40,284 nt of DNA from an uncultured bacterium (GTDB lineage Bacteria; Patescibacteriota; Minisyncoccia; Phycocordibacterales; CAIZLB01): positions 1-40,284 of the forward strand of contig CAIZLB010000011.1 in the NCBI GenBank assembly GCA_903933735.1. Reading direction: 5' to 3'. Within the stretch, counting starts at the first letter, position 1. Each line of letters starts with the position of its first letter. A program made the position numbers and the translations under genes. Positions 1 through 40,284 of this stretch are shown here, piece by piece. Below the pieces are notes generated by a model. It had not been told where the DNA came from. It saw only the letters and a list, made by a program, of their open reading frames with translations, and did no database searches.

Positions 1-83
1 AAATATATAAAAGTAATAAATAGTATAGATACTATAATCAACACTATTAAACTTATGTTTTTTTTATTATTTTTATTATTCAT
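1..83 (-). CDS. pilO: Type IV pilus PilO-like protein, N-terminal fragment
   Basis: The reading frame starts with an ATG at 83 and runs off the left edge with no stop, so only about 27 residues are visible. They are a short Asn/Lys-rich start (MNNKNNKKN) followed by a hydrophobic stretch rich in Ile, Leu and Val, as expected for the single N-terminal membrane helix of PilO. The start overlaps the end of the upstream gene by 8 bases, which suggests translational coupling. The identification rests on position: the order pilM-pilN-pilO is the standard one. The fragment alone could be any single-pass membrane protein. Confidence 0.6.
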   Translation of the reverse strand, partial: MNNKNNKKNISLIVLIIVSILFITFIY

Positions 84-603
84 AACTTAAATTAAGGTTA
101 AATGTAAAATTTTTACTTTGACTAAAAACTGAATATGGTAATTCCGCACCCTTGTAACGACTGTTATTCAATCTCTCTACTATAATATTTGCAGTATTTT
201 TATTGTCTATATCAGCACTTACTAAAACCTTTTTACTTAAAGTATCAACACTTATACTAGATATTTTTGCATTTGGAATTTCTTGATATATAGACTGTAT
301 TTCTTTATATATATCGATTGTATCCTTCTTAACACTTAGACTTAATATAGATATATTATTATTTATTTCCAGAGCTTCTTTCTTATCCCCCTCTGATTTA
401 TATGCATTGATTTCATTTTCTAAAGGTGTAATCTTATCAGATAAAATCTTGCCGTCAGTATTCATGGTCAAATAGGTCGGGAATAATATTATCATAAATA
501 CTACAAATAAAATCAATAATCCTATACTAAATATATAAACCAGATGAGCATAATATTCATCCAAGATCTTGTCTTTTTGCTGTTTTGTGACTAAAAATAA
601 CAT
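76..603 (-). CDS. pilN: Type IV pilus inner-membrane assembly protein PilN-like
   Basis: 175 residues. PilN forms the inner-membrane alignment platform of type IV pili with PilO and binds cytoplasmic PilM through its N-terminal tail. Here a charged cytoplasmic tail of about 20 residues precedes one membrane helix (about residues 22-43). A coiled-coil-prone segment and a compact alpha/beta domain follow, which is the PilN layout and length. The gene begins 4 bases after pilM and its end overlaps the next frame, so the three form one minus-strand operon. Sequence identity to well-studied PilN proteins is too low to see by eye, so the call leans on topology and context. An FtsL/DivIC-like single-pass protein is a less likely alternative. 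Confidence 0.72.
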   Translation of the reverse strand: MLFLVTKQQKDKILDEYYAHLVYIFSIGLLILFVVFMIILFPTYLTMNTDGKILSDKITPLENEINAYKSEGDKKEALEINNNISILSLSVKKDTIDIYKEIQSIYQEIPNAKISSISVDTLSKKVLVSADIDNKNTANIIVERLNNSRYKGAELPYSVFSQSKNFTFNLNLSYE

Positions 604-607
604 ATCT

Positions 608-1627
608 TTATTTTGATTTTGTTTTCGGTTTTGTTTTTGATAAAGTCAAACCAATAGCTGTAGCATATTGATATGAATCCGTTTTATTGATCGGTGGTAC
701 TTGATCACTGAAATCGGTTACATTGGTCCAAACATTTGGTTTGTCTATCTGTATAGCAAGTTTATCAGTCATCATATTGATGAATTCTGATTCTATTATA
801 TTTGAATATGTAGAACTTACAATGATAGATTTTATCTTATCAAAGCCATAAGATTTATTTTGTTCTATATAAGAGATCCAGAATATCATTATTCTATATA
901 TATCTTTTATAACTTCTTCTAATATTTCTTTTCTTTGTAGATTCAAATTATCATCAAATAAAGATTTATTTATCGTAGATGTGTATAGTACAATATCAGA
1001 TGAGATGATTGATACCACCACATATGTTTTTTCTATAGCTACAACACAATAAGAATTATTATCATCACTTCGAATCAAAGACTTACTTAATGCCTGATTT
1101 TGAATCAAAAATGAAATCACCTCCATATTTGCCTTTTTAAAAGTCTCTATATAATCTTCAATATTTTTTTTAGATACTACAGATACAGAGATTAATTTTT
1201 TATCATTTTTTAAATCTAAAACATCAACATATTCAAAAACCGTATCCTCGGCCTTGATTGGAACATTTTCTTCCATCTTAAACTCAATCTGGCTGCGTAT
1301 AGAAGCAGGATCTGTGTTATCGACCTCTTGAGTGTATACATAAGCAATCTCTTCTGGAAGAGAAACTTTAACATATTTGTATTTAAACTTTTTTTGAATC
1401 TTTTTTAAAATTTCGATAACTTCATCATTATCAGTTAAAGATTTATTTTTATCTATAGTGTGGGTTATGTTCTCTACCCCAAACTGATCAACAAGTAATT
1501 TTCCATCTTCATCTCTAAAACTTATATGACGTATGTGATCAAGTCCTATATCAATACCCGCATGATTAAAACTGATCATTTTTGGAACTGGAATATGTTT
1601 TTTTAATTTGTCTAAAAATGTATTCAT
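608..1627 (-). CDS. pilM: Type IV pilus assembly protein PilM (actin-like ATPase)
   Basis: 339 residues, the normal length for PilM. PilM is a cytoplasmic actin/FtsA-fold protein that binds the PilN tail and links the pilus platform to the motor. The N-terminal region has the typical IDIGLDHIRHISF strand and loop (phosphate-1-like). VSLPEEIAYVYTQEV (about residues 103-117) resembles the conserved PilM segment, as does the nearby IEFKMEENVPI. The gene follows the tRNA-binding-protein gene by 6 bases and is followed by pilN after 4 bases, so it is probably cotranscribed from the promoter before 1957. No membrane helix is seen. Confidence 0.85.
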   Translation of the reverse strand: MNTFLDKLKKHIPVPKMISFNHAGIDIGLDHIRHISFRDEDGKLLVDQFGVENITHTIDKNKSLTDNDEVIEILKKIQKKFKYKYVKVSLPEEIAYVYTQEVDNTDPASIRSQIEFKMEENVPIKAEDTVFEYVDVLDLKNDKKLISVSVVSKKNIEDYIETFKKANMEVISFLIQNQALSKSLIRSDDNNSYCVVAIEKTYVVVSIISSDIVLYTSTINKSLFDDNLNLQRKEILEEVIKDIYRIMIFWISYIEQNKSYGFDKIKSIIVSSTYSNIIESEFINMMTDKLAIQIDKPNVWTNVTDFSDQVPPINKTDSYQYATAIGLTLSKTKPKTKSK

Positions 1628-1633
1628 ATTTAA

Positions 1634-1957
1634 TTATGATAATATTGTACCGATTGGTAAAACCCTATTAGCTTCTATCAAAGCTAAACCTTGACCGTCT
1701 TTACAGGCCAATATCATAGCCTGACTCTCTATACCCATAATATCTCTTGGTTCTAAGTTTGTAACAAAAATCTTTTGGCTACCAACAAAACTCTCAAGGT
1801 CAACATGTCCGGCTATTCCTGATACAACCGTTCTTGTTTTATCTTCACCAAAATCAACTTCGAGTAATAATAACTTATCAGATCCTTCTACGGGTTCTGC
1901 TTTGATTATCTGCCCTACTTTCATTTCTACTTTTTTAAATTCATCGATTGTAATCAT
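1634..1957 (-). CDS. Stand-alone tRNA-binding domain protein (EMAP II / MetG C-terminal type)
   Basis: 107 residues forming one OB-fold tRNA-binding domain of the family found at the C terminus of methionyl-tRNA synthetase and in CsaA, Trbp111 and EMAP II. Diagnostic segments are KKVEMKVGQIIKAEPVEGSDKLLLLEVDFG, written here in shortened form as VEMKVGQI and GSDKLLLLEVD, then RTVVSGI and a C-terminal ILACKDG. Such proteins bind tRNA structure non-specifically as dimers. They often act in trans with a synthetase lacking its own domain, which is inference here. A TATAAT hexamer lies 7 bases before the ATG, so the mRNA is probably leaderless. pilM follows after 6 bases. Confidence 0.85.
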   Translation of the reverse strand: MITIDEFKKVEMKVGQIIKAEPVEGSDKLLLLEVDFGEDKTRTVVSGIAGHVDLESFVGSQKIFVTNLEPRDIMGIESQAMILACKDGQGLALIEANRVLPIGTILS

Positions 1958-1970
1958 ATTTATGATTATA

Positions 1971-2429
1971 CTACAGTTTCAGTTTTGAATCGAGAAAATT
2001 TTGCAAAATCAGTGCTGCAACTTTTGCATCATCATCTTTTGTATTATCTCTGACTGATTTTGCATTTTTAGAAAAAGTTTTTGAGTTTTGATTTTTTTGA
2101 AAATGAAAACGATTTTCGGAATTTATGAGACTTGTAGACATTCTTTCATCTATACGATGTATGATGTATTTATTTTCTTTATTTAAAATGTCAATAAAGG
2201 TGTCAATATGTTTCTCTATACTATTATCTTTGTTTTGATAATCGACTGATTTTCCTATAACAATGTCTTTAACACCTTCTTTTTCGCATAAATTATCTAT
2301 ATACAATATGTGTTTATTACCTATATTATCCAAAAGGATGATATCACGAGGAAAGGCAATACTTCCTGCGTCATCGCTTATAGCAATACCAATCTTTTTT
2401 TGACCATAGTCTACCCCTAGATATTTCAT
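1971..2429 (-). CDS. ruvX: Putative pre-16S rRNA nuclease / Holliday junction resolvase RuvX (YqgF)
   Basis: 152 residues from the chosen start. YqgF/RuvX proteins have an RNase H-like fold and process 16S rRNA 5' ends in E. coli; a resolvase role has also been proposed. The protein opens with MKYLGVDYGQKKIGIAIS, giving the first catalytic Asp at residue 7. It continues with the IVIGKS strand and the DERMST motif, and closes with DDDAKVAALIL, the expected last acidic residue. An upstream in-frame ATG at 2471 would add 14 residues, but family members start at the chosen Met. A TGATATTAT extended -10 lies 10 bases upstream. The gene is divergent from tRNA-Ser. Confidence 0.9.
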   Translation of the reverse strand: MKYLGVDYGQKKIGIAISDDAGSIAFPRDIILLDNIGNKHILYIDNLCEKEGVKDIVIGKSVDYQNKDNSIEKHIDTFIDILNKENKYIIHRIDERMSTSLINSENRFHFQKNQNSKTFSKNAKSVRDNTKDDDAKVAALILQNFLDSKLKL

Positions 2430-2475
2430 ATATAATCTGATAATATCATAAAGGTATATCGACGTATACACTTAT

Positions 2476-2562
2476 GGAGGAGTGGCAGAGAGGTCGATTG
2501 CACCTGTCTTGAAAACAGGAGGGCTCTAACGGGTCCCGTGAGTTCGAATCTCACCTCCTCCG
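2476..2562 (+). tRNA. tRNA-Ser (anticodon UGA)
   Basis: An 87-base tRNA. The acceptor stem pairs GGAGGAG (2476-2482) with CTCCTCC (2555-2561), with discriminator G at 2562. The anticodon arm is CCTGT-CTTGAAA-ACAGG, giving anticodon TGA, which reads UCA/UCG serine codons. It has the long variable arm typical of class II tRNA-Ser and a T-arm containing GAGTTCGAATCTC. CCA is not encoded. A clear intrinsic terminator follows at once. Confidence 0.97.
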
Positions 2563-2568
2563 CTAGTA

Positions 2569-2598
2569 AAAACAATCATCGCAAGGTGATTGTTTTTT
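2569..2598 (+). terminator. Intrinsic terminator of tRNA-Ser
   Basis: AAAACAATCA (2569-2578) pairs with TGATTGTTTT (2587-2596) around an 8-base loop and merges into a T run. It lies 7 bases after the tRNA. Confidence 0.9.
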
Positions 2599-2601
2599 AT
2601 T

Positions 2602-2727
2602 AGGAGGAGAGGAAGTGCATAGTTGCACTTCCGTGGGAGACTCGAAAGGCTTTTCTATGTTTTTGGGCATTGTGATGCGAAAAAACGAGAAAAGGCGTAC
2701 TGAAGCTGTAAGCTTCGAATCTCACCT
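2602..2727 (+). ncRNA. Candidate small structured RNA, partly resembling tRNA-Ser
   Basis: No gene lies in 2563-2800, but about 125 bases fold densely. GGAAGTGCA (2611-2619) pairs perfectly with 2624-2632 around TAGT. Bases 2633-2638 and 2642-2646 pair with 2720-2725 and 2714-2718, forming an 11-bp interrupted stem. This encloses a long hairpin: 2650-2656 with 2688-2694, 2659-2664 with 2681-2686, and 2667-2670 with 2675-2678 around TGTG. A G-U pair at 2636/2722 favours the plus strand. The 5' GGAGGAG and the 3' TTCGAATCTCACCT (2714-2727) copy parts of the adjacent tRNA-Ser. It is either a functional RNA or a degenerate, rearranged tRNA copy. GAAGCT/AGCTTC (2702-2716) can form a competing hairpin. 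Confidence 0.45.
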
Positions 2728-2800
2728 TTTAAAGATTTTTAAATATCAAACCAAAGTAATCTGAATATTTACGGTGTACAAAAAAAATAATTGAGTTATT

Positions 2801-3367
2801 ATGGTAAGTATGAATGAAAACTACGAAATACCACAAGTACACTCTTTGGATCAGGTTGATAGTCATAGTAAATCTCAAGATAATGGCGAAAAAGCATTCG
2901 AAATACGAAAAGATTTTGCAGAAAAATACCCACTTTTATCAGAACGATTAGACTCTGAAGAAAAATGGGGTATCTTTCAAGCTGCTCTAGGGAGTAGAAA
3001 TGTTGAAGAAGATATTTTAGCAGAAGTGTATAATGATGTCATAAAAAGTCACTACGTAGAAGGTATACAAACAATTGTTTTTTATGGGTGGGATAGAGAT
3101 AAAAATGCTATTGATTTATATGGATGGGGATCAAAACCTGGTACTTTTAAGGCTATACGCACACTCGTTCATCATAGTGAAGAGGCGGTCAAACTTAACC
3201 GTACCGTTTTTCCTGATTACACCCTATCAATGAAATTTAATGACGGAACAGGGACACCTAGTGCAAAAAAGCTTTTTATAAGCTGGGAAACCCGAGAAGA
3301 TGTAAAAAAATGGTTAGAGACATTCAGAATGGGACATCTGCTTGAGCCATTTTTTGATGCAAAATAG
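2801..3367 (+). CDS. Hypothetical protein (188 aa)
   Basis: I do not recognise this protein. It is soluble and acidic, with no signal peptide or membrane helix. The first 35 residues are polar and probably disordered. A charged helical part (about 35-85) leads into a segment with IQTIVFYGWDRDKNAIDLYGWG that looks like paired beta strands. A C-terminal part ends in KKWLETFRMGHLLEPFF. The ATG at 2810 (fourth residue) may be the real start: a TATTAT hexamer at 2797-2802 sits 7 bases before it, the spacing seen for many genes here. The longer form from 2801 is given as the maximal frame. Confidence 0.6.
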   Translation: MVSMNENYEIPQVHSLDQVDSHSKSQDNGEKAFEIRKDFAEKYPLLSERLDSEEKWGIFQAALGSRNVEEDILAEVYNDVIKSHYVEGIQTIVFYGWDRDKNAIDLYGWGSKPGTFKAIRTLVHHSEEAVKLNRTVFPDYTLSMKFNDGTGTPSAKKLFISWETREDVKKWLETFRMGHLLEPFFDAK

Positions 3368-3407
3368 AATTATTTTATGATTTAAAAATTATTGCTATCA
3401 TACCCCC

Positions 3408-3968
3408 ATGTCCCCTACCCAATCATTTCTAAAAATAGCCAACACCTGCCCGGAGTTCAAAGAAGCAATTGATATAATAAAATCAAACTCAGAAGGACAG
3501 ATATGGCTCATCGGAGGCTTTGTCTGTCGAAGTATAATCCAGGACCTATATAACATCCACCTGAAAAAAGATGTAGACTTAGACTTTATCATCGAAATAC
3601 CAAAAGAAATAAAACTCCCCAAAGGTTGGAAGATGGAACGAAACAGCTATGGTAATCCAAAACTAATCGGACCAAAATATGAGATAGACTATATACCATT
3701 AAAAAGTATACATTCTATAATCAGACGAGGACTTGAACCAACAATAGAAAATTTTTTATCAGGAACGCCTTTAAATGTTCAGTCTATTATTTATGATGTT
3801 ACAAATGATAAAGTCATAGGTGATATAGGAATAAAGGCTATAGAGGATAAGATTGTCGCCGTAAACAACCCCGAACAGGCACAACACAGAGCAGAGAAAA
3901 AAGGTGTGAGTGTTGATGATCTGGTTATAGATATTGCTAATCAGTTTGGGTTTGAGGCGAGATTATAA
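3408..3968 (+). CDS. Nucleotidyltransferase-fold protein resembling a poly(A) polymerase / CCA-enzyme head domain
   Basis: 186 residues. The N-terminal part shows the nucleotidyltransferase pattern: IWLIGGFVCRS (GG at 36-37), then KDVDLDFII with metal-binding Asp candidates at 55, 57 and 59, and a third Asp at 94 (YEIDYI). The later RRGLEPTIENFL...LNVQSIIYDV...IGDIGIKAIEDK layout follows the head domain of tRNA nucleotidyltransferases and poly(A) polymerases. The RNA-binding neck, body and tail are absent, so it is a minimal version of unknown substrate. The extended -10 TGCTATCAT ends 6 bases before the ATG, so the transcript is probably leaderless. Two shorter proteins of the same broad fold lie downstream. 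Confidence 0.6.
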   Translation: MSPTQSFLKIANTCPEFKEAIDIIKSNSEGQIWLIGGFVCRSIIQDLYNIHLKKDVDLDFIIEIPKEIKLPKGWKMERNSYGNPKLIGPKYEIDYIPLKSIHSIIRRGLEPTIENFLSGTPLNVQSIIYDVTNDKVIGDIGIKAIEDKIVAVNNPEQAQHRAEKKGVSVDDLVIDIANQFGFEARL

Positions 3969-4009
3969 ACTCAAGACTATCCCCCTCTCCTATGCTACAA
4001 TGAAAAAAT

Positions 4010-4585
4010 ATGAAAAAAGGCATACTTATAATCATATTAATAGCAATCGTTGTGGTCATTTTTCATTTATATGAGATCATTCAACTTAAAACCCCTGACC
4101 TATATTCAAAATACGAATGGACATCTGTTGATGTAGGATCTCTAAAAGACAATAGACCTAATGTTTGGGTATTTCCATCATTTAATAATAAACAAAATTT
4201 ATATCCAGATGGAAAATTTTATAAGACAACAAATCCTGATCCATCTTTAGAAGGATGGAAGGTTGAAGACGAGCAATGTATAAAGAGACATGATGGTCCT
4301 TGTGGTTTTTACGGTGGTGATAATGATTTTATAAATTATTATGAAGATAATCTAGAAAAACTTGGATATACAAATAATGGTTTAAATATAGATAATGATT
4401 TACATATCGCTAAGGACGGTAAATACAATTTAACATTAGGAAATGCTGACGGACCTTATGGAACAACTAGGGTTTTTATTAAAAACCAAGGTGATCAAAT
4501 ACGCCTTGTTATTATTTCAAGTTATACAACTGAAAATACTGTGTTTATAAGTGATATTTTTACTCCAAAAGAGTTGATGAAATAA
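4010..4585 (+). CDS. Membrane-anchored extracytoplasmic protein of unknown function
   Basis: 191 residues. Residues 4-27 form one strongly hydrophobic helix after a Met-Lys-Lys start, with no obvious signal-peptidase site, so it is probably an N-terminal anchor with the rest outside the membrane. The outer part is Asn-, Asp-, Gly- and Tyr-rich and holds a close cysteine pair (CIKRHDGPC) that could form a disulphide. No family is recognised. The extended -10 TGCTACAAT ends 8 bases before the ATG (leaderless type). It is followed after 22 bases by a nucleotidyltransferase-fold gene. Confidence 0.65.
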   Translation: MKKGILIIILIAIVVVIFHLYEIIQLKTPDLYSKYEWTSVDVGSLKDNRPNVWVFPSFNNKQNLYPDGKFYKTTNPDPSLEGWKVEDEQCIKRHDGPCGFYGGDNDFINYYEDNLEKLGYTNNGLNIDNDLHIAKDGKYNLTLGNADGPYGTTRVFIKNQGDQIRLVIISSYTTENTVFISDIFTPKELMK

Positions 4586-4607
4586 AATATTTAAAAATCT
4601 ACACGAT

Positions 4608-5048
4608 ATGAATTTAATAGATGAAATAAAAAAATTAAACTTTCAAAGTGATGATTTTATCATAGTAGGAAGTGGCCCTATGGTAATACGTGGATTAAAA
4701 GAATTGAATGATATAGATATCATTGTTAGCAGAGAACTATTTGATGAATGCAAAAAAGATGATAGATGGAAACAAATTCCATGGACATATCCAGATCATC
4801 TTGGACAAATATATCTCGAATCTGAACCATTTGAATTATATCTAGATGTAAATTGTGGAGATTTTAATCCAACATTTGGAGAATTAATGAGTAGATCTGA
4901 TTTAATAGAAGGAATTCATTTTGCTTCAATAGAGGATGTACTCCGATTTAAGAAATCTTATAATAGGCCGAAACATGAGAAAGATATAGAAATAATAGAA
5001 GAATATTTATTGAATCATTCTTCATCAGATATTTCAGATATAATCTAG
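4608..5048 (+). CDS. Small nucleotidyltransferase-superfamily protein, paralogue of 6506-6946
   Basis: 146 residues. The pattern FIIVGSGPMVIRGL (GSG at 21-23), then NDIDIIVS (Asp 35 and 37) and ELYLDVN (Asp 80), fits the metal- and nucleotide-binding core of minimal nucleotidyltransferases. The C-terminal part has IEDVLRFKKSYNRPKHEKDIEIIEEYLLNH, quoted in shortened form as EDVLRFKKSYNRPKHEKDI. The protein at 6506-6946 has the same length and motif order. Relatives of this fold include MNT antitoxins, AbiEii-type toxins and aminoglycoside nucleotidyltransferases. No HEPN or AbiEi-like partner is adjacent, so a toxin-antitoxin role is not supported. The target is unknown. Confidence 0.6.
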   Translation: MNLIDEIKKLNFQSDDFIIVGSGPMVIRGLKELNDIDIIVSRELFDECKKDDRWKQIPWTYPDHLGQIYLESEPFELYLDVNCGDFNPTFGELMSRSDLIEGIHFASIEDVLRFKKSYNRPKHEKDIEIIEEYLLNHSSSDISDII

Positions 5049-5062
5049 AGAGTCCTATGGGT

Positions 5063-5563
5063 TCAAACCTGTAATAACTTTCTAACCCTTTCTTCAAATG
5101 TATTCATATGATAATGAAGTGGAAATGGTATAAGTAAACCATTATTTACCACATTAAACCCGTCAGCAAGGAGAGGTTTCTCAAGGAGTCTGAAAATATT
5201 TGACTTAACTAAAATAATAGGAGTCTTTGTATTTTTCATTATCGCGTTTAAATCTTTTTTAAAGTTTTCATAATTATCTAAAATCAGCCTATCCGCCTCT
5301 TTGTCTGGGAGCTTATTCACGGGAGTATAGATTGGATTCATTAAGACATATCCAGCATCTGCCAATCTTCTCAATCCTTCGTCTTTCGTAGCAGGTTTAA
5401 AATCAAGTATTGCTTTCATAAAAGCCCGAAACAAAACTTCTGACACTCTCCCTGTTGGATCATAGAAATATCCATGTCCAGCAGGAGGTGATTCTAAAAC
5501 AAAAATTGCCTTTATATTTTTAGGCATATAGTTGTTACGTAAAGAGATGAACTCTGATTCCAT
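5063..5563 (-). CDS. Uracil-DNA glycosylase-like fold protein, function uncertain
   Basis: 166 residues. AIFVLESPPAGHGYFYDP (ESPP at 24-27, FYDP at 33-36) looks like the first active-site strand and loop of the UDG-like superfamily, where a short motif after a beta strand precedes a Tyr or Phe that stacks on the base. PIILVKSNIFRLL and LIPFPLHYHMNTFEERV could be the later strand and the His-containing loop. Classical family 1 motifs (GQDPY, HPSPLS) are absent, so enzymatic DNA repair is not shown. TATACT with an upstream TGA ends 6 bases before the ATG. It is convergent with the nucleotidyltransferase-fold gene, whose stop is 14 bases away. Confidence 0.45.
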   Translation of the reverse strand: MESEFISLRNNYMPKNIKAIFVLESPPAGHGYFYDPTGRVSEVLFRAFMKAILDFKPATKDEGLRRLADAGYVLMNPIYTPVNKLPDKEADRLILDNYENFKKDLNAIMKNTKTPIILVKSNIFRLLEKPLLADGFNVVNNGLLIPFPLHYHMNTFEERVRKLLQV

Positions 5564-5614
5564 GTCATAAGTATATCAATAAATAGTGATTTTAAATATT
5601 CCCACCCCTCTTTC

Positions 5615-6355
5615 CTAAACCCTATAAGTCTCCAAATCCACCTTATTAAAATCAATCAAAACCTTTGCATCCAAATCATACTGACAATTTTGATATGGAT
5701 TTTCTGGCCAATTTAAATTAAAAGGATTTAATTGTTGTATATAAACCTCACTTTTTAGCGGCTTACCTGGATAACACCAAAGTATCCACTTTTGCTGATT
5801 TTCTACATATTCATTAGGAAGTTTTATTTGATTTTTACTAATTAAATACATCATAAGTACCTCTTCTAAAAAGAAATTAACCTGATTATCTTTAACCTCC
5901 CTTCCAAACGCCTCACAATCTTCTTCAATGTATTTCTGAAATTTCAAATCTTCTTTATAGAGTTTCTTTATTTTATCAAATAATCGATTAAAATCTGTTG
6001 TTCCAACGTATAATTGATTCCAAACCATATAATTAAATCCATGTTGTATTTGAAATGTTGTACAATTTTTCTCAATAATTCGTTGCAAACTATTTCTATG
6101 ATCTATTACTTGATTCATAAAAGAATGTTTCAGTTCTGGTGCAGGTCTGTCGCTATATAAATACAAGAAATCTCCATAAATAAAATTCAAGCCTATAAGT
6201 GGTTTTTTGACCTTGTCCGTTGCAAGTTTTTTAATATCTTCCATACAATTTTTAGCATTTTGCCTATTGCCTAATTTACTCATTGAGAGGCCGAAAATGA
6301 TTAAACCTTTTTCATCAGGAAGTTTATGAATATCACGAAATTTGTTTTTCTCCAT
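5615..6355 (-). CDS. Probable tRNA-dependent cyclodipeptide synthase (XYP-like)
   Basis: 246 residues, the usual length. Cyclodipeptide synthases take two aminoacyl-tRNAs and make a cyclic dipeptide, through a Ser-bound intermediate on a class Ic tRNA-synthetase-like fold. Visible parallels: LIIFGLSMSK after the first strand (candidate nucleophile Ser24, then Lys27 at the NYH-Asn position), a basic helix NSLQRIIEK, YKEDLKFQKYIEEDCEAF, FFLEEVLMMYL (catalytic Glu 164 or 165) and WCYPGKP (Tyr195-Pro196). The Tyr-Pro pair would place it in the XYP branch. Oddities: Phe replaces the usual Tyr four residues before the Glu, and the spacing to Tyr195 is about 10 longer than in AlbC. TGATATAAT ends 6 bases before the ATG. 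No tailoring oxidase is adjacent. Confidence 0.55.
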   Translation of the reverse strand: MEKNKFRDIHKLPDEKGLIIFGLSMSKLGNRQNAKNCMEDIKKLATDKVKKPLIGLNFIYGDFLYLYSDRPAPELKHSFMNQVIDHRNSLQRIIEKNCTTFQIQHGFNYMVWNQLYVGTTDFNRLFDKIKKLYKEDLKFQKYIEEDCEAFGREVKDNQVNFFLEEVLMMYLISKNQIKLPNEYVENQQKWILWCYPGKPLKSEVYIQQLNPFNLNWPENPYQNCQYDLDAKVLIDFNKVDLETYRV

Positions 6356-6505
6356 GATGAGATTATATCAAGAAAGTAAAAATTAATCTTGAGTGTTTAT
6401 CTTGGTCAGTATTTAGTGAATATAGTCCAAAAACAGTCCATATTCACTAATTTTATACGAAAGAATGCCATTTCTCGATATCTCCCCCTATGTTATCATA
6501 ACCCT

Positions 6506-6946
6506 ATGCCCACCTCAGAAAAGAAACCCATAAACCTCTATGAAGAGATAAACAAACTAAACCTACCCAAAGATCACTTCATGATCGTCGGTAGTGGTAT
6601 CATGTCCCTCAAGGGAATACGTGATTCTTATGATCTGGACCTAGTTATATCCGAGGAATTATTTGAGCAATTAAAAAACGGACCGGACTTCGAATTAAGA
6701 CCCTGGACCAGAACAGGCATAGGAAGAGAGTGGCTAAAGAACGACATAGCTGATCTAGTTGTGGACATGAGAATCGGGGATGAAATATATGATTTACAAA
6801 GACTAAAGTTGGAAGGTGAAAAAATAGATGATATGTGGTTTTTGAGTTTAAAACAACTTATAGATTTTAAAAGAGTTTACGGCAGACAAAAAGATTTCGA
6901 TGATATAGAGCTTATTGAGAGATATTTATTAAATCATATAAAATAA
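6506..6946 (+). CDS. Small nucleotidyltransferase-superfamily protein, paralogue of 4608-5048
   Basis: 146 residues from the chosen start. HFMIVGSGIMSLKGI (GSG at 29-31), YDLDLVIS (Asp 43 and 45) and ADLVVDMRIG (Asp 87) repeat the nucleotidyltransferase pattern of the paralogue, and both end in IERYLLNH/IEEYLLNH. The frame is open upstream to 6389, but the promoter decides the start: TGTTATCAT ends 6 bases before the ATG at 6506, so the longer version would begin before the transcript. The two copies are separated by the UDG-like gene and the probable cyclodipeptide synthase gene, both on the opposite strand. Substrate unknown. Confidence 0.6.
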   Translation: MPTSEKKPINLYEEINKLNLPKDHFMIVGSGIMSLKGIRDSYDLDLVISEELFEQLKNGPDFELRPWTRTGIGREWLKNDIADLVVDMRIGDEIYDLQRLKLEGEKIDDMWFLSLKQLIDFKRVYGRQKDFDDIELIERYLLNHIK

Positions 6947-6962
6947 TTTAATTACCGTAAAC

Positions 6963-6991
6963 TTTACTTTTTTACAAATTAGGAGTATTTT
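6963..6991 (+). promoter_or_regulatory. Promoter of the 7017 orphan
   Basis: TTTACT (6963-6968) and TATTTT (6986-6991) are 17 bases apart. The deduced leader of about 20-25 bases is A/C-rich, contains ACAACCGCACACAAAC and has no Shine-Dalgarno sequence. Confidence 0.45.
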
Positions 6992-7016
6992 TACCATGTA
7001 ACAACCGCACACAAAC

Positions 7017-7445
7017 ATGCCATTTATAAACAAAGATATATTATTAGCAGAATTCTTACAAGCTGTACGCAGAAGAATCTTACAATCCCAAAACGAGGAT
7101 GCTAGAATTTTCTTCGATAGCTTCTTAGGAAATCACCTACTTGAAGAGATAAAAGCGGATCTTCCAGACGACTGGAGCGGTTCGTTTAACGCTGGGGATT
7201 TTGACGAACTCTATCCGCTAGTAGCTGAAATACTTTTCGATGCCGCGACCCGAAATGACGGCGAAGGGCATGCAAATATTTACGAAGATGCAAGTGCAGT
7301 CTCTCTCGCTTTTTGCGAAGAGATGAATGAAGTATTCCAATGTTCTGGTAATGAAACCTTTATTTTCATACCTATCAAATCTTTTTCTGAAATTATGATT
7401 GAATCAGGTCGGGCCTTATCAGCAGACCAAGATAGTCAAGGATAG
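7017..7445 (+). CDS. Orphan soluble acidic protein (142 aa)
   Basis: I do not recognise this protein. It is acidic (DLPDDW, DFDELYP, EDASAVSLAFCEEMNE), probably mostly helical, without signal peptide or membrane segment. Its codons end in C or G more often than in the flanking genes and local GC is higher. It is a single gene with its own -35/-10 promoter and a strong GC-rich terminator, the same arrangement as several other orphans in this window. Foreign origin or selection for high expression could both explain the composition. Confidence 0.6.
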   Translation: MPFINKDILLAEFLQAVRRRILQSQNEDARIFFDSFLGNHLLEEIKADLPDDWSGSFNAGDFDELYPLVAEILFDAATRNDGEGHANIYEDASAVSLAFCEEMNEVFQCSGNETFIFIPIKSFSEIMIESGRALSADQDSQG

Positions 7446-7488
7446 ATTATCCCAAAAGAAGACTGATTGATTTCCTGTTCCACACAGG

Positions 7489-7523
7489 GCCACCTCTTGA
7501 CGACACAAGGGTGGCACTTTTTT
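7489..7523 (+). terminator. Intrinsic terminator of the 7017 orphan
   Basis: GCCACC plus CTTG (7489-7499, one bulged T) pair with CAAG plus GGTGGC (7506-7515), followed by ACTTTTTTT. Confidence 0.88.
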
Positions 7524-7573
7524 ATGAATATGAGAATTGAACAATCCCTAACAAACATATATAATTTAATCAC

Positions 7574-7822
7574 ATGAAATCAATAGAAAATATACCAAAT
7601 ATATATACTATACTTGAAAATTTTACAGAAGAATATAATATACCGCCATATGATAGTTATATATCATATTTTGACGTTAAGCCTGTTGGAGAATTAGACG
7701 AAAACATAACAGATGAAAATGAGAAAAATGAACCATGTCTTATAGTAAAACTCAGAGACAAATTACCTCCGGGTTTAGAAATACCAGCTTCATATAGAGG
7801 GACAAGGGTTTTTGTGAGGTGA
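7574..7822 (+). CDS. Hypothetical protein (82 aa)
   Basis: A short acidic protein. The C-terminal half, LIVKLRDKLPPGLEIPASYRGTRVFVR in full, has the alternating pattern of a beta hairpin ending in a short extended strand; PASYRGTRVFV is the most distinctive part. I do not know the family. A promoter is well formed: TTGAAC (7537-7542), 17 bases, TATAAT (7560-7565), then 8 bases to the ATG, so the mRNA is close to leaderless. The stop is TGA, evidence that UGA is not recoded here. Confidence 0.55.
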   Translation: MKSIENIPNIYTILENFTEEYNIPPYDSYISYFDVKPVGELDENITDENEKNEPCLIVKLRDKLPPGLEIPASYRGTRVFVR

Positions 7823-7827
7823 TTGAT

Positions 7828-8274
7828 TTATCTATTATAAACCCTCCCCGCTTTATAATTCTCCACAACCTTTTCACTTGGTTTAAACAAAGGACTTGGT
7901 AGATGATCCAGATCAAACCATTCCCACTTTGTTATCTCATCAGGCTCCATAACTTTAGCCTCACCTTCGAACTTTGTACAAAGTAAACCAATAGTCACAA
8001 AATGAGCATTCGGAACTATATCATTTGAAAGACTTATAACTTCTAAATCCTCTAACTCTATATGAATACCTGTTTCCTCCATAACTTCCCTTTGACCACC
8101 AGCTTCAAAACTCTCACCAAAATCCAGTTTACCACCAGGCATGGTCCAGGTACCTTCACCATTCATAAGACTTTGAGCCTTTTCAGGGTCGACATGTCTT
8201 TGTCCGAGTAGTATCTTATTATCTTTTAATATCATAACACCGAAACCAATTCCCATTTTTTTAGTTGTTTCCAT
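7828..8274 (-). CDS. Nudix hydrolase
   Basis: 148 residues. The Nudix box is intact: G48-x5-E54-x7-R62-E63-V-x-E66-E67-T-G-I, within GGKLDFGESFEAGG and QREVMEETGI. The preceding GTWTMPGG and following WFDLDHLP segments are typical of MutT/ADP-ribose-type Nudix enzymes that cleave nucleoside diphosphates linked to another group. Substrate cannot be told. The frame continues upstream to a TTG near 8349, but a TATAAT ends 6 bases before the ATG at 8274, so the shorter form is chosen. Confidence 0.88.
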   Translation of the reverse strand: METTKKMGIGFGVMILKDNKILLGQRHVDPEKAQSLMNGEGTWTMPGGKLDFGESFEAGGQREVMEETGIHIELEDLEVISLSNDIVPNAHFVTIGLLCTKFEGEAKVMEPDEITKWEWFDLDHLPSPLFKPSEKVVENYKAGRVYNR

Positions 8275-8356
8275 GGGTATATTATATAATATAGGTTTGA
8301 AATAATCGAATTTTCCGGATAGTTGAAAATCTCCCACAAAGATATACAATTAAATC

Positions 8357-8830
8357 ATGATTAATATAAACAAAGACTCTTTAAAAAACTTTATATTAGA
8401 AGCAAGTAGAGCAACTTATGCTTCAGGTAATGAATTTATAAAACAAAAACAAGAAGACGGTTCAACAACTATCGTATACGAGAACAGTGAATACAAATAT
8501 CACGATAACTATTTTGGAGGAGAACCCTATGGAGGAAGAGAGGTTATTTTTAAAGATAATAAACCTATATGGATGATGGTTTATTATGGTTTTGTTTATG
8601 AAAATATCGATAATAAAGAAGTTTACCCATTTCTGACAGAATCACTCAGTAGTTCAACTATCGATATGCCATATAGGGGTCCAGTTATACATATCAGAGA
8701 TAATTGGAAATATGAAAATAAATTTATAGGTGATGTTGATAAATTCTCAGGAACAGAGGAAATATTAAAAGATGGAGCATGTGTTTATGAAGCAAGTTAT
8801 ATAGGTGGTTTTGTGGATGTTACATCTTAG
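8357..8830 (+). CDS. DUF5680 domain protein
   Basis: 157 residues that match the DUF5680 pattern: an N-terminal FILEASRATYASG, then EYKYHDNYFGGEPYGGREVIF, PIWMMVYYGFVY and a C-terminal VYEASYIGGFVDV. The family is widespread, sometimes fused to helix-turn-helix domains, and has no known activity. Here it is the bare domain. TACAAT ends 6 bases before the ATG, so the transcript is probably leaderless. It is convergent with the DUF4105 gene, 11 bases apart. Confidence 0.8.
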   Translation: MININKDSLKNFILEASRATYASGNEFIKQKQEDGSTTIVYENSEYKYHDNYFGGEPYGGREVIFKDNKPIWMMVYYGFVYENIDNKEVYPFLTESLSSSTIDMPYRGPVIHIRDNWKYENKFIGDVDKFSGTEEILKDGACVYEASYIGGFVDVTS

Positions 8831-8841
8831 TTATTAAACCC

Positions 8842-9666
8842 CTACTCCCTAATCTTCACCGAAAAATCCTCCCTACCCCTATACAATCCACCCTTCTCAT
8901 TTACATGATATTTTAAACGAGCCTCTTGAAAAGTAAGATCGGTATCGATCAAACCCAAATCATAAGCCAATATATCAGAATTTGCCGGAAATAATATTCT
9001 AAAATCATACCAAGGTATAATCTTTGACGCTATAAGATTGACATGCTTAACCATATTTGTAGTACATGTATTTATCACAGTATTATAAAACTCTGGTTTT
9101 TCATAAAGTTTATTTACCCTATCTATAATACTCATGAACAATTCTTTGTTTTTTTCTGGACCTGATTTTATCGGATATATATATACTTCATCTTTTCTAT
9201 AATTTACATGAAAATCAACGATATCTCTTTCATCGGCCAAGACATATATGAGTTCATATTGATTCAATAAACCTTTCATGGGATGAAACAACTCCCCCTT
9301 CTCTTTTCTTGTTTCAATGGATACTGATAAGAAAACACCATCTTCAAACTCAAAACTAAAAAAAGTATGAGCTGACCCTGAAATACTTGAAAATGGTTCA
9401 ACTATATACCAAACTTTTTTAAGTTTATTCAAATCATATTTTCTATCATAATAATGTTCTGTGTATGATGTTGTAGAGGAATATCTAAAATCTCTAACAT
9501 TTTTTACATCGACTATATCACCTTCAACAGTAGCATGAGCCAAAACCTTTTGATCATTATTCCAATCCTTATCGTTTGAAGGTTTGATAAATAAATACAT
9601 GCCAACAAAAAACAGTGCGAGGAGGAAAATTACATTAAATATGATCTTGAAAAATAACCTGATCAT
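8842..9666 (-). CDS. Membrane-anchored DUF4105 (Lnb N-terminal-like) protein
   Basis: 274 residues. An N-terminal hydrophobic helix (about 7-27) anchors a domain outside the membrane. That domain shows the DUF4105 landmarks: VKNVRDFRYSS, a HTFFSFEFEDG strand, SVSIETRKEKGE, YELIYVLADERDIV, then FYNTVINTCTTNM. The conserved Cys in NTCTTN and the His in HTFF suggest a papain-like (NlpC/P60-related) hydrolase arrangement, which is inference from family knowledge. Substrate unknown. TGGTAAAAT lies about 10 bases before the ATG. Confidence 0.78.
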   Translation of the reverse strand: MIRLFFKIIFNVIFLLALFFVGMYLFIKPSNDKDWNNDQKVLAHATVEGDIVDVKNVRDFRYSSTTSYTEHYYDRKYDLNKLKKVWYIVEPFSSISGSAHTFFSFEFEDGVFLSVSIETRKEKGELFHPMKGLLNQYELIYVLADERDIVDFHVNYRKDEVYIYPIKSGPEKNKELFMSIIDRVNKLYEKPEFYNTVINTCTTNMVKHVNLIASKIIPWYDFRILFPANSDILAYDLGLIDTDLTFQEARLKYHVNEKGGLYRGREDFSVKIRE

Positions 9667-9695
9667 GATACAAGTAATTTTACCATATACTTAAC

Positions 9696-10556
9696 CTATA
9701 CCCCAATACACCATCTACCATTATGTCTAAATGCGGGAATGGTTTGTCTCTTAGCTTTATTGTATATATTATTTTTATCAAGATTAATATCAAGAGCATG
9801 TTTACTCAAGGATACAATATTTTTTCCTTCCAAATAAGCGATTCTTTTATTTAATGATTCCATAACAGCTAAGACCAACATTTTTTCAAAAATATCAATG
9901 TTTTCATCTAAATCATATTTTTTAAAAGATTCATAATACTCTTTTTTATCTATATCTCTAATAATTACCTGAGGAAAACCAGTATCAAGTAAAAGTAAGT
10001 TTATGATGACTCTACCTATACGACCATTACCATCACAAAAAGGATGTATACGCTCAAATTCTAAGTGAAATCTAGCTATCTTTTCCAAGACATAATTATA
10101 TGTATTGTGTTTATAATGTGATATATTTTTTTCAATCAAATCTTCTACATCTTCCGGATTTGGCGCTATATGCTTACCAACTCTAACAAATTCACCTTTG
10201 ATCCTAAATCTTCCTGCAATTTTATCGTCAATATTATCAATAAGCATTTTATGTAGAAATAATATGTTTTCCCTGTTTAAACGTAAATTATTTTTAAGAA
10301 ATTTATTAACTCTTGCTAGATTTTTAGCTTCAAATACCTCTCTGAGATTGAAACTTTTTTCCATATCTAATTCTGCCAATATCTGTTCGGTTTCTAATAA
10401 AGTCAAAGTTGAATTTTCTATAGCATTCGAATTATACACAGCTTCAGCTATTTCATTTTCATCAATCAAATCAAGCAGTTTTTCCTTATTTTGCTTTAAT
10501 TTATCATATCTTCTCTTTAAAACAGATATTTTGTTTTTGTAAAAATCGTTAATCAT
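9696..10556 (-). CDS. Fic-domain protein with built-in inhibitory helix and C-terminal DNA-binding-like domain
   Basis: 286 residues. The Fic core motif HPFCDGNGRIGR (171-182) is complete, so transfer of AMP to a protein hydroxyl is expected. The inhibitory motif S43-x3-E47-N48 in YNSNAIENSTLTLLE lies N-terminal to the core, as in class II Fic proteins that hold themselves off. Residues 247-286 (SLSKHALDI, NNIYNKAKRQTIPAF, HNGRWCI) look like an excisionase/MerR-type helix-turn-helix. The gene has a consensus promoter, TTGACA-16-TATACT, 9 bases before the ATG, wrapped by four symmetric copies of TTAACGAT. Self-repression by its own DNA-binding tail is a reasonable inference. Confidence 0.9.
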   Translation of the reverse strand: MINDFYKNKISVLKRRYDKLKQNKEKLLDLIDENEIAEAVYNSNAIENSTLTLLETEQILAELDMEKSFNLREVFEAKNLARVNKFLKNNLRLNRENILFLHKMLIDNIDDKIAGRFRIKGEFVRVGKHIAPNPEDVEDLIEKNISHYKHNTYNYVLEKIARFHLEFERIHPFCDGNGRIGRVIINLLLLDTGFPQVIIRDIDKKEYYESFKKYDLDENIDIFEKMLVLAVMESLNKRIAYLEGKNIVSLSKHALDINLDKNNIYNKAKRQTIPAFRHNGRWCIGV

Positions 10557-10635
10557 TATGTATTTAGTATACTTATTAACGATAAATTGTCAATAAATCG
10601 TTAACAATACCCTAGATTATGCACTTATTAACGAT
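10545..10635. promoter_or_regulatory. Four-site symmetric operator upstream of fic
   Basis: The octamer TTAACGAT occurs four times in alternating orientation: reverse at 10545-10552, forward at 10576-10583, reverse at 10597-10604, forward at 10628-10635. Centre-to-centre distances are 31, 21 and 31 bases, close to 3, 2 and 3 helical turns, and the whole array is symmetric about 10590. The first copy overlaps the fic start codon region. The longer ACTTATTAACGAT is repeated exactly at 10571-10583 and 10623-10635. Confidence 0.75.
10566..10593 (-). promoter_or_regulatory. fic promoter
   Basis: On the minus strand TTGACA (10593-10588) is followed after 16 bases by TATACT (10571-10566), then 9 bases to the ATG. 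Operator copies lie in the spacer and just upstream of the -35. Confidence 0.8.
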
Positions 10636-10652
10636 TTTACTCATACCTCAAA
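10635..10652 (+). repeat. 18-bp direct repeat, left copy
   Basis: TTTTACTCATACCTCAAA, identical to 11150-11167. The two copies are 515 bases apart and flank the small exported-protein gene at 10774-11097 with its promoter and terminator. Confidence 0.85.
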
Positions 10653-10716
10653 CTCTAGGGTTACAGTTTTATGTTTTGTTCATTTTGAATCTACTATAAT
10701 GATCCAGCACGAAATA

Positions 10717-10745
10717 TCGACATAATAAATATAACCTGATATAGT
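10717..10745 (+). promoter_or_regulatory. Promoter of the small exported protein at 10774
   Basis: TCGACA (10717-10722), a 17-base spacer and TATAGT (10740-10745). The leader of about 25 bases is A-rich (AGCAAGACCAAAAAATAAA) and has no Shine-Dalgarno sequence. Confidence 0.6.
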
Positions 10746-10773
10746 ATAAAAGTTAGCAAGACCAAAAAATAAA

Positions 10774-11097
10774 ATGAAAATTCTGACCCTTCTACTCTTA
10801 GTATTTATCAGCAATGTCGCCTACGGTAGCCTGACAAGATATGACCAATTTCAAGGTAAATTCACTCAAAAATCTGATGGTAAGGAGGTAATCATCCCTG
10901 AGCCTGAAGAGCGCATGGCCGAGATGGATACCATAAGACCAAAGCCGGGTACATACATCCTAGACAACCCTGATGTTATCGATAAAAGGATTGAGAGTCA
11001 GGGGAAAAAAGTAGTGAGTCGTACGTCATTGATGTTATATAAAGCATGTACTGTCATACTGGTCCTAAGTCTACTATTTGGACCCAAACGAAAGTAG
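10774..11097 (+). CDS. Small exported, membrane-anchored protein (family member 1)
   Basis: 107 residues. Residues 1-18 form a signal peptide (MKILTLLLLVFISNVAYG) with a likely cut before SLTRYDQF. The exported part is hydrophilic and ends with PKPGTYILDNPDVIDKRIESQGK; a C-terminal hydrophobic helix (about 87-102) is followed by PKRK. The same plan and the motif PGTYIL-x2-P-x-V are found in the protein at 35149-35493, and the plan again at 39907-40167. The exposed part would lie outside the membrane with a short cytoplasmic tail. Function unknown. It is monocistronic with its own promoter and terminator, and is flanked by 18-bp direct repeats. Confidence 0.72.
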   Translation: MKILTLLLLVFISNVAYGSLTRYDQFQGKFTQKSDGKEVIIPEPEERMAEMDTIRPKPGTYILDNPDVIDKRIESQGKKVVSRTSLMLYKACTVILVLSLLFGPKRK

Positions 11098-11117
11098 GGT
11101 ATCAATCATTTCAAATC

Positions 11118-11153
11118 GATCCGCGACACCTCGTCCGCGGATCATTTTCTTTT
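11118..11153 (+). terminator. Intrinsic terminator after 11097
   Basis: GATCCGCG (11118-11125) pairs perfectly with CGCGGATC (11136-11143) around a 10-base loop, followed by ATTTTCTTTT. Confidence 0.88.
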
Positions 11154-11167
11154 ACTCATACCTCAAA
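11150..11167 (+). repeat. 18-bp direct repeat, right copy
   Basis: TTTTACTCATACCTCAAA, identical to 10635-10652. It overlaps the T run of the preceding terminator. Confidence 0.85.
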
Positions 11168-11226
11168 AGTTGATTTTAACCCTAAAGTATTGACCTATTC
11201 CTGACTATTTACAACACATCTATTAT

Positions 11227-11505
11227 ATGGTACTTTTTGTAAGTAAAAATACAGAACATATGAACATATCAGCACTTTTTATACATGACAACGAAGGAGT
11301 ACCTGCTTATTTCATAACACTGATACCAGAAAATAGTAAGGAAATAAAGGTTTTAAATACAATGATTGAAGAAAGGAGGGATAGGAAACTTATACATCCA
11401 TCTATTAAGATCGATTCCTGGATTCCAGGCGGTCATCTTGTTAGTTTCAAGATTTCATTCATAGCTATAAATCGCTCAAGGTTACATAACAATGTAGGTG
11501 ACTAG
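11227..11505 (+). CDS. Hypothetical small protein (92 aa)
   Basis: I do not recognise this protein. It has no clear signal peptide; the pattern of short hydrophobic stretches (MNISALFIHDN, VPAYFITLIP, HLVSFKISFIAIN) suggests a small beta-rich fold. The start is uncertain: TATTAT (11221-11226) abuts the ATG at 11227, so the transcript may start inside the frame and the ATG at 11260 (MNISALF) may be used. A strong terminator directly after the stop supports a real transcription unit. Confidence 0.5.
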   Translation: MVLFVSKNTEHMNISALFIHDNEGVPAYFITLIPENSKEIKVLNTMIEERRDRKLIHPSIKIDSWIPGGHLVSFKISFIAINRSRLHNNVGD

Positions 11506-11508
11506 GAG

Positions 11509-11537
11509 GCCCCCGGATTTTTCCGCGGGGCTTTTTT
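11509..11537 (+). terminator. Intrinsic terminator after 11505
   Basis: GCCCCCGG (11509-11516) pairs with CCGCGGGGC (11523-11531, one bulged C) around ATTTTT, followed by six T. Confidence 0.88.
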
Positions 11538-11547
11538 ACTGCCCATA

Positions 11548-12813
11548 TTACTCCCTACCAGCTAGATATCCTGTAGTCCAACAGATCTGCAAACTATATC
11601 CACCCGAAGGTCTGTCTATATTGAGTAGGTCACCTATTATATAAAGATTATTTATTATCTTAGATTTCATATTTTTAAAATCTATCTCTTTAAGATCCAC
11701 TCCGCCGTCAGAAACTATTGCATCATTTTCATCCAATAAACCATGTATGTTTATTTTGACATTTTTAATATTTTCTATAAGAATAATCCTCATCTCTTTC
11801 GTGACAGCATTACCTACAATATCTTCACTTATCTTTGAATTTTGTAAAATGATAGAAGTTAGATTTTTATTAATCAATTCAGACAATATATTTACAATCT
11901 TTTTCTTGGGATTATTCTGAAACAAATCCGTCAATGTTTTATTTAATGTGCCATGATCAAGTCCTGACATGATATCTATACCTACATATACTTTTTGTTT
12001 TTTATCCAAACTCTCACCTATCTCTTTACTCATATTTAAAATAGTTGGTCCTGACACCCCAAAATGTGTAAACAATATCTTTCCTTTTTTTGATATAACT
12101 TTTTTATCATCGACAAATAAATTTATCTTTATATCCTGCAAAGCTAAACCTTGTATTTTTTTTATCCAAGCCTCATTGCTTCGAAGAGGCACAAGTGAGG
12201 CTTTGGGCTCAAATACACAATGTCCCATATCTTTAAGCCATGAAAAAGCATCACCCGTAGACCCTGTTTCTGGATGAGAAGTTCCTCCTGTTGCCAATAT
12301 ATATCTTTTAGCTTTATATATAATCTTCTTTTTATTAATCTCAATTTCAACTCCATCTATGTTTTTACTATCATGAATAATATTTGTAACTTTAGCATTA
12401 GACAAAACTTCAACACCTCTGTTATTCAATTCTTTAAATAAAACGTTATAAACACTACGAGCTGAGTCACTTACAGGAAATACGCGACCATATTCTTCAA
12501 CTTTGGTTGGCATATTTCTTTTATTAAAAAAATCCAAAGTATCTTTTACACTGTATTGTGTAAAAGCAGAATACAAAAACTGTTCAGCTTGTTTATAATT
12601 TTTTAATAATTTACGAAGATCTAATTCGTGATTAGTAAGGTTACATCTCCCCCCGCCCGTGATCAAAAGTTTTTTACCAAGTATATTATTTTTTTCTATA
12701 ATCAAAACTTTTTTGTTTTTAGAAATAGAAGAAGCCGCCATCATTCCTGAAGCACCACCACCGATTATTATAGTGTCGTATACAGTATCTATCACAGAAT
12801 TATTTGATTTCAT
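11548..12813 (-). CDS. FAD-dependent oxidoreductase of the HI0933/YhiN (BaiN-like) family
   Basis: 421 residues, full length for the family. The N-terminal Rossmann motif is IIIGGGASGMMAAS, followed by VLIIEKNNILGKKLLITGGGRCNLTN, of which LITGGGRCNLTN is the family signature. ILATGGTSHPETGSTGDAF and the C-terminal GGYSLQICWTTGYLAG complete the FAD-binding frame. These cytosolic flavoproteins are widespread; the physiological substrate of most is unknown. The first 14 bases overlap the end of the large membrane-protein gene upstream, so the two are probably cotranscribed and coupled. Confidence 0.92.
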   Translation of the reverse strand: MKSNNSVIDTVYDTIIIGGGASGMMAASSISKNKKVLIIEKNNILGKKLLITGGGRCNLTNHELDLRKLLKNYKQAEQFLYSAFTQYSVKDTLDFFNKRNMPTKVEEYGRVFPVSDSARSVYNVLFKELNNRGVEVLSNAKVTNIIHDSKNIDGVEIEINKKKIIYKAKRYILATGGTSHPETGSTGDAFSWLKDMGHCVFEPKASLVPLRSNEAWIKKIQGLALQDIKINLFVDDKKVISKKGKILFTHFGVSGPTILNMSKEIGESLDKKQKVYVGIDIMSGLDHGTLNKTLTDLFQNNPKKKIVNILSELINKNLTSIILQNSKISEDIVGNAVTKEMRIILIENIKNVKINIHGLLDENDAIVSDGGVDLKEIDFKNMKSKIINNLYIIGDLLNIDRPSGGYSLQICWTTGYLAGRE

Positions 12814-15800
12814 CTATTTGATCATGCTTATTTTTCTTCATCCAAAAGAATCCAAATACACCTATAAGTACAATAAATATTATTAAACCAAAATTCAATA
12901 ATACTTTATTTTTCTCTCCGAATGGAATAATATTTTTCGCTGGTACATATTCTGGATTCTTTATAAGGCCTTGATATTGCACAATCTGTGGCGTCACTTC
13001 TTCAAAATAATTAATTATACTTTTTATATCATATATAGGTGATAATTCTATATTGTTACCAACTATTATTTTAAGATCATTTACATTGACACCGTTATCT
13101 ATCTTGAAAATAACTCCAGTATTTTGAATCTTAATCTGAGCAGTTTTTGATACGTTCAAAGGTTTATTGTTATTATTTTGAATAATAACTTTAAAACTTT
13201 TATAAGTCGATACAGGTATACCTATATTCAATTTTTCACCTTTATATATAGGCGAATCTATTCTATAGATACTTGTATTTGAAATATTAAACCAATTCAC
13301 ATCATCATTTGAGCCTTGTATAACTGTATTTCTGTTAAAATTTTTATCATCAGAATCAACCTTAAGTATCAAGCTTTCAACATCTATACCCCCTTCAAAA
13401 ACTATTTCAGACTTATCATTGTTTACAATATTACTTAATAATTTTATATCTTTATATATAAGAAGATTATCGAATACAAAGTTACCAGATAAATAATCTT
13501 TGACTTTAAAACCTAAGACTTTATTTTCTCCTTTGATGTATTTAACCTGGGCTGATCGTATTGAAACTTTATTATTTACTTTTATATTTTTATCAAAATC
13601 AACATCATCTATTAACTCTAATTTGATATATCTTGATGATATTCCAGAAAGATTAATATCAAGTTTTTCTACAGTAAAATTATCTTTATCTGTATAGTTG
13701 TAAATAACATTTTTCTGTTCAAACTCTCTCCAGGTTGGACTACCGGCAGTTAAAAAAGTGTCAGAGATAAAAACCTTTACTTTTTTTCTAAAATTGACAG
13801 AGTTTGCATCCGTAGTCAAATATAGATTATTGTACAAGACCCCTTCTCTATTTGTGTCTATAACTAATACCCTTTTATTATCTCGAGTTAAACTATTTTC
13901 AAGTATCTTAACATCATTTCTTTCTTCTTGTATATTCTGTGTATTTTGATTTGATTTGACCAATATATAAGGTATCTCATTTTTATCTTTATCTATTATT
14001 CTAATATCACTAAGATCGTTTTTTTTTGATAGGTTCACAATATCTTTGTCTACAGGCAAAACATATAGATTTTGATTATCTACAGTGTTACTGTTGACTG
14101 ATATTTCCAATGTCTTAAGATTGGCGACGTCTGTCCAATTTTTTATATCTATAACCTTAGCGTATGTTTTTGCAGACAGAAACATAGAGGTCATCATGAG
14201 AAGAAAGAGACCGGCCTTTGCTATGTCTATCTTTTTATTTTTAGAAAGATATAGATACGAAATAATGAGCAGAGCAATACCAAAGCCGACAAATGTTATT
14301 ATTCTGTAAACCGGACCCGTTTCCCAAGTTAAAGTCATAAGTAATATTGAAGTTATTACAAGAGTTACTATACCCATATTTCTGATTGTTTTATTTTTGT
14401 TTACCAAACCGAATACAAAATATATTATGGTCATGAATATGAAGAGCAACATTTGCATAAATGTAGTAGTTTTACGTACAGAATTTATCTCTGAATACTG
14501 TTTCTCATATTTGGACATGTCATAATTCTGATTATAATTGTATTTATCATAATCACCCTCCAATTTTCTATCAAGATCCCTCTGTATATTTATTTCTTTA
14601 TTTATGACATCGATCTTATATCGCCCGAAACTATTTATTTCAACTGATGTTAAAAATACAAACATTATTTGACCGATAACTATCAATGCAAAAGCTGTTT
14701 TATTTATCATTGCTTTAAAATGTACATCTTCAGAATCAGAAACAGTGTTATACCATATATATGCAACGATGTTGATCAACAAGAATACCGCAAACCATAC
14801 TATATAAGATTGATTTAAGAAAATATGACCATTTTTGAGAACTGATTCATATATACCAAAATTGATCATATGAACAATACCGGACAATATGGCTATAAAT
14901 CCAAGCACATACATGACTGACTTGTTTTTAAAATCTTTCAACATACTTAGAGATGACAAAACCACACCTTCCAAAAACCACATCATAGTGACAAGCGGAC
15001 CATCGAACTGAAGCGGTACAGCAATACTTATTATCAATATAGCGATAACAAAATGAGTTAATGATATAACATGATCAGAAGTCTTTGTAATAGAACGTAA
15101 CAACATATACACAACAAAATGAAACACTCCAAGTATTGCAACAAAATATCCGACATAATCAAACAAGACAGTGGTTGCTATTAAGTCATAAAATATAAAT
15201 AGATATACAGCTGTATTTAAAACAGTAAGGATCACGGTCTTATTATATTTTTCAATCTTTATTTTTTTGAAATCTTGCATCAAGAATATAATCAGATATT
15301 GCAGACCGTATATTGTTGAAAATATAAATAACACATTTTTACTTATATCCGCAGACATAATAGAAGTGAATATTGCCCAAGTAAAGATGAATCCAATCAC
15401 AGAACTCCCTATCCAGTCTTTTTTTATTGAGATAAATATTATGGCAATATTCAAAATCAAGACATAGAACATTAATCCAATGAGATTATCCACTCCCAAG
15501 CCAAAAGTGTCTAATCCAACAAGAAAAGATACAGCATACGCACCTAATGTTCCTAAAGTAAAAGGCAATCTATCATTTTCTTGTATCGAGATCATTATAG
15601 ATACAGCAAGCACAGCAGCAACAATTCCAAGTGTTACTGGTAAAGAAACTATATTGAAAAGCATGTACCCGATAAATAAGGTTAAGAAAAATATTATAAA
15701 TGAACCTCCGCGGAGAAGATTTATATAGTTAATATGAGTTTTATTCTTTTGTTTCAAATACTCAGCAATAGATAATAGAATTATACCGAACAATAATCCA

Positions 15801-16147
15801 GAGACGTATTTAAACACTGGACCTATTAAACCTTGACTATCTATATAGTTTAAGAAAAACAATACCCCCAATATCAATATAGCTATACCTATTCTCGATA
15901 AGTTTTTAGCAAAAGTATCTTGATGATGTTTTACCTCTTCAAGAATTATCGGTTCTGGTTTTTCTGTAAATGGTAGGGCGACATCGTCATCATCTATACT
16001 TTTGACCGCTTCAGTTTTTACAGGATTAATAATTGGATTTGAACTCAGATTTAGATTTTTAAATCTTTTTTCTAGATCGGTTACCCTACTATGTAGGGTT
16101 GCTAGATAAATAATAATGCCGATTACTACAATTATGATTATAAACAT
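12800..16147 (-). CDS. Giant polytopic DUF2339 membrane protein with C-terminal extracytoplasmic domains
   Basis: 1115 residues. After a first membrane helix and a short coiled coil (HSRVTDLEKRFKNL), FAKNLSRIGIAILILGVLFFLNYI opens a DUF2339-type region of about twenty hydrophobic helices. A hydrophilic part of roughly 400 residues then follows, with repeated beta-sandwich-like segments, such as SGISSRYIKLELID and VIQGSNDDVNWFNIS, that resemble discoidin/F5-8-type strands. A last helix and MKKNKHD end the protein. Elsewhere DUF2339 genes often neighbour DUF3999 genes; this looks like a fusion of the two (inference). Start at 16147: TGTTATTAT ends 6 bases before it. Role unknown, probably envelope-related. 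Confidence 0.8.
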   Translation of the reverse strand: MFIIIIVVIGIIIYLATLHSRVTDLEKRFKNLNLSSNPIINPVKTEAVKSIDDDDVALPFTEKPEPIILEEVKHHQDTFAKNLSRIGIAILILGVLFFLNYIDSQGLIGPVFKYVSGLLFGIILLSIAEYLKQKNKTHINYINLLRGGSFIIFFLTLFIGYMLFNIVSLPVTLGIVAAVLAVSIMISIQENDRLPFTLGTLGAYAVSFLVGLDTFGLGVDNLIGLMFYVLILNIAIIFISIKKDWIGSSVIGFIFTWAIFTSIMSADISKNVLFIFSTIYGLQYLIIFLMQDFKKIKIEKYNKTVILTVLNTAVYLFIFYDLIATTVLFDYVGYFVAILGVFHFVVYMLLRSITKTSDHVISLTHFVIAILIISIAVPLQFDGPLVTMMWFLEGVVLSSLSMLKDFKNKSVMYVLGFIAILSGIVHMINFGIYESVLKNGHIFLNQSYIVWFAVFLLINIVAYIWYNTVSDSEDVHFKAMINKTAFALIVIGQIMFVFLTSVEINSFGRYKIDVINKEINIQRDLDRKLEGDYDKYNYNQNYDMSKYEKQYSEINSVRKTTTFMQMLLFIFMTIIYFVFGLVNKNKTIRNMGIVTLVITSILLMTLTWETGPVYRIITFVGFGIALLIISYLYLSKNKKIDIAKAGLFLLMMTSMFLSAKTYAKVIDIKNWTDVANLKTLEISVNSNTVDNQNLYVLPVDKDIVNLSKKNDLSDIRIIDKDKNEIPYILVKSNQNTQNIQEERNDVKILENSLTRDNKRVLVIDTNREGVLYNNLYLTTDANSVNFRKKVKVFISDTFLTAGSPTWREFEQKNVIYNYTDKDNFTVEKLDINLSGISSRYIKLELIDDVDFDKNIKVNNKVSIRSAQVKYIKGENKVLGFKVKDYLSGNFVFDNLLIYKDIKLLSNIVNNDKSEIVFEGGIDVESLILKVDSDDKNFNRNTVIQGSNDDVNWFNISNTSIYRIDSPIYKGEKLNIGIPVSTYKSFKVIIQNNNNKPLNVSKTAQIKIQNTGVIFKIDNGVNVNDLKIIVGNNIELSPIYDIKSIINYFEEVTPQIVQYQGLIKNPEYVPAKNIIPFGEKNKVLLNFGLIIFIVLIGVFGFFWMKKNKHDQIDEIK

Positions 16148-16149
16148 AG

Positions 16150-16159
16150 TATAATAATA
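16150..16159. promoter_or_regulatory. Overlapping divergent -10 elements
   Basis: TATAAT at 16150-16155 (plus) ends 6 bases before the ATG at 16162. TATTAT on the minus strand (16159-16154), preceded by TGT, ends 6 bases before the ATG at 16147. The two start codons are separated by only 14 bases and the two -10 hexamers share two bases. Confidence 0.7.
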
Positions 16160-16161
16160 AC

Positions 16162-16644
16162 ATGAGTAAACTACCAATGGTATGGGAAGAATACAATTAT
16201 TTATATTATGCAAAAGATAAGAACTGGAAATGGTCCGTTGTTATAATAGCCTTAACTATTACTTTGATTTCTTTCATGTTCAGTAATATCACTTTTGGAG
16301 TACTTATCCTGGTGGCTACCGCTGTGTTATTGCTACACGCCTTTAAAGAGCCTAGTGTTATAAGATTTGAGATAAATACATCAGGAATAAGGGTAAATCA
16401 AGAATCATGGTCATTTTCAGACCTCAGGTCCTTCTGGATAGAAGACAACAGAGAGCATCATATACATTCGAGGATACTTTTTACAACAGATAAGATGGTT
16501 GATTCATTACTTATACTATTGTTACCACTAGATACCAACCATGAGCAAATACATGCCATACATGAAGAATTGGTCAAGATTTTACCCGAAGAGAGAGTTA
16601 GTGAGTCAATATTTCATAAATTACTAGAATATCTTGGTTTTTAA
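16162..16644 (+). CDS. Membrane protein with PH-like C-terminal domain
   Basis: 160 residues. Two membrane helices (about 22-39 and 44-60) are followed by a cytoplasmic domain starting VIRFEINTSGIRVNQESWSFSDLRSFWI. The strand pattern, in which a short sequence is compared with a target strand and then -FSDLRSFWI-, is typical of bacterial PH-like (YcxB/bPH) domains. Such proteins are common and uncharacterised. The gene is divergent from the DUF2339 gene with overlapping promoters, and the mRNA is expected to start at or next to the ATG. tRNA-Arg follows after 27 bases. Confidence 0.68.
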   Translation: MSKLPMVWEEYNYLYYAKDKNWKWSVVIIALTITLISFMFSNITFGVLILVATAVLLLHAFKEPSVIRFEINTSGIRVNQESWSFSDLRSFWIEDNREHHIHSRILFTTDKMVDSLLILLLPLDTNHEQIHAIHEELVKILPEERVSESIFHKLLEYLGF

Positions 16645-16671
16645 GACAAATTAAGGTATATTGTTTACATC

Positions 16672-16743
16672 GCTCCTGTCGTTCAATGGATAGGACAAGA
16701 GTTTGCGGAACTCTAGATTTAGGTTCGATTCCTAACAGGAGCA
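16672..16743 (+). tRNA. tRNA-Arg (anticodon GCG)
   Basis: A 72-base tRNA. The acceptor stem pairs GCTCCTG (16672-16678) with CAGGAGC (16736-16742), discriminator A. The D stem is GTTC/GGAC. The anticodon arm AGAGT-TTGCGGA-ACTCT gives anticodon GCG, which reads CGC and CGU arginine codons. The variable loop is 4 bases and the T arm is TTAGG-TTCGATT-CCTAA. CCA is not encoded. A G34 anticodon is unusual because bacteria normally carry ACG, edited to ICG, for this codon pair. Confidence 0.95.
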
Positions 16744-16747
16744 CAAT

Positions 16748-17884
16748 ATGTTATATGAATTTTTAACAAAATACAGAAATCTTATAATCAACTTTCTTTA
16801 CAAACACGCATTAAAACCTATATTTTTCAAGATGGATCCTGAGAATATACACGATAGGATGATTTCATCTGGTAGTTTTTTTGGTCGATTTTCTATAATA
16901 AGGAAGTTTTTCTCTATAGTATTCGATTATAAAAACCCTATTTTGAATCAAAAAGTGTTAGGTATGGACTTCATCAATCCTATAGGTCTTTCAGCTGGTT
17001 TTGATAAAAACGCTGAATTAACAGAGCTTTTACCCAGTATAGGTTTTGGTTTTATAGAAATAGGTTCCGTTACAGCTGAATATTGTGCAGGAAATCCAAA
17101 ACCGAGATTATGGCGCATGCAATTGTCAGAAAGTCTTATAGTGTATTATGGATTAAAAAATGACGGTGCAGAGAAGATTGCAAAAAGATTAGAAAATAAA
17201 AAACATCATATTCCACTTGGAATCAACATTGCCATGACAAACTGTCAAAATAATCTAGACATAAATAATGCAATTGAAGATTTTAAAAAGGCTTTTGATA
17301 TCATGAAATCCCATGCGGACTATATAACAATAAATATTTCTTGCCCCAATGCCCTAGGGGGTCAACCATTTATCAAACCTGAAAACTTAGAAAATCTATT
17401 AAATATTTTAGACAAAGTCGAAACAGATAAACCTAGATTCATCAAACTATCACCTGATTTACAAAAAGAAGAGATAGATATTATCTTAAATATACTTAAA
17501 AACCATAAAATACAAGGAATAATCTGTAGCAATCTGACAAAAAATAGGGATAATAAAAAAATTCACCAAAATGAAAATAATATTACTGATAAAGGCGGTA
17601 TCAGTGGAAAAGTTGTTCGTGATCTTTCGGATGATTTATTAAAATATATTTACCAAAGAGAAGGAAAAAGGTTTGTACTCATAGGTGTTGGTGGAATATT
17701 CGAAGCCAAAGATGTTTACAAAAAGATACGAAACGGTGCTTCTCTTGTTCAACTTATAACTGGTATGATATTTGAAGGCCCTAGTCTTATAAGTAATCTA
17801 AATCAAGATCTGGCCTATATGTTAAAAAAAGATGGCTTTAAGAACATAAAGGAGGCTATAGGTATAGATGCTAATCGAGATTAA
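16748..17884 (+). CDS. pyrD: Dihydroorotate dehydrogenase, class 2-like with a catalytic-site Cys
   Basis: 378 residues. The enzyme oxidises dihydroorotate to orotate in pyrimidine synthesis. An N-terminal amphipathic extension of about 60 residues, then INPIGLSAGFDKNAE, FGFIEIGSVTAE and GNPKPRLWRM, follow the membrane-associated, quinone-using class 2. FMN-site segments IKLSPDL, GGISGKVVRDLS and IGVGGIFEAKDVYKKI are present. The catalytic loop reads NISCPNALGG with Cys199, whereas class 2 enzymes have Ser there (NISSPNTPG) and class 1 enzymes have Cys. It is therefore a mixed type. No other pyrimidine genes are nearby. The start lies 4 bases after tRNA-Arg, so it may be cotranscribed with the tRNA. 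Confidence 0.9.
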   Translation: MLYEFLTKYRNLIINFLYKHALKPIFFKMDPENIHDRMISSGSFFGRFSIIRKFFSIVFDYKNPILNQKVLGMDFINPIGLSAGFDKNAELTELLPSIGFGFIEIGSVTAEYCAGNPKPRLWRMQLSESLIVYYGLKNDGAEKIAKRLENKKHHIPLGINIAMTNCQNNLDINNAIEDFKKAFDIMKSHADYITINISCPNALGGQPFIKPENLENLLNILDKVETDKPRFIKLSPDLQKEEIDIILNILKNHKIQGIICSNLTKNRDNKKIHQNENNITDKGGISGKVVRDLSDDLLKYIYQREGKRFVLIGVGGIFEAKDVYKKIRNGASLVQLITGMIFEGPSLISNLNQDLAYMLKKDGFKNIKEAIGIDANRD

Positions 17885-17905
17885 TATGTTATTATATTAA
17901 TCAAT

Positions 17906-18550
17906 ATGAAAGGAAAACTAATACTAATCAGACATCAAGAATCCAGATGGAATAAACTAGGATTCTGGACAGGTCTTAGAGATATAATATTAACAGAAGA
18001 CGGCTGTAAAAAAGCTGAGGAGGTCGGACTATTTTTAAAAAAATACATGTCAGACAATGCTATATCATCTATAGATAATGCTTTTGCATCTATGGAGGTT
18101 CGCAGTATTGAGACCTTGGCACTTATACTAAACTCTTGTGAACTATACAATGTACCAACAAAACACGCTGCTGAGTTAAACGAGAGAGATTATGGAGATT
18201 ATACAGGAAAAGACAAATGGCAAATGGAAAAAGAATTGGGAGAAGATGAGTTTCAAAAAGTTCGTCGAGGATGGGATAAAGTACCACCAAACGGTGAATC
18301 CTTGGAGATGGTTTACAATAGGTCTGTACCCTATTTTCAAAAAGAAGTTTTACCTTTACTGGATCAGGGTAAAAATGTATTAATAGTTGCACATGGTAAT
18401 TCACTTAGATCATTATTAAAATACATAGAAAATATTTCTAATGAAGATATTGCAAACATAGAATTCGCCTTTAACGAGTTTGTTGTTTTTGACTTAGGCA
18501 ATGAGGGAAAGTCTATAAAAAAAGATTTACAAATGATGTATCTAGCTTAA
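17906..18550 (+). CDS. gpmA: 2,3-bisphosphoglycerate-dependent phosphoglycerate mutase
   Basis: 214 residues. It interconverts 3- and 2-phosphoglycerate in glycolysis through a phospho-His. Visible: the phosphohistidine region LILIRHQESRWNKLGFWTG (His10), the second arginine segment ASMEVRSIETLALIL, ELNERDYGDYTGKDK with the acid/base Glu, RRGWDKVPPNGESLEMV, and LIVAHGNSLRSLLKYI with the second His. The usual RHGES reads RHQES here. The length is somewhat shorter than E. coli GpmA (about 250). TATATT or TATTAT lies 7-10 bases before the ATG. Confidence 0.88.
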   Translation: MKGKLILIRHQESRWNKLGFWTGLRDIILTEDGCKKAEEVGLFLKKYMSDNAISSIDNAFASMEVRSIETLALILNSCELYNVPTKHAAELNERDYGDYTGKDKWQMEKELGEDEFQKVRRGWDKVPPNGESLEMVYNRSVPYFQKEVLPLLDQGKNVLIVAHGNSLRSLLKYIENISNEDIANIEFAFNEFVVFDLGNEGKSIKKDLQMMYLA

Positions 18551-18577
18551 TAAATAATATGTTATAATCGGAGATAT

Positions 18578-18985
18578 ATGTATATACTAAAAAAAATAAA
18601 TCATTATTTTGATAAATTGGAAGATAATATAAGAGGTGCATTAAGTCATGTGCCTATAATATATGCGATATTTGGTGGTTTTGCAGTTATCATGTTCTGG
18701 AGAGCTGTATGGGAAAGTATAGATATATTATGGAAATCTGATAATGAGTTTTTTCGATGGTTCTTTTATCCTCCAATATCTTTAGTATTTTCTATAATAA
18801 TACTGCTCATGATAGGCCTTATGGTATCAACTTTTATAGGCCATAGGATAATCATGTCGGGATTGAAAAATGAAAAGAAAGTGGAAGAAAGGGCTGAAGA
18901 AATGATAAAAGAAGAGGAGATCACATTGGCACATGTCATGACTGAAATTAAAAAAATAAGATCAGATATAGAAAATAAAAAATAA
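18578..18985 (+). CDS. Two-helix membrane protein with charged C-terminal tail
   Basis: 135 residues. Two hydrophobic segments (about 26-46 and 66-88) with a short loop (DNEFFRWFFYPPI) are followed by a long charged helical tail (KNEKKVEERAEEMIKEEE) likely to form a cytoplasmic coiled coil. Family unknown. TATAAT lies 9 bases before the ATG. The bases between contain GGAG, one of the few Shine-Dalgarno-like strings in this window. It heads a run of three closely spaced membrane-protein genes (gaps of 2 and 5 bases). Confidence 0.6.
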   Translation: MYILKKINHYFDKLEDNIRGALSHVPIIYAIFGGFAVIMFWRAVWESIDILWKSDNEFFRWFFYPPISLVFSIIILLMIGLMVSTFIGHRIIMSGLKNEKKVEERAEEMIKEEEITLAHVMTEIKKIRSDIENKK

Positions 18986-18987
18986 CC

Positions 18988-19191
18988 ATGATAGATATAA
19001 CTTTAAACCAATCATTATTATTAATAACAGTATTATTTTTACTTGGATATTGGATTGGTATTTTTCTTTTAACATATCACCTTATACGTTTTGGTGTGGG
19101 AAGACAACCTAGAATTATAGCCTTTATTATGATAATCGGTTCCGTTATTTTAACGACTATAAGTATGATGTTATCATTAACCATAAAATAA
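18988..19191 (+). CDS. Small two-helix membrane protein (67 aa)
   Basis: Two hydrophobic segments (about 8-32 and 43-65) joined by a short basic loop (RFGVGRQPR). No family is recognised. It starts 2 bases after the upstream gene and ends 5 bases before the PH-domain gene, so it is surely cotranscribed with both and may form a small membrane complex with them (inference from spacing). Confidence 0.6.
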   Translation: MIDITLNQSLLLITVLFLLGYWIGIFLLTYHLIRFGVGRQPRIIAFIMIIGSVILTTISMMLSLTIK

Positions 19192-19196
19192 ACCTT

Positions 19197-19805
19197 ATGA
19201 ACAAAGAAGAAACAAAAAATATTATTAGCATAAAAGAAATAAGTCGAGGTTGGCTTGATTCTCTGTTTAGTTCACATATAAATTTTGAAGATAAAAGAGA
19301 AAATGAAAGGATAATAGTTTTCACTCGTCGACATTGGTTTGTTTTACTTACCACTGTCGCTGGAGGATTTTTGATGAGCTTATTACCTTTTGTACTTGTT
19401 ATATTAGGTGCAGAAATATTGGTTCAATATAATCTATCTGCAATTTTTACACTGTTCTGGAGTCTTTATATAATGTCTGTGTGGTATTTTATTTTCTATC
19501 AACTTACTATGTATGTACTTGATACATGGATAGTTACCAATCAAAGAGTTATAGATATAATGCAGATAAGATTTTTTAGCCGCAAAGTTTCAGAGTTAAA
19601 TCTTGAATCAATACAAGATATATCAGTAAATACCACTGGAATTATTCAGTCATATTTTAATTTTGGAAATGTAGAAATACAAACAGCTGCCGCTGCCCAA
19701 AGATTCTTATTTGAAGAAGTGCCACACCCACTTGATATAAAAGACAAGATCATGGAGGCGGCCAATGATATAGAGAATACTTCGATATATGAGATTAAGA
19801 AATAA
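19197..19805 (+). CDS. Membrane PH-domain (bPH2, YdbS-like) protein
   Basis: 202 residues. A hydrophilic N-terminal part leads to two membrane helices (about 49-76 and 82-103), then a bPH2 domain. The domain pattern is DTWIVTNQRVIDI, FFSRKVSELNLESIQDI and FNFGNVEIQTA, which is diagnostic of YdbS/YdbT-like proteins. The family is widespread in Gram-positive bacteria and patescibacteria with no settled role. It is the last gene of the three-gene run from 18578 and is followed by a two-way terminator. Confidence 0.8.
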   Translation: MNKEETKNIISIKEISRGWLDSLFSSHINFEDKRENERIIVFTRRHWFVLLTTVAGGFLMSLLPFVLVILGAEILVQYNLSAIFTLFWSLYIMSVWYFIFYQLTMYVLDTWIVTNQRVIDIMQIRFFSRKVSELNLESIQDISVNTTGIIQSYFNFGNVEIQTAAAAQRFLFEEVPHPLDIKDKIMEAANDIENTSIYEIKK

Positions 19806-19836
19806 TAAACCTTCGTAAAAGCTCAAATAAAAAAAC

Positions 19837-19866
19837 AACTTAACGAAAAAGTTAAGTTATTTTTTT
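19837..19866. terminator. Bidirectional terminator between 19805 and rpsT
   Basis: AACTTAAC (19837-19844) and GTTAAGTT (19851-19858) pair around GAAAAA. There is an A run before and a T run after, so it serves both converging genes. Confidence 0.88.
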
Positions 19867-19884
19867 ATTTTCACTTTAGGAAAA

Positions 19885-20154
19885 TTATTTTAGAGATGCT
19901 TTTTTTACGAAAGCATTTAATCTTGATTTCTTTCTTGATGCTGTATTATCTTTTATAGTATTTCCTTTAGCAGCTTTATCTAGCGCACTAAAAGCTTTTG
20001 GAAGTAAAGCATTTGCTTCTTTAACTTTACCTTCTTTAACTAGTTTTTTAACAGTTTTAACAGTATCTTCAACTTTTTTCTTTCGTCTTAAGTTAAATAC
20101 TTTCTTTTTCTCTCCTTGTTTTAAAGCTTTTTTAGCTGATTTTGTTATTGGCAT
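19885..20154 (-). CDS. rpsT: Ribosomal protein bS20
   Basis: 89 residues, normal length. bS20 binds 16S rRNA in the 30S subunit body. It opens with MPITKSAKKALKQGEKKK, continues with two long basic helices (TVKKLVKEGKVKEANALL) and ends KGNTIKDNTASRKKSRLNAF, the conserved S20 C-terminal stretch of which ASRKKSRLN is diagnostic. It begins 22 bases after the end of fusA on the same strand and is probably read through from it. The 5' side lacks a Shine-Dalgarno sequence. Confidence 0.95.
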   Translation of the reverse strand: MPITKSAKKALKQGEKKKVFNLRRKKKVEDTVKTVKKLVKEGKVKEANALLPKAFSALDKAAKGNTIKDNTASRKKSRLNAFVKKASLK

Positions 20155-20176
20155 ATTTATGTTTATATTATATTAA

Positions 20177-22318
20177 TTATTTTCTAGAGTCAATTATTTG
20201 TTTTTCTACGTTTGGTGGTACTATATCGTATTTTGCGAATTCCATAGTATTTGAACCACGACCCTCTGTCATAGAACGAAGTTGAGTGGTGTAACCAAAC
20301 ATCTCTGAAAGTGGAACTAGAGCTCTTATAACCTTAACAAGACCTCTATCTTCCATACCTTCTATCTGACCTCTCTTTGATGAAAGTGAACCAGTAACGT
20401 CACCCATGAATTTCTCAGGGACAACAACCTCTACTTTCATAATAGGTTCAAGTATGACTGGTCTAGCACGTTTAGCACCTTCTTGGAAGGCTTGTGATGC
20501 AGCAATCTTGTAAGCGATCTCAGATGAGTCAACATCATGATATGATCCAAAAGTAAGTTCACATGATACATTTGTCATAGGGAATCCTGCAACAATACCA
20601 CGATCCATAGCTTCTCTTACACCCTTCTGTACAGCAGGGATAAATTCTGTAGGAATAATACCTCCTTTAATAGAATCGATAAATTCATAACCAGCTTCTC
20701 TGTGAACATTTTTAGGAACTTTAGCTCCTTCAACTAGATCTTCAAGTGGCTTAAGAGTGATACGTACATGACCGTATTGACCCTTACCTCCTGATTGTTT
20801 AGCATACTTATGTTCAGCTTCAGCTGTGCCTGTGATAGTCTCTCTATAGGCTACTTGTGGTGCTCCAACGTTGGCTTCAACATTGAACTCTCTTTTCATA
20901 CGATCGATCATAATCTCAAGATGAAGTTCACCCATACCAGCGATAAGAGTTTGACCTGTTTCTGGATTTGAAGTAACACGGAAAGTTGGATCTTCATCAC
21001 CTAGTTTTTTCAAAGCTATACCCATCTTCTCTTGATCAGCTTTTGTTTTAGGTTCGATGAATAGAGACACAACAGGTTCAGCAAATACGATCGGTTCAAG
21101 GATAATAGGATGTGCTTCATCACAGAATGTGTGCGATGTAAGGGCTTCTTTAAGTCCTACAGCAGCAGCAATCTCTCCAGCATATACTTTCTTAACTTCT
21201 TCTCTTTTATTTGCCTGTAGACGAACTATACGTCCAAGTCTTTCTTTGTTTCCAGTTGTTGAGTTATATATATATGATCCTGCTTCTATAGTTCCTGAAT
21301 AAACACGGAAGAATGTAAGCTGTCCAACGAATGGATCTGTTTGTAGTTTAAAAGCAAGAGCAGAAAAAGGTTCTGTGTCAGATGCTTCTCTTACTATATC
21401 CTCTCCTGTTTCTGGGTCTGTACCTTTTATTGGTGGTACATCAAGAGGTGATGGAAGATAATCAACAACAGCATCAAGTACAAGTTGTACTCCTTTATTT
21501 TTTAAAGCTGTACCTGTAAACACTGGGAACAATTTGTTTGTTAGAGTTCCTTTTCTTATAGCTTTCTTTATCTGATCTATAGTAAATTCTCCTCCTTCAA
21601 GATAAGTATTCATCATCTCATCATCTTGAGATGCAGCAGCTTCAACAAGTTCTGCTCTGTATTTTGTAGCATCAGCTAAGAATTCTGCAGGTATCTCGGC
21701 TTCTATAACTTTATTACCCATCTCTCCTTCAAAGGTATAAGATTTCATTTTCAAAAGATCGATAACACCTTTCATATTTTCTTCTTCTCCCATAGGTATT
21801 TGCATACGAATAGCATTTTTATTCAATCTATCTGTTATAGATTTAAATGATTTTTCAAATGATCCACCTGTACGGTCCAGTTTATTTATAAAACAGATAC
21901 GAGGAACATGATATTTGTCAGCTTGACGCCACACAGTTTCTGATTGAGGTTCTACTCCGGCAACACCGTCGAAAACAGTAACAGCACCATCAAGAACTTT
22001 AAGAGATCTTTCCACTTCCACAGTAAAGTCAACGTGACCAGGTGTATCGATGATGTTGAATCTATGCATCATTGATTTGTCTGTACCCATGTATGTAGGA
22101 TTCCAAAAACAAGTTATGGCCGCGGCTGTAATAGTAATACCTCTTTCTTTCTCTTGTTCCATCCAGTCTGTTACAGCTTCACCTTCATGAACTTCACCTA
22201 TCTTATGTGACATACCTGTATAATAAAGTATACGTTCTGATGTAGTTGTTTTACCTGCATCGATATGGGCAATAATACCGAAGTTTCTTGTTTTTTCTAA
22301 TGGATAATCACGTTGCAT
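20177..22318 (-). CDS. fusA: Elongation factor G
   Basis: 713 residues, full length. EF-G is the GTPase that drives translocation on the ribosome. The G1 motif [18 protein letters not shown]3 DTPGHVDFT, and G4 NKLDRTG are intact. Domains II-V follow, including [16 protein letters not shown] and [18 protein letters not shown], and the domain IV tip region GGKGQYGHV. Unusually, it is not next to rpsG: about 4 kb of accessory genes and a terminator separate them, so it uses its own promoter (TGCTATAGT at 22419-22411). Confidence 0.97.
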
Positions 22319-22419
22319 AAAATTTTGTGTGTTTATATTTATATATTTTTATTTTTGTTAAATGTGATGACTTTCGCGAGTTTAATAAGAAAATCAAAAC
22401 TTATCCGTGTACTATAGCA
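22319..22419 (-). promoter_or_regulatory. fusA promoter and long leader
   Basis: The extended -10 TGCTATAGT (22419-22411) predicts a leader of about 85 bases, much longer than for most genes here. The last 50 bases are very A-rich (TAAAAATATATAAATATAAA), without Shine-Dalgarno sequence. No strong hairpin is visible. No -35 of consensus form is seen. Confidence 0.5.
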
Positions 22420-22497
22420 TGGATTGGTGGAGATTTCTAGGGGGTTTTGATAGGTTTGGGGTATGAAACCTTAATCTAATCAGAAACAACTTACCCC

Positions 22498-22773
22498 CTA
22501 CTTCTTATAGCTAAATAGCATTAACCCGATGGTTATGACATTAACTATCTCCCAAGTGCTTCTATCAAGGAAAATAGGTATTATTGGGTTATATAATATA
22601 GCCACAGAAACAAAAATCCACCCTAATTTCTCTTTATTTGATTTAAAATATCCGCTTGCTATGTATGATGAGGATATCGTTACAACCCATTTTAAAATCT
22701 GATAATAACCGTAAGGATTATTCAGTAAGGCGATTGCGAGTAGTATAGAACAAATGATTTTAAGTTTTTTCAT
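22498..22773 (-). CDS. DUF6804-like small membrane protein
   Basis: 91 residues with three to four hydrophobic helices. The segments LLNNPYGYYQILKWVVTISSSYIA and ILYNPIIPIFLDRSTWEIVNVITI match the pattern of the DUF6804 family; key strings are NPYGYYQILKW and NPIIPIFLDRSTW. Function unknown. It follows the next gene by 1 base, so they form one operon with the gene at 23082. This trio lies within the block that separates fusA from rpsG. Confidence 0.7.
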   Translation of the reverse strand: MKKLKIICSILLAIALLNNPYGYYQILKWVVTISSSYIASGYFKSNKEKLGWIFVSVAILYNPIIPIFLDRSTWEIVNVITIGLMLFSYKK

Positions 22774-22774
22774 A

Positions 22775-23080
22775 TCAATTTAAGGTTACGACAAAATATA
22801 TTAACAATAATGATAAAATCATACTAAAAACTATATAGATATTACTTTCCTGTAACTTATCCAAGTATTTTGTAATTTTTTGATAAAAATACCCTGTAGT
22901 AAACAATGATGCAAACATTGAGACCAAAATAAGTATACCTTCACCGTCTTCATTTAAACCCAAGGTATTTGAGTTAACAAATGATTCACCAAGATGGATA
23001 AAAATCGCAAAAAAACCTAAAAAACAAATGATGATTATAAGACCATTGAGTAAAGATCTAATAATGGTAATTGTTTTCAT
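22775..23080 (-). CDS. Small membrane protein (101 aa)
   Basis: Three hydrophobic segments (about 5-30, 48-68 and 80-98) with an acidic loop (GLNEDGEGI). No family is recognised. An upstream in-frame start at 23110 would overlap the previous gene, so the Met at 23080 (MKTITIIRS) is preferred. It abuts both neighbours: the upstream stop is 1 base away and the DUF6804-like gene starts 1 base after its stop. The three are therefore very probably a single transcript. Confidence 0.6.
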   Translation of the reverse strand: MKTITIIRSLLNGLIIIICFLGFFAIFIHLGESFVNSNTLGLNEDGEGILILVSMFASLFTTGYFYQKITKYLDKLQESNIYIVFSMILSLLLIYFVVTLN

Positions 23081-23081
23081 A

Positions 23082-23288
23082 TTAATTTGTATTAGATTTA
23101 ATCCACTCATCTACTTTAATCTCCATTTTTTCTTCAGCTTCTTTTTCAGTTCTACCCCATACATTACCAAAATCAACGGTAATCTTTCCAACTTTATATT
23201 TTGAAATAAAACAAATTGCCATAAATCTGTTTATACCAACTGATGGTATAAGTTCTTGGGTTTTAATTTGATATTCATATTGATTCAT
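23082..23288 (-). CDS. Hypothetical small protein (68 aa)
   Basis: A short soluble protein, MNQYEYQIKTQELIP at the start and TEKEAEEKMEIKVDEWIKSN at the end, with a predicted beta-beta-beta-alpha order (DFGNVWGRTEKEAEEKM). It resembles small HicB-like or DUF1508-like folds only in outline, so no function is assigned. The start at 23288 is set by the extended -10 TGCTATAAT, which ends 8 bases upstream. It is the first gene of a three-gene operon with two small membrane proteins. Confidence 0.55.
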   Translation of the reverse strand: MNQYEYQIKTQELIPSVGINRFMAICFISKYKVGKITVDFGNVWGRTEKEAEEKMEIKVDEWIKSNTN

Positions 23289-23454
23289 TAATAACAATTA
23301 TAGCACCAGTAGAGAGAAAACTAAATATTGTAAACCTTATACCCAAACCTAATATTCCCCTAACTTTATAAAGTTTTCCAAATTTACCCCATACATATAA
23401 AGTTACAATTACTGACGTGTAACATAGAAACCTATTACAGGAACGAGTTATTTA

Positions 23455-24282
23455 TCAAATAAGATTTTTCTTATTCTTAAAATTCCTCTTCGATACCAAT
23501 AACTTACCTGTCTTTTCTTCAATATCTTTTCTCGTCCGTCCGGCAACTTCCCCACCAGTTTTAGCATCGTGTTTGAGTGCATCAACACCTTGAGAATCTT
23601 TAGTTGTAGAAATCTCAGTTGTCGTCGCTTCACCAAGCATAGTCAAGATAAGCTCGATATCACCCATATGATCACGGAGATTGTCCCCTGCTTTTTTATC
23701 AAGACTTTTATGGTCCATGTATTCTTTTGTAGTTTTATCAAATGTTGCTTTATATATCTCATCGGTCAATATTGCATAATCAGAACCTTTTGCTCCACGA
23801 TTTTTCCATTCATCAGTTAAGGTATTTCGAACTGCTATACCTCTCATGCGTTTATCAATCCATGATTTATCATAGCCCTTTTTCTCATACAACTCTTTAG
23901 CTCGAGTCACGGCAAGTTCAGGATTAGCAATCTCTTCTAATCTTTCTTTTCCTACACGAGCTAACCAGAGCTTGAAAGGTTCGGCTTTAGGTGATGAGAC
24001 TGATTGAATTATACGAAATATCCCCTCCATATCGGCACATATCATCTTTTGTAGACCACCTTTTGTTGAGACGTCAAGGGTCAGTACAATTTGTACCCAC
24101 CCTTGATTTAATTCAATATCACGTGTTCTCATTTTTTGTATATACTGCTTAGAATCGTTTGAATCAATAAGAGCTTTGATAACATCTTCCACAACAAAAA
24201 ACCACTTCTCCTCGTGCCATACTCGACGTATTTCTTTATCTTCAAAGATGGTTATTTTTTTGTTAGATGTTTTTTTATTCAT
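23455..24282 (-). CDS. BRO-N domain protein (DinD / phage antirepressor-like)
   Basis: 275 residues. Residues 9-110 form a BRO N-terminal domain: ITIFEDKEIRRVWHEEKWFFVVEDVIKAL, ending in the conserved VWHEEKWFFVVEDV, then DSNDSKQYIQKMR and FRIIQSVSSPKAEPFKLWLARVG. This domain binds DNA in baculovirus BRO and phage antirepressor proteins. The remaining part (RAKELYEKKGYDKSWIDKRM, RNTLTDEW) resembles the DinD-type bacterial version. No other phage genes are near. TATAAT lies 10 bases before the ATG. Two 33-bp tandem repeats sit about 60-125 bases upstream and may be its control site. Confidence 0.85.
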   Translation of the reverse strand: MNKKTSNKKITIFEDKEIRRVWHEEKWFFVVEDVIKALIDSNDSKQYIQKMRTRDIELNQGWVQIVLTLDVSTKGGLQKMICADMEGIFRIIQSVSSPKAEPFKLWLARVGKERLEEIANPELAVTRAKELYEKKGYDKSWIDKRMRGIAVRNTLTDEWKNRGAKGSDYAILTDEIYKATFDKTTKEYMDHKSLDKKAGDNLRDHMGDIELILTMLGEATTTEISTTKDSQGVDALKHDAKTGGEVAGRTRKDIEEKTGKLLVSKRNFKNKKNLI

Positions 24283-24340
24283 TGATTATTTAATTATATC
24301 ACTCGTGTCAAATACGATTACCTATAAGATTCCTATATTC

Positions 24341-24406
24341 AAGTCTATGAAAACCACCCTTTTTCCTAGACTTAAGTCTATAAAAACACCCTCTTTTTCT
24401 AGACTT
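24341..24406. repeat. Two tandem 33-bp repeats with inverted ends
   Basis: Units 24341-24373 and 24374-24406 are the same length and about 80 percent alike. Each begins AAGTCTA and ends TAGACTT, so each is itself a hairpin-like inverted repeat. Their junction is the perfect 14-bp palindrome TAGACTTAAGTCTA (24367-24380). They lie upstream of the BRO-N gene. The rest of the 24283-24536 gap holds the BRO-N promoter and the terminator of the 24537 gene. Confidence 0.85.
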
Positions 24407-24447
24407 AACTCCAGGTTTTTATACTCTCAGATCATCATTCCAAAGAA

Positions 24448-24480
24448 AAACGCCGGTGCCCCATAAAGAGTCCGGCGTTT
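24448..24480 (-). terminator. Intrinsic terminator of the 24537-25418 gene
   Basis: AAACGCCGG (24448-24456) pairs perfectly with CCGGCGTTT (24472-24480). Read on the minus strand the hairpin is followed by TTTTTCTTT. Confidence 0.85.
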
Positions 24481-24536
24481 AATAATCAAATAAACATGTA
24501 ATCTACAAAACCCTCGTTGTATTGCACATAAGTATC

Positions 24537-25418
24537 CTAAACTAAAAATTGTGAGCAATACTCAACTTTAGCAGAATCATCATTCTCCAATGCATTAGTC
24601 ACAAGAGTCATAACCTCTTGTTGAGGCAGGTTGACGTGACCAAAATATTTTCGAATTTTCCCTATCTTCTCATCCAGAGCAATCCGATCCCACCTTGTCA
24701 TCTTATCAACTTTACCAATCTCATCCAGAATCCATAATTCAGGAGACAAATGTTCAGCAAGCGACATAAGGGTGATCCCTTCATCAGAACCAGGATCAAA
24801 CTTTTCATCTGAATCAAAAACGTCGTTCCACAACTTGTATGTATCAATATATCTGGCGGCGCGCATGAAGAGTTCCATATCATCTGAAGATTTGACAATC
24901 TCAGAAACCACACGGGTTGATGGCTCTTTTCTAGGTAACTCTAACCTTGCCGTCAGAATTTCACTCTTTTTTGATTCAGGAAGTTCTTTAAACCATTTAT
25001 AGGGGTGGCCTTCATATCCATAAGTAAAATGAAAAAGTAGGTCCACGACAGCGATTTGCTCATAGTATGGAAACACTACATCATCGGACAACCATTCATG
25101 TTTTTCACTATGCCAAATATTATCACTTTGCAAGATAAAGTTATTTACAAAATCTTGATCAACGTATCTCATGAATGGTACAGAAATACCTCTATTGCTC
25201 CTAGAACGAAAATCTTCGATAATAAGATTTTTTATAGACCTCTTGAACATAACATAATTCCTGATTGGTGAATCTTCAGGTATTTTCGAAAGTAGTGTGA
25301 CCACCGTCGAAAGAAGCTGATTACGATAAGTATTCTCTTCAATACTCCAATTTTTCGGATTTGCCCTAAGTTTCCCGAGAGCATTATCTACAAGTTTCAG
25401 AATTTGTGGCTTTTTCAT
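24537..25418 (-). CDS. Orphan soluble protein (293 aa)
   Basis: I do not recognise this protein. It is soluble and largely helical, with no signal peptide, membrane helix or obvious catalytic motif. Notable parts are NYVMFKRSIKNLIIEDFRSRS, the aromatic stretch FPYYEQIAVVDLLFHFTYGYEG and a C-terminal helix pair (RWDRIALDEKIGKIRKYFG). The Met at 25418 (MKKPQILKL) is chosen over an upstream start because it follows an A/C-rich leader like those of other orphans here. It is divergent from a TrmB-type regulator with a perfect inverted repeat in between, and has its own strong terminator. Confidence 0.58.
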   Translation of the reverse strand: MKKPQILKLVDNALGKLRANPKNWSIEENTYRNQLLSTVVTLLSKIPEDSPIRNYVMFKRSIKNLIIEDFRSRSNRGISVPFMRYVDQDFVNNFILQSDNIWHSEKHEWLSDDVVFPYYEQIAVVDLLFHFTYGYEGHPYKWFKELPESKKSEILTARLELPRKEPSTRVVSEIVKSSDDMELFMRAARYIDTYKLWNDVFDSDEKFDPGSDEGITLMSLAEHLSPELWILDEIGKVDKMTRWDRIALDEKIGKIRKYFGHVNLPQQEVMTLVTNALENDDSAKVEYCSQFLV

Positions 25419-25485
25419 GTTATTTTTATTGGTTAATTTAATGTGCAAATATCCAAATAACATAATATATTAAATGTCAATATAT

Positions 25486-25500
25486 GTCATAAAATATGAC
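25486..25500. promoter_or_regulatory. Candidate operator between the 24537 orphan and a TrmB-type regulator
   Basis: GTCATA-AAA-TATGAC is a perfect 6-3-6 inverted repeat in the divergent intergenic region. A second ATGTCA lies just to its left (25474-25479). Confidence 0.5.
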
Positions 25501-25527
25501 TAAAATATTATAAATACACACAAAACC

Positions 25528-25556
25528 TTTACATATACAGCTATTTAATATATACT
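25528..25556 (+). promoter_or_regulatory. Promoter of the TrmB-type regulator
   Basis: TTTACA (25528-25533), a 17-base spacer and TATACT (25551-25556). It predicts a transcript start near 25563, after the first ATG (25558) and just before the second (25573). Confidence 0.7.
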
Positions 25557-25572
25557 AATGTTGTCCATATTT

Positions 25573-26325
25573 ATGACACTAAACAATTTAACCCAAAATC
25601 TAATAGAATATGGCCTTAATGAAAGAGAGGCTTCAATCTATCTTTACTTATTAAGTAATAAAGATCAGACTGTTTTTCAAGTTGCCAAACACCTTACCCT
25701 TCCCCGAACAACAGTGTATAGTGATCTGGAGAGGTTGAAAAAACGTGATTTGGTAGGTATATTTAAGAAAAATCAGGTAGCTTATTGGTATGCAGAAAAT
25801 CCTCGACGTCTGATTAAAGAAGCTGAGTTGAAAACCAATATAATAAAGGAAATATTTCCCGAACTTGAATCCCTGCTCCAGAAAAACACACTTCAACCCG
25901 AAATAAGATTTTATGAAGGAAAGGATGCTATAAAGGATGTAATTAGTTTGTTTTATGATATTTTAGAAACAAAGACAGATCGAAATCTGTACACCATATC
26001 CCATCCTGAACTATTGGAAAATTTTCCAAAGTATTTACCAAACGTACTTAATCGTAAGAATAAGCTTAAAATCTTTACTCATCTCATAGCACCTGAATTT
26101 GTTAAAGACTTAAATCTACCAGCATATACCAATGATGAATATAGAGAGGTTAGATTCCTACCAAACCAGTTTTTATTTAATTCAACCATGATTATTGCGG
26201 ATGATCATGTGGCATTATTTTCATTGAAAGACGGAAATATTTATGCAGTGACTATTACCTCATCAACTTTTTCAAATATGTTTAAACAGATATTTTTGTT
26301 TGTGTGGAGCGCTGCGATTAGATAA
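25573..26325 (+). CDS. TrmB-family transcriptional regulator
   Basis: 250 residues. The N-terminal winged helix-turn-helix is of the TrmB type: YGLNEREASIYLYLL, then VFQVAKHLTLPRTTVYSDLERLKKRDLVG with the recognition helix around RTTVYSDLERL. IRFYEGKDAIKDVI begins the C-terminal effector part (phospholipase-D-like/sugar-binding region in relatives). TrmB proteins usually control sugar or energy genes, but the target here is unknown. The start at 25573 is chosen because the promoter places transcription after the ATG at 25558. It is divergent from the 24537 orphan with an inverted repeat between, a plausible operator. Confidence 0.85.
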   Translation: MTLNNLTQNLIEYGLNEREASIYLYLLSNKDQTVFQVAKHLTLPRTTVYSDLERLKKRDLVGIFKKNQVAYWYAENPRRLIKEAELKTNIIKEIFPELESLLQKNTLQPEIRFYEGKDAIKDVISLFYDILETKTDRNLYTISHPELLENFPKYLPNVLNRKNKLKIFTHLIAPEFVKDLNLPAYTNDEYREVRFLPNQFLFNSTMIIADDHVALFSLKDGNIYAVTITSSTFSNMFKQIFLFVWSAAIR

Positions 26326-26348
26326 ATACATTAAGTTAAAATTAATCA

Positions 26349-26383
26349 AAACAAAAAACTCCATCTCTGGAGTCTTTTGTTTA
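26349..26383. terminator. Bidirectional terminator between TrmB-type gene and rpsG
   Basis: ACTCCA (26358-26363) and TGGAGT (26368-26373) pair around TCTC. Flanking AAAACAAAA and TTTTGTTT extend the stem and give runs for both directions, so rpsL-rpsG transcription probably ends here. Confidence 0.8.
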
Positions 26384-26400
26384 TCTATAAAAATACGAGA

Positions 26401-26871
26401 TTACCAGGCCATATGAGCAAAAGCTTTGTTAGCCTCAGCCATCTTATGTGTATTCTCTCTTTTCTTCATAGCCTCACCTTCACCTTTCATTGCAGCCAAT
26501 ATCTCGTCTGACAATTTTAAGTGCATAGGTTTTCCTTTTTTGTTACGAGCTGCACCAATGATCCAGTTCATAGCCAAGAAAGTTCTTCTCTCTTGTCTGA
26601 TCTCATAAGGAACCTGATAGTTTGCACCACCAACTCTTCTTGAGCGAACTTCAACTTGAGGTGATACATTTTTTATTGCTGTATCAAAAACCTCTATTGG
26701 ATTTTCATTTCCTGTTTTATCTTTTATAAAATCAAGCATATCGTAAACGACTGTTCTTGCTGTATTTTTTTTACCGTCCCACATAACATAGTTGATGAAT
26801 TTACCAAGTGTTAGTGAATCATAACGTGGATCTACTCCGGCTACATTTCGGTTTTTTACTTTTCTTCTCAT
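26401..26871 (-). CDS. rpsG: Ribosomal protein uS7
   Basis: 156 residues, normal length. uS7 nucleates assembly of the 30S head. It starts MRRKVKNRNVAGVDPRYDS and has KFINYVMWDGKKNTARTVVYD, the conserved region VEVRSRRVGGANYQVPYEI and GEAMKKRENTHKMAEANKAFAH, ending AHMAW. All are hallmark S7 segments. It follows rpsL by 122 bases. That gap has an A-rich end and a small CTCAT/ATGAG hairpin but no Shine-Dalgarno sequence. fusA does not follow. Confidence 0.97.
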   Translation of the reverse strand: MRRKVKNRNVAGVDPRYDSLTLGKFINYVMWDGKKNTARTVVYDMLDFIKDKTGNENPIEVFDTAIKNVSPQVEVRSRRVGGANYQVPYEIRQERRTFLAMNWIIGAARNKKGKPMHLKLSDEILAAMKGEGEAMKKRENTHKMAEANKAFAHMAW

Positions 26872-26993
26872 ATTTTTATTTTATTTGTTTAATAATTTAT
26901 TGTTTATAAATTTACCAATTGTTGTAAGTTTTATTCCTCATAAATGAGTACTCCAACTGGATTTTTTGTTTTTCAATCTCGTTCAAAGAAAGA

Positions 26994-27413
26994 TTATTTA
27001 GCTGCTACTTTTGGTTTTTTAGTACCATACATAGAACGTACTTTACGTCTTTTTGCGACTCCAGCACAGTCTAGCTTACCGCGTACTATAGTATATCTAA
27101 GACCAACATCCTTTACACGACCACCACGCAGTAATACCACTGAGTGCTCTTGTAAGTTGTGTCCTTCACCTCCGATATATCCTGTTACTTCCATACCATT
27201 TGTTAATCTAACACGAGCGATCTTACGAACAGCTGAGTTAGGTTTCTTTGGAGTTTTAGTTGTAACTTTTATACACACACCTCTTTTAAAAGGAGAATTG
27301 TAATATATCGGTTTGTTTAAAATACTGTTAAAACCGCGAGTAAGAGCAATAGCTTTACTTTTCTTTTTTGCCTTTGAACGATTTGATTTAACTAATTGAT
27401 TTAATGTAGGCAT
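26994..27413 (-). CDS. rpsL: Ribosomal protein uS12
   Basis: 139 residues. uS12 sits at the decoding centre. [14 protein letters not shown] at the start, [19 protein letters not shown] in the middle (the lysines in TPKKPNSA are the streptomycin-related ones) and [21 protein letters not shown] and [13 protein letters not shown] towards the end are family hallmarks. The start at 27413 is chosen by homology. It is supported by TTGCAA-17-TACATT ending 7 bases upstream, so the mRNA should be leaderless. Confidence 0.97.
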
Positions 27414-27461
27414 GAGGAGTAATGTACTACATTTTAAGGGATTTTGCAAGAAAATTTAAAT

Positions 27462-27498
27462 AAAAAAACGCCCGGGTGCTTGTTTAAGGCACCACGGG
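27462..27498 (-). terminator. Intrinsic terminator of the 27518 orphan
   Basis: CCCGGGTGC (27471-27479) pairs with GGCACC and CGGG (27489-27498, one bulged base). Read on the minus strand it is followed by seven T. Confidence 0.82.
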
Positions 27499-27517
27499 AG
27501 TGGGGTTGGAGTTAGGG

Positions 27518-28192
27518 TTAGGCCGTGGCCCGAGCCTTGAATGAGTTCAAAAGCATCTGGTTAGGAGCCGGGATGGTTGGTCGATCGCACCTTACGTAAC
27601 GATTGTCATCCCCTTTCTTTTCCCACAGACCGCAACGGAGGTTTTCGGTAGGGTCGTCCTCCAGTGTAATGGTTAGCCGCCGGACAATCTCCTTCAGACT
27701 CCCGGCTAGGATATGACCTAGGGCGTTCACCCGGTATTTATTCGGGTCTTCAACCGCCTCAGGAACCACATCGAACTTGAACGTCGATTTCTTCGCAGCT
27801 TGACGCCTTGTATTAGGTGAAGATTGTACGAAAGTATTCTTCTTCGCCTCTAGTAATTCCACAACGCTGTCGAAATCAGCCTTCGGGCCAAAGCCGATGA
27901 TTTTAGGATTCTCCTTGGACCCAGGGGTCCAACTGATGAGGCAGGCGTACTGCTTGCCGTCAAACATTTCTTCCCAGCGTCCGGTGTAATCAAAGCAGAT
28001 CGGCTGTTTGTCGCCACTGACACCGATACGAATGATGGCCTTTTTCTGGTTGAAAGGATATTCCAAGCATTGCCCGATGAGAGCTTCGAATCCTCTACCA
28101 ATTTGAACCCAAGTGAACTCGAGCTCGTTGGTTTCGTCACTGATGGCAATGCAGGTAACTGTGACCTGCCCAATCTTCGCTGATGTTTGCAT
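27518..28192 (-). CDS. Orphan protein with GC-rich coding sequence (224 aa)
   Basis: I do not recognise this protein. It is soluble. The first 110 residues look beta-rich (AKIGQVTVTCIAISDETNELEF, AIIRIGVSGDKQPICFDYTGRW), a basic linker follows (NTRRQAAKKSTF), then a helical and beta C-terminal part with IVRRLTITLEDDP and CGLWEKKGDDNRYVRCD. The coding GC is far above that of its neighbours, with many C- and G-ending codons, suggesting recent transfer or a different expression class. The start MQTSAK at 28192 follows from the promoter at 28288-28260, which would lie inside a longer frame. Confidence 0.6.
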   Translation of the reverse strand: MQTSAKIGQVTVTCIAISDETNELEFTWVQIGRGFEALIGQCLEYPFNQKKAIIRIGVSGDKQPICFDYTGRWEEMFDGKQYACLISWTPGSKENPKIIGFGPKADFDSVVELLEAKKNTFVQSSPNTRRQAAKKSTFKFDVVPEAVEDPNKYRVNALGHILAGSLKEIVRRLTITLEDDPTENLRCGLWEKKGDDNRYVRCDRPTIPAPNQMLLNSFKARATA

Positions 28193-28259
28193 TTTAGTTA
28201 TCAAAAGGGTCTGGTGGAGAAGAAGTGCTACATGCACCCCTAAAACCAAACCTTTACAT

Positions 28260-28288
28260 ATATTAGCACCTTTAAAATAAAATGTCAA
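28260..28288 (-). promoter_or_regulatory. Promoter of the 27518 orphan
   Basis: On the minus strand TTGACA (28288-28283), a 17-base spacer and TAATAT (28265-28260). The leader is about 60 bases, contains a small GTGC-ATGTA-GCAC hairpin and has no Shine-Dalgarno sequence. Confidence 0.78.
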
Positions 28289-28300
28289 GCCTACCTATCC

Positions 28301-29098
28301 CTACACCTCACTCACACTCCACATCTGCCCCCACATAAGCTTCATCAACTCAGCGAATTCTCGACTATATACCACAAAGGCATATTTTTCATACCCTGAC
28401 CCTGCAAATAACACCTGATCCCCATATATCCAATAACTTATAGCCCAATCCATATTCTCTGGTGCATATCTTATATGAGTCAATTTCTCCTCTTTATCAT
28501 GCTTTTTCCAACGAAAAGACTCTGGAACATTGTGTCTATCACTATGTTTCTGGACCACTTTCATAAGCACATCGTGATTAAACCTTGATGTACCATGATG
28601 AATTAGGAATTCCTCCTCTAGCAGATTTACCATATCAACCATAGGCCACATAAGATAAGTCTCTTTATGCTCAGCAACCCAAGAAGTATCTCGAAAAGCC
28701 TGCCTCATACCCTCAACTCCATAATAAAACTTGATTTTAGGCCTAGATAATCCTATATCACCCTTATTTTTAAACATATTTTCTTGAATATAGGATATAA
28801 ATGATTTATGAGCGGTATCAAGACTATCTATCTTCTTCTTATATACAGACTCAAGCTGTTTTAAGTCTGATATACCAAAGGTTTTCGACCGTCCATCCAT
28901 ATATTCTATGACTATACTTTTATCTATAAGCTCATTTAAAGAATCATATATTGATGATTTTGGTATGTTTAATTCAGTAGAAATATCAACAACAGAAAGG
29001 TTATTTTTCTCAATAAGTAATAAAAGTATACGTTTTGTGGTTGTTTTGATATCCAAAACCTCGCAAATCTGATCTATATTTAAAGTGTTATTTGTCAT
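28301..29098 (-). CDS. TrmB-family transcriptional regulator
   Basis: 265 residues. The winged helix-turn-helix reads TKRILLLLIEKNNLSVVDISTEL, then IPKSSIYDSLNELIDKSIV with the recognition helix at SSIYDSLNEL. KIKFYYGVEGMRQAFRDT starts the C-terminal effector domain, as in the other TrmB-type protein of this window. The effector is unknown. The upstream frame extends to 29137, but the Met at 29098 (MTNNTLNID) is preferred. It is divergent from the 29226 orphan, and a perfect ATTCG-T-CGAAT palindrome lies between the two starts. Confidence 0.82.
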   Translation of the reverse strand: MTNNTLNIDQICEVLDIKTTTKRILLLLIEKNNLSVVDISTELNIPKSSIYDSLNELIDKSIVIEYMDGRSKTFGISDLKQLESVYKKKIDSLDTAHKSFISYIQENMFKNKGDIGLSRPKIKFYYGVEGMRQAFRDTSWVAEHKETYLMWPMVDMVNLLEEEFLIHHGTSRFNHDVLMKVVQKHSDRHNVPESFRWKKHDKEEKLTHIRYAPENMDWAISYWIYGDQVLFAGSGYEKYAFVVYSREFAELMKLMWGQMWSVSEV

Positions 29099-29136
29099 AT
29101 ATGTATATATTGTATTGTAAATTATAGTTATTCGCA

Positions 29137-29147
29137 ATTCGTCGAAT
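29137..29147. promoter_or_regulatory. Candidate operator between a TrmB-type gene and the 29226 orphan
   Basis: ATTCG-T-CGAAT is a perfect palindrome, preceded by another ATTCG at 29130-29134. It sits 9 bases upstream of the -10 TATAAT (29157-29162) of the orphan, in the -35 area, which lacks a consensus hexamer. Confidence 0.5.
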
Positions 29148-29225
29148 AGTATATATTATAATGACACAGATGTATGATGAGTGCAAGGTTAAGCATAGTA
29201 GCCCAACACCAAGAACAATCAAAAA

Positions 29226-29912
29226 ATGCAAAAATACAACAGTGCCTTACGTGATAAAAATGCAGACGAACTTATCGCTCGTATTAAAGAGCAGACGAAT
29301 ATCGAGAGCTTATATGATTTGATACAACAAGATATCTATATTGGACACAAGGTTCATGAATGCGGAGCAGTATTTATGGATAGACTGGTCGAGCTAGCCG
29401 ACACTGAAGAAAAAGTCCTCATTGCAGTACTGACACTCCAAGGATCTTGGACTAAGAGATATTTTTGTCATTACATGAGTCGTAGTTCACAAAGAGTATT
29501 CTGGCACATTGCCCCATACTTTAAAAAATTAGGTGTACTTGATGAGGATGAGAAACCAGATTATGTTACCGAACATACACACAAATCACCGTCTCAAGAA
29601 AAATTAACAGAGGTGATTGATCAGATAAGAAAAAGATATTGTAGATTTATCAACACTTTCGATGGTAAGAAGATGAATACATTGATAAGGTTGGTAGATA
29701 AACTAGATTCATATCATGTTTGCAGGCTGATTTTTACAGAATCGAGAAGAGATGGATCAGGTGACGCTCTACTCAAAAAGATGTGTGAGTATGCGGTGAG
29801 TGTAGATGAATTATTTTACTGCATCAATGCCATATTTTCCAATAAAACAAGAAGAGGAAAATTCAAGAAAGAGTTGAGGGGACTACTTGGAAAATTCCGA
29901 AAGGTGGCCTAA
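29226..29912 (+). CDS. Orphan basic helical protein (228 aa)
   Basis: I do not recognise this protein. It is soluble, basic and apparently all-helical, with a repeat-like pattern of helices (LIARIKEQTNIESLYDLIQ, VLIAVLTLQGSWTKRYF, LIRLVDKLDSYHVCRLIF, LKKMCEYAVSVDELFYCI). It ends in a highly basic tail (FKKELRGLLGKFRKVA). The even spacing hints at an alpha-solenoid, but no family motif is clear. It is a single gene with -10 TATAAT, a leader of about 57 bases and a very strong terminator. The leader shares AAGCATAGT and CCAAGAAC with that of the small exported protein at 35149. Confidence 0.6.
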   Translation: MQKYNSALRDKNADELIARIKEQTNIESLYDLIQQDIYIGHKVHECGAVFMDRLVELADTEEKVLIAVLTLQGSWTKRYFCHYMSRSSQRVFWHIAPYFKKLGVLDEDEKPDYVTEHTHKSPSQEKLTEVIDQIRKRYCRFINTFDGKKMNTLIRLVDKLDSYHVCRLIFTESRRDGSGDALLKKMCEYAVSVDELFYCINAIFSNKTRRGKFKKELRGLLGKFRKVA

Positions 29913-29922
29913 AACACCACAC

Positions 29923-29957
29923 CCCCCAAGGGCCACGCGCGTCCTTGGGGGATTTTT
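29923..29957 (+). terminator. Intrinsic terminator of the 29226 orphan
   Basis: CCCCCAAGG (29923-29931) pairs perfectly with CCTTGGGGG (29943-29951), followed by ATTTTT. Confidence 0.92.
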
Positions 29958-29980
29958 ATATATCGTTATATAATAATCTC

Positions 29981-30430
29981 ATGCACAAAAAGTTCTATCA
30001 AACATCAGATTTTATTTTATACATCAACCTTATCCTATCAATAATTTTAGAATATTTTTATCCGACAAAACTATGGATACATTACAATATATTTTTCGGA
30101 ATAATGATATTAATCGTTGGGTGGTTAATTGTTTATAAATCAAAAATAGAATTCAAAAAATATAAACAAAAATCAGGACTCAATAACGATATAAAAGAAA
30201 TAATAAATACCGGAATATATAAATATTCCAGAAACCCTATATATCTAGCGATATTAATAATAAATATCGGTTTAAGTTTAATAATAAATAGCACATGGAT
30301 GCTGATAGATACCCTTATAATAGCATGGATGTTAAACCATTTACTTATCAAAAAAGAAGAAGTGTTTTTAGAAAATGAGTTTAAGGATAAATATACAGAG
30401 TATAAAAATAAAGTGAGGAAGTGGATTTAG
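29981..30430 (+). CDS. Isoprenylcysteine methyltransferase (ICMT/PEMT-like) family membrane protein
   Basis: 149 residues. Four or five hydrophobic helices and the C-terminal signature RNPIYLAILIINIGLSL followed by KKEEVFLENEFKDKYTEYKNKVRKW (key strings RNPIYLA and E-x6-F-x4-Y-x2-Y) match the ICMT-like family of SAM-dependent membrane methyltransferases. Substrate unknown. The frame is open upstream to 29945, inside the previous terminator. TATAAT (29969-29974) ends 6 bases before the ATG at 29981, which fixes the start. Confidence 0.8.
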   Translation: MHKKFYQTSDFILYINLILSIILEYFYPTKLWIHYNIFFGIMILIVGWLIVYKSKIEFKKYKQKSGLNNDIKEIINTGIYKYSRNPIYLAILIINIGLSLIINSTWMLIDTLIIAWMLNHLLIKKEEVFLENEFKDKYTEYKNKVRKWI

Positions 30431-30439
30431 TCTAATAAC

Positions 30440-30464
30440 TTGAGGTCACAATTCGTGACCTCAA
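30440..30464. terminator. Hairpin terminator between 30430 and the site-2 protease
   Basis: TTGAGGTCAC (30440-30449) pairs perfectly with GTGACCTCAA (30455-30464) around AATTC, between converging genes. The T run (TTTGAACTTTTTC) is weak on the plus side. Confidence 0.75.
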
Positions 30465-30481
30465 ATTTGAACTTTTTCACC

Positions 30482-31069
30482 CTACACCAACAGAGAAAAT
30501 ATCCAATAAACCAAACGTTCAAACACAGTCCATACCAATAATATAATTATTATCCAAAACAAAAAACTCTTAGCTTCAAGATATTGACGCACTCTATAAA
30601 ATCTTTGAGGTATTATCGAAAATAATATCTTCGATCCATCCAAAGGGGGTATAGGCATAAGGTTAAACAAGGCAAGGACTATGTTTATCAAAATAATCAT
30701 TTGCGAAACACCAACATAGACTTCATTCATGGGAACAAAATGTAGCAGTAGAGAAAATACTATTACAAATATGATATTAACTAATGGTCCGGCAAAAGAA
30801 ACCATAGCTTCTCCGTATTTTAGATTTTTAAAATTATATGGATTGATTGGTACAGGTTTGGCCCAACCAAACATAAAGGGTGAACCTATAACAAATAAAA
30901 AGAGTGGAACAAATATAGAACCCATAGGATCTATGTGAGCTAAAGGGTTTAGAGTTAGACGACCTTGATCCTTAGCTGTTCTGTCACCTTGCCAAAGTGC
31001 TGCAAGACCGTGGGCAACTTCATGGGCGACTATTGAAACTATTAATATTAATAAGGATATTATGTTCAT
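30482..31069 (-). CDS. Site-2 protease (M50) family intramembrane metalloprotease
   Basis: 195 residues, the compact form without a PDZ domain. The zinc motif HEVAH (16-20) lies in the first membrane helix, followed by GRLTLNPLAHIDPMGS and the third zinc-ligand region NLMPIPPLDGSKIL with its conserved Asp. Helices before and after fit the RseP/SpoIVFB core. Such enzymes cut membrane helices, often of regulators; the substrate is unknown here. It starts 3 bases after the coiled-coil membrane-protein gene and is cotranscribed with it. Confidence 0.93.
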   Translation of the reverse strand: MNIISLLILIVSIVAHEVAHGLAALWQGDRTAKDQGRLTLNPLAHIDPMGSIFVPLFLFVIGSPFMFGWAKPVPINPYNFKNLKYGEAMVSFAGPLVNIIFVIVFSLLLHFVPMNEVYVGVSQMIILINIVLALFNLMPIPPLDGSKILFSIIPQRFYRVRQYLEAKSFLFWIIIILLVWTVFERLVYWIFSLLV

Positions 31070-31072
31070 ATT

Positions 31073-31537
31073 TTAATTATTATTCTTTATATTTTTAATT
31101 TCTTGTAATATTGTAGTAAGTTGATTGTTTATATTTTTAAATTTATCATCTATTTCAACATCTCTTTTACTACCTTCATCTACATCTTCCTCAATATCAT
31201 CAATATCCTCTTGAATCTCGTCAACATCTTCCTGTATATCTTCAATATTCTCCTGAATATCATCCAAGTCTTCTTCTACTTCTTCCAGACTCTCTGTGTT
31301 TCTATTGACAGTCATCTGTATAAATATGGCTAAATATATAGCCTCCAATGACACCAAGGTGGTCAATATTAGTAACACTTTTTCAGTAGATACACCTAAT
31401 AATATTAACAAAAATGAAATAATGAATAAAGCTGTGTGTATATATAAAGACATGACAGAACCTACACCTTTTGATATCTTTTCTTCTATAGGGATGATGG
31501 GTACGACTTTAATTTTTACATCTTTAGATTTGATCAT
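31073..31537 (-). CDS. DUF1003-like two-helix membrane protein with heptad-repeat tail
   Basis: 154 residues. Two hydrophobic helices (about 33-49 and 54-75), the second with TLVSLEAIYLAIFIQMTVNR, resemble the DUF1003 family. Residues 83-121 are acidic heptads (DLDDIQE, NIEDIQE, DVDEIQE, DIDDIEE, DVDEGSK), nearly perfect 7-residue repeats that should form a coiled coil. A final helix (FKNINNQLTTILQEIKN) follows. The extended -10 TGCTATCAT ends 6 bases before the ATG. It lies upstream of the site-2 protease in one operon and could be its partner or substrate (speculative). Confidence 0.7.
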   Translation of the reverse strand: MIKSKDVKIKVVPIIPIEEKISKGVGSVMSLYIHTALFIISFLLILLGVSTEKVLLILTTLVSLEAIYLAIFIQMTVNRNTESLEEVEEDLDDIQENIEDIQEDVDEIQEDIDDIEEDVDEGSKRDVEIDDKFKNINNQLTTILQEIKNIKNNN

Positions 31538-31580
31538 ATTAAAATGATAGCATATATATATGTATACTTAAATTTATGAT

Positions 31581-31609
31581 TTTACTTATCAAAACCAAAA
31601 TGGTAATAT
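31581..31609 (+). promoter_or_regulatory. Promoter of the 31643 orphan
   Basis: TTTACT (31581-31586), a 17-base spacer and TAATAT (31604-31609). The leader of about 27 bases is A/C-rich (CTTAACCACAACAATAAG) with no Shine-Dalgarno sequence. Confidence 0.6.
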
Positions 31610-31642
31610 CAATCCGTTTGCAAACTTAACCACAACAATAAG

Positions 31643-32020
31643 ATGAAAACACTTATCGCAGGAACCATAGTCGCCGAATCAGCATTAAAGTTTTTCAATC
31701 GAATTATCAAAACACGTAGAAAGGGTCGGCACATGTCAGCCAATACTACCCAAAACCAACCCTGGGTTGACCAATTATTTAATGATAGCGAGCACTCTAG
31801 GACGTTTGGACTCATTATAGCGGGCCAATATAAAACAAGTATGGAAATCACTACTCCAGAGACAAGAGTGTCTGGAAGTAGAAATCTGAGAGGTAATCCA
31901 CCTATGTCGAAAATTACAGTTCTTACATTTATCTCAACGGGGGGTACTGATGCGGACTTGAAATTAAGCATAGCCTTCAAGACCGAAGGTAAATATCTCA
32001 CTTTTTACTACATGCTTTAG
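31643..32020 (+). CDS. Orphan small protein (125 aa)
   Basis: I do not recognise this protein. A weakly hydrophobic start (MKTLIAGTIVAESALKFF) is followed by a basic stretch (NRIIKTRRKGRH) and a soluble part with beta-like strands (TFGLIIAGQYKTSMEI, SKITVLTFISTGG, LKLSIAFKTEGKYLTFYY). The N terminus could be a short amphipathic membrane-binding helix. It is a single gene with its own promoter and a GC-rich terminator, and its coding GC is a little higher than that of its neighbours. A second Met at residue 31 (MSANTTQ) is an alternative start. Confidence 0.55.
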   Translation: MKTLIAGTIVAESALKFFNRIIKTRRKGRHMSANTTQNQPWVDQLFNDSEHSRTFGLIIAGQYKTSMEITTPETRVSGSRNLRGNPPMSKITVLTFISTGGTDADLKLSIAFKTEGKYLTFYYML

Positions 32021-32054
32021 CAGTTTTGACATCTTCAACATCTCGAATCACCAT

Positions 32055-32086
32055 CCTCGTAACGGTCCCGTTGCGAGGTGTTTTTT
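32055..32086 (+). terminator. Intrinsic terminator of the 31643 orphan
   Basis: CCTCGTAACG (32055-32064) pairs with CGTTGCGAGG (32069-32078, one T-G pair), followed by TGTTTTTTA. Confidence 0.85.
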
Positions 32087-32131
32087 ATATTGTCCTTTAC
32101 GTATTAACAAATTTTATATAAGCTATATCAT

Positions 32132-33163
32132 ATGACATCAACAGAGTTTCCTATTCAATTAAAATTAATTTTTCTGTCAGGACTTAAAGAAATAGTAAAA
32201 AAAGAGCTTAGTGCACATATGGATGTGAAAATAATAGATGAAAATGATCAAGAGATTTATATTGATAATATTATTGATTTTAATATATTAAAGAATCTAA
32301 AAAGTGTTTTAAAAGTGTGTCTATCAATGAAGAGTGAAAAATTAAATCCAATATACATATATAAACACAAATCAGTATTAGGAAATATTATAGAAAAAGT
32401 CTTAAGAGAAAGTGACGATAAATTTAAATCATTTAAAATAAACTGTGCAGGTTCTGATTCCACAGAGATCACAAAAATAAATGAATATATAAAAGACACA
32501 TACAAACTAACCGAATCAGATAAAGCTGATTTAAAAATATATATAATAAAACCGAATAATCTTTGGGAAATAGCTGTGCAAATAAGTTCTAAACCTTTAT
32601 CTTTCAGAGATTATAAGTTAGGAAATATAGAAGGAGGAATAAATCCAACAATAGCCTATGCTATGAATACTTTCATAGATCTAGATAATATTAAATCATA
32701 TATAAATATATTCTCAGGAAGTGCAACCTTATTAATAGAGGCAGGTCTCATAAACCCAGACCTAAAACTTGTCGGTTTTGATAAAAATAAAAAGAGTAAT
32801 TCTATCGCAATACAAAATATAAAAAAAGCTGGTCTTATCAAATCTATACAGTTAAAAACAGCAGATATTTTCGATAAACCAGATATTGGTAGGTTTGATG
32901 CGATAACATCAGACTTACCTTTCGGCATGATGATTTCAAAAAATGAAGATTTAGAAAAATTATACGAACAATTTATAATATATTCAGAAGAAATCCTAAA
33001 TAATGGAGGTAAATTGATAGTATACACATCTGAATACAAGGTCTTTGAAAAAATGATTTCGAAATCAAAATTTATCATTAAAAGTGATTTATCTGTAAGG
33101 GTTTTAGCCAAAGTTAACACATACCTACCTACAAAGATTTTTGTTTGTGAATTTAAAAATTAA
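32132..33163 (+). CDS. THUMP-type RNA guanine/adenine methyltransferase (Trm14/RlmL-like)
   Basis: 343 residues. An N-terminal THUMP-like RNA-binding part (about 1-150, IFLSGLKEIVKKEL at its start) leads to a SAM-dependent methyltransferase. RDYKLGNIEGGINPTIAYAM precedes the fold. Motif I is reduced to INIFSGSATLLIEAGL, motif II reads LVGFDKNKKS, and motif IV is TSDLPFGMMI (DLPFG). The DLPFG form is typical of N2-guanine or N6-adenine modification of tRNA or rRNA. Which RNA is modified cannot be said. rpmB starts 50 bases after the stop, under its own promoter. Confidence 0.83.
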   Translation: MTSTEFPIQLKLIFLSGLKEIVKKELSAHMDVKIIDENDQEIYIDNIIDFNILKNLKSVLKVCLSMKSEKLNPIYIYKHKSVLGNIIEKVLRESDDKFKSFKINCAGSDSTEITKINEYIKDTYKLTESDKADLKIYIIKPNNLWEIAVQISSKPLSFRDYKLGNIEGGINPTIAYAMNTFIDLDNIKSYINIFSGSATLLIEAGLINPDLKLVGFDKNKKSNSIAIQNIKKAGLIKSIQLKTADIFDKPDIGRFDAITSDLPFGMMISKNEDLEKLYEQFIIYSEEILNNGGKLIVYTSEYKVFEKMISKSKFIIKSDLSVRVLAKVNTYLPTKIFVCEFKN

Positions 33164-33213
33164 GAGATGGATAGATATTTACATAATACAACCTTTATGC
33201 TAATATAACCCCC

Positions 33214-33456
33214 ATGGCTAAAATCTGCGAAATAACAAAAAAAGGGTCAATAAACGGCGGAGGGTATTCTAACGAAACTCGTGCTGAGAAGTATAACCCT
33301 ACAGGAAAAAGAAGAAGGTATCCAAACCTACAAAAAAAGAAAATATTTGTAGCAGAACTTGGTAAAGCTGTATCTATAACTGTATCAACAAAAGGTCTAA
33401 AAACTATACATAAAAATGGAGCTTTTAAAACTCTAAAGAAAGCAGGTATAATCTAA
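33214..33456 (+). CDS. rpmB: Ribosomal protein bL28
   Basis: 80 residues. bL28 is a small 50S protein near the E site. MAKICEITKKGSINGGGYSN at the start, KRRRYPNLQKKKIFV in the middle and VSTKGLKTIHKNGAF are standard L28 segments. The usual zinc-cysteine pairs are absent apart from Cys5. The extended -10 TGCTAATAT ends 7 bases before the ATG (leaderless type). The stop codon overlaps the stop of the opposite-strand hydrolase gene by 3 bases. Confidence 0.95.
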   Translation: MAKICEITKKGSINGGGYSNETRAEKYNPTGKRRRYPNLQKKKIFVAELGKAVSITVSTKGLKTIHKNGAFKTLKKAGII

Positions 33457-34343
33457 TCCAGAATATATACAATATTTCCTTCCAAAGAAGTCTCTCTAAT
33501 ACGAGAGCCTTTTTTGTTTAAACTATGTATACGATTTAGAGTTTCTTCATTGGGGTGATTGAACTTATTGTTCTTACCAGCCGATACTATACTATCTATC
33601 GCATCAACCTCTCTTAGAAAATCAATACTGGATGAGTTTTTAGATCCATGATGCCCTAACTTCAATACATCTGATTTTAGATTATATTTATCAATAATCT
33701 CTTTTTCAACCTTGACTGGAGCATCACCTGTCAATAAAAAACTCTTGTTTTTATATAACACCTTCATCACTATTGAATAATCATTATCATCCACACTTTT
33801 ACTTTTGCCTCTTTTGTCTTGATAAGGTTTTTCAAATGGATACAGAAACTCAATATTAAAATTATCAAACTTTATATTAGGATCTGAGACCATATCTTTA
33901 GTCTGTATCTTATAATCCTTTATTGTCTTTTCTAAATCATTCTCAGTTTGACTTTCCTCAGGTTGATTCATATCAATAAAACCATTATGTATTACCTTAT
34001 CTATATATCCTTTTCGAATAAGCTTCGAGGCTTCGCCGATATGGTCTTGATCTGGATGGGTTAAGATAAGATTATTTATATGAACCTTATAACACATTCT
34101 AACTTTCTCTATCTGATTCAAAACCCCAGAATCTTTATTACCTGTGTCTATAAGTATATTTTCTCCTGTTTTATTTTCTATATATATTGCATCCCCTTGT
34201 CCAACATCCAAAAAAGCTAGCATATCACGATGTCTATTGCAGCCTTGATTTTTATATAGAAAAATAATTAAGGCTATGTTTAATAGATATAATAAAATTA
34301 TAAATAGGTAAAATATGTTATATTTATAGTAGAAGTCTTTCAT
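33453..34343 (-). CDS. ComEC-type metallo-beta-lactamase-fold hydrolase, membrane-anchored
   Basis: 296 residues from the chosen start. After one N-terminal membrane helix (about 8-28), FLDVGQGDAIYIENK and NILIDTG open the MBL fold seen in the C-terminal domain of ComEC/Rec2. LILTHPDQDHIGEASKLI carries the metal-binding THPDQDH motif, and FLLTGDAPVKVEKEI and DVLKLGHHGSKNSSS carry the later metal ligands. In ComEC this domain is thought to degrade the non-transported DNA strand. Here it is a separate gene near the channel gene (35521-36894). The long upstream frame to 34493 is not used; it would overlap the superoxide dismutase gene. Confidence 0.88.
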   Translation of the reverse strand: MKDFYYKYNIFYLFIILLYLLNIALIIFLYKNQGCNRHRDMLAFLDVGQGDAIYIENKTGENILIDTGNKDSGVLNQIEKVRMCYKVHINNLILTHPDQDHIGEASKLIRKGYIDKVIHNGFIDMNQPEESQTENDLEKTIKDYKIQTKDMVSDPNIKFDNFNIEFLYPFEKPYQDKRGKSKSVDDNDYSIVMKVLYKNKSFLLTGDAPVKVEKEIIDKYNLKSDVLKLGHHGSKNSSSIDFLREVDAIDSIVSAGKNNKFNHPNEETLNRIHSLNKKGSRIRETSLEGNIVYILD

Positions 34344-34412
34344 TATCTGATAATTAAAGCATATATTATATAAAGTAATCTTAAAGAAATTTAAAAGAAA
34401 AAATAAAAAAAT

Positions 34413-35009
34413 ATGAAATATAATACATACATAGAACAAAAATTTATAATACCAGAACTTAAAGGTATATCTGCAAAAACCATAGAAGAACATCTAAAAC
34501 TTTATTCAGGATATGTAAAACATACAAACCTTATATTGCAGAAAGTTGATGAACTTTCGAAAACACCAGAGGATACCACTGCAAACTTATATCTTATAGG
34601 AGAACTTAAAAGAAGATTAGGTTTTGAGTTTGGAGGAGTAAGAAATCATGAATATTATTTTGAGCAGTTTGAAGGTGGTTTTAAAGAGATCAATACAGAG
34701 TCTAGTTTATACAAGAAGATTGTTGAGACTTGGGGATCATATGAACAGTGGCTTCTAGAGTTTAAGAATTTGGCAATGACACGTGGTATAGGCTGGGCGT
34801 TTTTATATATGGATGAGAAGAATAATAATCTTGTGAACACTTGGGTCGGAGAGCAGCATGATGGGCATCTGACAGGGCTTAAACCAGTATTGGCGCTTGA
34901 TATGTGGGAGCATTCGTATATGTTAGATGTGGTCCCGTCAGAGAAGAAGAAGTATGTTGAGGCGTTTTTTGAAAATGTTAACTGGGTGGTTGTTGAGGGG
35001 AGGGGGTAG
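34413..35009 (+). CDS. Iron/manganese superoxide dismutase
   Basis: 198 residues. It turns superoxide into oxygen and peroxide. GFEFGGVRNHEYYFEQF holds the second metal His, and the signature LALDMWEHSYMLD holds the Asp and third His. WGSYEQWLLEFKNLAM and GIGWAFLYM are typical. The N-terminal helix IEEHLKLYSGYVKHTN has the expected first His, but the spacing to the active-site Tyr is one residue shorter than in E. coli SodB and the second His of HH is replaced by Tyr-Ser. Metal choice cannot be told. The leader is A-rich with no Shine-Dalgarno sequence, and a terminator follows. Confidence 0.9.
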   Translation: MKYNTYIEQKFIIPELKGISAKTIEEHLKLYSGYVKHTNLILQKVDELSKTPEDTTANLYLIGELKRRLGFEFGGVRNHEYYFEQFEGGFKEINTESSLYKKIVETWGSYEQWLLEFKNLAMTRGIGWAFLYMDEKNNNLVNTWVGEQHDGHLTGLKPVLALDMWEHSYMLDVVPSEKKKYVEAFFENVNWVVVEGRG

Positions 35010-35022
35010 GAAATGAAGAGAT

Positions 35023-35045
35023 CTCGGCGAAAGTCGAGGTTTTTC
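35023..35045 (+). terminator. Intrinsic terminator of superoxide dismutase
   Basis: CTCGGC (35023-35028) pairs with GTCGAG (35033-35038) around a GAAA tetraloop, followed by GTTTTTT. Confidence 0.85.
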
Positions 35046-35066
35046 TTTTGCACAGTGATGCGATGT

Positions 35067-35095
35067 TGACACATGTGACTAATTATTATATTGTA
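35067..35095 (+). promoter_or_regulatory. Promoter of the small exported protein at 35149
   Basis: TTGACA (35067-35072), a 17-base spacer and TATTGT (35090-35095). The leader of about 47 bases is A/C-rich, includes AAGCATAGT (35111-35119) and CCAAGAAC, and has no Shine-Dalgarno sequence. Confidence 0.7.
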
Positions 35096-35148
35096 TATCC
35101 ACCCGAGGTGAAGCATAGTGCCTAACCAAGAACCAAACCATCCAAATC

Positions 35149-35493
35149 ATGAAAAACATCGTTATTAGTACCCTCATCGGATTACTCACCATTACCGCCT
35201 CAATTGCAGCGACGAGAGAATATGAGAGTTTTGCCATACCCTTCAAGCAGAGCAAGGATGCCGAGAGGGTTCTTATCGAGATACCCTCATTACCTGTAGA
35301 TTACAAATATGGCATGCTATTCCCAGAACCTGGCACCTATATCCTCAACAAGCCTGAGGTGCTGAAGAGGGAGATTGAGAGAACCGGAACTTACTATGTC
35401 TATCCAAAATTTTTCGTCATCACAACATTTATAGCTGTAGTTATTTTAGTGATAGTCTTTGCATTCTCTACCATAGGGTTCAAAAAAAACTAA
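35149..35493 (+). CDS. Small exported, membrane-anchored protein (family member 2)
   Basis: 114 residues. A signal peptide (MKNIVISTLIGLLTITASIA) with a likely cut before ATREYESF is followed by an exported part with PEPGTYILNKPEVLKREIERTG, then a C-terminal membrane helix (about 86-107) and GFKKN. The motif PGTYIL-x2-P-x-V-x4-I and the overall plan match the protein at 10774-11097, so the two are paralogues. The mature N termini also share an R-x-Y pattern. Function unknown; a surface or host-contact role is only a guess. It is a single gene between superoxide dismutase and comEC, with its own promoter and terminator. Confidence 0.72.
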   Translation: MKNIVISTLIGLLTITASIAATREYESFAIPFKQSKDAERVLIEIPSLPVDYKYGMLFPEPGTYILNKPEVLKREIERTGTYYVYPKFFVITTFIAVVILVIVFAFSTIGFKKN

Positions 35494-35513
35494 CTCCTTC
35501 TTCACCCCCCAAC

Positions 35514-35541
35514 CCCGAGCCTAACCGGCTCGGGTATTTTT
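35514..35541 (+). terminator. Intrinsic terminator of 35149-35493, overlapping the comEC stop codon
   Basis: CCCGAGCC (35514-35521) pairs perfectly with GGCTCGGG (35527-35534) around TAACC, followed by TATTTTTT. The comEC stop codon on the other strand (35523-35521) lies in this hairpin. Confidence 0.9.
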
Positions 35542-36894
35542 TATTTTATACACCAACCCCAACACAAACACCCCATAAACCAAAAGTATCATCACACTCA
35601 TTTTCATATCAAACACAACATACCCATAAGGCACCCTACTCAAAAAATCCACCACACAAAAAACCGCATGCAACAAAATATTATTTATAAAAATAAACAA
35701 TCCATCCACCCAAGGAAACAAACTCAAAAATCCAAAAAGCATAATGAACGGTATCACAGGTAAAACCAAAACATTACTCAAAAGAAAAATAGCAGAAAAA
35801 CTTCCACTCATAAAAATAATATAAGGAAAAACAAAAACCTGAGTTGCTAAAGTTACAGAAATAATCTCACGAAGAAAATTCGGCAAAAAGTTCAATCTCG
35901 AATAAATCATAACCTCATCAAAATATTTACTAAAGAGTATCAGCCCGTAAGTCGCACAACATGTGAGATGAAAAGATGGATCATAAATACTTCCAAAAGG
36001 ATTCACTATTGTCATTATCAAAACGACGATAGTGAGTGCATAGATCTGTGATGTATTTTTTTTAAAAATTACGAGCGCGCAAAAACTAGAGATGAAGGCT
36101 CTGTAGATCGGAGCACCTCCACCTGTGAGTAATACAAAACTTGTGATTGATAACATGATCAATATTTTTTTAATTATCTCAACAAATAAATTTTCTCTGA
36201 TTCGCAAAACAACAAACATCAAATCAAAAATATATTTGATACAAAAAATTATTATGGAAACATTGGAGCCAGATAAGACTATAACATGAGACAAGGAAAC
36301 TATCTTAAACATCTCAAGTGTATCTTTATTCATGAGTCCTTTACCTGCGATCAAAACTCCAGCCACTAACCCCGCATAAGGTTGATCATATTTCTCTAAA
36401 AATATTTTTGTAATCTCTTGCTTTTTATTTAAGAAAAATAATTTTACTTTTTTATAAACCGAGAGTTCAGGACAATTTTCTATTTTCTTAAAAGTCTTAA
36501 CTTTATACAAAAGATAGACATTGTCTTTGGCCAAATATTCTTTATATGGAAAATTATACAAAGTCTCTTTTTTCGAGGACATGGAACTTTCGGGTAATGA
36601 TAAAGTTCCGGTCACTTTCAAACAATCTCCGTATCGAAAATCTTCCCTCTTAGGACCTGTAACTTTGTAGTCCATGTCATCGAAATTATTATTAAGATCC
36701 GATGCAAAAAAATTCATATCAAAATCCGAAAAGTTAACCTCACTTTTTATCTGGACCAAGGTTTCAAGTCTTTGAGTTTTGTGAGCTAAAGATCTTGAAC
36801 TCAAAAAATCCCGCCTACCATCAAAGACATCATAACTCTTAAAAGTCATGAAGGTAGCAACTATGAGCAATGTGATGAATAAATAAAATTTCAC
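35521..36894 (-). CDS. comEC: ComEC/Rec2 competence channel protein (without hydrolase domain)
   Basis: 457 residues. ComEC forms the inner-membrane channel that imports single-stranded DNA. One N-terminal helix, an extracytoplasmic OB-like part (DFRYGDCLKVTGTLSLPES and YLAKDNVYLLYKV) and PYAGLVAGVLIAGKGLMNKD lead to the competence domain: SLSHVIVLSGSNVSIIIF (the conserved LSGSN), GGGAPIYRAFISSFCAL, then several helices to the C terminus. The C-terminal MBL domain of full ComEC is missing here and is encoded separately at 33453-34343. The start codon is GTG; TGTAACAAT lies 6 bases before it. Confidence 0.9.
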   Translation of the reverse strand: MKFYLFITLLIVATFMTFKSYDVFDGRRDFLSSRSLAHKTQRLETLVQIKSEVNFSDFDMNFFASDLNNNFDDMDYKVTGPKREDFRYGDCLKVTGTLSLPESSMSSKKETLYNFPYKEYLAKDNVYLLYKVKTFKKIENCPELSVYKKVKLFFLNKKQEITKIFLEKYDQPYAGLVAGVLIAGKGLMNKDTLEMFKIVSLSHVIVLSGSNVSIIIFCIKYIFDLMFVVLRIRENLFVEIIKKILIMLSITSFVLLTGGGAPIYRAFISSFCALVIFKKNTSQIYALTIVVLIMTIVNPFGSIYDPSFHLTCCATYGLILFSKYFDEVMIYSRLNFLPNFLREIISVTLATQVFVFPYIIFMSGSFSAIFLLSNVLVLPVIPFIMLFGFLSLFPWVDGLFIFINNILLHAVFCVVDFLSRVPYGYVVFDMKMSVMILLVYGVFVLGLVYKIKNTRAG

Positions 36895-36958
36895 CTAAAC
36901 ATTGTTACACAGTGAAGTTAAATTTTTACTAAAGAAGTTATAAAGAAAAACCGAAGAC

Positions 36959-37483
36959 TTACTCTAAGTTTGAGTGCCAGGTTTTAAAATCTCCATCGTA
37001 CAGCACCTTTGTTACACCAGTATCGGCAGAAGTGGTAGCTATAATATCTGCTCTGTTGTTATATGGATTATCAGCATGACCTTTAACATAATGCCAATCT
37101 ATCTTTATATCTCTTCGTGAAACTGTTTCGACGAGTGAATCAAGTTCTTGCCATAACTCTTGATTTAAAACTTCTTTCTTAGCAGCTGTGCGCCAATTAT
37201 TTTTTTTCCAATTGTGTATCCATGATGTTATTCCTGTCAAAACGTATTTTGAATCAGAATAGACTTGTATATGTTTATCGTCATCAATGTTATTCAATGA
37301 AACCTTCAAGCCCTCAATAACACCCTTGAGCTCCATCTTATTGTTAGTAGTATGAGCGTCATGACCACCGAGCTCTATAACTCTCTCATTGTTTATAACT
37401 ACAATAGAGGCAAAACCTCCTGGGCCTGGATTACCACGTGATGAACCGTCTGTATATATTGTTATATTATTTTTTTGAAACAT
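36959..37483 (-). CDS. rnhA: Ribonuclease HI
   Basis: 174 residues. It cuts RNA in RNA-DNA hybrids. The four catalytic acids are in place: ITIYTDGSSRGNPGPGGFA (Asp), NNKMELKGVIEGL (Glu), QVYSDSKYVLTGI (Asp) and NNRADIIATTSA (Asp). WHYVKGHADNPYNNRAD has the conserved His. The C-terminal 20 residues extend beyond the E. coli enzyme. Its first 17 bases overlap the end of recJ, indicating a coupled recJ-rnhA operon. Confidence 0.95.
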   Translation of the reverse strand: MFQKNNITIYTDGSSRGNPGPGGFASIVVINNERVIELGGHDAHTTNNKMELKGVIEGLKVSLNNIDDDKHIQVYSDSKYVLTGITSWIHNWKKNNWRTAAKKEVLNQELWQELDSLVETVSRRDIKIDWHYVKGHADNPYNNRADIIATTSADTGVTKVLYDGDFKTWHSNLE

Positions 37484-39245
37484 TTATGTATTCAACTTTA
37501 ACACGAATTTCTTTTTTACCCAAAAAATTACTTTCTTCTATACGACCATATACATCATACTCAGTATCTGTCTTTATGTCTTTTAAATCATTATCGGCAA
37601 AAAAGCTTATATACTTCGTAACATCTCTTTTGTTATTCTTGGATGAATATCTATAAGTCTCCTGAAACAGTTCAGGAACAGTTGTTTCTATGTGACCTTG
37701 ATCATTCAAAAATTTATTGACCACGAATTCAGCATGTTCTTTTTGTTTTCCAAAAAATTTTACATGACCAAAAGACACCTGTCTTATACAGAAAAGTGGA
37801 TTCTTATTGTTCATGCCATGAGGCTTCATCTGGGACAAAAACTTCAATAAATAATTATCTACATTACTATGTGTTATGTTGTATATCTTTTCTAAAGTTT
37901 CCTCATTATCGACTTTGACCATCTTATCTTTTTCATCTTTATATTTTCTAAAAGCCTGTCTCATCTCGGATTCAAACAGATCTTTTTTGTCTTTAGTAAA
38001 AGCAAAACCACCCGAAGCGTGATGTCCGCCGAATTCGGTGAAAAAATCTTTTGAAACGTTATTCATGATCTCAACAAGTGACACGTCGGGTATAGACCTG
38101 CATGAACCACGAAACAGATCCCCTCCATCAGAGGCATATATGAAAACAGGTAGCTGAAACTGTCGAACCAATTGTGAAGCAGCGGGACCCAAGATAGTAG
38201 GCGACCAGTTTTCATCTCCGATTATGATAATATCTTCAACTTTATCTACATCTATCATACCCTTGATGTCAGAGATGAGATTTTCAGCTGAACTCTTTCG
38301 AAGTTTGTTAAGTCTTATGAGTTCATCAGCAAGTCTAATAGCCTCACCTTCATCATCTGTTGATAGTAGGTTGAAAGCGTCATAGGCATGATTCATTCTT
38401 GAAGCGGCATTTATACACGGTGAAACAGAAAATCCTATATCGCCTTCATCAAGATATTTTTCATCTATTTTCAATTTGTTTAAGAGATGAAATAAACCAC
38501 GTCTTTTATTTTTCTGTAAGACCTTAAGACCGAAATAAGCAAAGACTCTGTTCTCGCCGATAAGAGGCACCATGTCCGATATGGTCGCAAGTCCTGTCAT
38601 ATCAAGTAACCATTTTTCAAAACCAGGGGCTATGTTGTATTTTCTTTTTCTTGCTTCTTCTATAAGAAGATGAGTCAACTTGAAAATCACACCGGAGCCA
38701 CAGAGATTTTTATCTACATAGTTACAGTCTTTTTGTTTAGAGTTAAGTATTGCGCAAGATTCAGGTAAGACCTCGTGAGGTTCGTGATGATCGGTGATGA
38801 TAACATCTATACCTTTACCATTGGCATGTTTTACCTCGTCTACATTTGAAGTACCAAGATCGATAGTTACAATAAGTTTTACCCCCTCTTCTTCTATCTC
38901 ATCAATAAGATGTTTATGTAGCCCAAATCCATCTTTATGTCTGTGAGGAATCTTTACTATAACGTTATCTTGGTATTTTATTTTTTTGAAAAATGAATAC
39001 AATATAACAGCACCAGGAACACCATCGGCGTCATAGTCTGAATATATACAGATCTTCTCTTTTTCATCTATAGCTTTCCAAATTCTCTTTATGGCCTTAT
39101 CCATATCTTTCATTTTCCTGGCATCATAAGCTCCGGCCTTATTTTCATCATATACAGGATTTAAAAATTCTTCAATTTCACCTTTATTTAAACCCCTATC
39201 CTTTAATATATTTTTTATAAAATTTTGATCAATGGTCTCTAGCAT
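37467..39245 (-). CDS. recJ: Single-strand DNA-specific exonuclease RecJ
   Basis: 592 residues, full length. RecJ degrades single-stranded DNA 5' to 3' in recombination and mismatch repair. DHH-family motifs are present: IYSDYDADGVPGAVI (motif I), LIVTIDLGTSN (motif II) and VIITDHHEPHEVLP (DHH motif III), then the LCGSGVIFKLTHLL region. The DHHA1 part has FTEFGGHHASGGFAF. A C-terminal OB-like region follows. The promoter is the shared palindrome ATGATATCAT, which ends 7 bases before the ATG and also serves the divergent HIT gene. rnhA overlaps its end. Confidence 0.95.
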   Translation of the reverse strand: MLETIDQNFIKNILKDRGLNKGEIEEFLNPVYDENKAGAYDARKMKDMDKAIKRIWKAIDEKEKICIYSDYDADGVPGAVILYSFFKKIKYQDNVIVKIPHRHKDGFGLHKHLIDEIEEEGVKLIVTIDLGTSNVDEVKHANGKGIDVIITDHHEPHEVLPESCAILNSKQKDCNYVDKNLCGSGVIFKLTHLLIEEARKRKYNIAPGFEKWLLDMTGLATISDMVPLIGENRVFAYFGLKVLQKNKRRGLFHLLNKLKIDEKYLDEGDIGFSVSPCINAASRMNHAYDAFNLLSTDDEGEAIRLADELIRLNKLRKSSAENLISDIKGMIDVDKVEDIIIIGDENWSPTILGPAASQLVRQFQLPVFIYASDGGDLFRGSCRSIPDVSLVEIMNNVSKDFFTEFGGHHASGGFAFTKDKKDLFESEMRQAFRKYKDEKDKMVKVDNEETLEKIYNITHSNVDNYLLKFLSQMKPHGMNNKNPLFCIRQVSFGHVKFFGKQKEHAEFVVNKFLNDQGHIETTVPELFQETYRYSSKNNKRDVTKYISFFADNDLKDIKTDTEYDVYGRIEESNFLGKKEIRVKVEYINVSKK

Positions 39246-39252
39246 GGGATAT

Positions 39253-39262
39253 ATGATATCAT
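39253..39262. promoter_or_regulatory. Palindromic bidirectional -10 between recJ and the HIT gene
   Basis: ATGATATCAT is a perfect 10-bp palindrome that reads TGATATCAT-type extended -10 on both strands. It ends 6 bases before the ATG at 39269 (plus) and 7 bases before the ATG at 39245 (minus). Confidence 0.75.
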
Positions 39263-39268
39263 AGTTTT

Positions 39269-39721
39269 ATGAATCATAATGACACAAATACAAATAAAGA
39301 GGTATATGATGATGATATTATAATCAAAGATTGTATATTTTGCAAAATCATCAGAAACGAGATACCTTCCGTTAAAATATATGAAGATAATGAGACTTTA
39401 GGGTTTTTGGACATAAACCCAAACAGTCGAGGACATATATTGATTATTCCAAAGATGCATTTTGAGAACATATATAGTCTACCTGTTGAAACATGGTGTC
39501 ATATGAATATAAAAGCCCAGAAGATAGCCGTTGCCTTAAAACATGCATTATCAGCAGATGGTATGAACATCGTAATGAATAATGAAAGTACTGCAGGACA
39601 ATTAATATTCCATGCTCATATACATGTTATTCCAAGATACAATGATCATACTGAAAATAAATATACATACATAGCTGACGAGATGGAGGAGGTGGCTAAG
39701 GAGATAAAGGAGGTTTTGTAA
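39269..39721 (+). CDS. HIT-family nucleotide hydrolase
   Basis: 150 residues. CIFCKIIRNEIPSVKIYEDN (a Cys pair that may bind zinc) and LGFLDINPNSRGHILIIPK open the HIT fold. The catalytic histidine triad is HAHIHVIPR, with LIFHAHIHV completing H-x-H-x-H. HINT-type members hydrolyse AMP-lysine or adenosine phosphoramidates, and Ap4A-type members split dinucleotides; this short form is HINT-like. A 16-residue acidic N-terminal extension precedes the fold. The transcript should be leaderless. A terminator follows. Confidence 0.93.
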   Translation: MNHNDTNTNKEVYDDDIIIKDCIFCKIIRNEIPSVKIYEDNETLGFLDINPNSRGHILIIPKMHFENIYSLPVETWCHMNIKAQKIAVALKHALSADGMNIVMNNESTAGQLIFHAHIHVIPRYNDHTENKYTYIADEMEEVAKEIKEVL

Positions 39722-39736
39722 AATAAAACAAATAAA

Positions 39737-39769
39737 AAACTCCGGGCTGATTTTCACAGCCGGGAGTTT
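39737..39769. terminator. Bidirectional terminator after the HIT gene
   Basis: AAACTCC and GGCTG (39737-39749) pair with CAGCC and GGAGTTT (39757-39769) with one G-G mismatch. The A run before serves the minus-strand genes that end at 39782. Confidence 0.82.
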
Positions 39770-39781
39770 GGAGGATGGAAT

Positions 39782-39904
39782 TCATTCTTCACCCTGAGGG
39801 TTTCCTAACACACTCATGATAAACAAGACTATGCAACAGACAACGATAAATATCAGAAACTTTCCCCCAAAAGACAGGGAGGCAATCATAGGTATAATAT
39901 TCAT
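39782..39904 (-). CDS. 40-residue membrane microprotein
   Basis: A short open frame, ATG at 39904 and TGA at 39784-39782. It encodes MNIIPMIASLSFGGKF, then a hydrophobic helix of about 20 residues (LIFIVVCCIVLFIMSV) and a polar end (LGNPQGEE). It begins 2 bases after the stop of the small exported-protein gene and is followed by the two-way terminator, so it is probably the second gene of that transcript. Support is the clean membrane helix and tight spacing; no homologue is known to me. Confidence 0.5.
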   Translation of the reverse strand: MNIIPMIASLSFGGKFLIFIVVCCIVLFIMSVLGNPQGEE

Positions 39905-39906
39905 AA

Positions 39907-40167
39907 CTAGATTTGCTCTTTTTCGGGATCACTCGGCTCTTGACCACAAACAATTATAAAGACAGCACCAAGTAGTACTGAGCACGATGCGATCAATGAA
40001 ATTAATACGATGATAGCGTACGATCTCATTTCAGACCTGTTATACTTATAAATAGGGCCAGATGATACATCAGTAACCTCTGGTTGATATAAACGTATAG
40101 TACCCGCCGTAGCGAGACTGTTGAAAAGACAAAAAACGAATAAGGCGATGATGCGAATTGTTTTCAT
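39907..40167 (-). CDS. Small exported, membrane-anchored protein (family member 3)
   Basis: 86 residues. A signal peptide (MKTIRIIALFVFCLFNSLATA) is followed by a short exported part (GTIRLYQPEVTDVSSGPIYKY), a C-terminal membrane helix (about 50-73) and an acidic tail (GQEPSDPEKEQI). The plan matches the proteins at 10774 and 35149, and the mature start again has R-x-Y after two or three residues. The PGTYIL motif is missing and the exported part is shorter, so family membership is less certain. It has its own promoter and is followed after 2 bases by a 40-residue membrane microprotein gene. Confidence 0.65.
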   Translation of the reverse strand: MKTIRIIALFVFCLFNSLATAGTIRLYQPEVTDVSSGPIYKYNRSEMRSYAIIVLISLIASCSVLLGAVFIIVCGQEPSDPEKEQI

Positions 40168-40212
40168 AGTGATATAGTAGGTTCGGTCTGGATGCTCTTC
40201 CAGATAGTAAAT

Positions 40213-40241
40213 ACTATATTACAATATATACGTGACGTCAA
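40213..40241 (-). promoter_or_regulatory. Promoter of the small exported protein at 39907
   Basis: On the minus strand TTGACG (40241-40236), a 17-base spacer and TATAGT (40218-40213). The leader is about 40 bases, with no Shine-Dalgarno sequence. The remaining bases to 40284 show no gene. Confidence 0.7.
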
Positions 40242-40284
40242 TAGTTACGGATTTAACGTGTCACATTGACAACCCCAGGCAAAG

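Follow-up and report, generated by a model that had tools for sequence, protein, structure and literature searches.

Do the small exported membrane proteins encoded in this 40,284-nt stretch of DNA (the window) belong to a large gene family of their lineage, and how did their genes come to lie where they do? An earlier note had grouped three of them into one lineage-specific family, with many more copies expected in the genome. All three open reading frames are present and encode 107, 114 and 86 amino acids (P1, P2 and P3, respectively). A heuristic of our own, and not SignalP or TMHMM, predicts for each a signal peptide with cleavage after residue 18, 20 or 21 and a single hydrophobic helix at the C-terminus. 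The genes and their parts are as follows.

10774..11097, + strand: P1, 107 aa, with signal peptide, exported part, C-terminal membrane helix and basic tail; GC3 0.43
10774..10827, + strand: predicted signal peptide of P1, residues 1–18 (heuristic)
10945..10962, + strand: PGTYIL of P1 (sequence)
11026..11082, + strand: predicted C-terminal membrane helix of P1 (heuristic)
11118..11143, + strand: terminator-like hairpin 3′ of P1, GATCCGCG/CGCGGATC then ATTTTCTTTT (read from the sequence; its loop of 10 exceeds the limit of the hairpin scan)
35107..35148, + strand: A/C-rich leader of P2, resembling the leader of an orphan gene at 29226
35149..35493, + strand: P2, 114 aa, homologue of P1, with superoxide dismutase (SOD) and ComEC genes on either side; GC3 0.49
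35149..35208, + strand: predicted signal peptide of P2, residues 1–20 (heuristic)
35329..35346, + strand: PGTYIL of P2 (sequence)
35410..35466, + strand: predicted C-terminal membrane helix of P2 (heuristic)
35514..35534, + strand: terminator-like hairpin 3′ of P2
39907..40167, − strand: P3, 86 aa, with the architecture of P1 and P2 and a sequence unrelated to theirs
39782..39904, − strand: 40-codon ORF with one hydrophobic stretch, directly 3′ of P3, a possible operon partner (read from the sequence)
39745..39761, − strand: terminator-like hairpin 3′ of the P3 unit

All three proteins score positive for a Sec-exported single-pass plan, that is, a cleavable signal peptide plus one stop-transfer helix. 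Because these calls come from a rule-based heuristic that some ordinary two-helix proteins also pass, and not from a trained predictor, the export architecture is to be read as a prediction. When the same architecture was sought across 470 kb (57%) of the genome, P1, P2 and P3 were the only clean cases; the other proteins returned were L187, which is longer and has a PEP-like tail, and a handful with several helices. Structure models were of low quality (mean pLDDT 56 and 68).

P1 and P2 are homologous in their exported parts (z = 14, with 0/10,000 shuffles reaching the score; exported parts only, score 90 vs. a shuffle mean of 24, 0/10,000; pairwise BLASTP E = 1e-10). The pattern PGTYIL-x2-P-x-V-x4-I, noted earlier as common to two proteins, is exact in both. 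Since the score holds in the exported parts and with PGTYIL masked (51 vs. 21, z = 7.5, 0/5,000 shuffles), the likeness reaches beyond the hydrophobic ends, to which the earlier note had allowed that it might be confined. Identity by codon position (0.48/0.53/0.30) fits two diverged coding copies. The proposed family of three, however, does not extend to P3, which is related to neither protein: 6% of shuffles reach the score of its exported part against P1 and 12% against P2. Two other proposed shared traits do not stand. The R-x-Y described just after the cut is found in P2 and P3, while P1 has R-Y; and each gene has a 10-of-12 sigma-70-like site upstream, but the numbers of such sites per region are close to those in shuffled sequence. 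The three upstream regions are not convincingly alike (p about 0.05–0.2), and we rejected a promoter common to all three. On sequence grounds, P1 and P2 are a real family of two members and P3 is an independent orphan with the same architecture.

The expectation of many more copies was not borne out. A P1+P2 profile run over the whole 822,592-base genome matches exactly two places, P1 and P2 themselves. There was no credible match in the 148 closest genomes, nor in the sets of 397 genomes from the order and 380 from the phylum (the three sets overlap), so that neither this genome nor its close relatives yielded a further member by sequence search; the family is lineage-specific to the extent of being known from one genome only. 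Neither protein matched anything in Pfam, NCBIfam, PHROGs, PADLOC or PDB, nor in contigs of bacterial genomes; P1+P2 had none among viral contigs, P2 none among plasmids and P1 none among phage records. The best outside match (G374, E = 9e-6) falls in a YchF-like GTPase ORF, in its C-terminal part, and the alignment passes through the stop codon of that ORF; we judged the match to be chance. P3 likewise has no accepted relative in its own genome, the 148 relatives or the family libraries; one match at E = 0.004 was dismissed because it crosses two stop codons. A profile built from only two short sequences has little power, and very distant relatives of P1 and P2 could therefore be missed; at the sensitivity used, these comparisons show P1 and P2 to be unique to this genome. 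With two of the proteins related, the third not, and none in the other genomes searched, what we have is probably not a large gene family but a few strain-specific surface proteins that a tiny Nomurabacteria-like bacterium acquired recently.

Composition and upstream sequence set these genes apart. Against a core-codon GC3 of 0.25, P1 has 0.43 (bootstrap p = 5e-5), P2 0.49 (p < 5e-5) and P3 0.37 (p = 0.01); contiguous core stretches reach GC3 values up to 0.48, with 1.2% of them at or above 0.43. Across the sampled genome, genes with GC3 ≥ 0.38 also have leaders richer in A+C (mean 0.69 vs. 0.56, p = 2e-5). We observed an accessory class of genes with raised GC3, an A/C-rich leader (CAACAACACAAC... 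ATG), often made of CAA or CCAA runs, and no Shine-Dalgarno motif. Examples in this genome (G000) are these.

L175:13953-14957, L182:838-1392 and L187:9775-10377, with further examples in L065 and L177
window 29226 and 35149 (the latter being P2)

By thresholds picked after seeing the data and with crude gene calling, A/C-rich leaders precede 29/283 genes here, 3/163 in the two nearest genomes (G001 and G002) combined and about 4/502 in other Paceibacteria loci. P2 fits the class fully, in GC3, leader and lack of a Shine-Dalgarno motif; P1 and P3 fit by composition and likewise lack the motif, with milder leaders (A+C 0.70 and 0.67). The P2 leader specifically resembles the one in front of the orphan gene at 29226, with a score of 44 where the highest of 500 shuffles was 39. 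We dropped a leader-like match at the beginning of L051, since about 300 nt separate it from the gene start that follows.

We then compared gene order with G001 and G002, which are about 73–75% identical to this genome at RecJ. The two correspond to contigs labelled Candidatus Nomurabacteria (CALRFG01) and Candidatus Parcubacteria (JACMMR01); going by these nearest relatives, the genome is Paceibacteria/Nomurabacteria-like, and an epibiont setting is plausible. Gene order around the window is conserved in both, and P1, P2 and P3 occupy variable slots flanked by conserved genes, where the sisters have other orphans or nothing. In the gap between the SOD and ComEC genes, where this genome has P2, G001 has an unrelated orphan of 169 aa whose leader is A/C-rich, and G002 a ClpP-like gene that resembles phage head-maturation proteases. 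Between the flavoprotein gene and the gene at 8842-9666, this genome has a 92-aa ORF, P1 and a Fic gene; the flavoprotein side of this region measures 28 bp in G001 (nearly closed) and holds a 69-aa ORF in G002. Next to the HIT gene are P3 and the 40-codon ORF here, a 132-aa membrane ORF in G001, and in G002 this membrane ORF and also an unrelated 142-aa ORF with the P3 architecture; the P3 end of the window is the end of the contig, and this slot is therefore seen only in part. Positions that bear on the slots and on other variable places in the window are listed here.

window 34995-35520, L046:12007-12516 and L048:1921-2475: SOD–ComEC gap, with three unrelated genes in three sister genomes
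10635..10652, + strand: 18-nt direct repeat TTTTACTCATACCTCAAA, left of P1
11150..11167, + strand: the other copy of this repeat, on the right side of P1 (spacing 515 nt)
window 2801-8830: island of small genes between a tRNA/YqgF region and the gene at 8842, missing at the equivalent places in G001 and G002
window 27518-28192: orphan gene, GC3 0.54, inserted between rpsL and a TrmB-like regulator, with no relative in the 148 genomes

The 18-nt repeat occurs in these two copies only in 470 kb of the genome, and as an exact flanking pair it may be a trace of insertion or recombination, or a shared operator. Flanking repeats were discarded as a general insertion footprint, since P2, P3 and the other cassettes lack them, and we claim no general integration mechanism from a pair seen only at P1.

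Taken together, we read P1–P3 as membrane-anchored surface proteins, the gene for each having been acquired horizontally as a cassette of its own. That P1 and P2 are diverged copies of one family, and that all three are accessory genes with their own terminator-like hairpins in variable slots, likely acquired horizontally, has in our estimate a probability of about 0.6. Acquisition, export and topology are what we infer, and function is a guess. The signal peptide would direct each protein to Sec export and then be cleaved; the C-terminal helix would halt transfer, leaving the short tail inside and the protein anchored in the single cytoplasmic membrane, with a domain of roughly 30–70 residues outside. 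Such a domain would act at the cell surface, and our guess is that contact with other cells or the blocking of phages is most likely; the host or neighbor contact suggested in the earlier note is speculation. Each gene would be an autonomous cassette in a variable slot, and uptake of free DNA is a possible route given the ComEC and PilM/PilO-like genes of the window (names assigned by eye). Because no donor sequence was found, the argument for acquisition is one from composition and patchy presence, and fast-evolving native orphans could give a similar picture.

One such alternative is that P1–P3 are native, fast-evolving orphan membrane proteins that were duplicated in the lineage and lost or made unrecognizable in the sisters. 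Two copies in one genome speak for it, as does the unrelated ORF of the same architecture in the P3 neighborhood of G002, but it is made doubtful by the deviant GC3 of P1 and P2 and by the slots, which in G001 and G002 are occupied by other genes or nearly empty. It is hardly credible that the ORFs are spurious: they are short, lack homologues outside the genome and have a weak coding score, yet P1 and P2 are conserved in protein above third-position DNA with signal peptide and helix intact in both, and terminator-like hairpins lie 3′ of the genes.

Acquisition could also have taken a more specific form than the one we prefer. Phage moron membrane proteins are encoded in small, autonomous transcription units, and P1–P3 could be comparable genes from prophages or phage remnants, altering the surface and excluding other phages. 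Single genes with terminators and deviant GC3 agree with this, as do a prophage-like region of GC3 0.40-0.56 in the same genome (L191) and the phage head-maturation protease-like gene in the P2 slot of G002. Against it, no phage genes adjoin P1–P3, none of the three has a match in PHROGs or PADLOC (known phage and defense families), and the searches of phage records with P1 and of viral contigs with P1+P2 were negative; we consider a moron origin unlikely. The genes might instead derive from a diderm partner bacterium, possibly the host, and now serve as surface proteins for contact with it. The lineage is expected to lack an outer membrane, and the same genome has a TorF-porin-like gene, a duplicated exported L,D-transpeptidase-like protein and a PEP-CTERM-like tail, all of high GC3, while relatives have genuine PEP-CTERM proteins without exosortase. 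P1–P3 themselves, however, are not PEP-CTERM proteins, the diderm records searched contain nothing homologous to them, and a partner origin is accordingly improbable. Verrucomicrobiota as a donor were set aside, as the single plasmid checked (Opitutaceae) lacks A/C-rich leaders. The loci named here are the following.

L191:9800-19900: prophage-like region (methylase and terminase-/portal-like ORFs by eye), GC3 0.40-0.56
L191:5258-5968: TorF/Gcw_chp porin-like protein (below curated cut-offs) with signal peptide, GC3 0.65
L054:842-2212 and L186:250-1545: duplicated exported pair, one lipoprotein-like and one YkuD L,D-transpeptidase-like; the lipoprotein-like member resembles L071:771-1307 of G001 (by eye)

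Among characterized systems, PEP-CTERM/exosortase proteins are alike in having a signal peptide, a variable exported part, a C-terminal helix and a basic tail, with high diversity and little homology (PMC1569441). In contrast to them, P1–P3 have no PEP motif directly before the helix; FPEPGTYIL of P2 lies about 20 residues before it and is followed by charged residues. Membership was rejected, as G000 has no TIGR02595 match at E ≤ 0.1, and an exosortase (PF09721) was found in 0/15 genomes of the family, G000 included. The genome search did place proteins above the TIGR02595 cut-off in G001, G003 (two), G007 and G009, three of which are homologous to one another; two further Paceibacteria loci also encode one above it.

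L193 (G001:C5:14959-15027), L192 (G007), L194 and L196 (G003) and L195 (G009): PEP-CTERM signals in relatives
L114:6739-7524 and L149:10115-10945: PEP-CTERM signals in other Paceibacteria

Scanned as whole proteins, L192, L114 and L149 pass again and L196 falls just below the cut-off; with a signal of no more than 24 positions, any one assignment is weak. In a pattern control over 1.9 Mb, the PEP tail occurred 3 times, 3/3 with a signal peptide, and 14 substitute motifs occurred once in total. Haft et al. 2006 (PMC1569441) reported PEP-CTERM to be confined to bacteria that have both an outer membrane and EpsH, and no paper on PEP-CTERM in Patescibacteria was found in the literature searched. 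PEP-CTERM in Paceibacteria without exosortase thus seems to break the co-occurrence rule as published.

Up to 13% of genome length in Patescibacteria has been attributed to transfer (mSystems 2025, PMC12455944). P1–P3 resemble the orphan genes and genomic islands described there as patchy, horizontally exchanged genes in streamlined genomes, but they are single small exported-protein genes of one genome only; that method needs a donor in the data set, whereas P1–P3 have no known donor. They resemble phage morons as small autonomous units, but have no phage neighborhood or phage homologue. In the accessory genomes of Patescibacteria, an orphan family of two small surface proteins is nothing unusual. 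By their composition, by the type of their leaders and by the polymorphism of their slots, P1, P2 and probably P3 fall into a larger, partly exported set of acquired genes, and it is this set that leads to the PEP-CTERM proteins without exosortase, which contradict the published restriction to bacteria with an outer membrane and EpsH. The hosts of uncultured epibionts could become easier to identify if genes of this kind were traced. A broader proposal would unite PEP-CTERM without exosortase, proteins resembling porins and transpeptidases, and small anchored orphans (P1–P3) in one lineage-specific surface repertoire: freshwater Paceibacteria would acquire these exported proteins from diderms, each gene in a cassette of its own with an A/C-rich leader, and display them for host contact. 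We regard this proposal as very unlikely.

Two observations concern regulation in the window. Repeated inverted ATCGTTAA...TTAACGAT sites lie over the Fic gene promoter (window 10543-10637), and the Fic gene product ends in a weak HTH-like stretch, which together suggest autoregulation. Finally, many window genes (e.g., those at 1957, 6355, 7574, 39245 and 39269) have TATAAT-like boxes only 5–12 nt before the start codon, a spacing that suggests leaderless mRNAs in this lineage.
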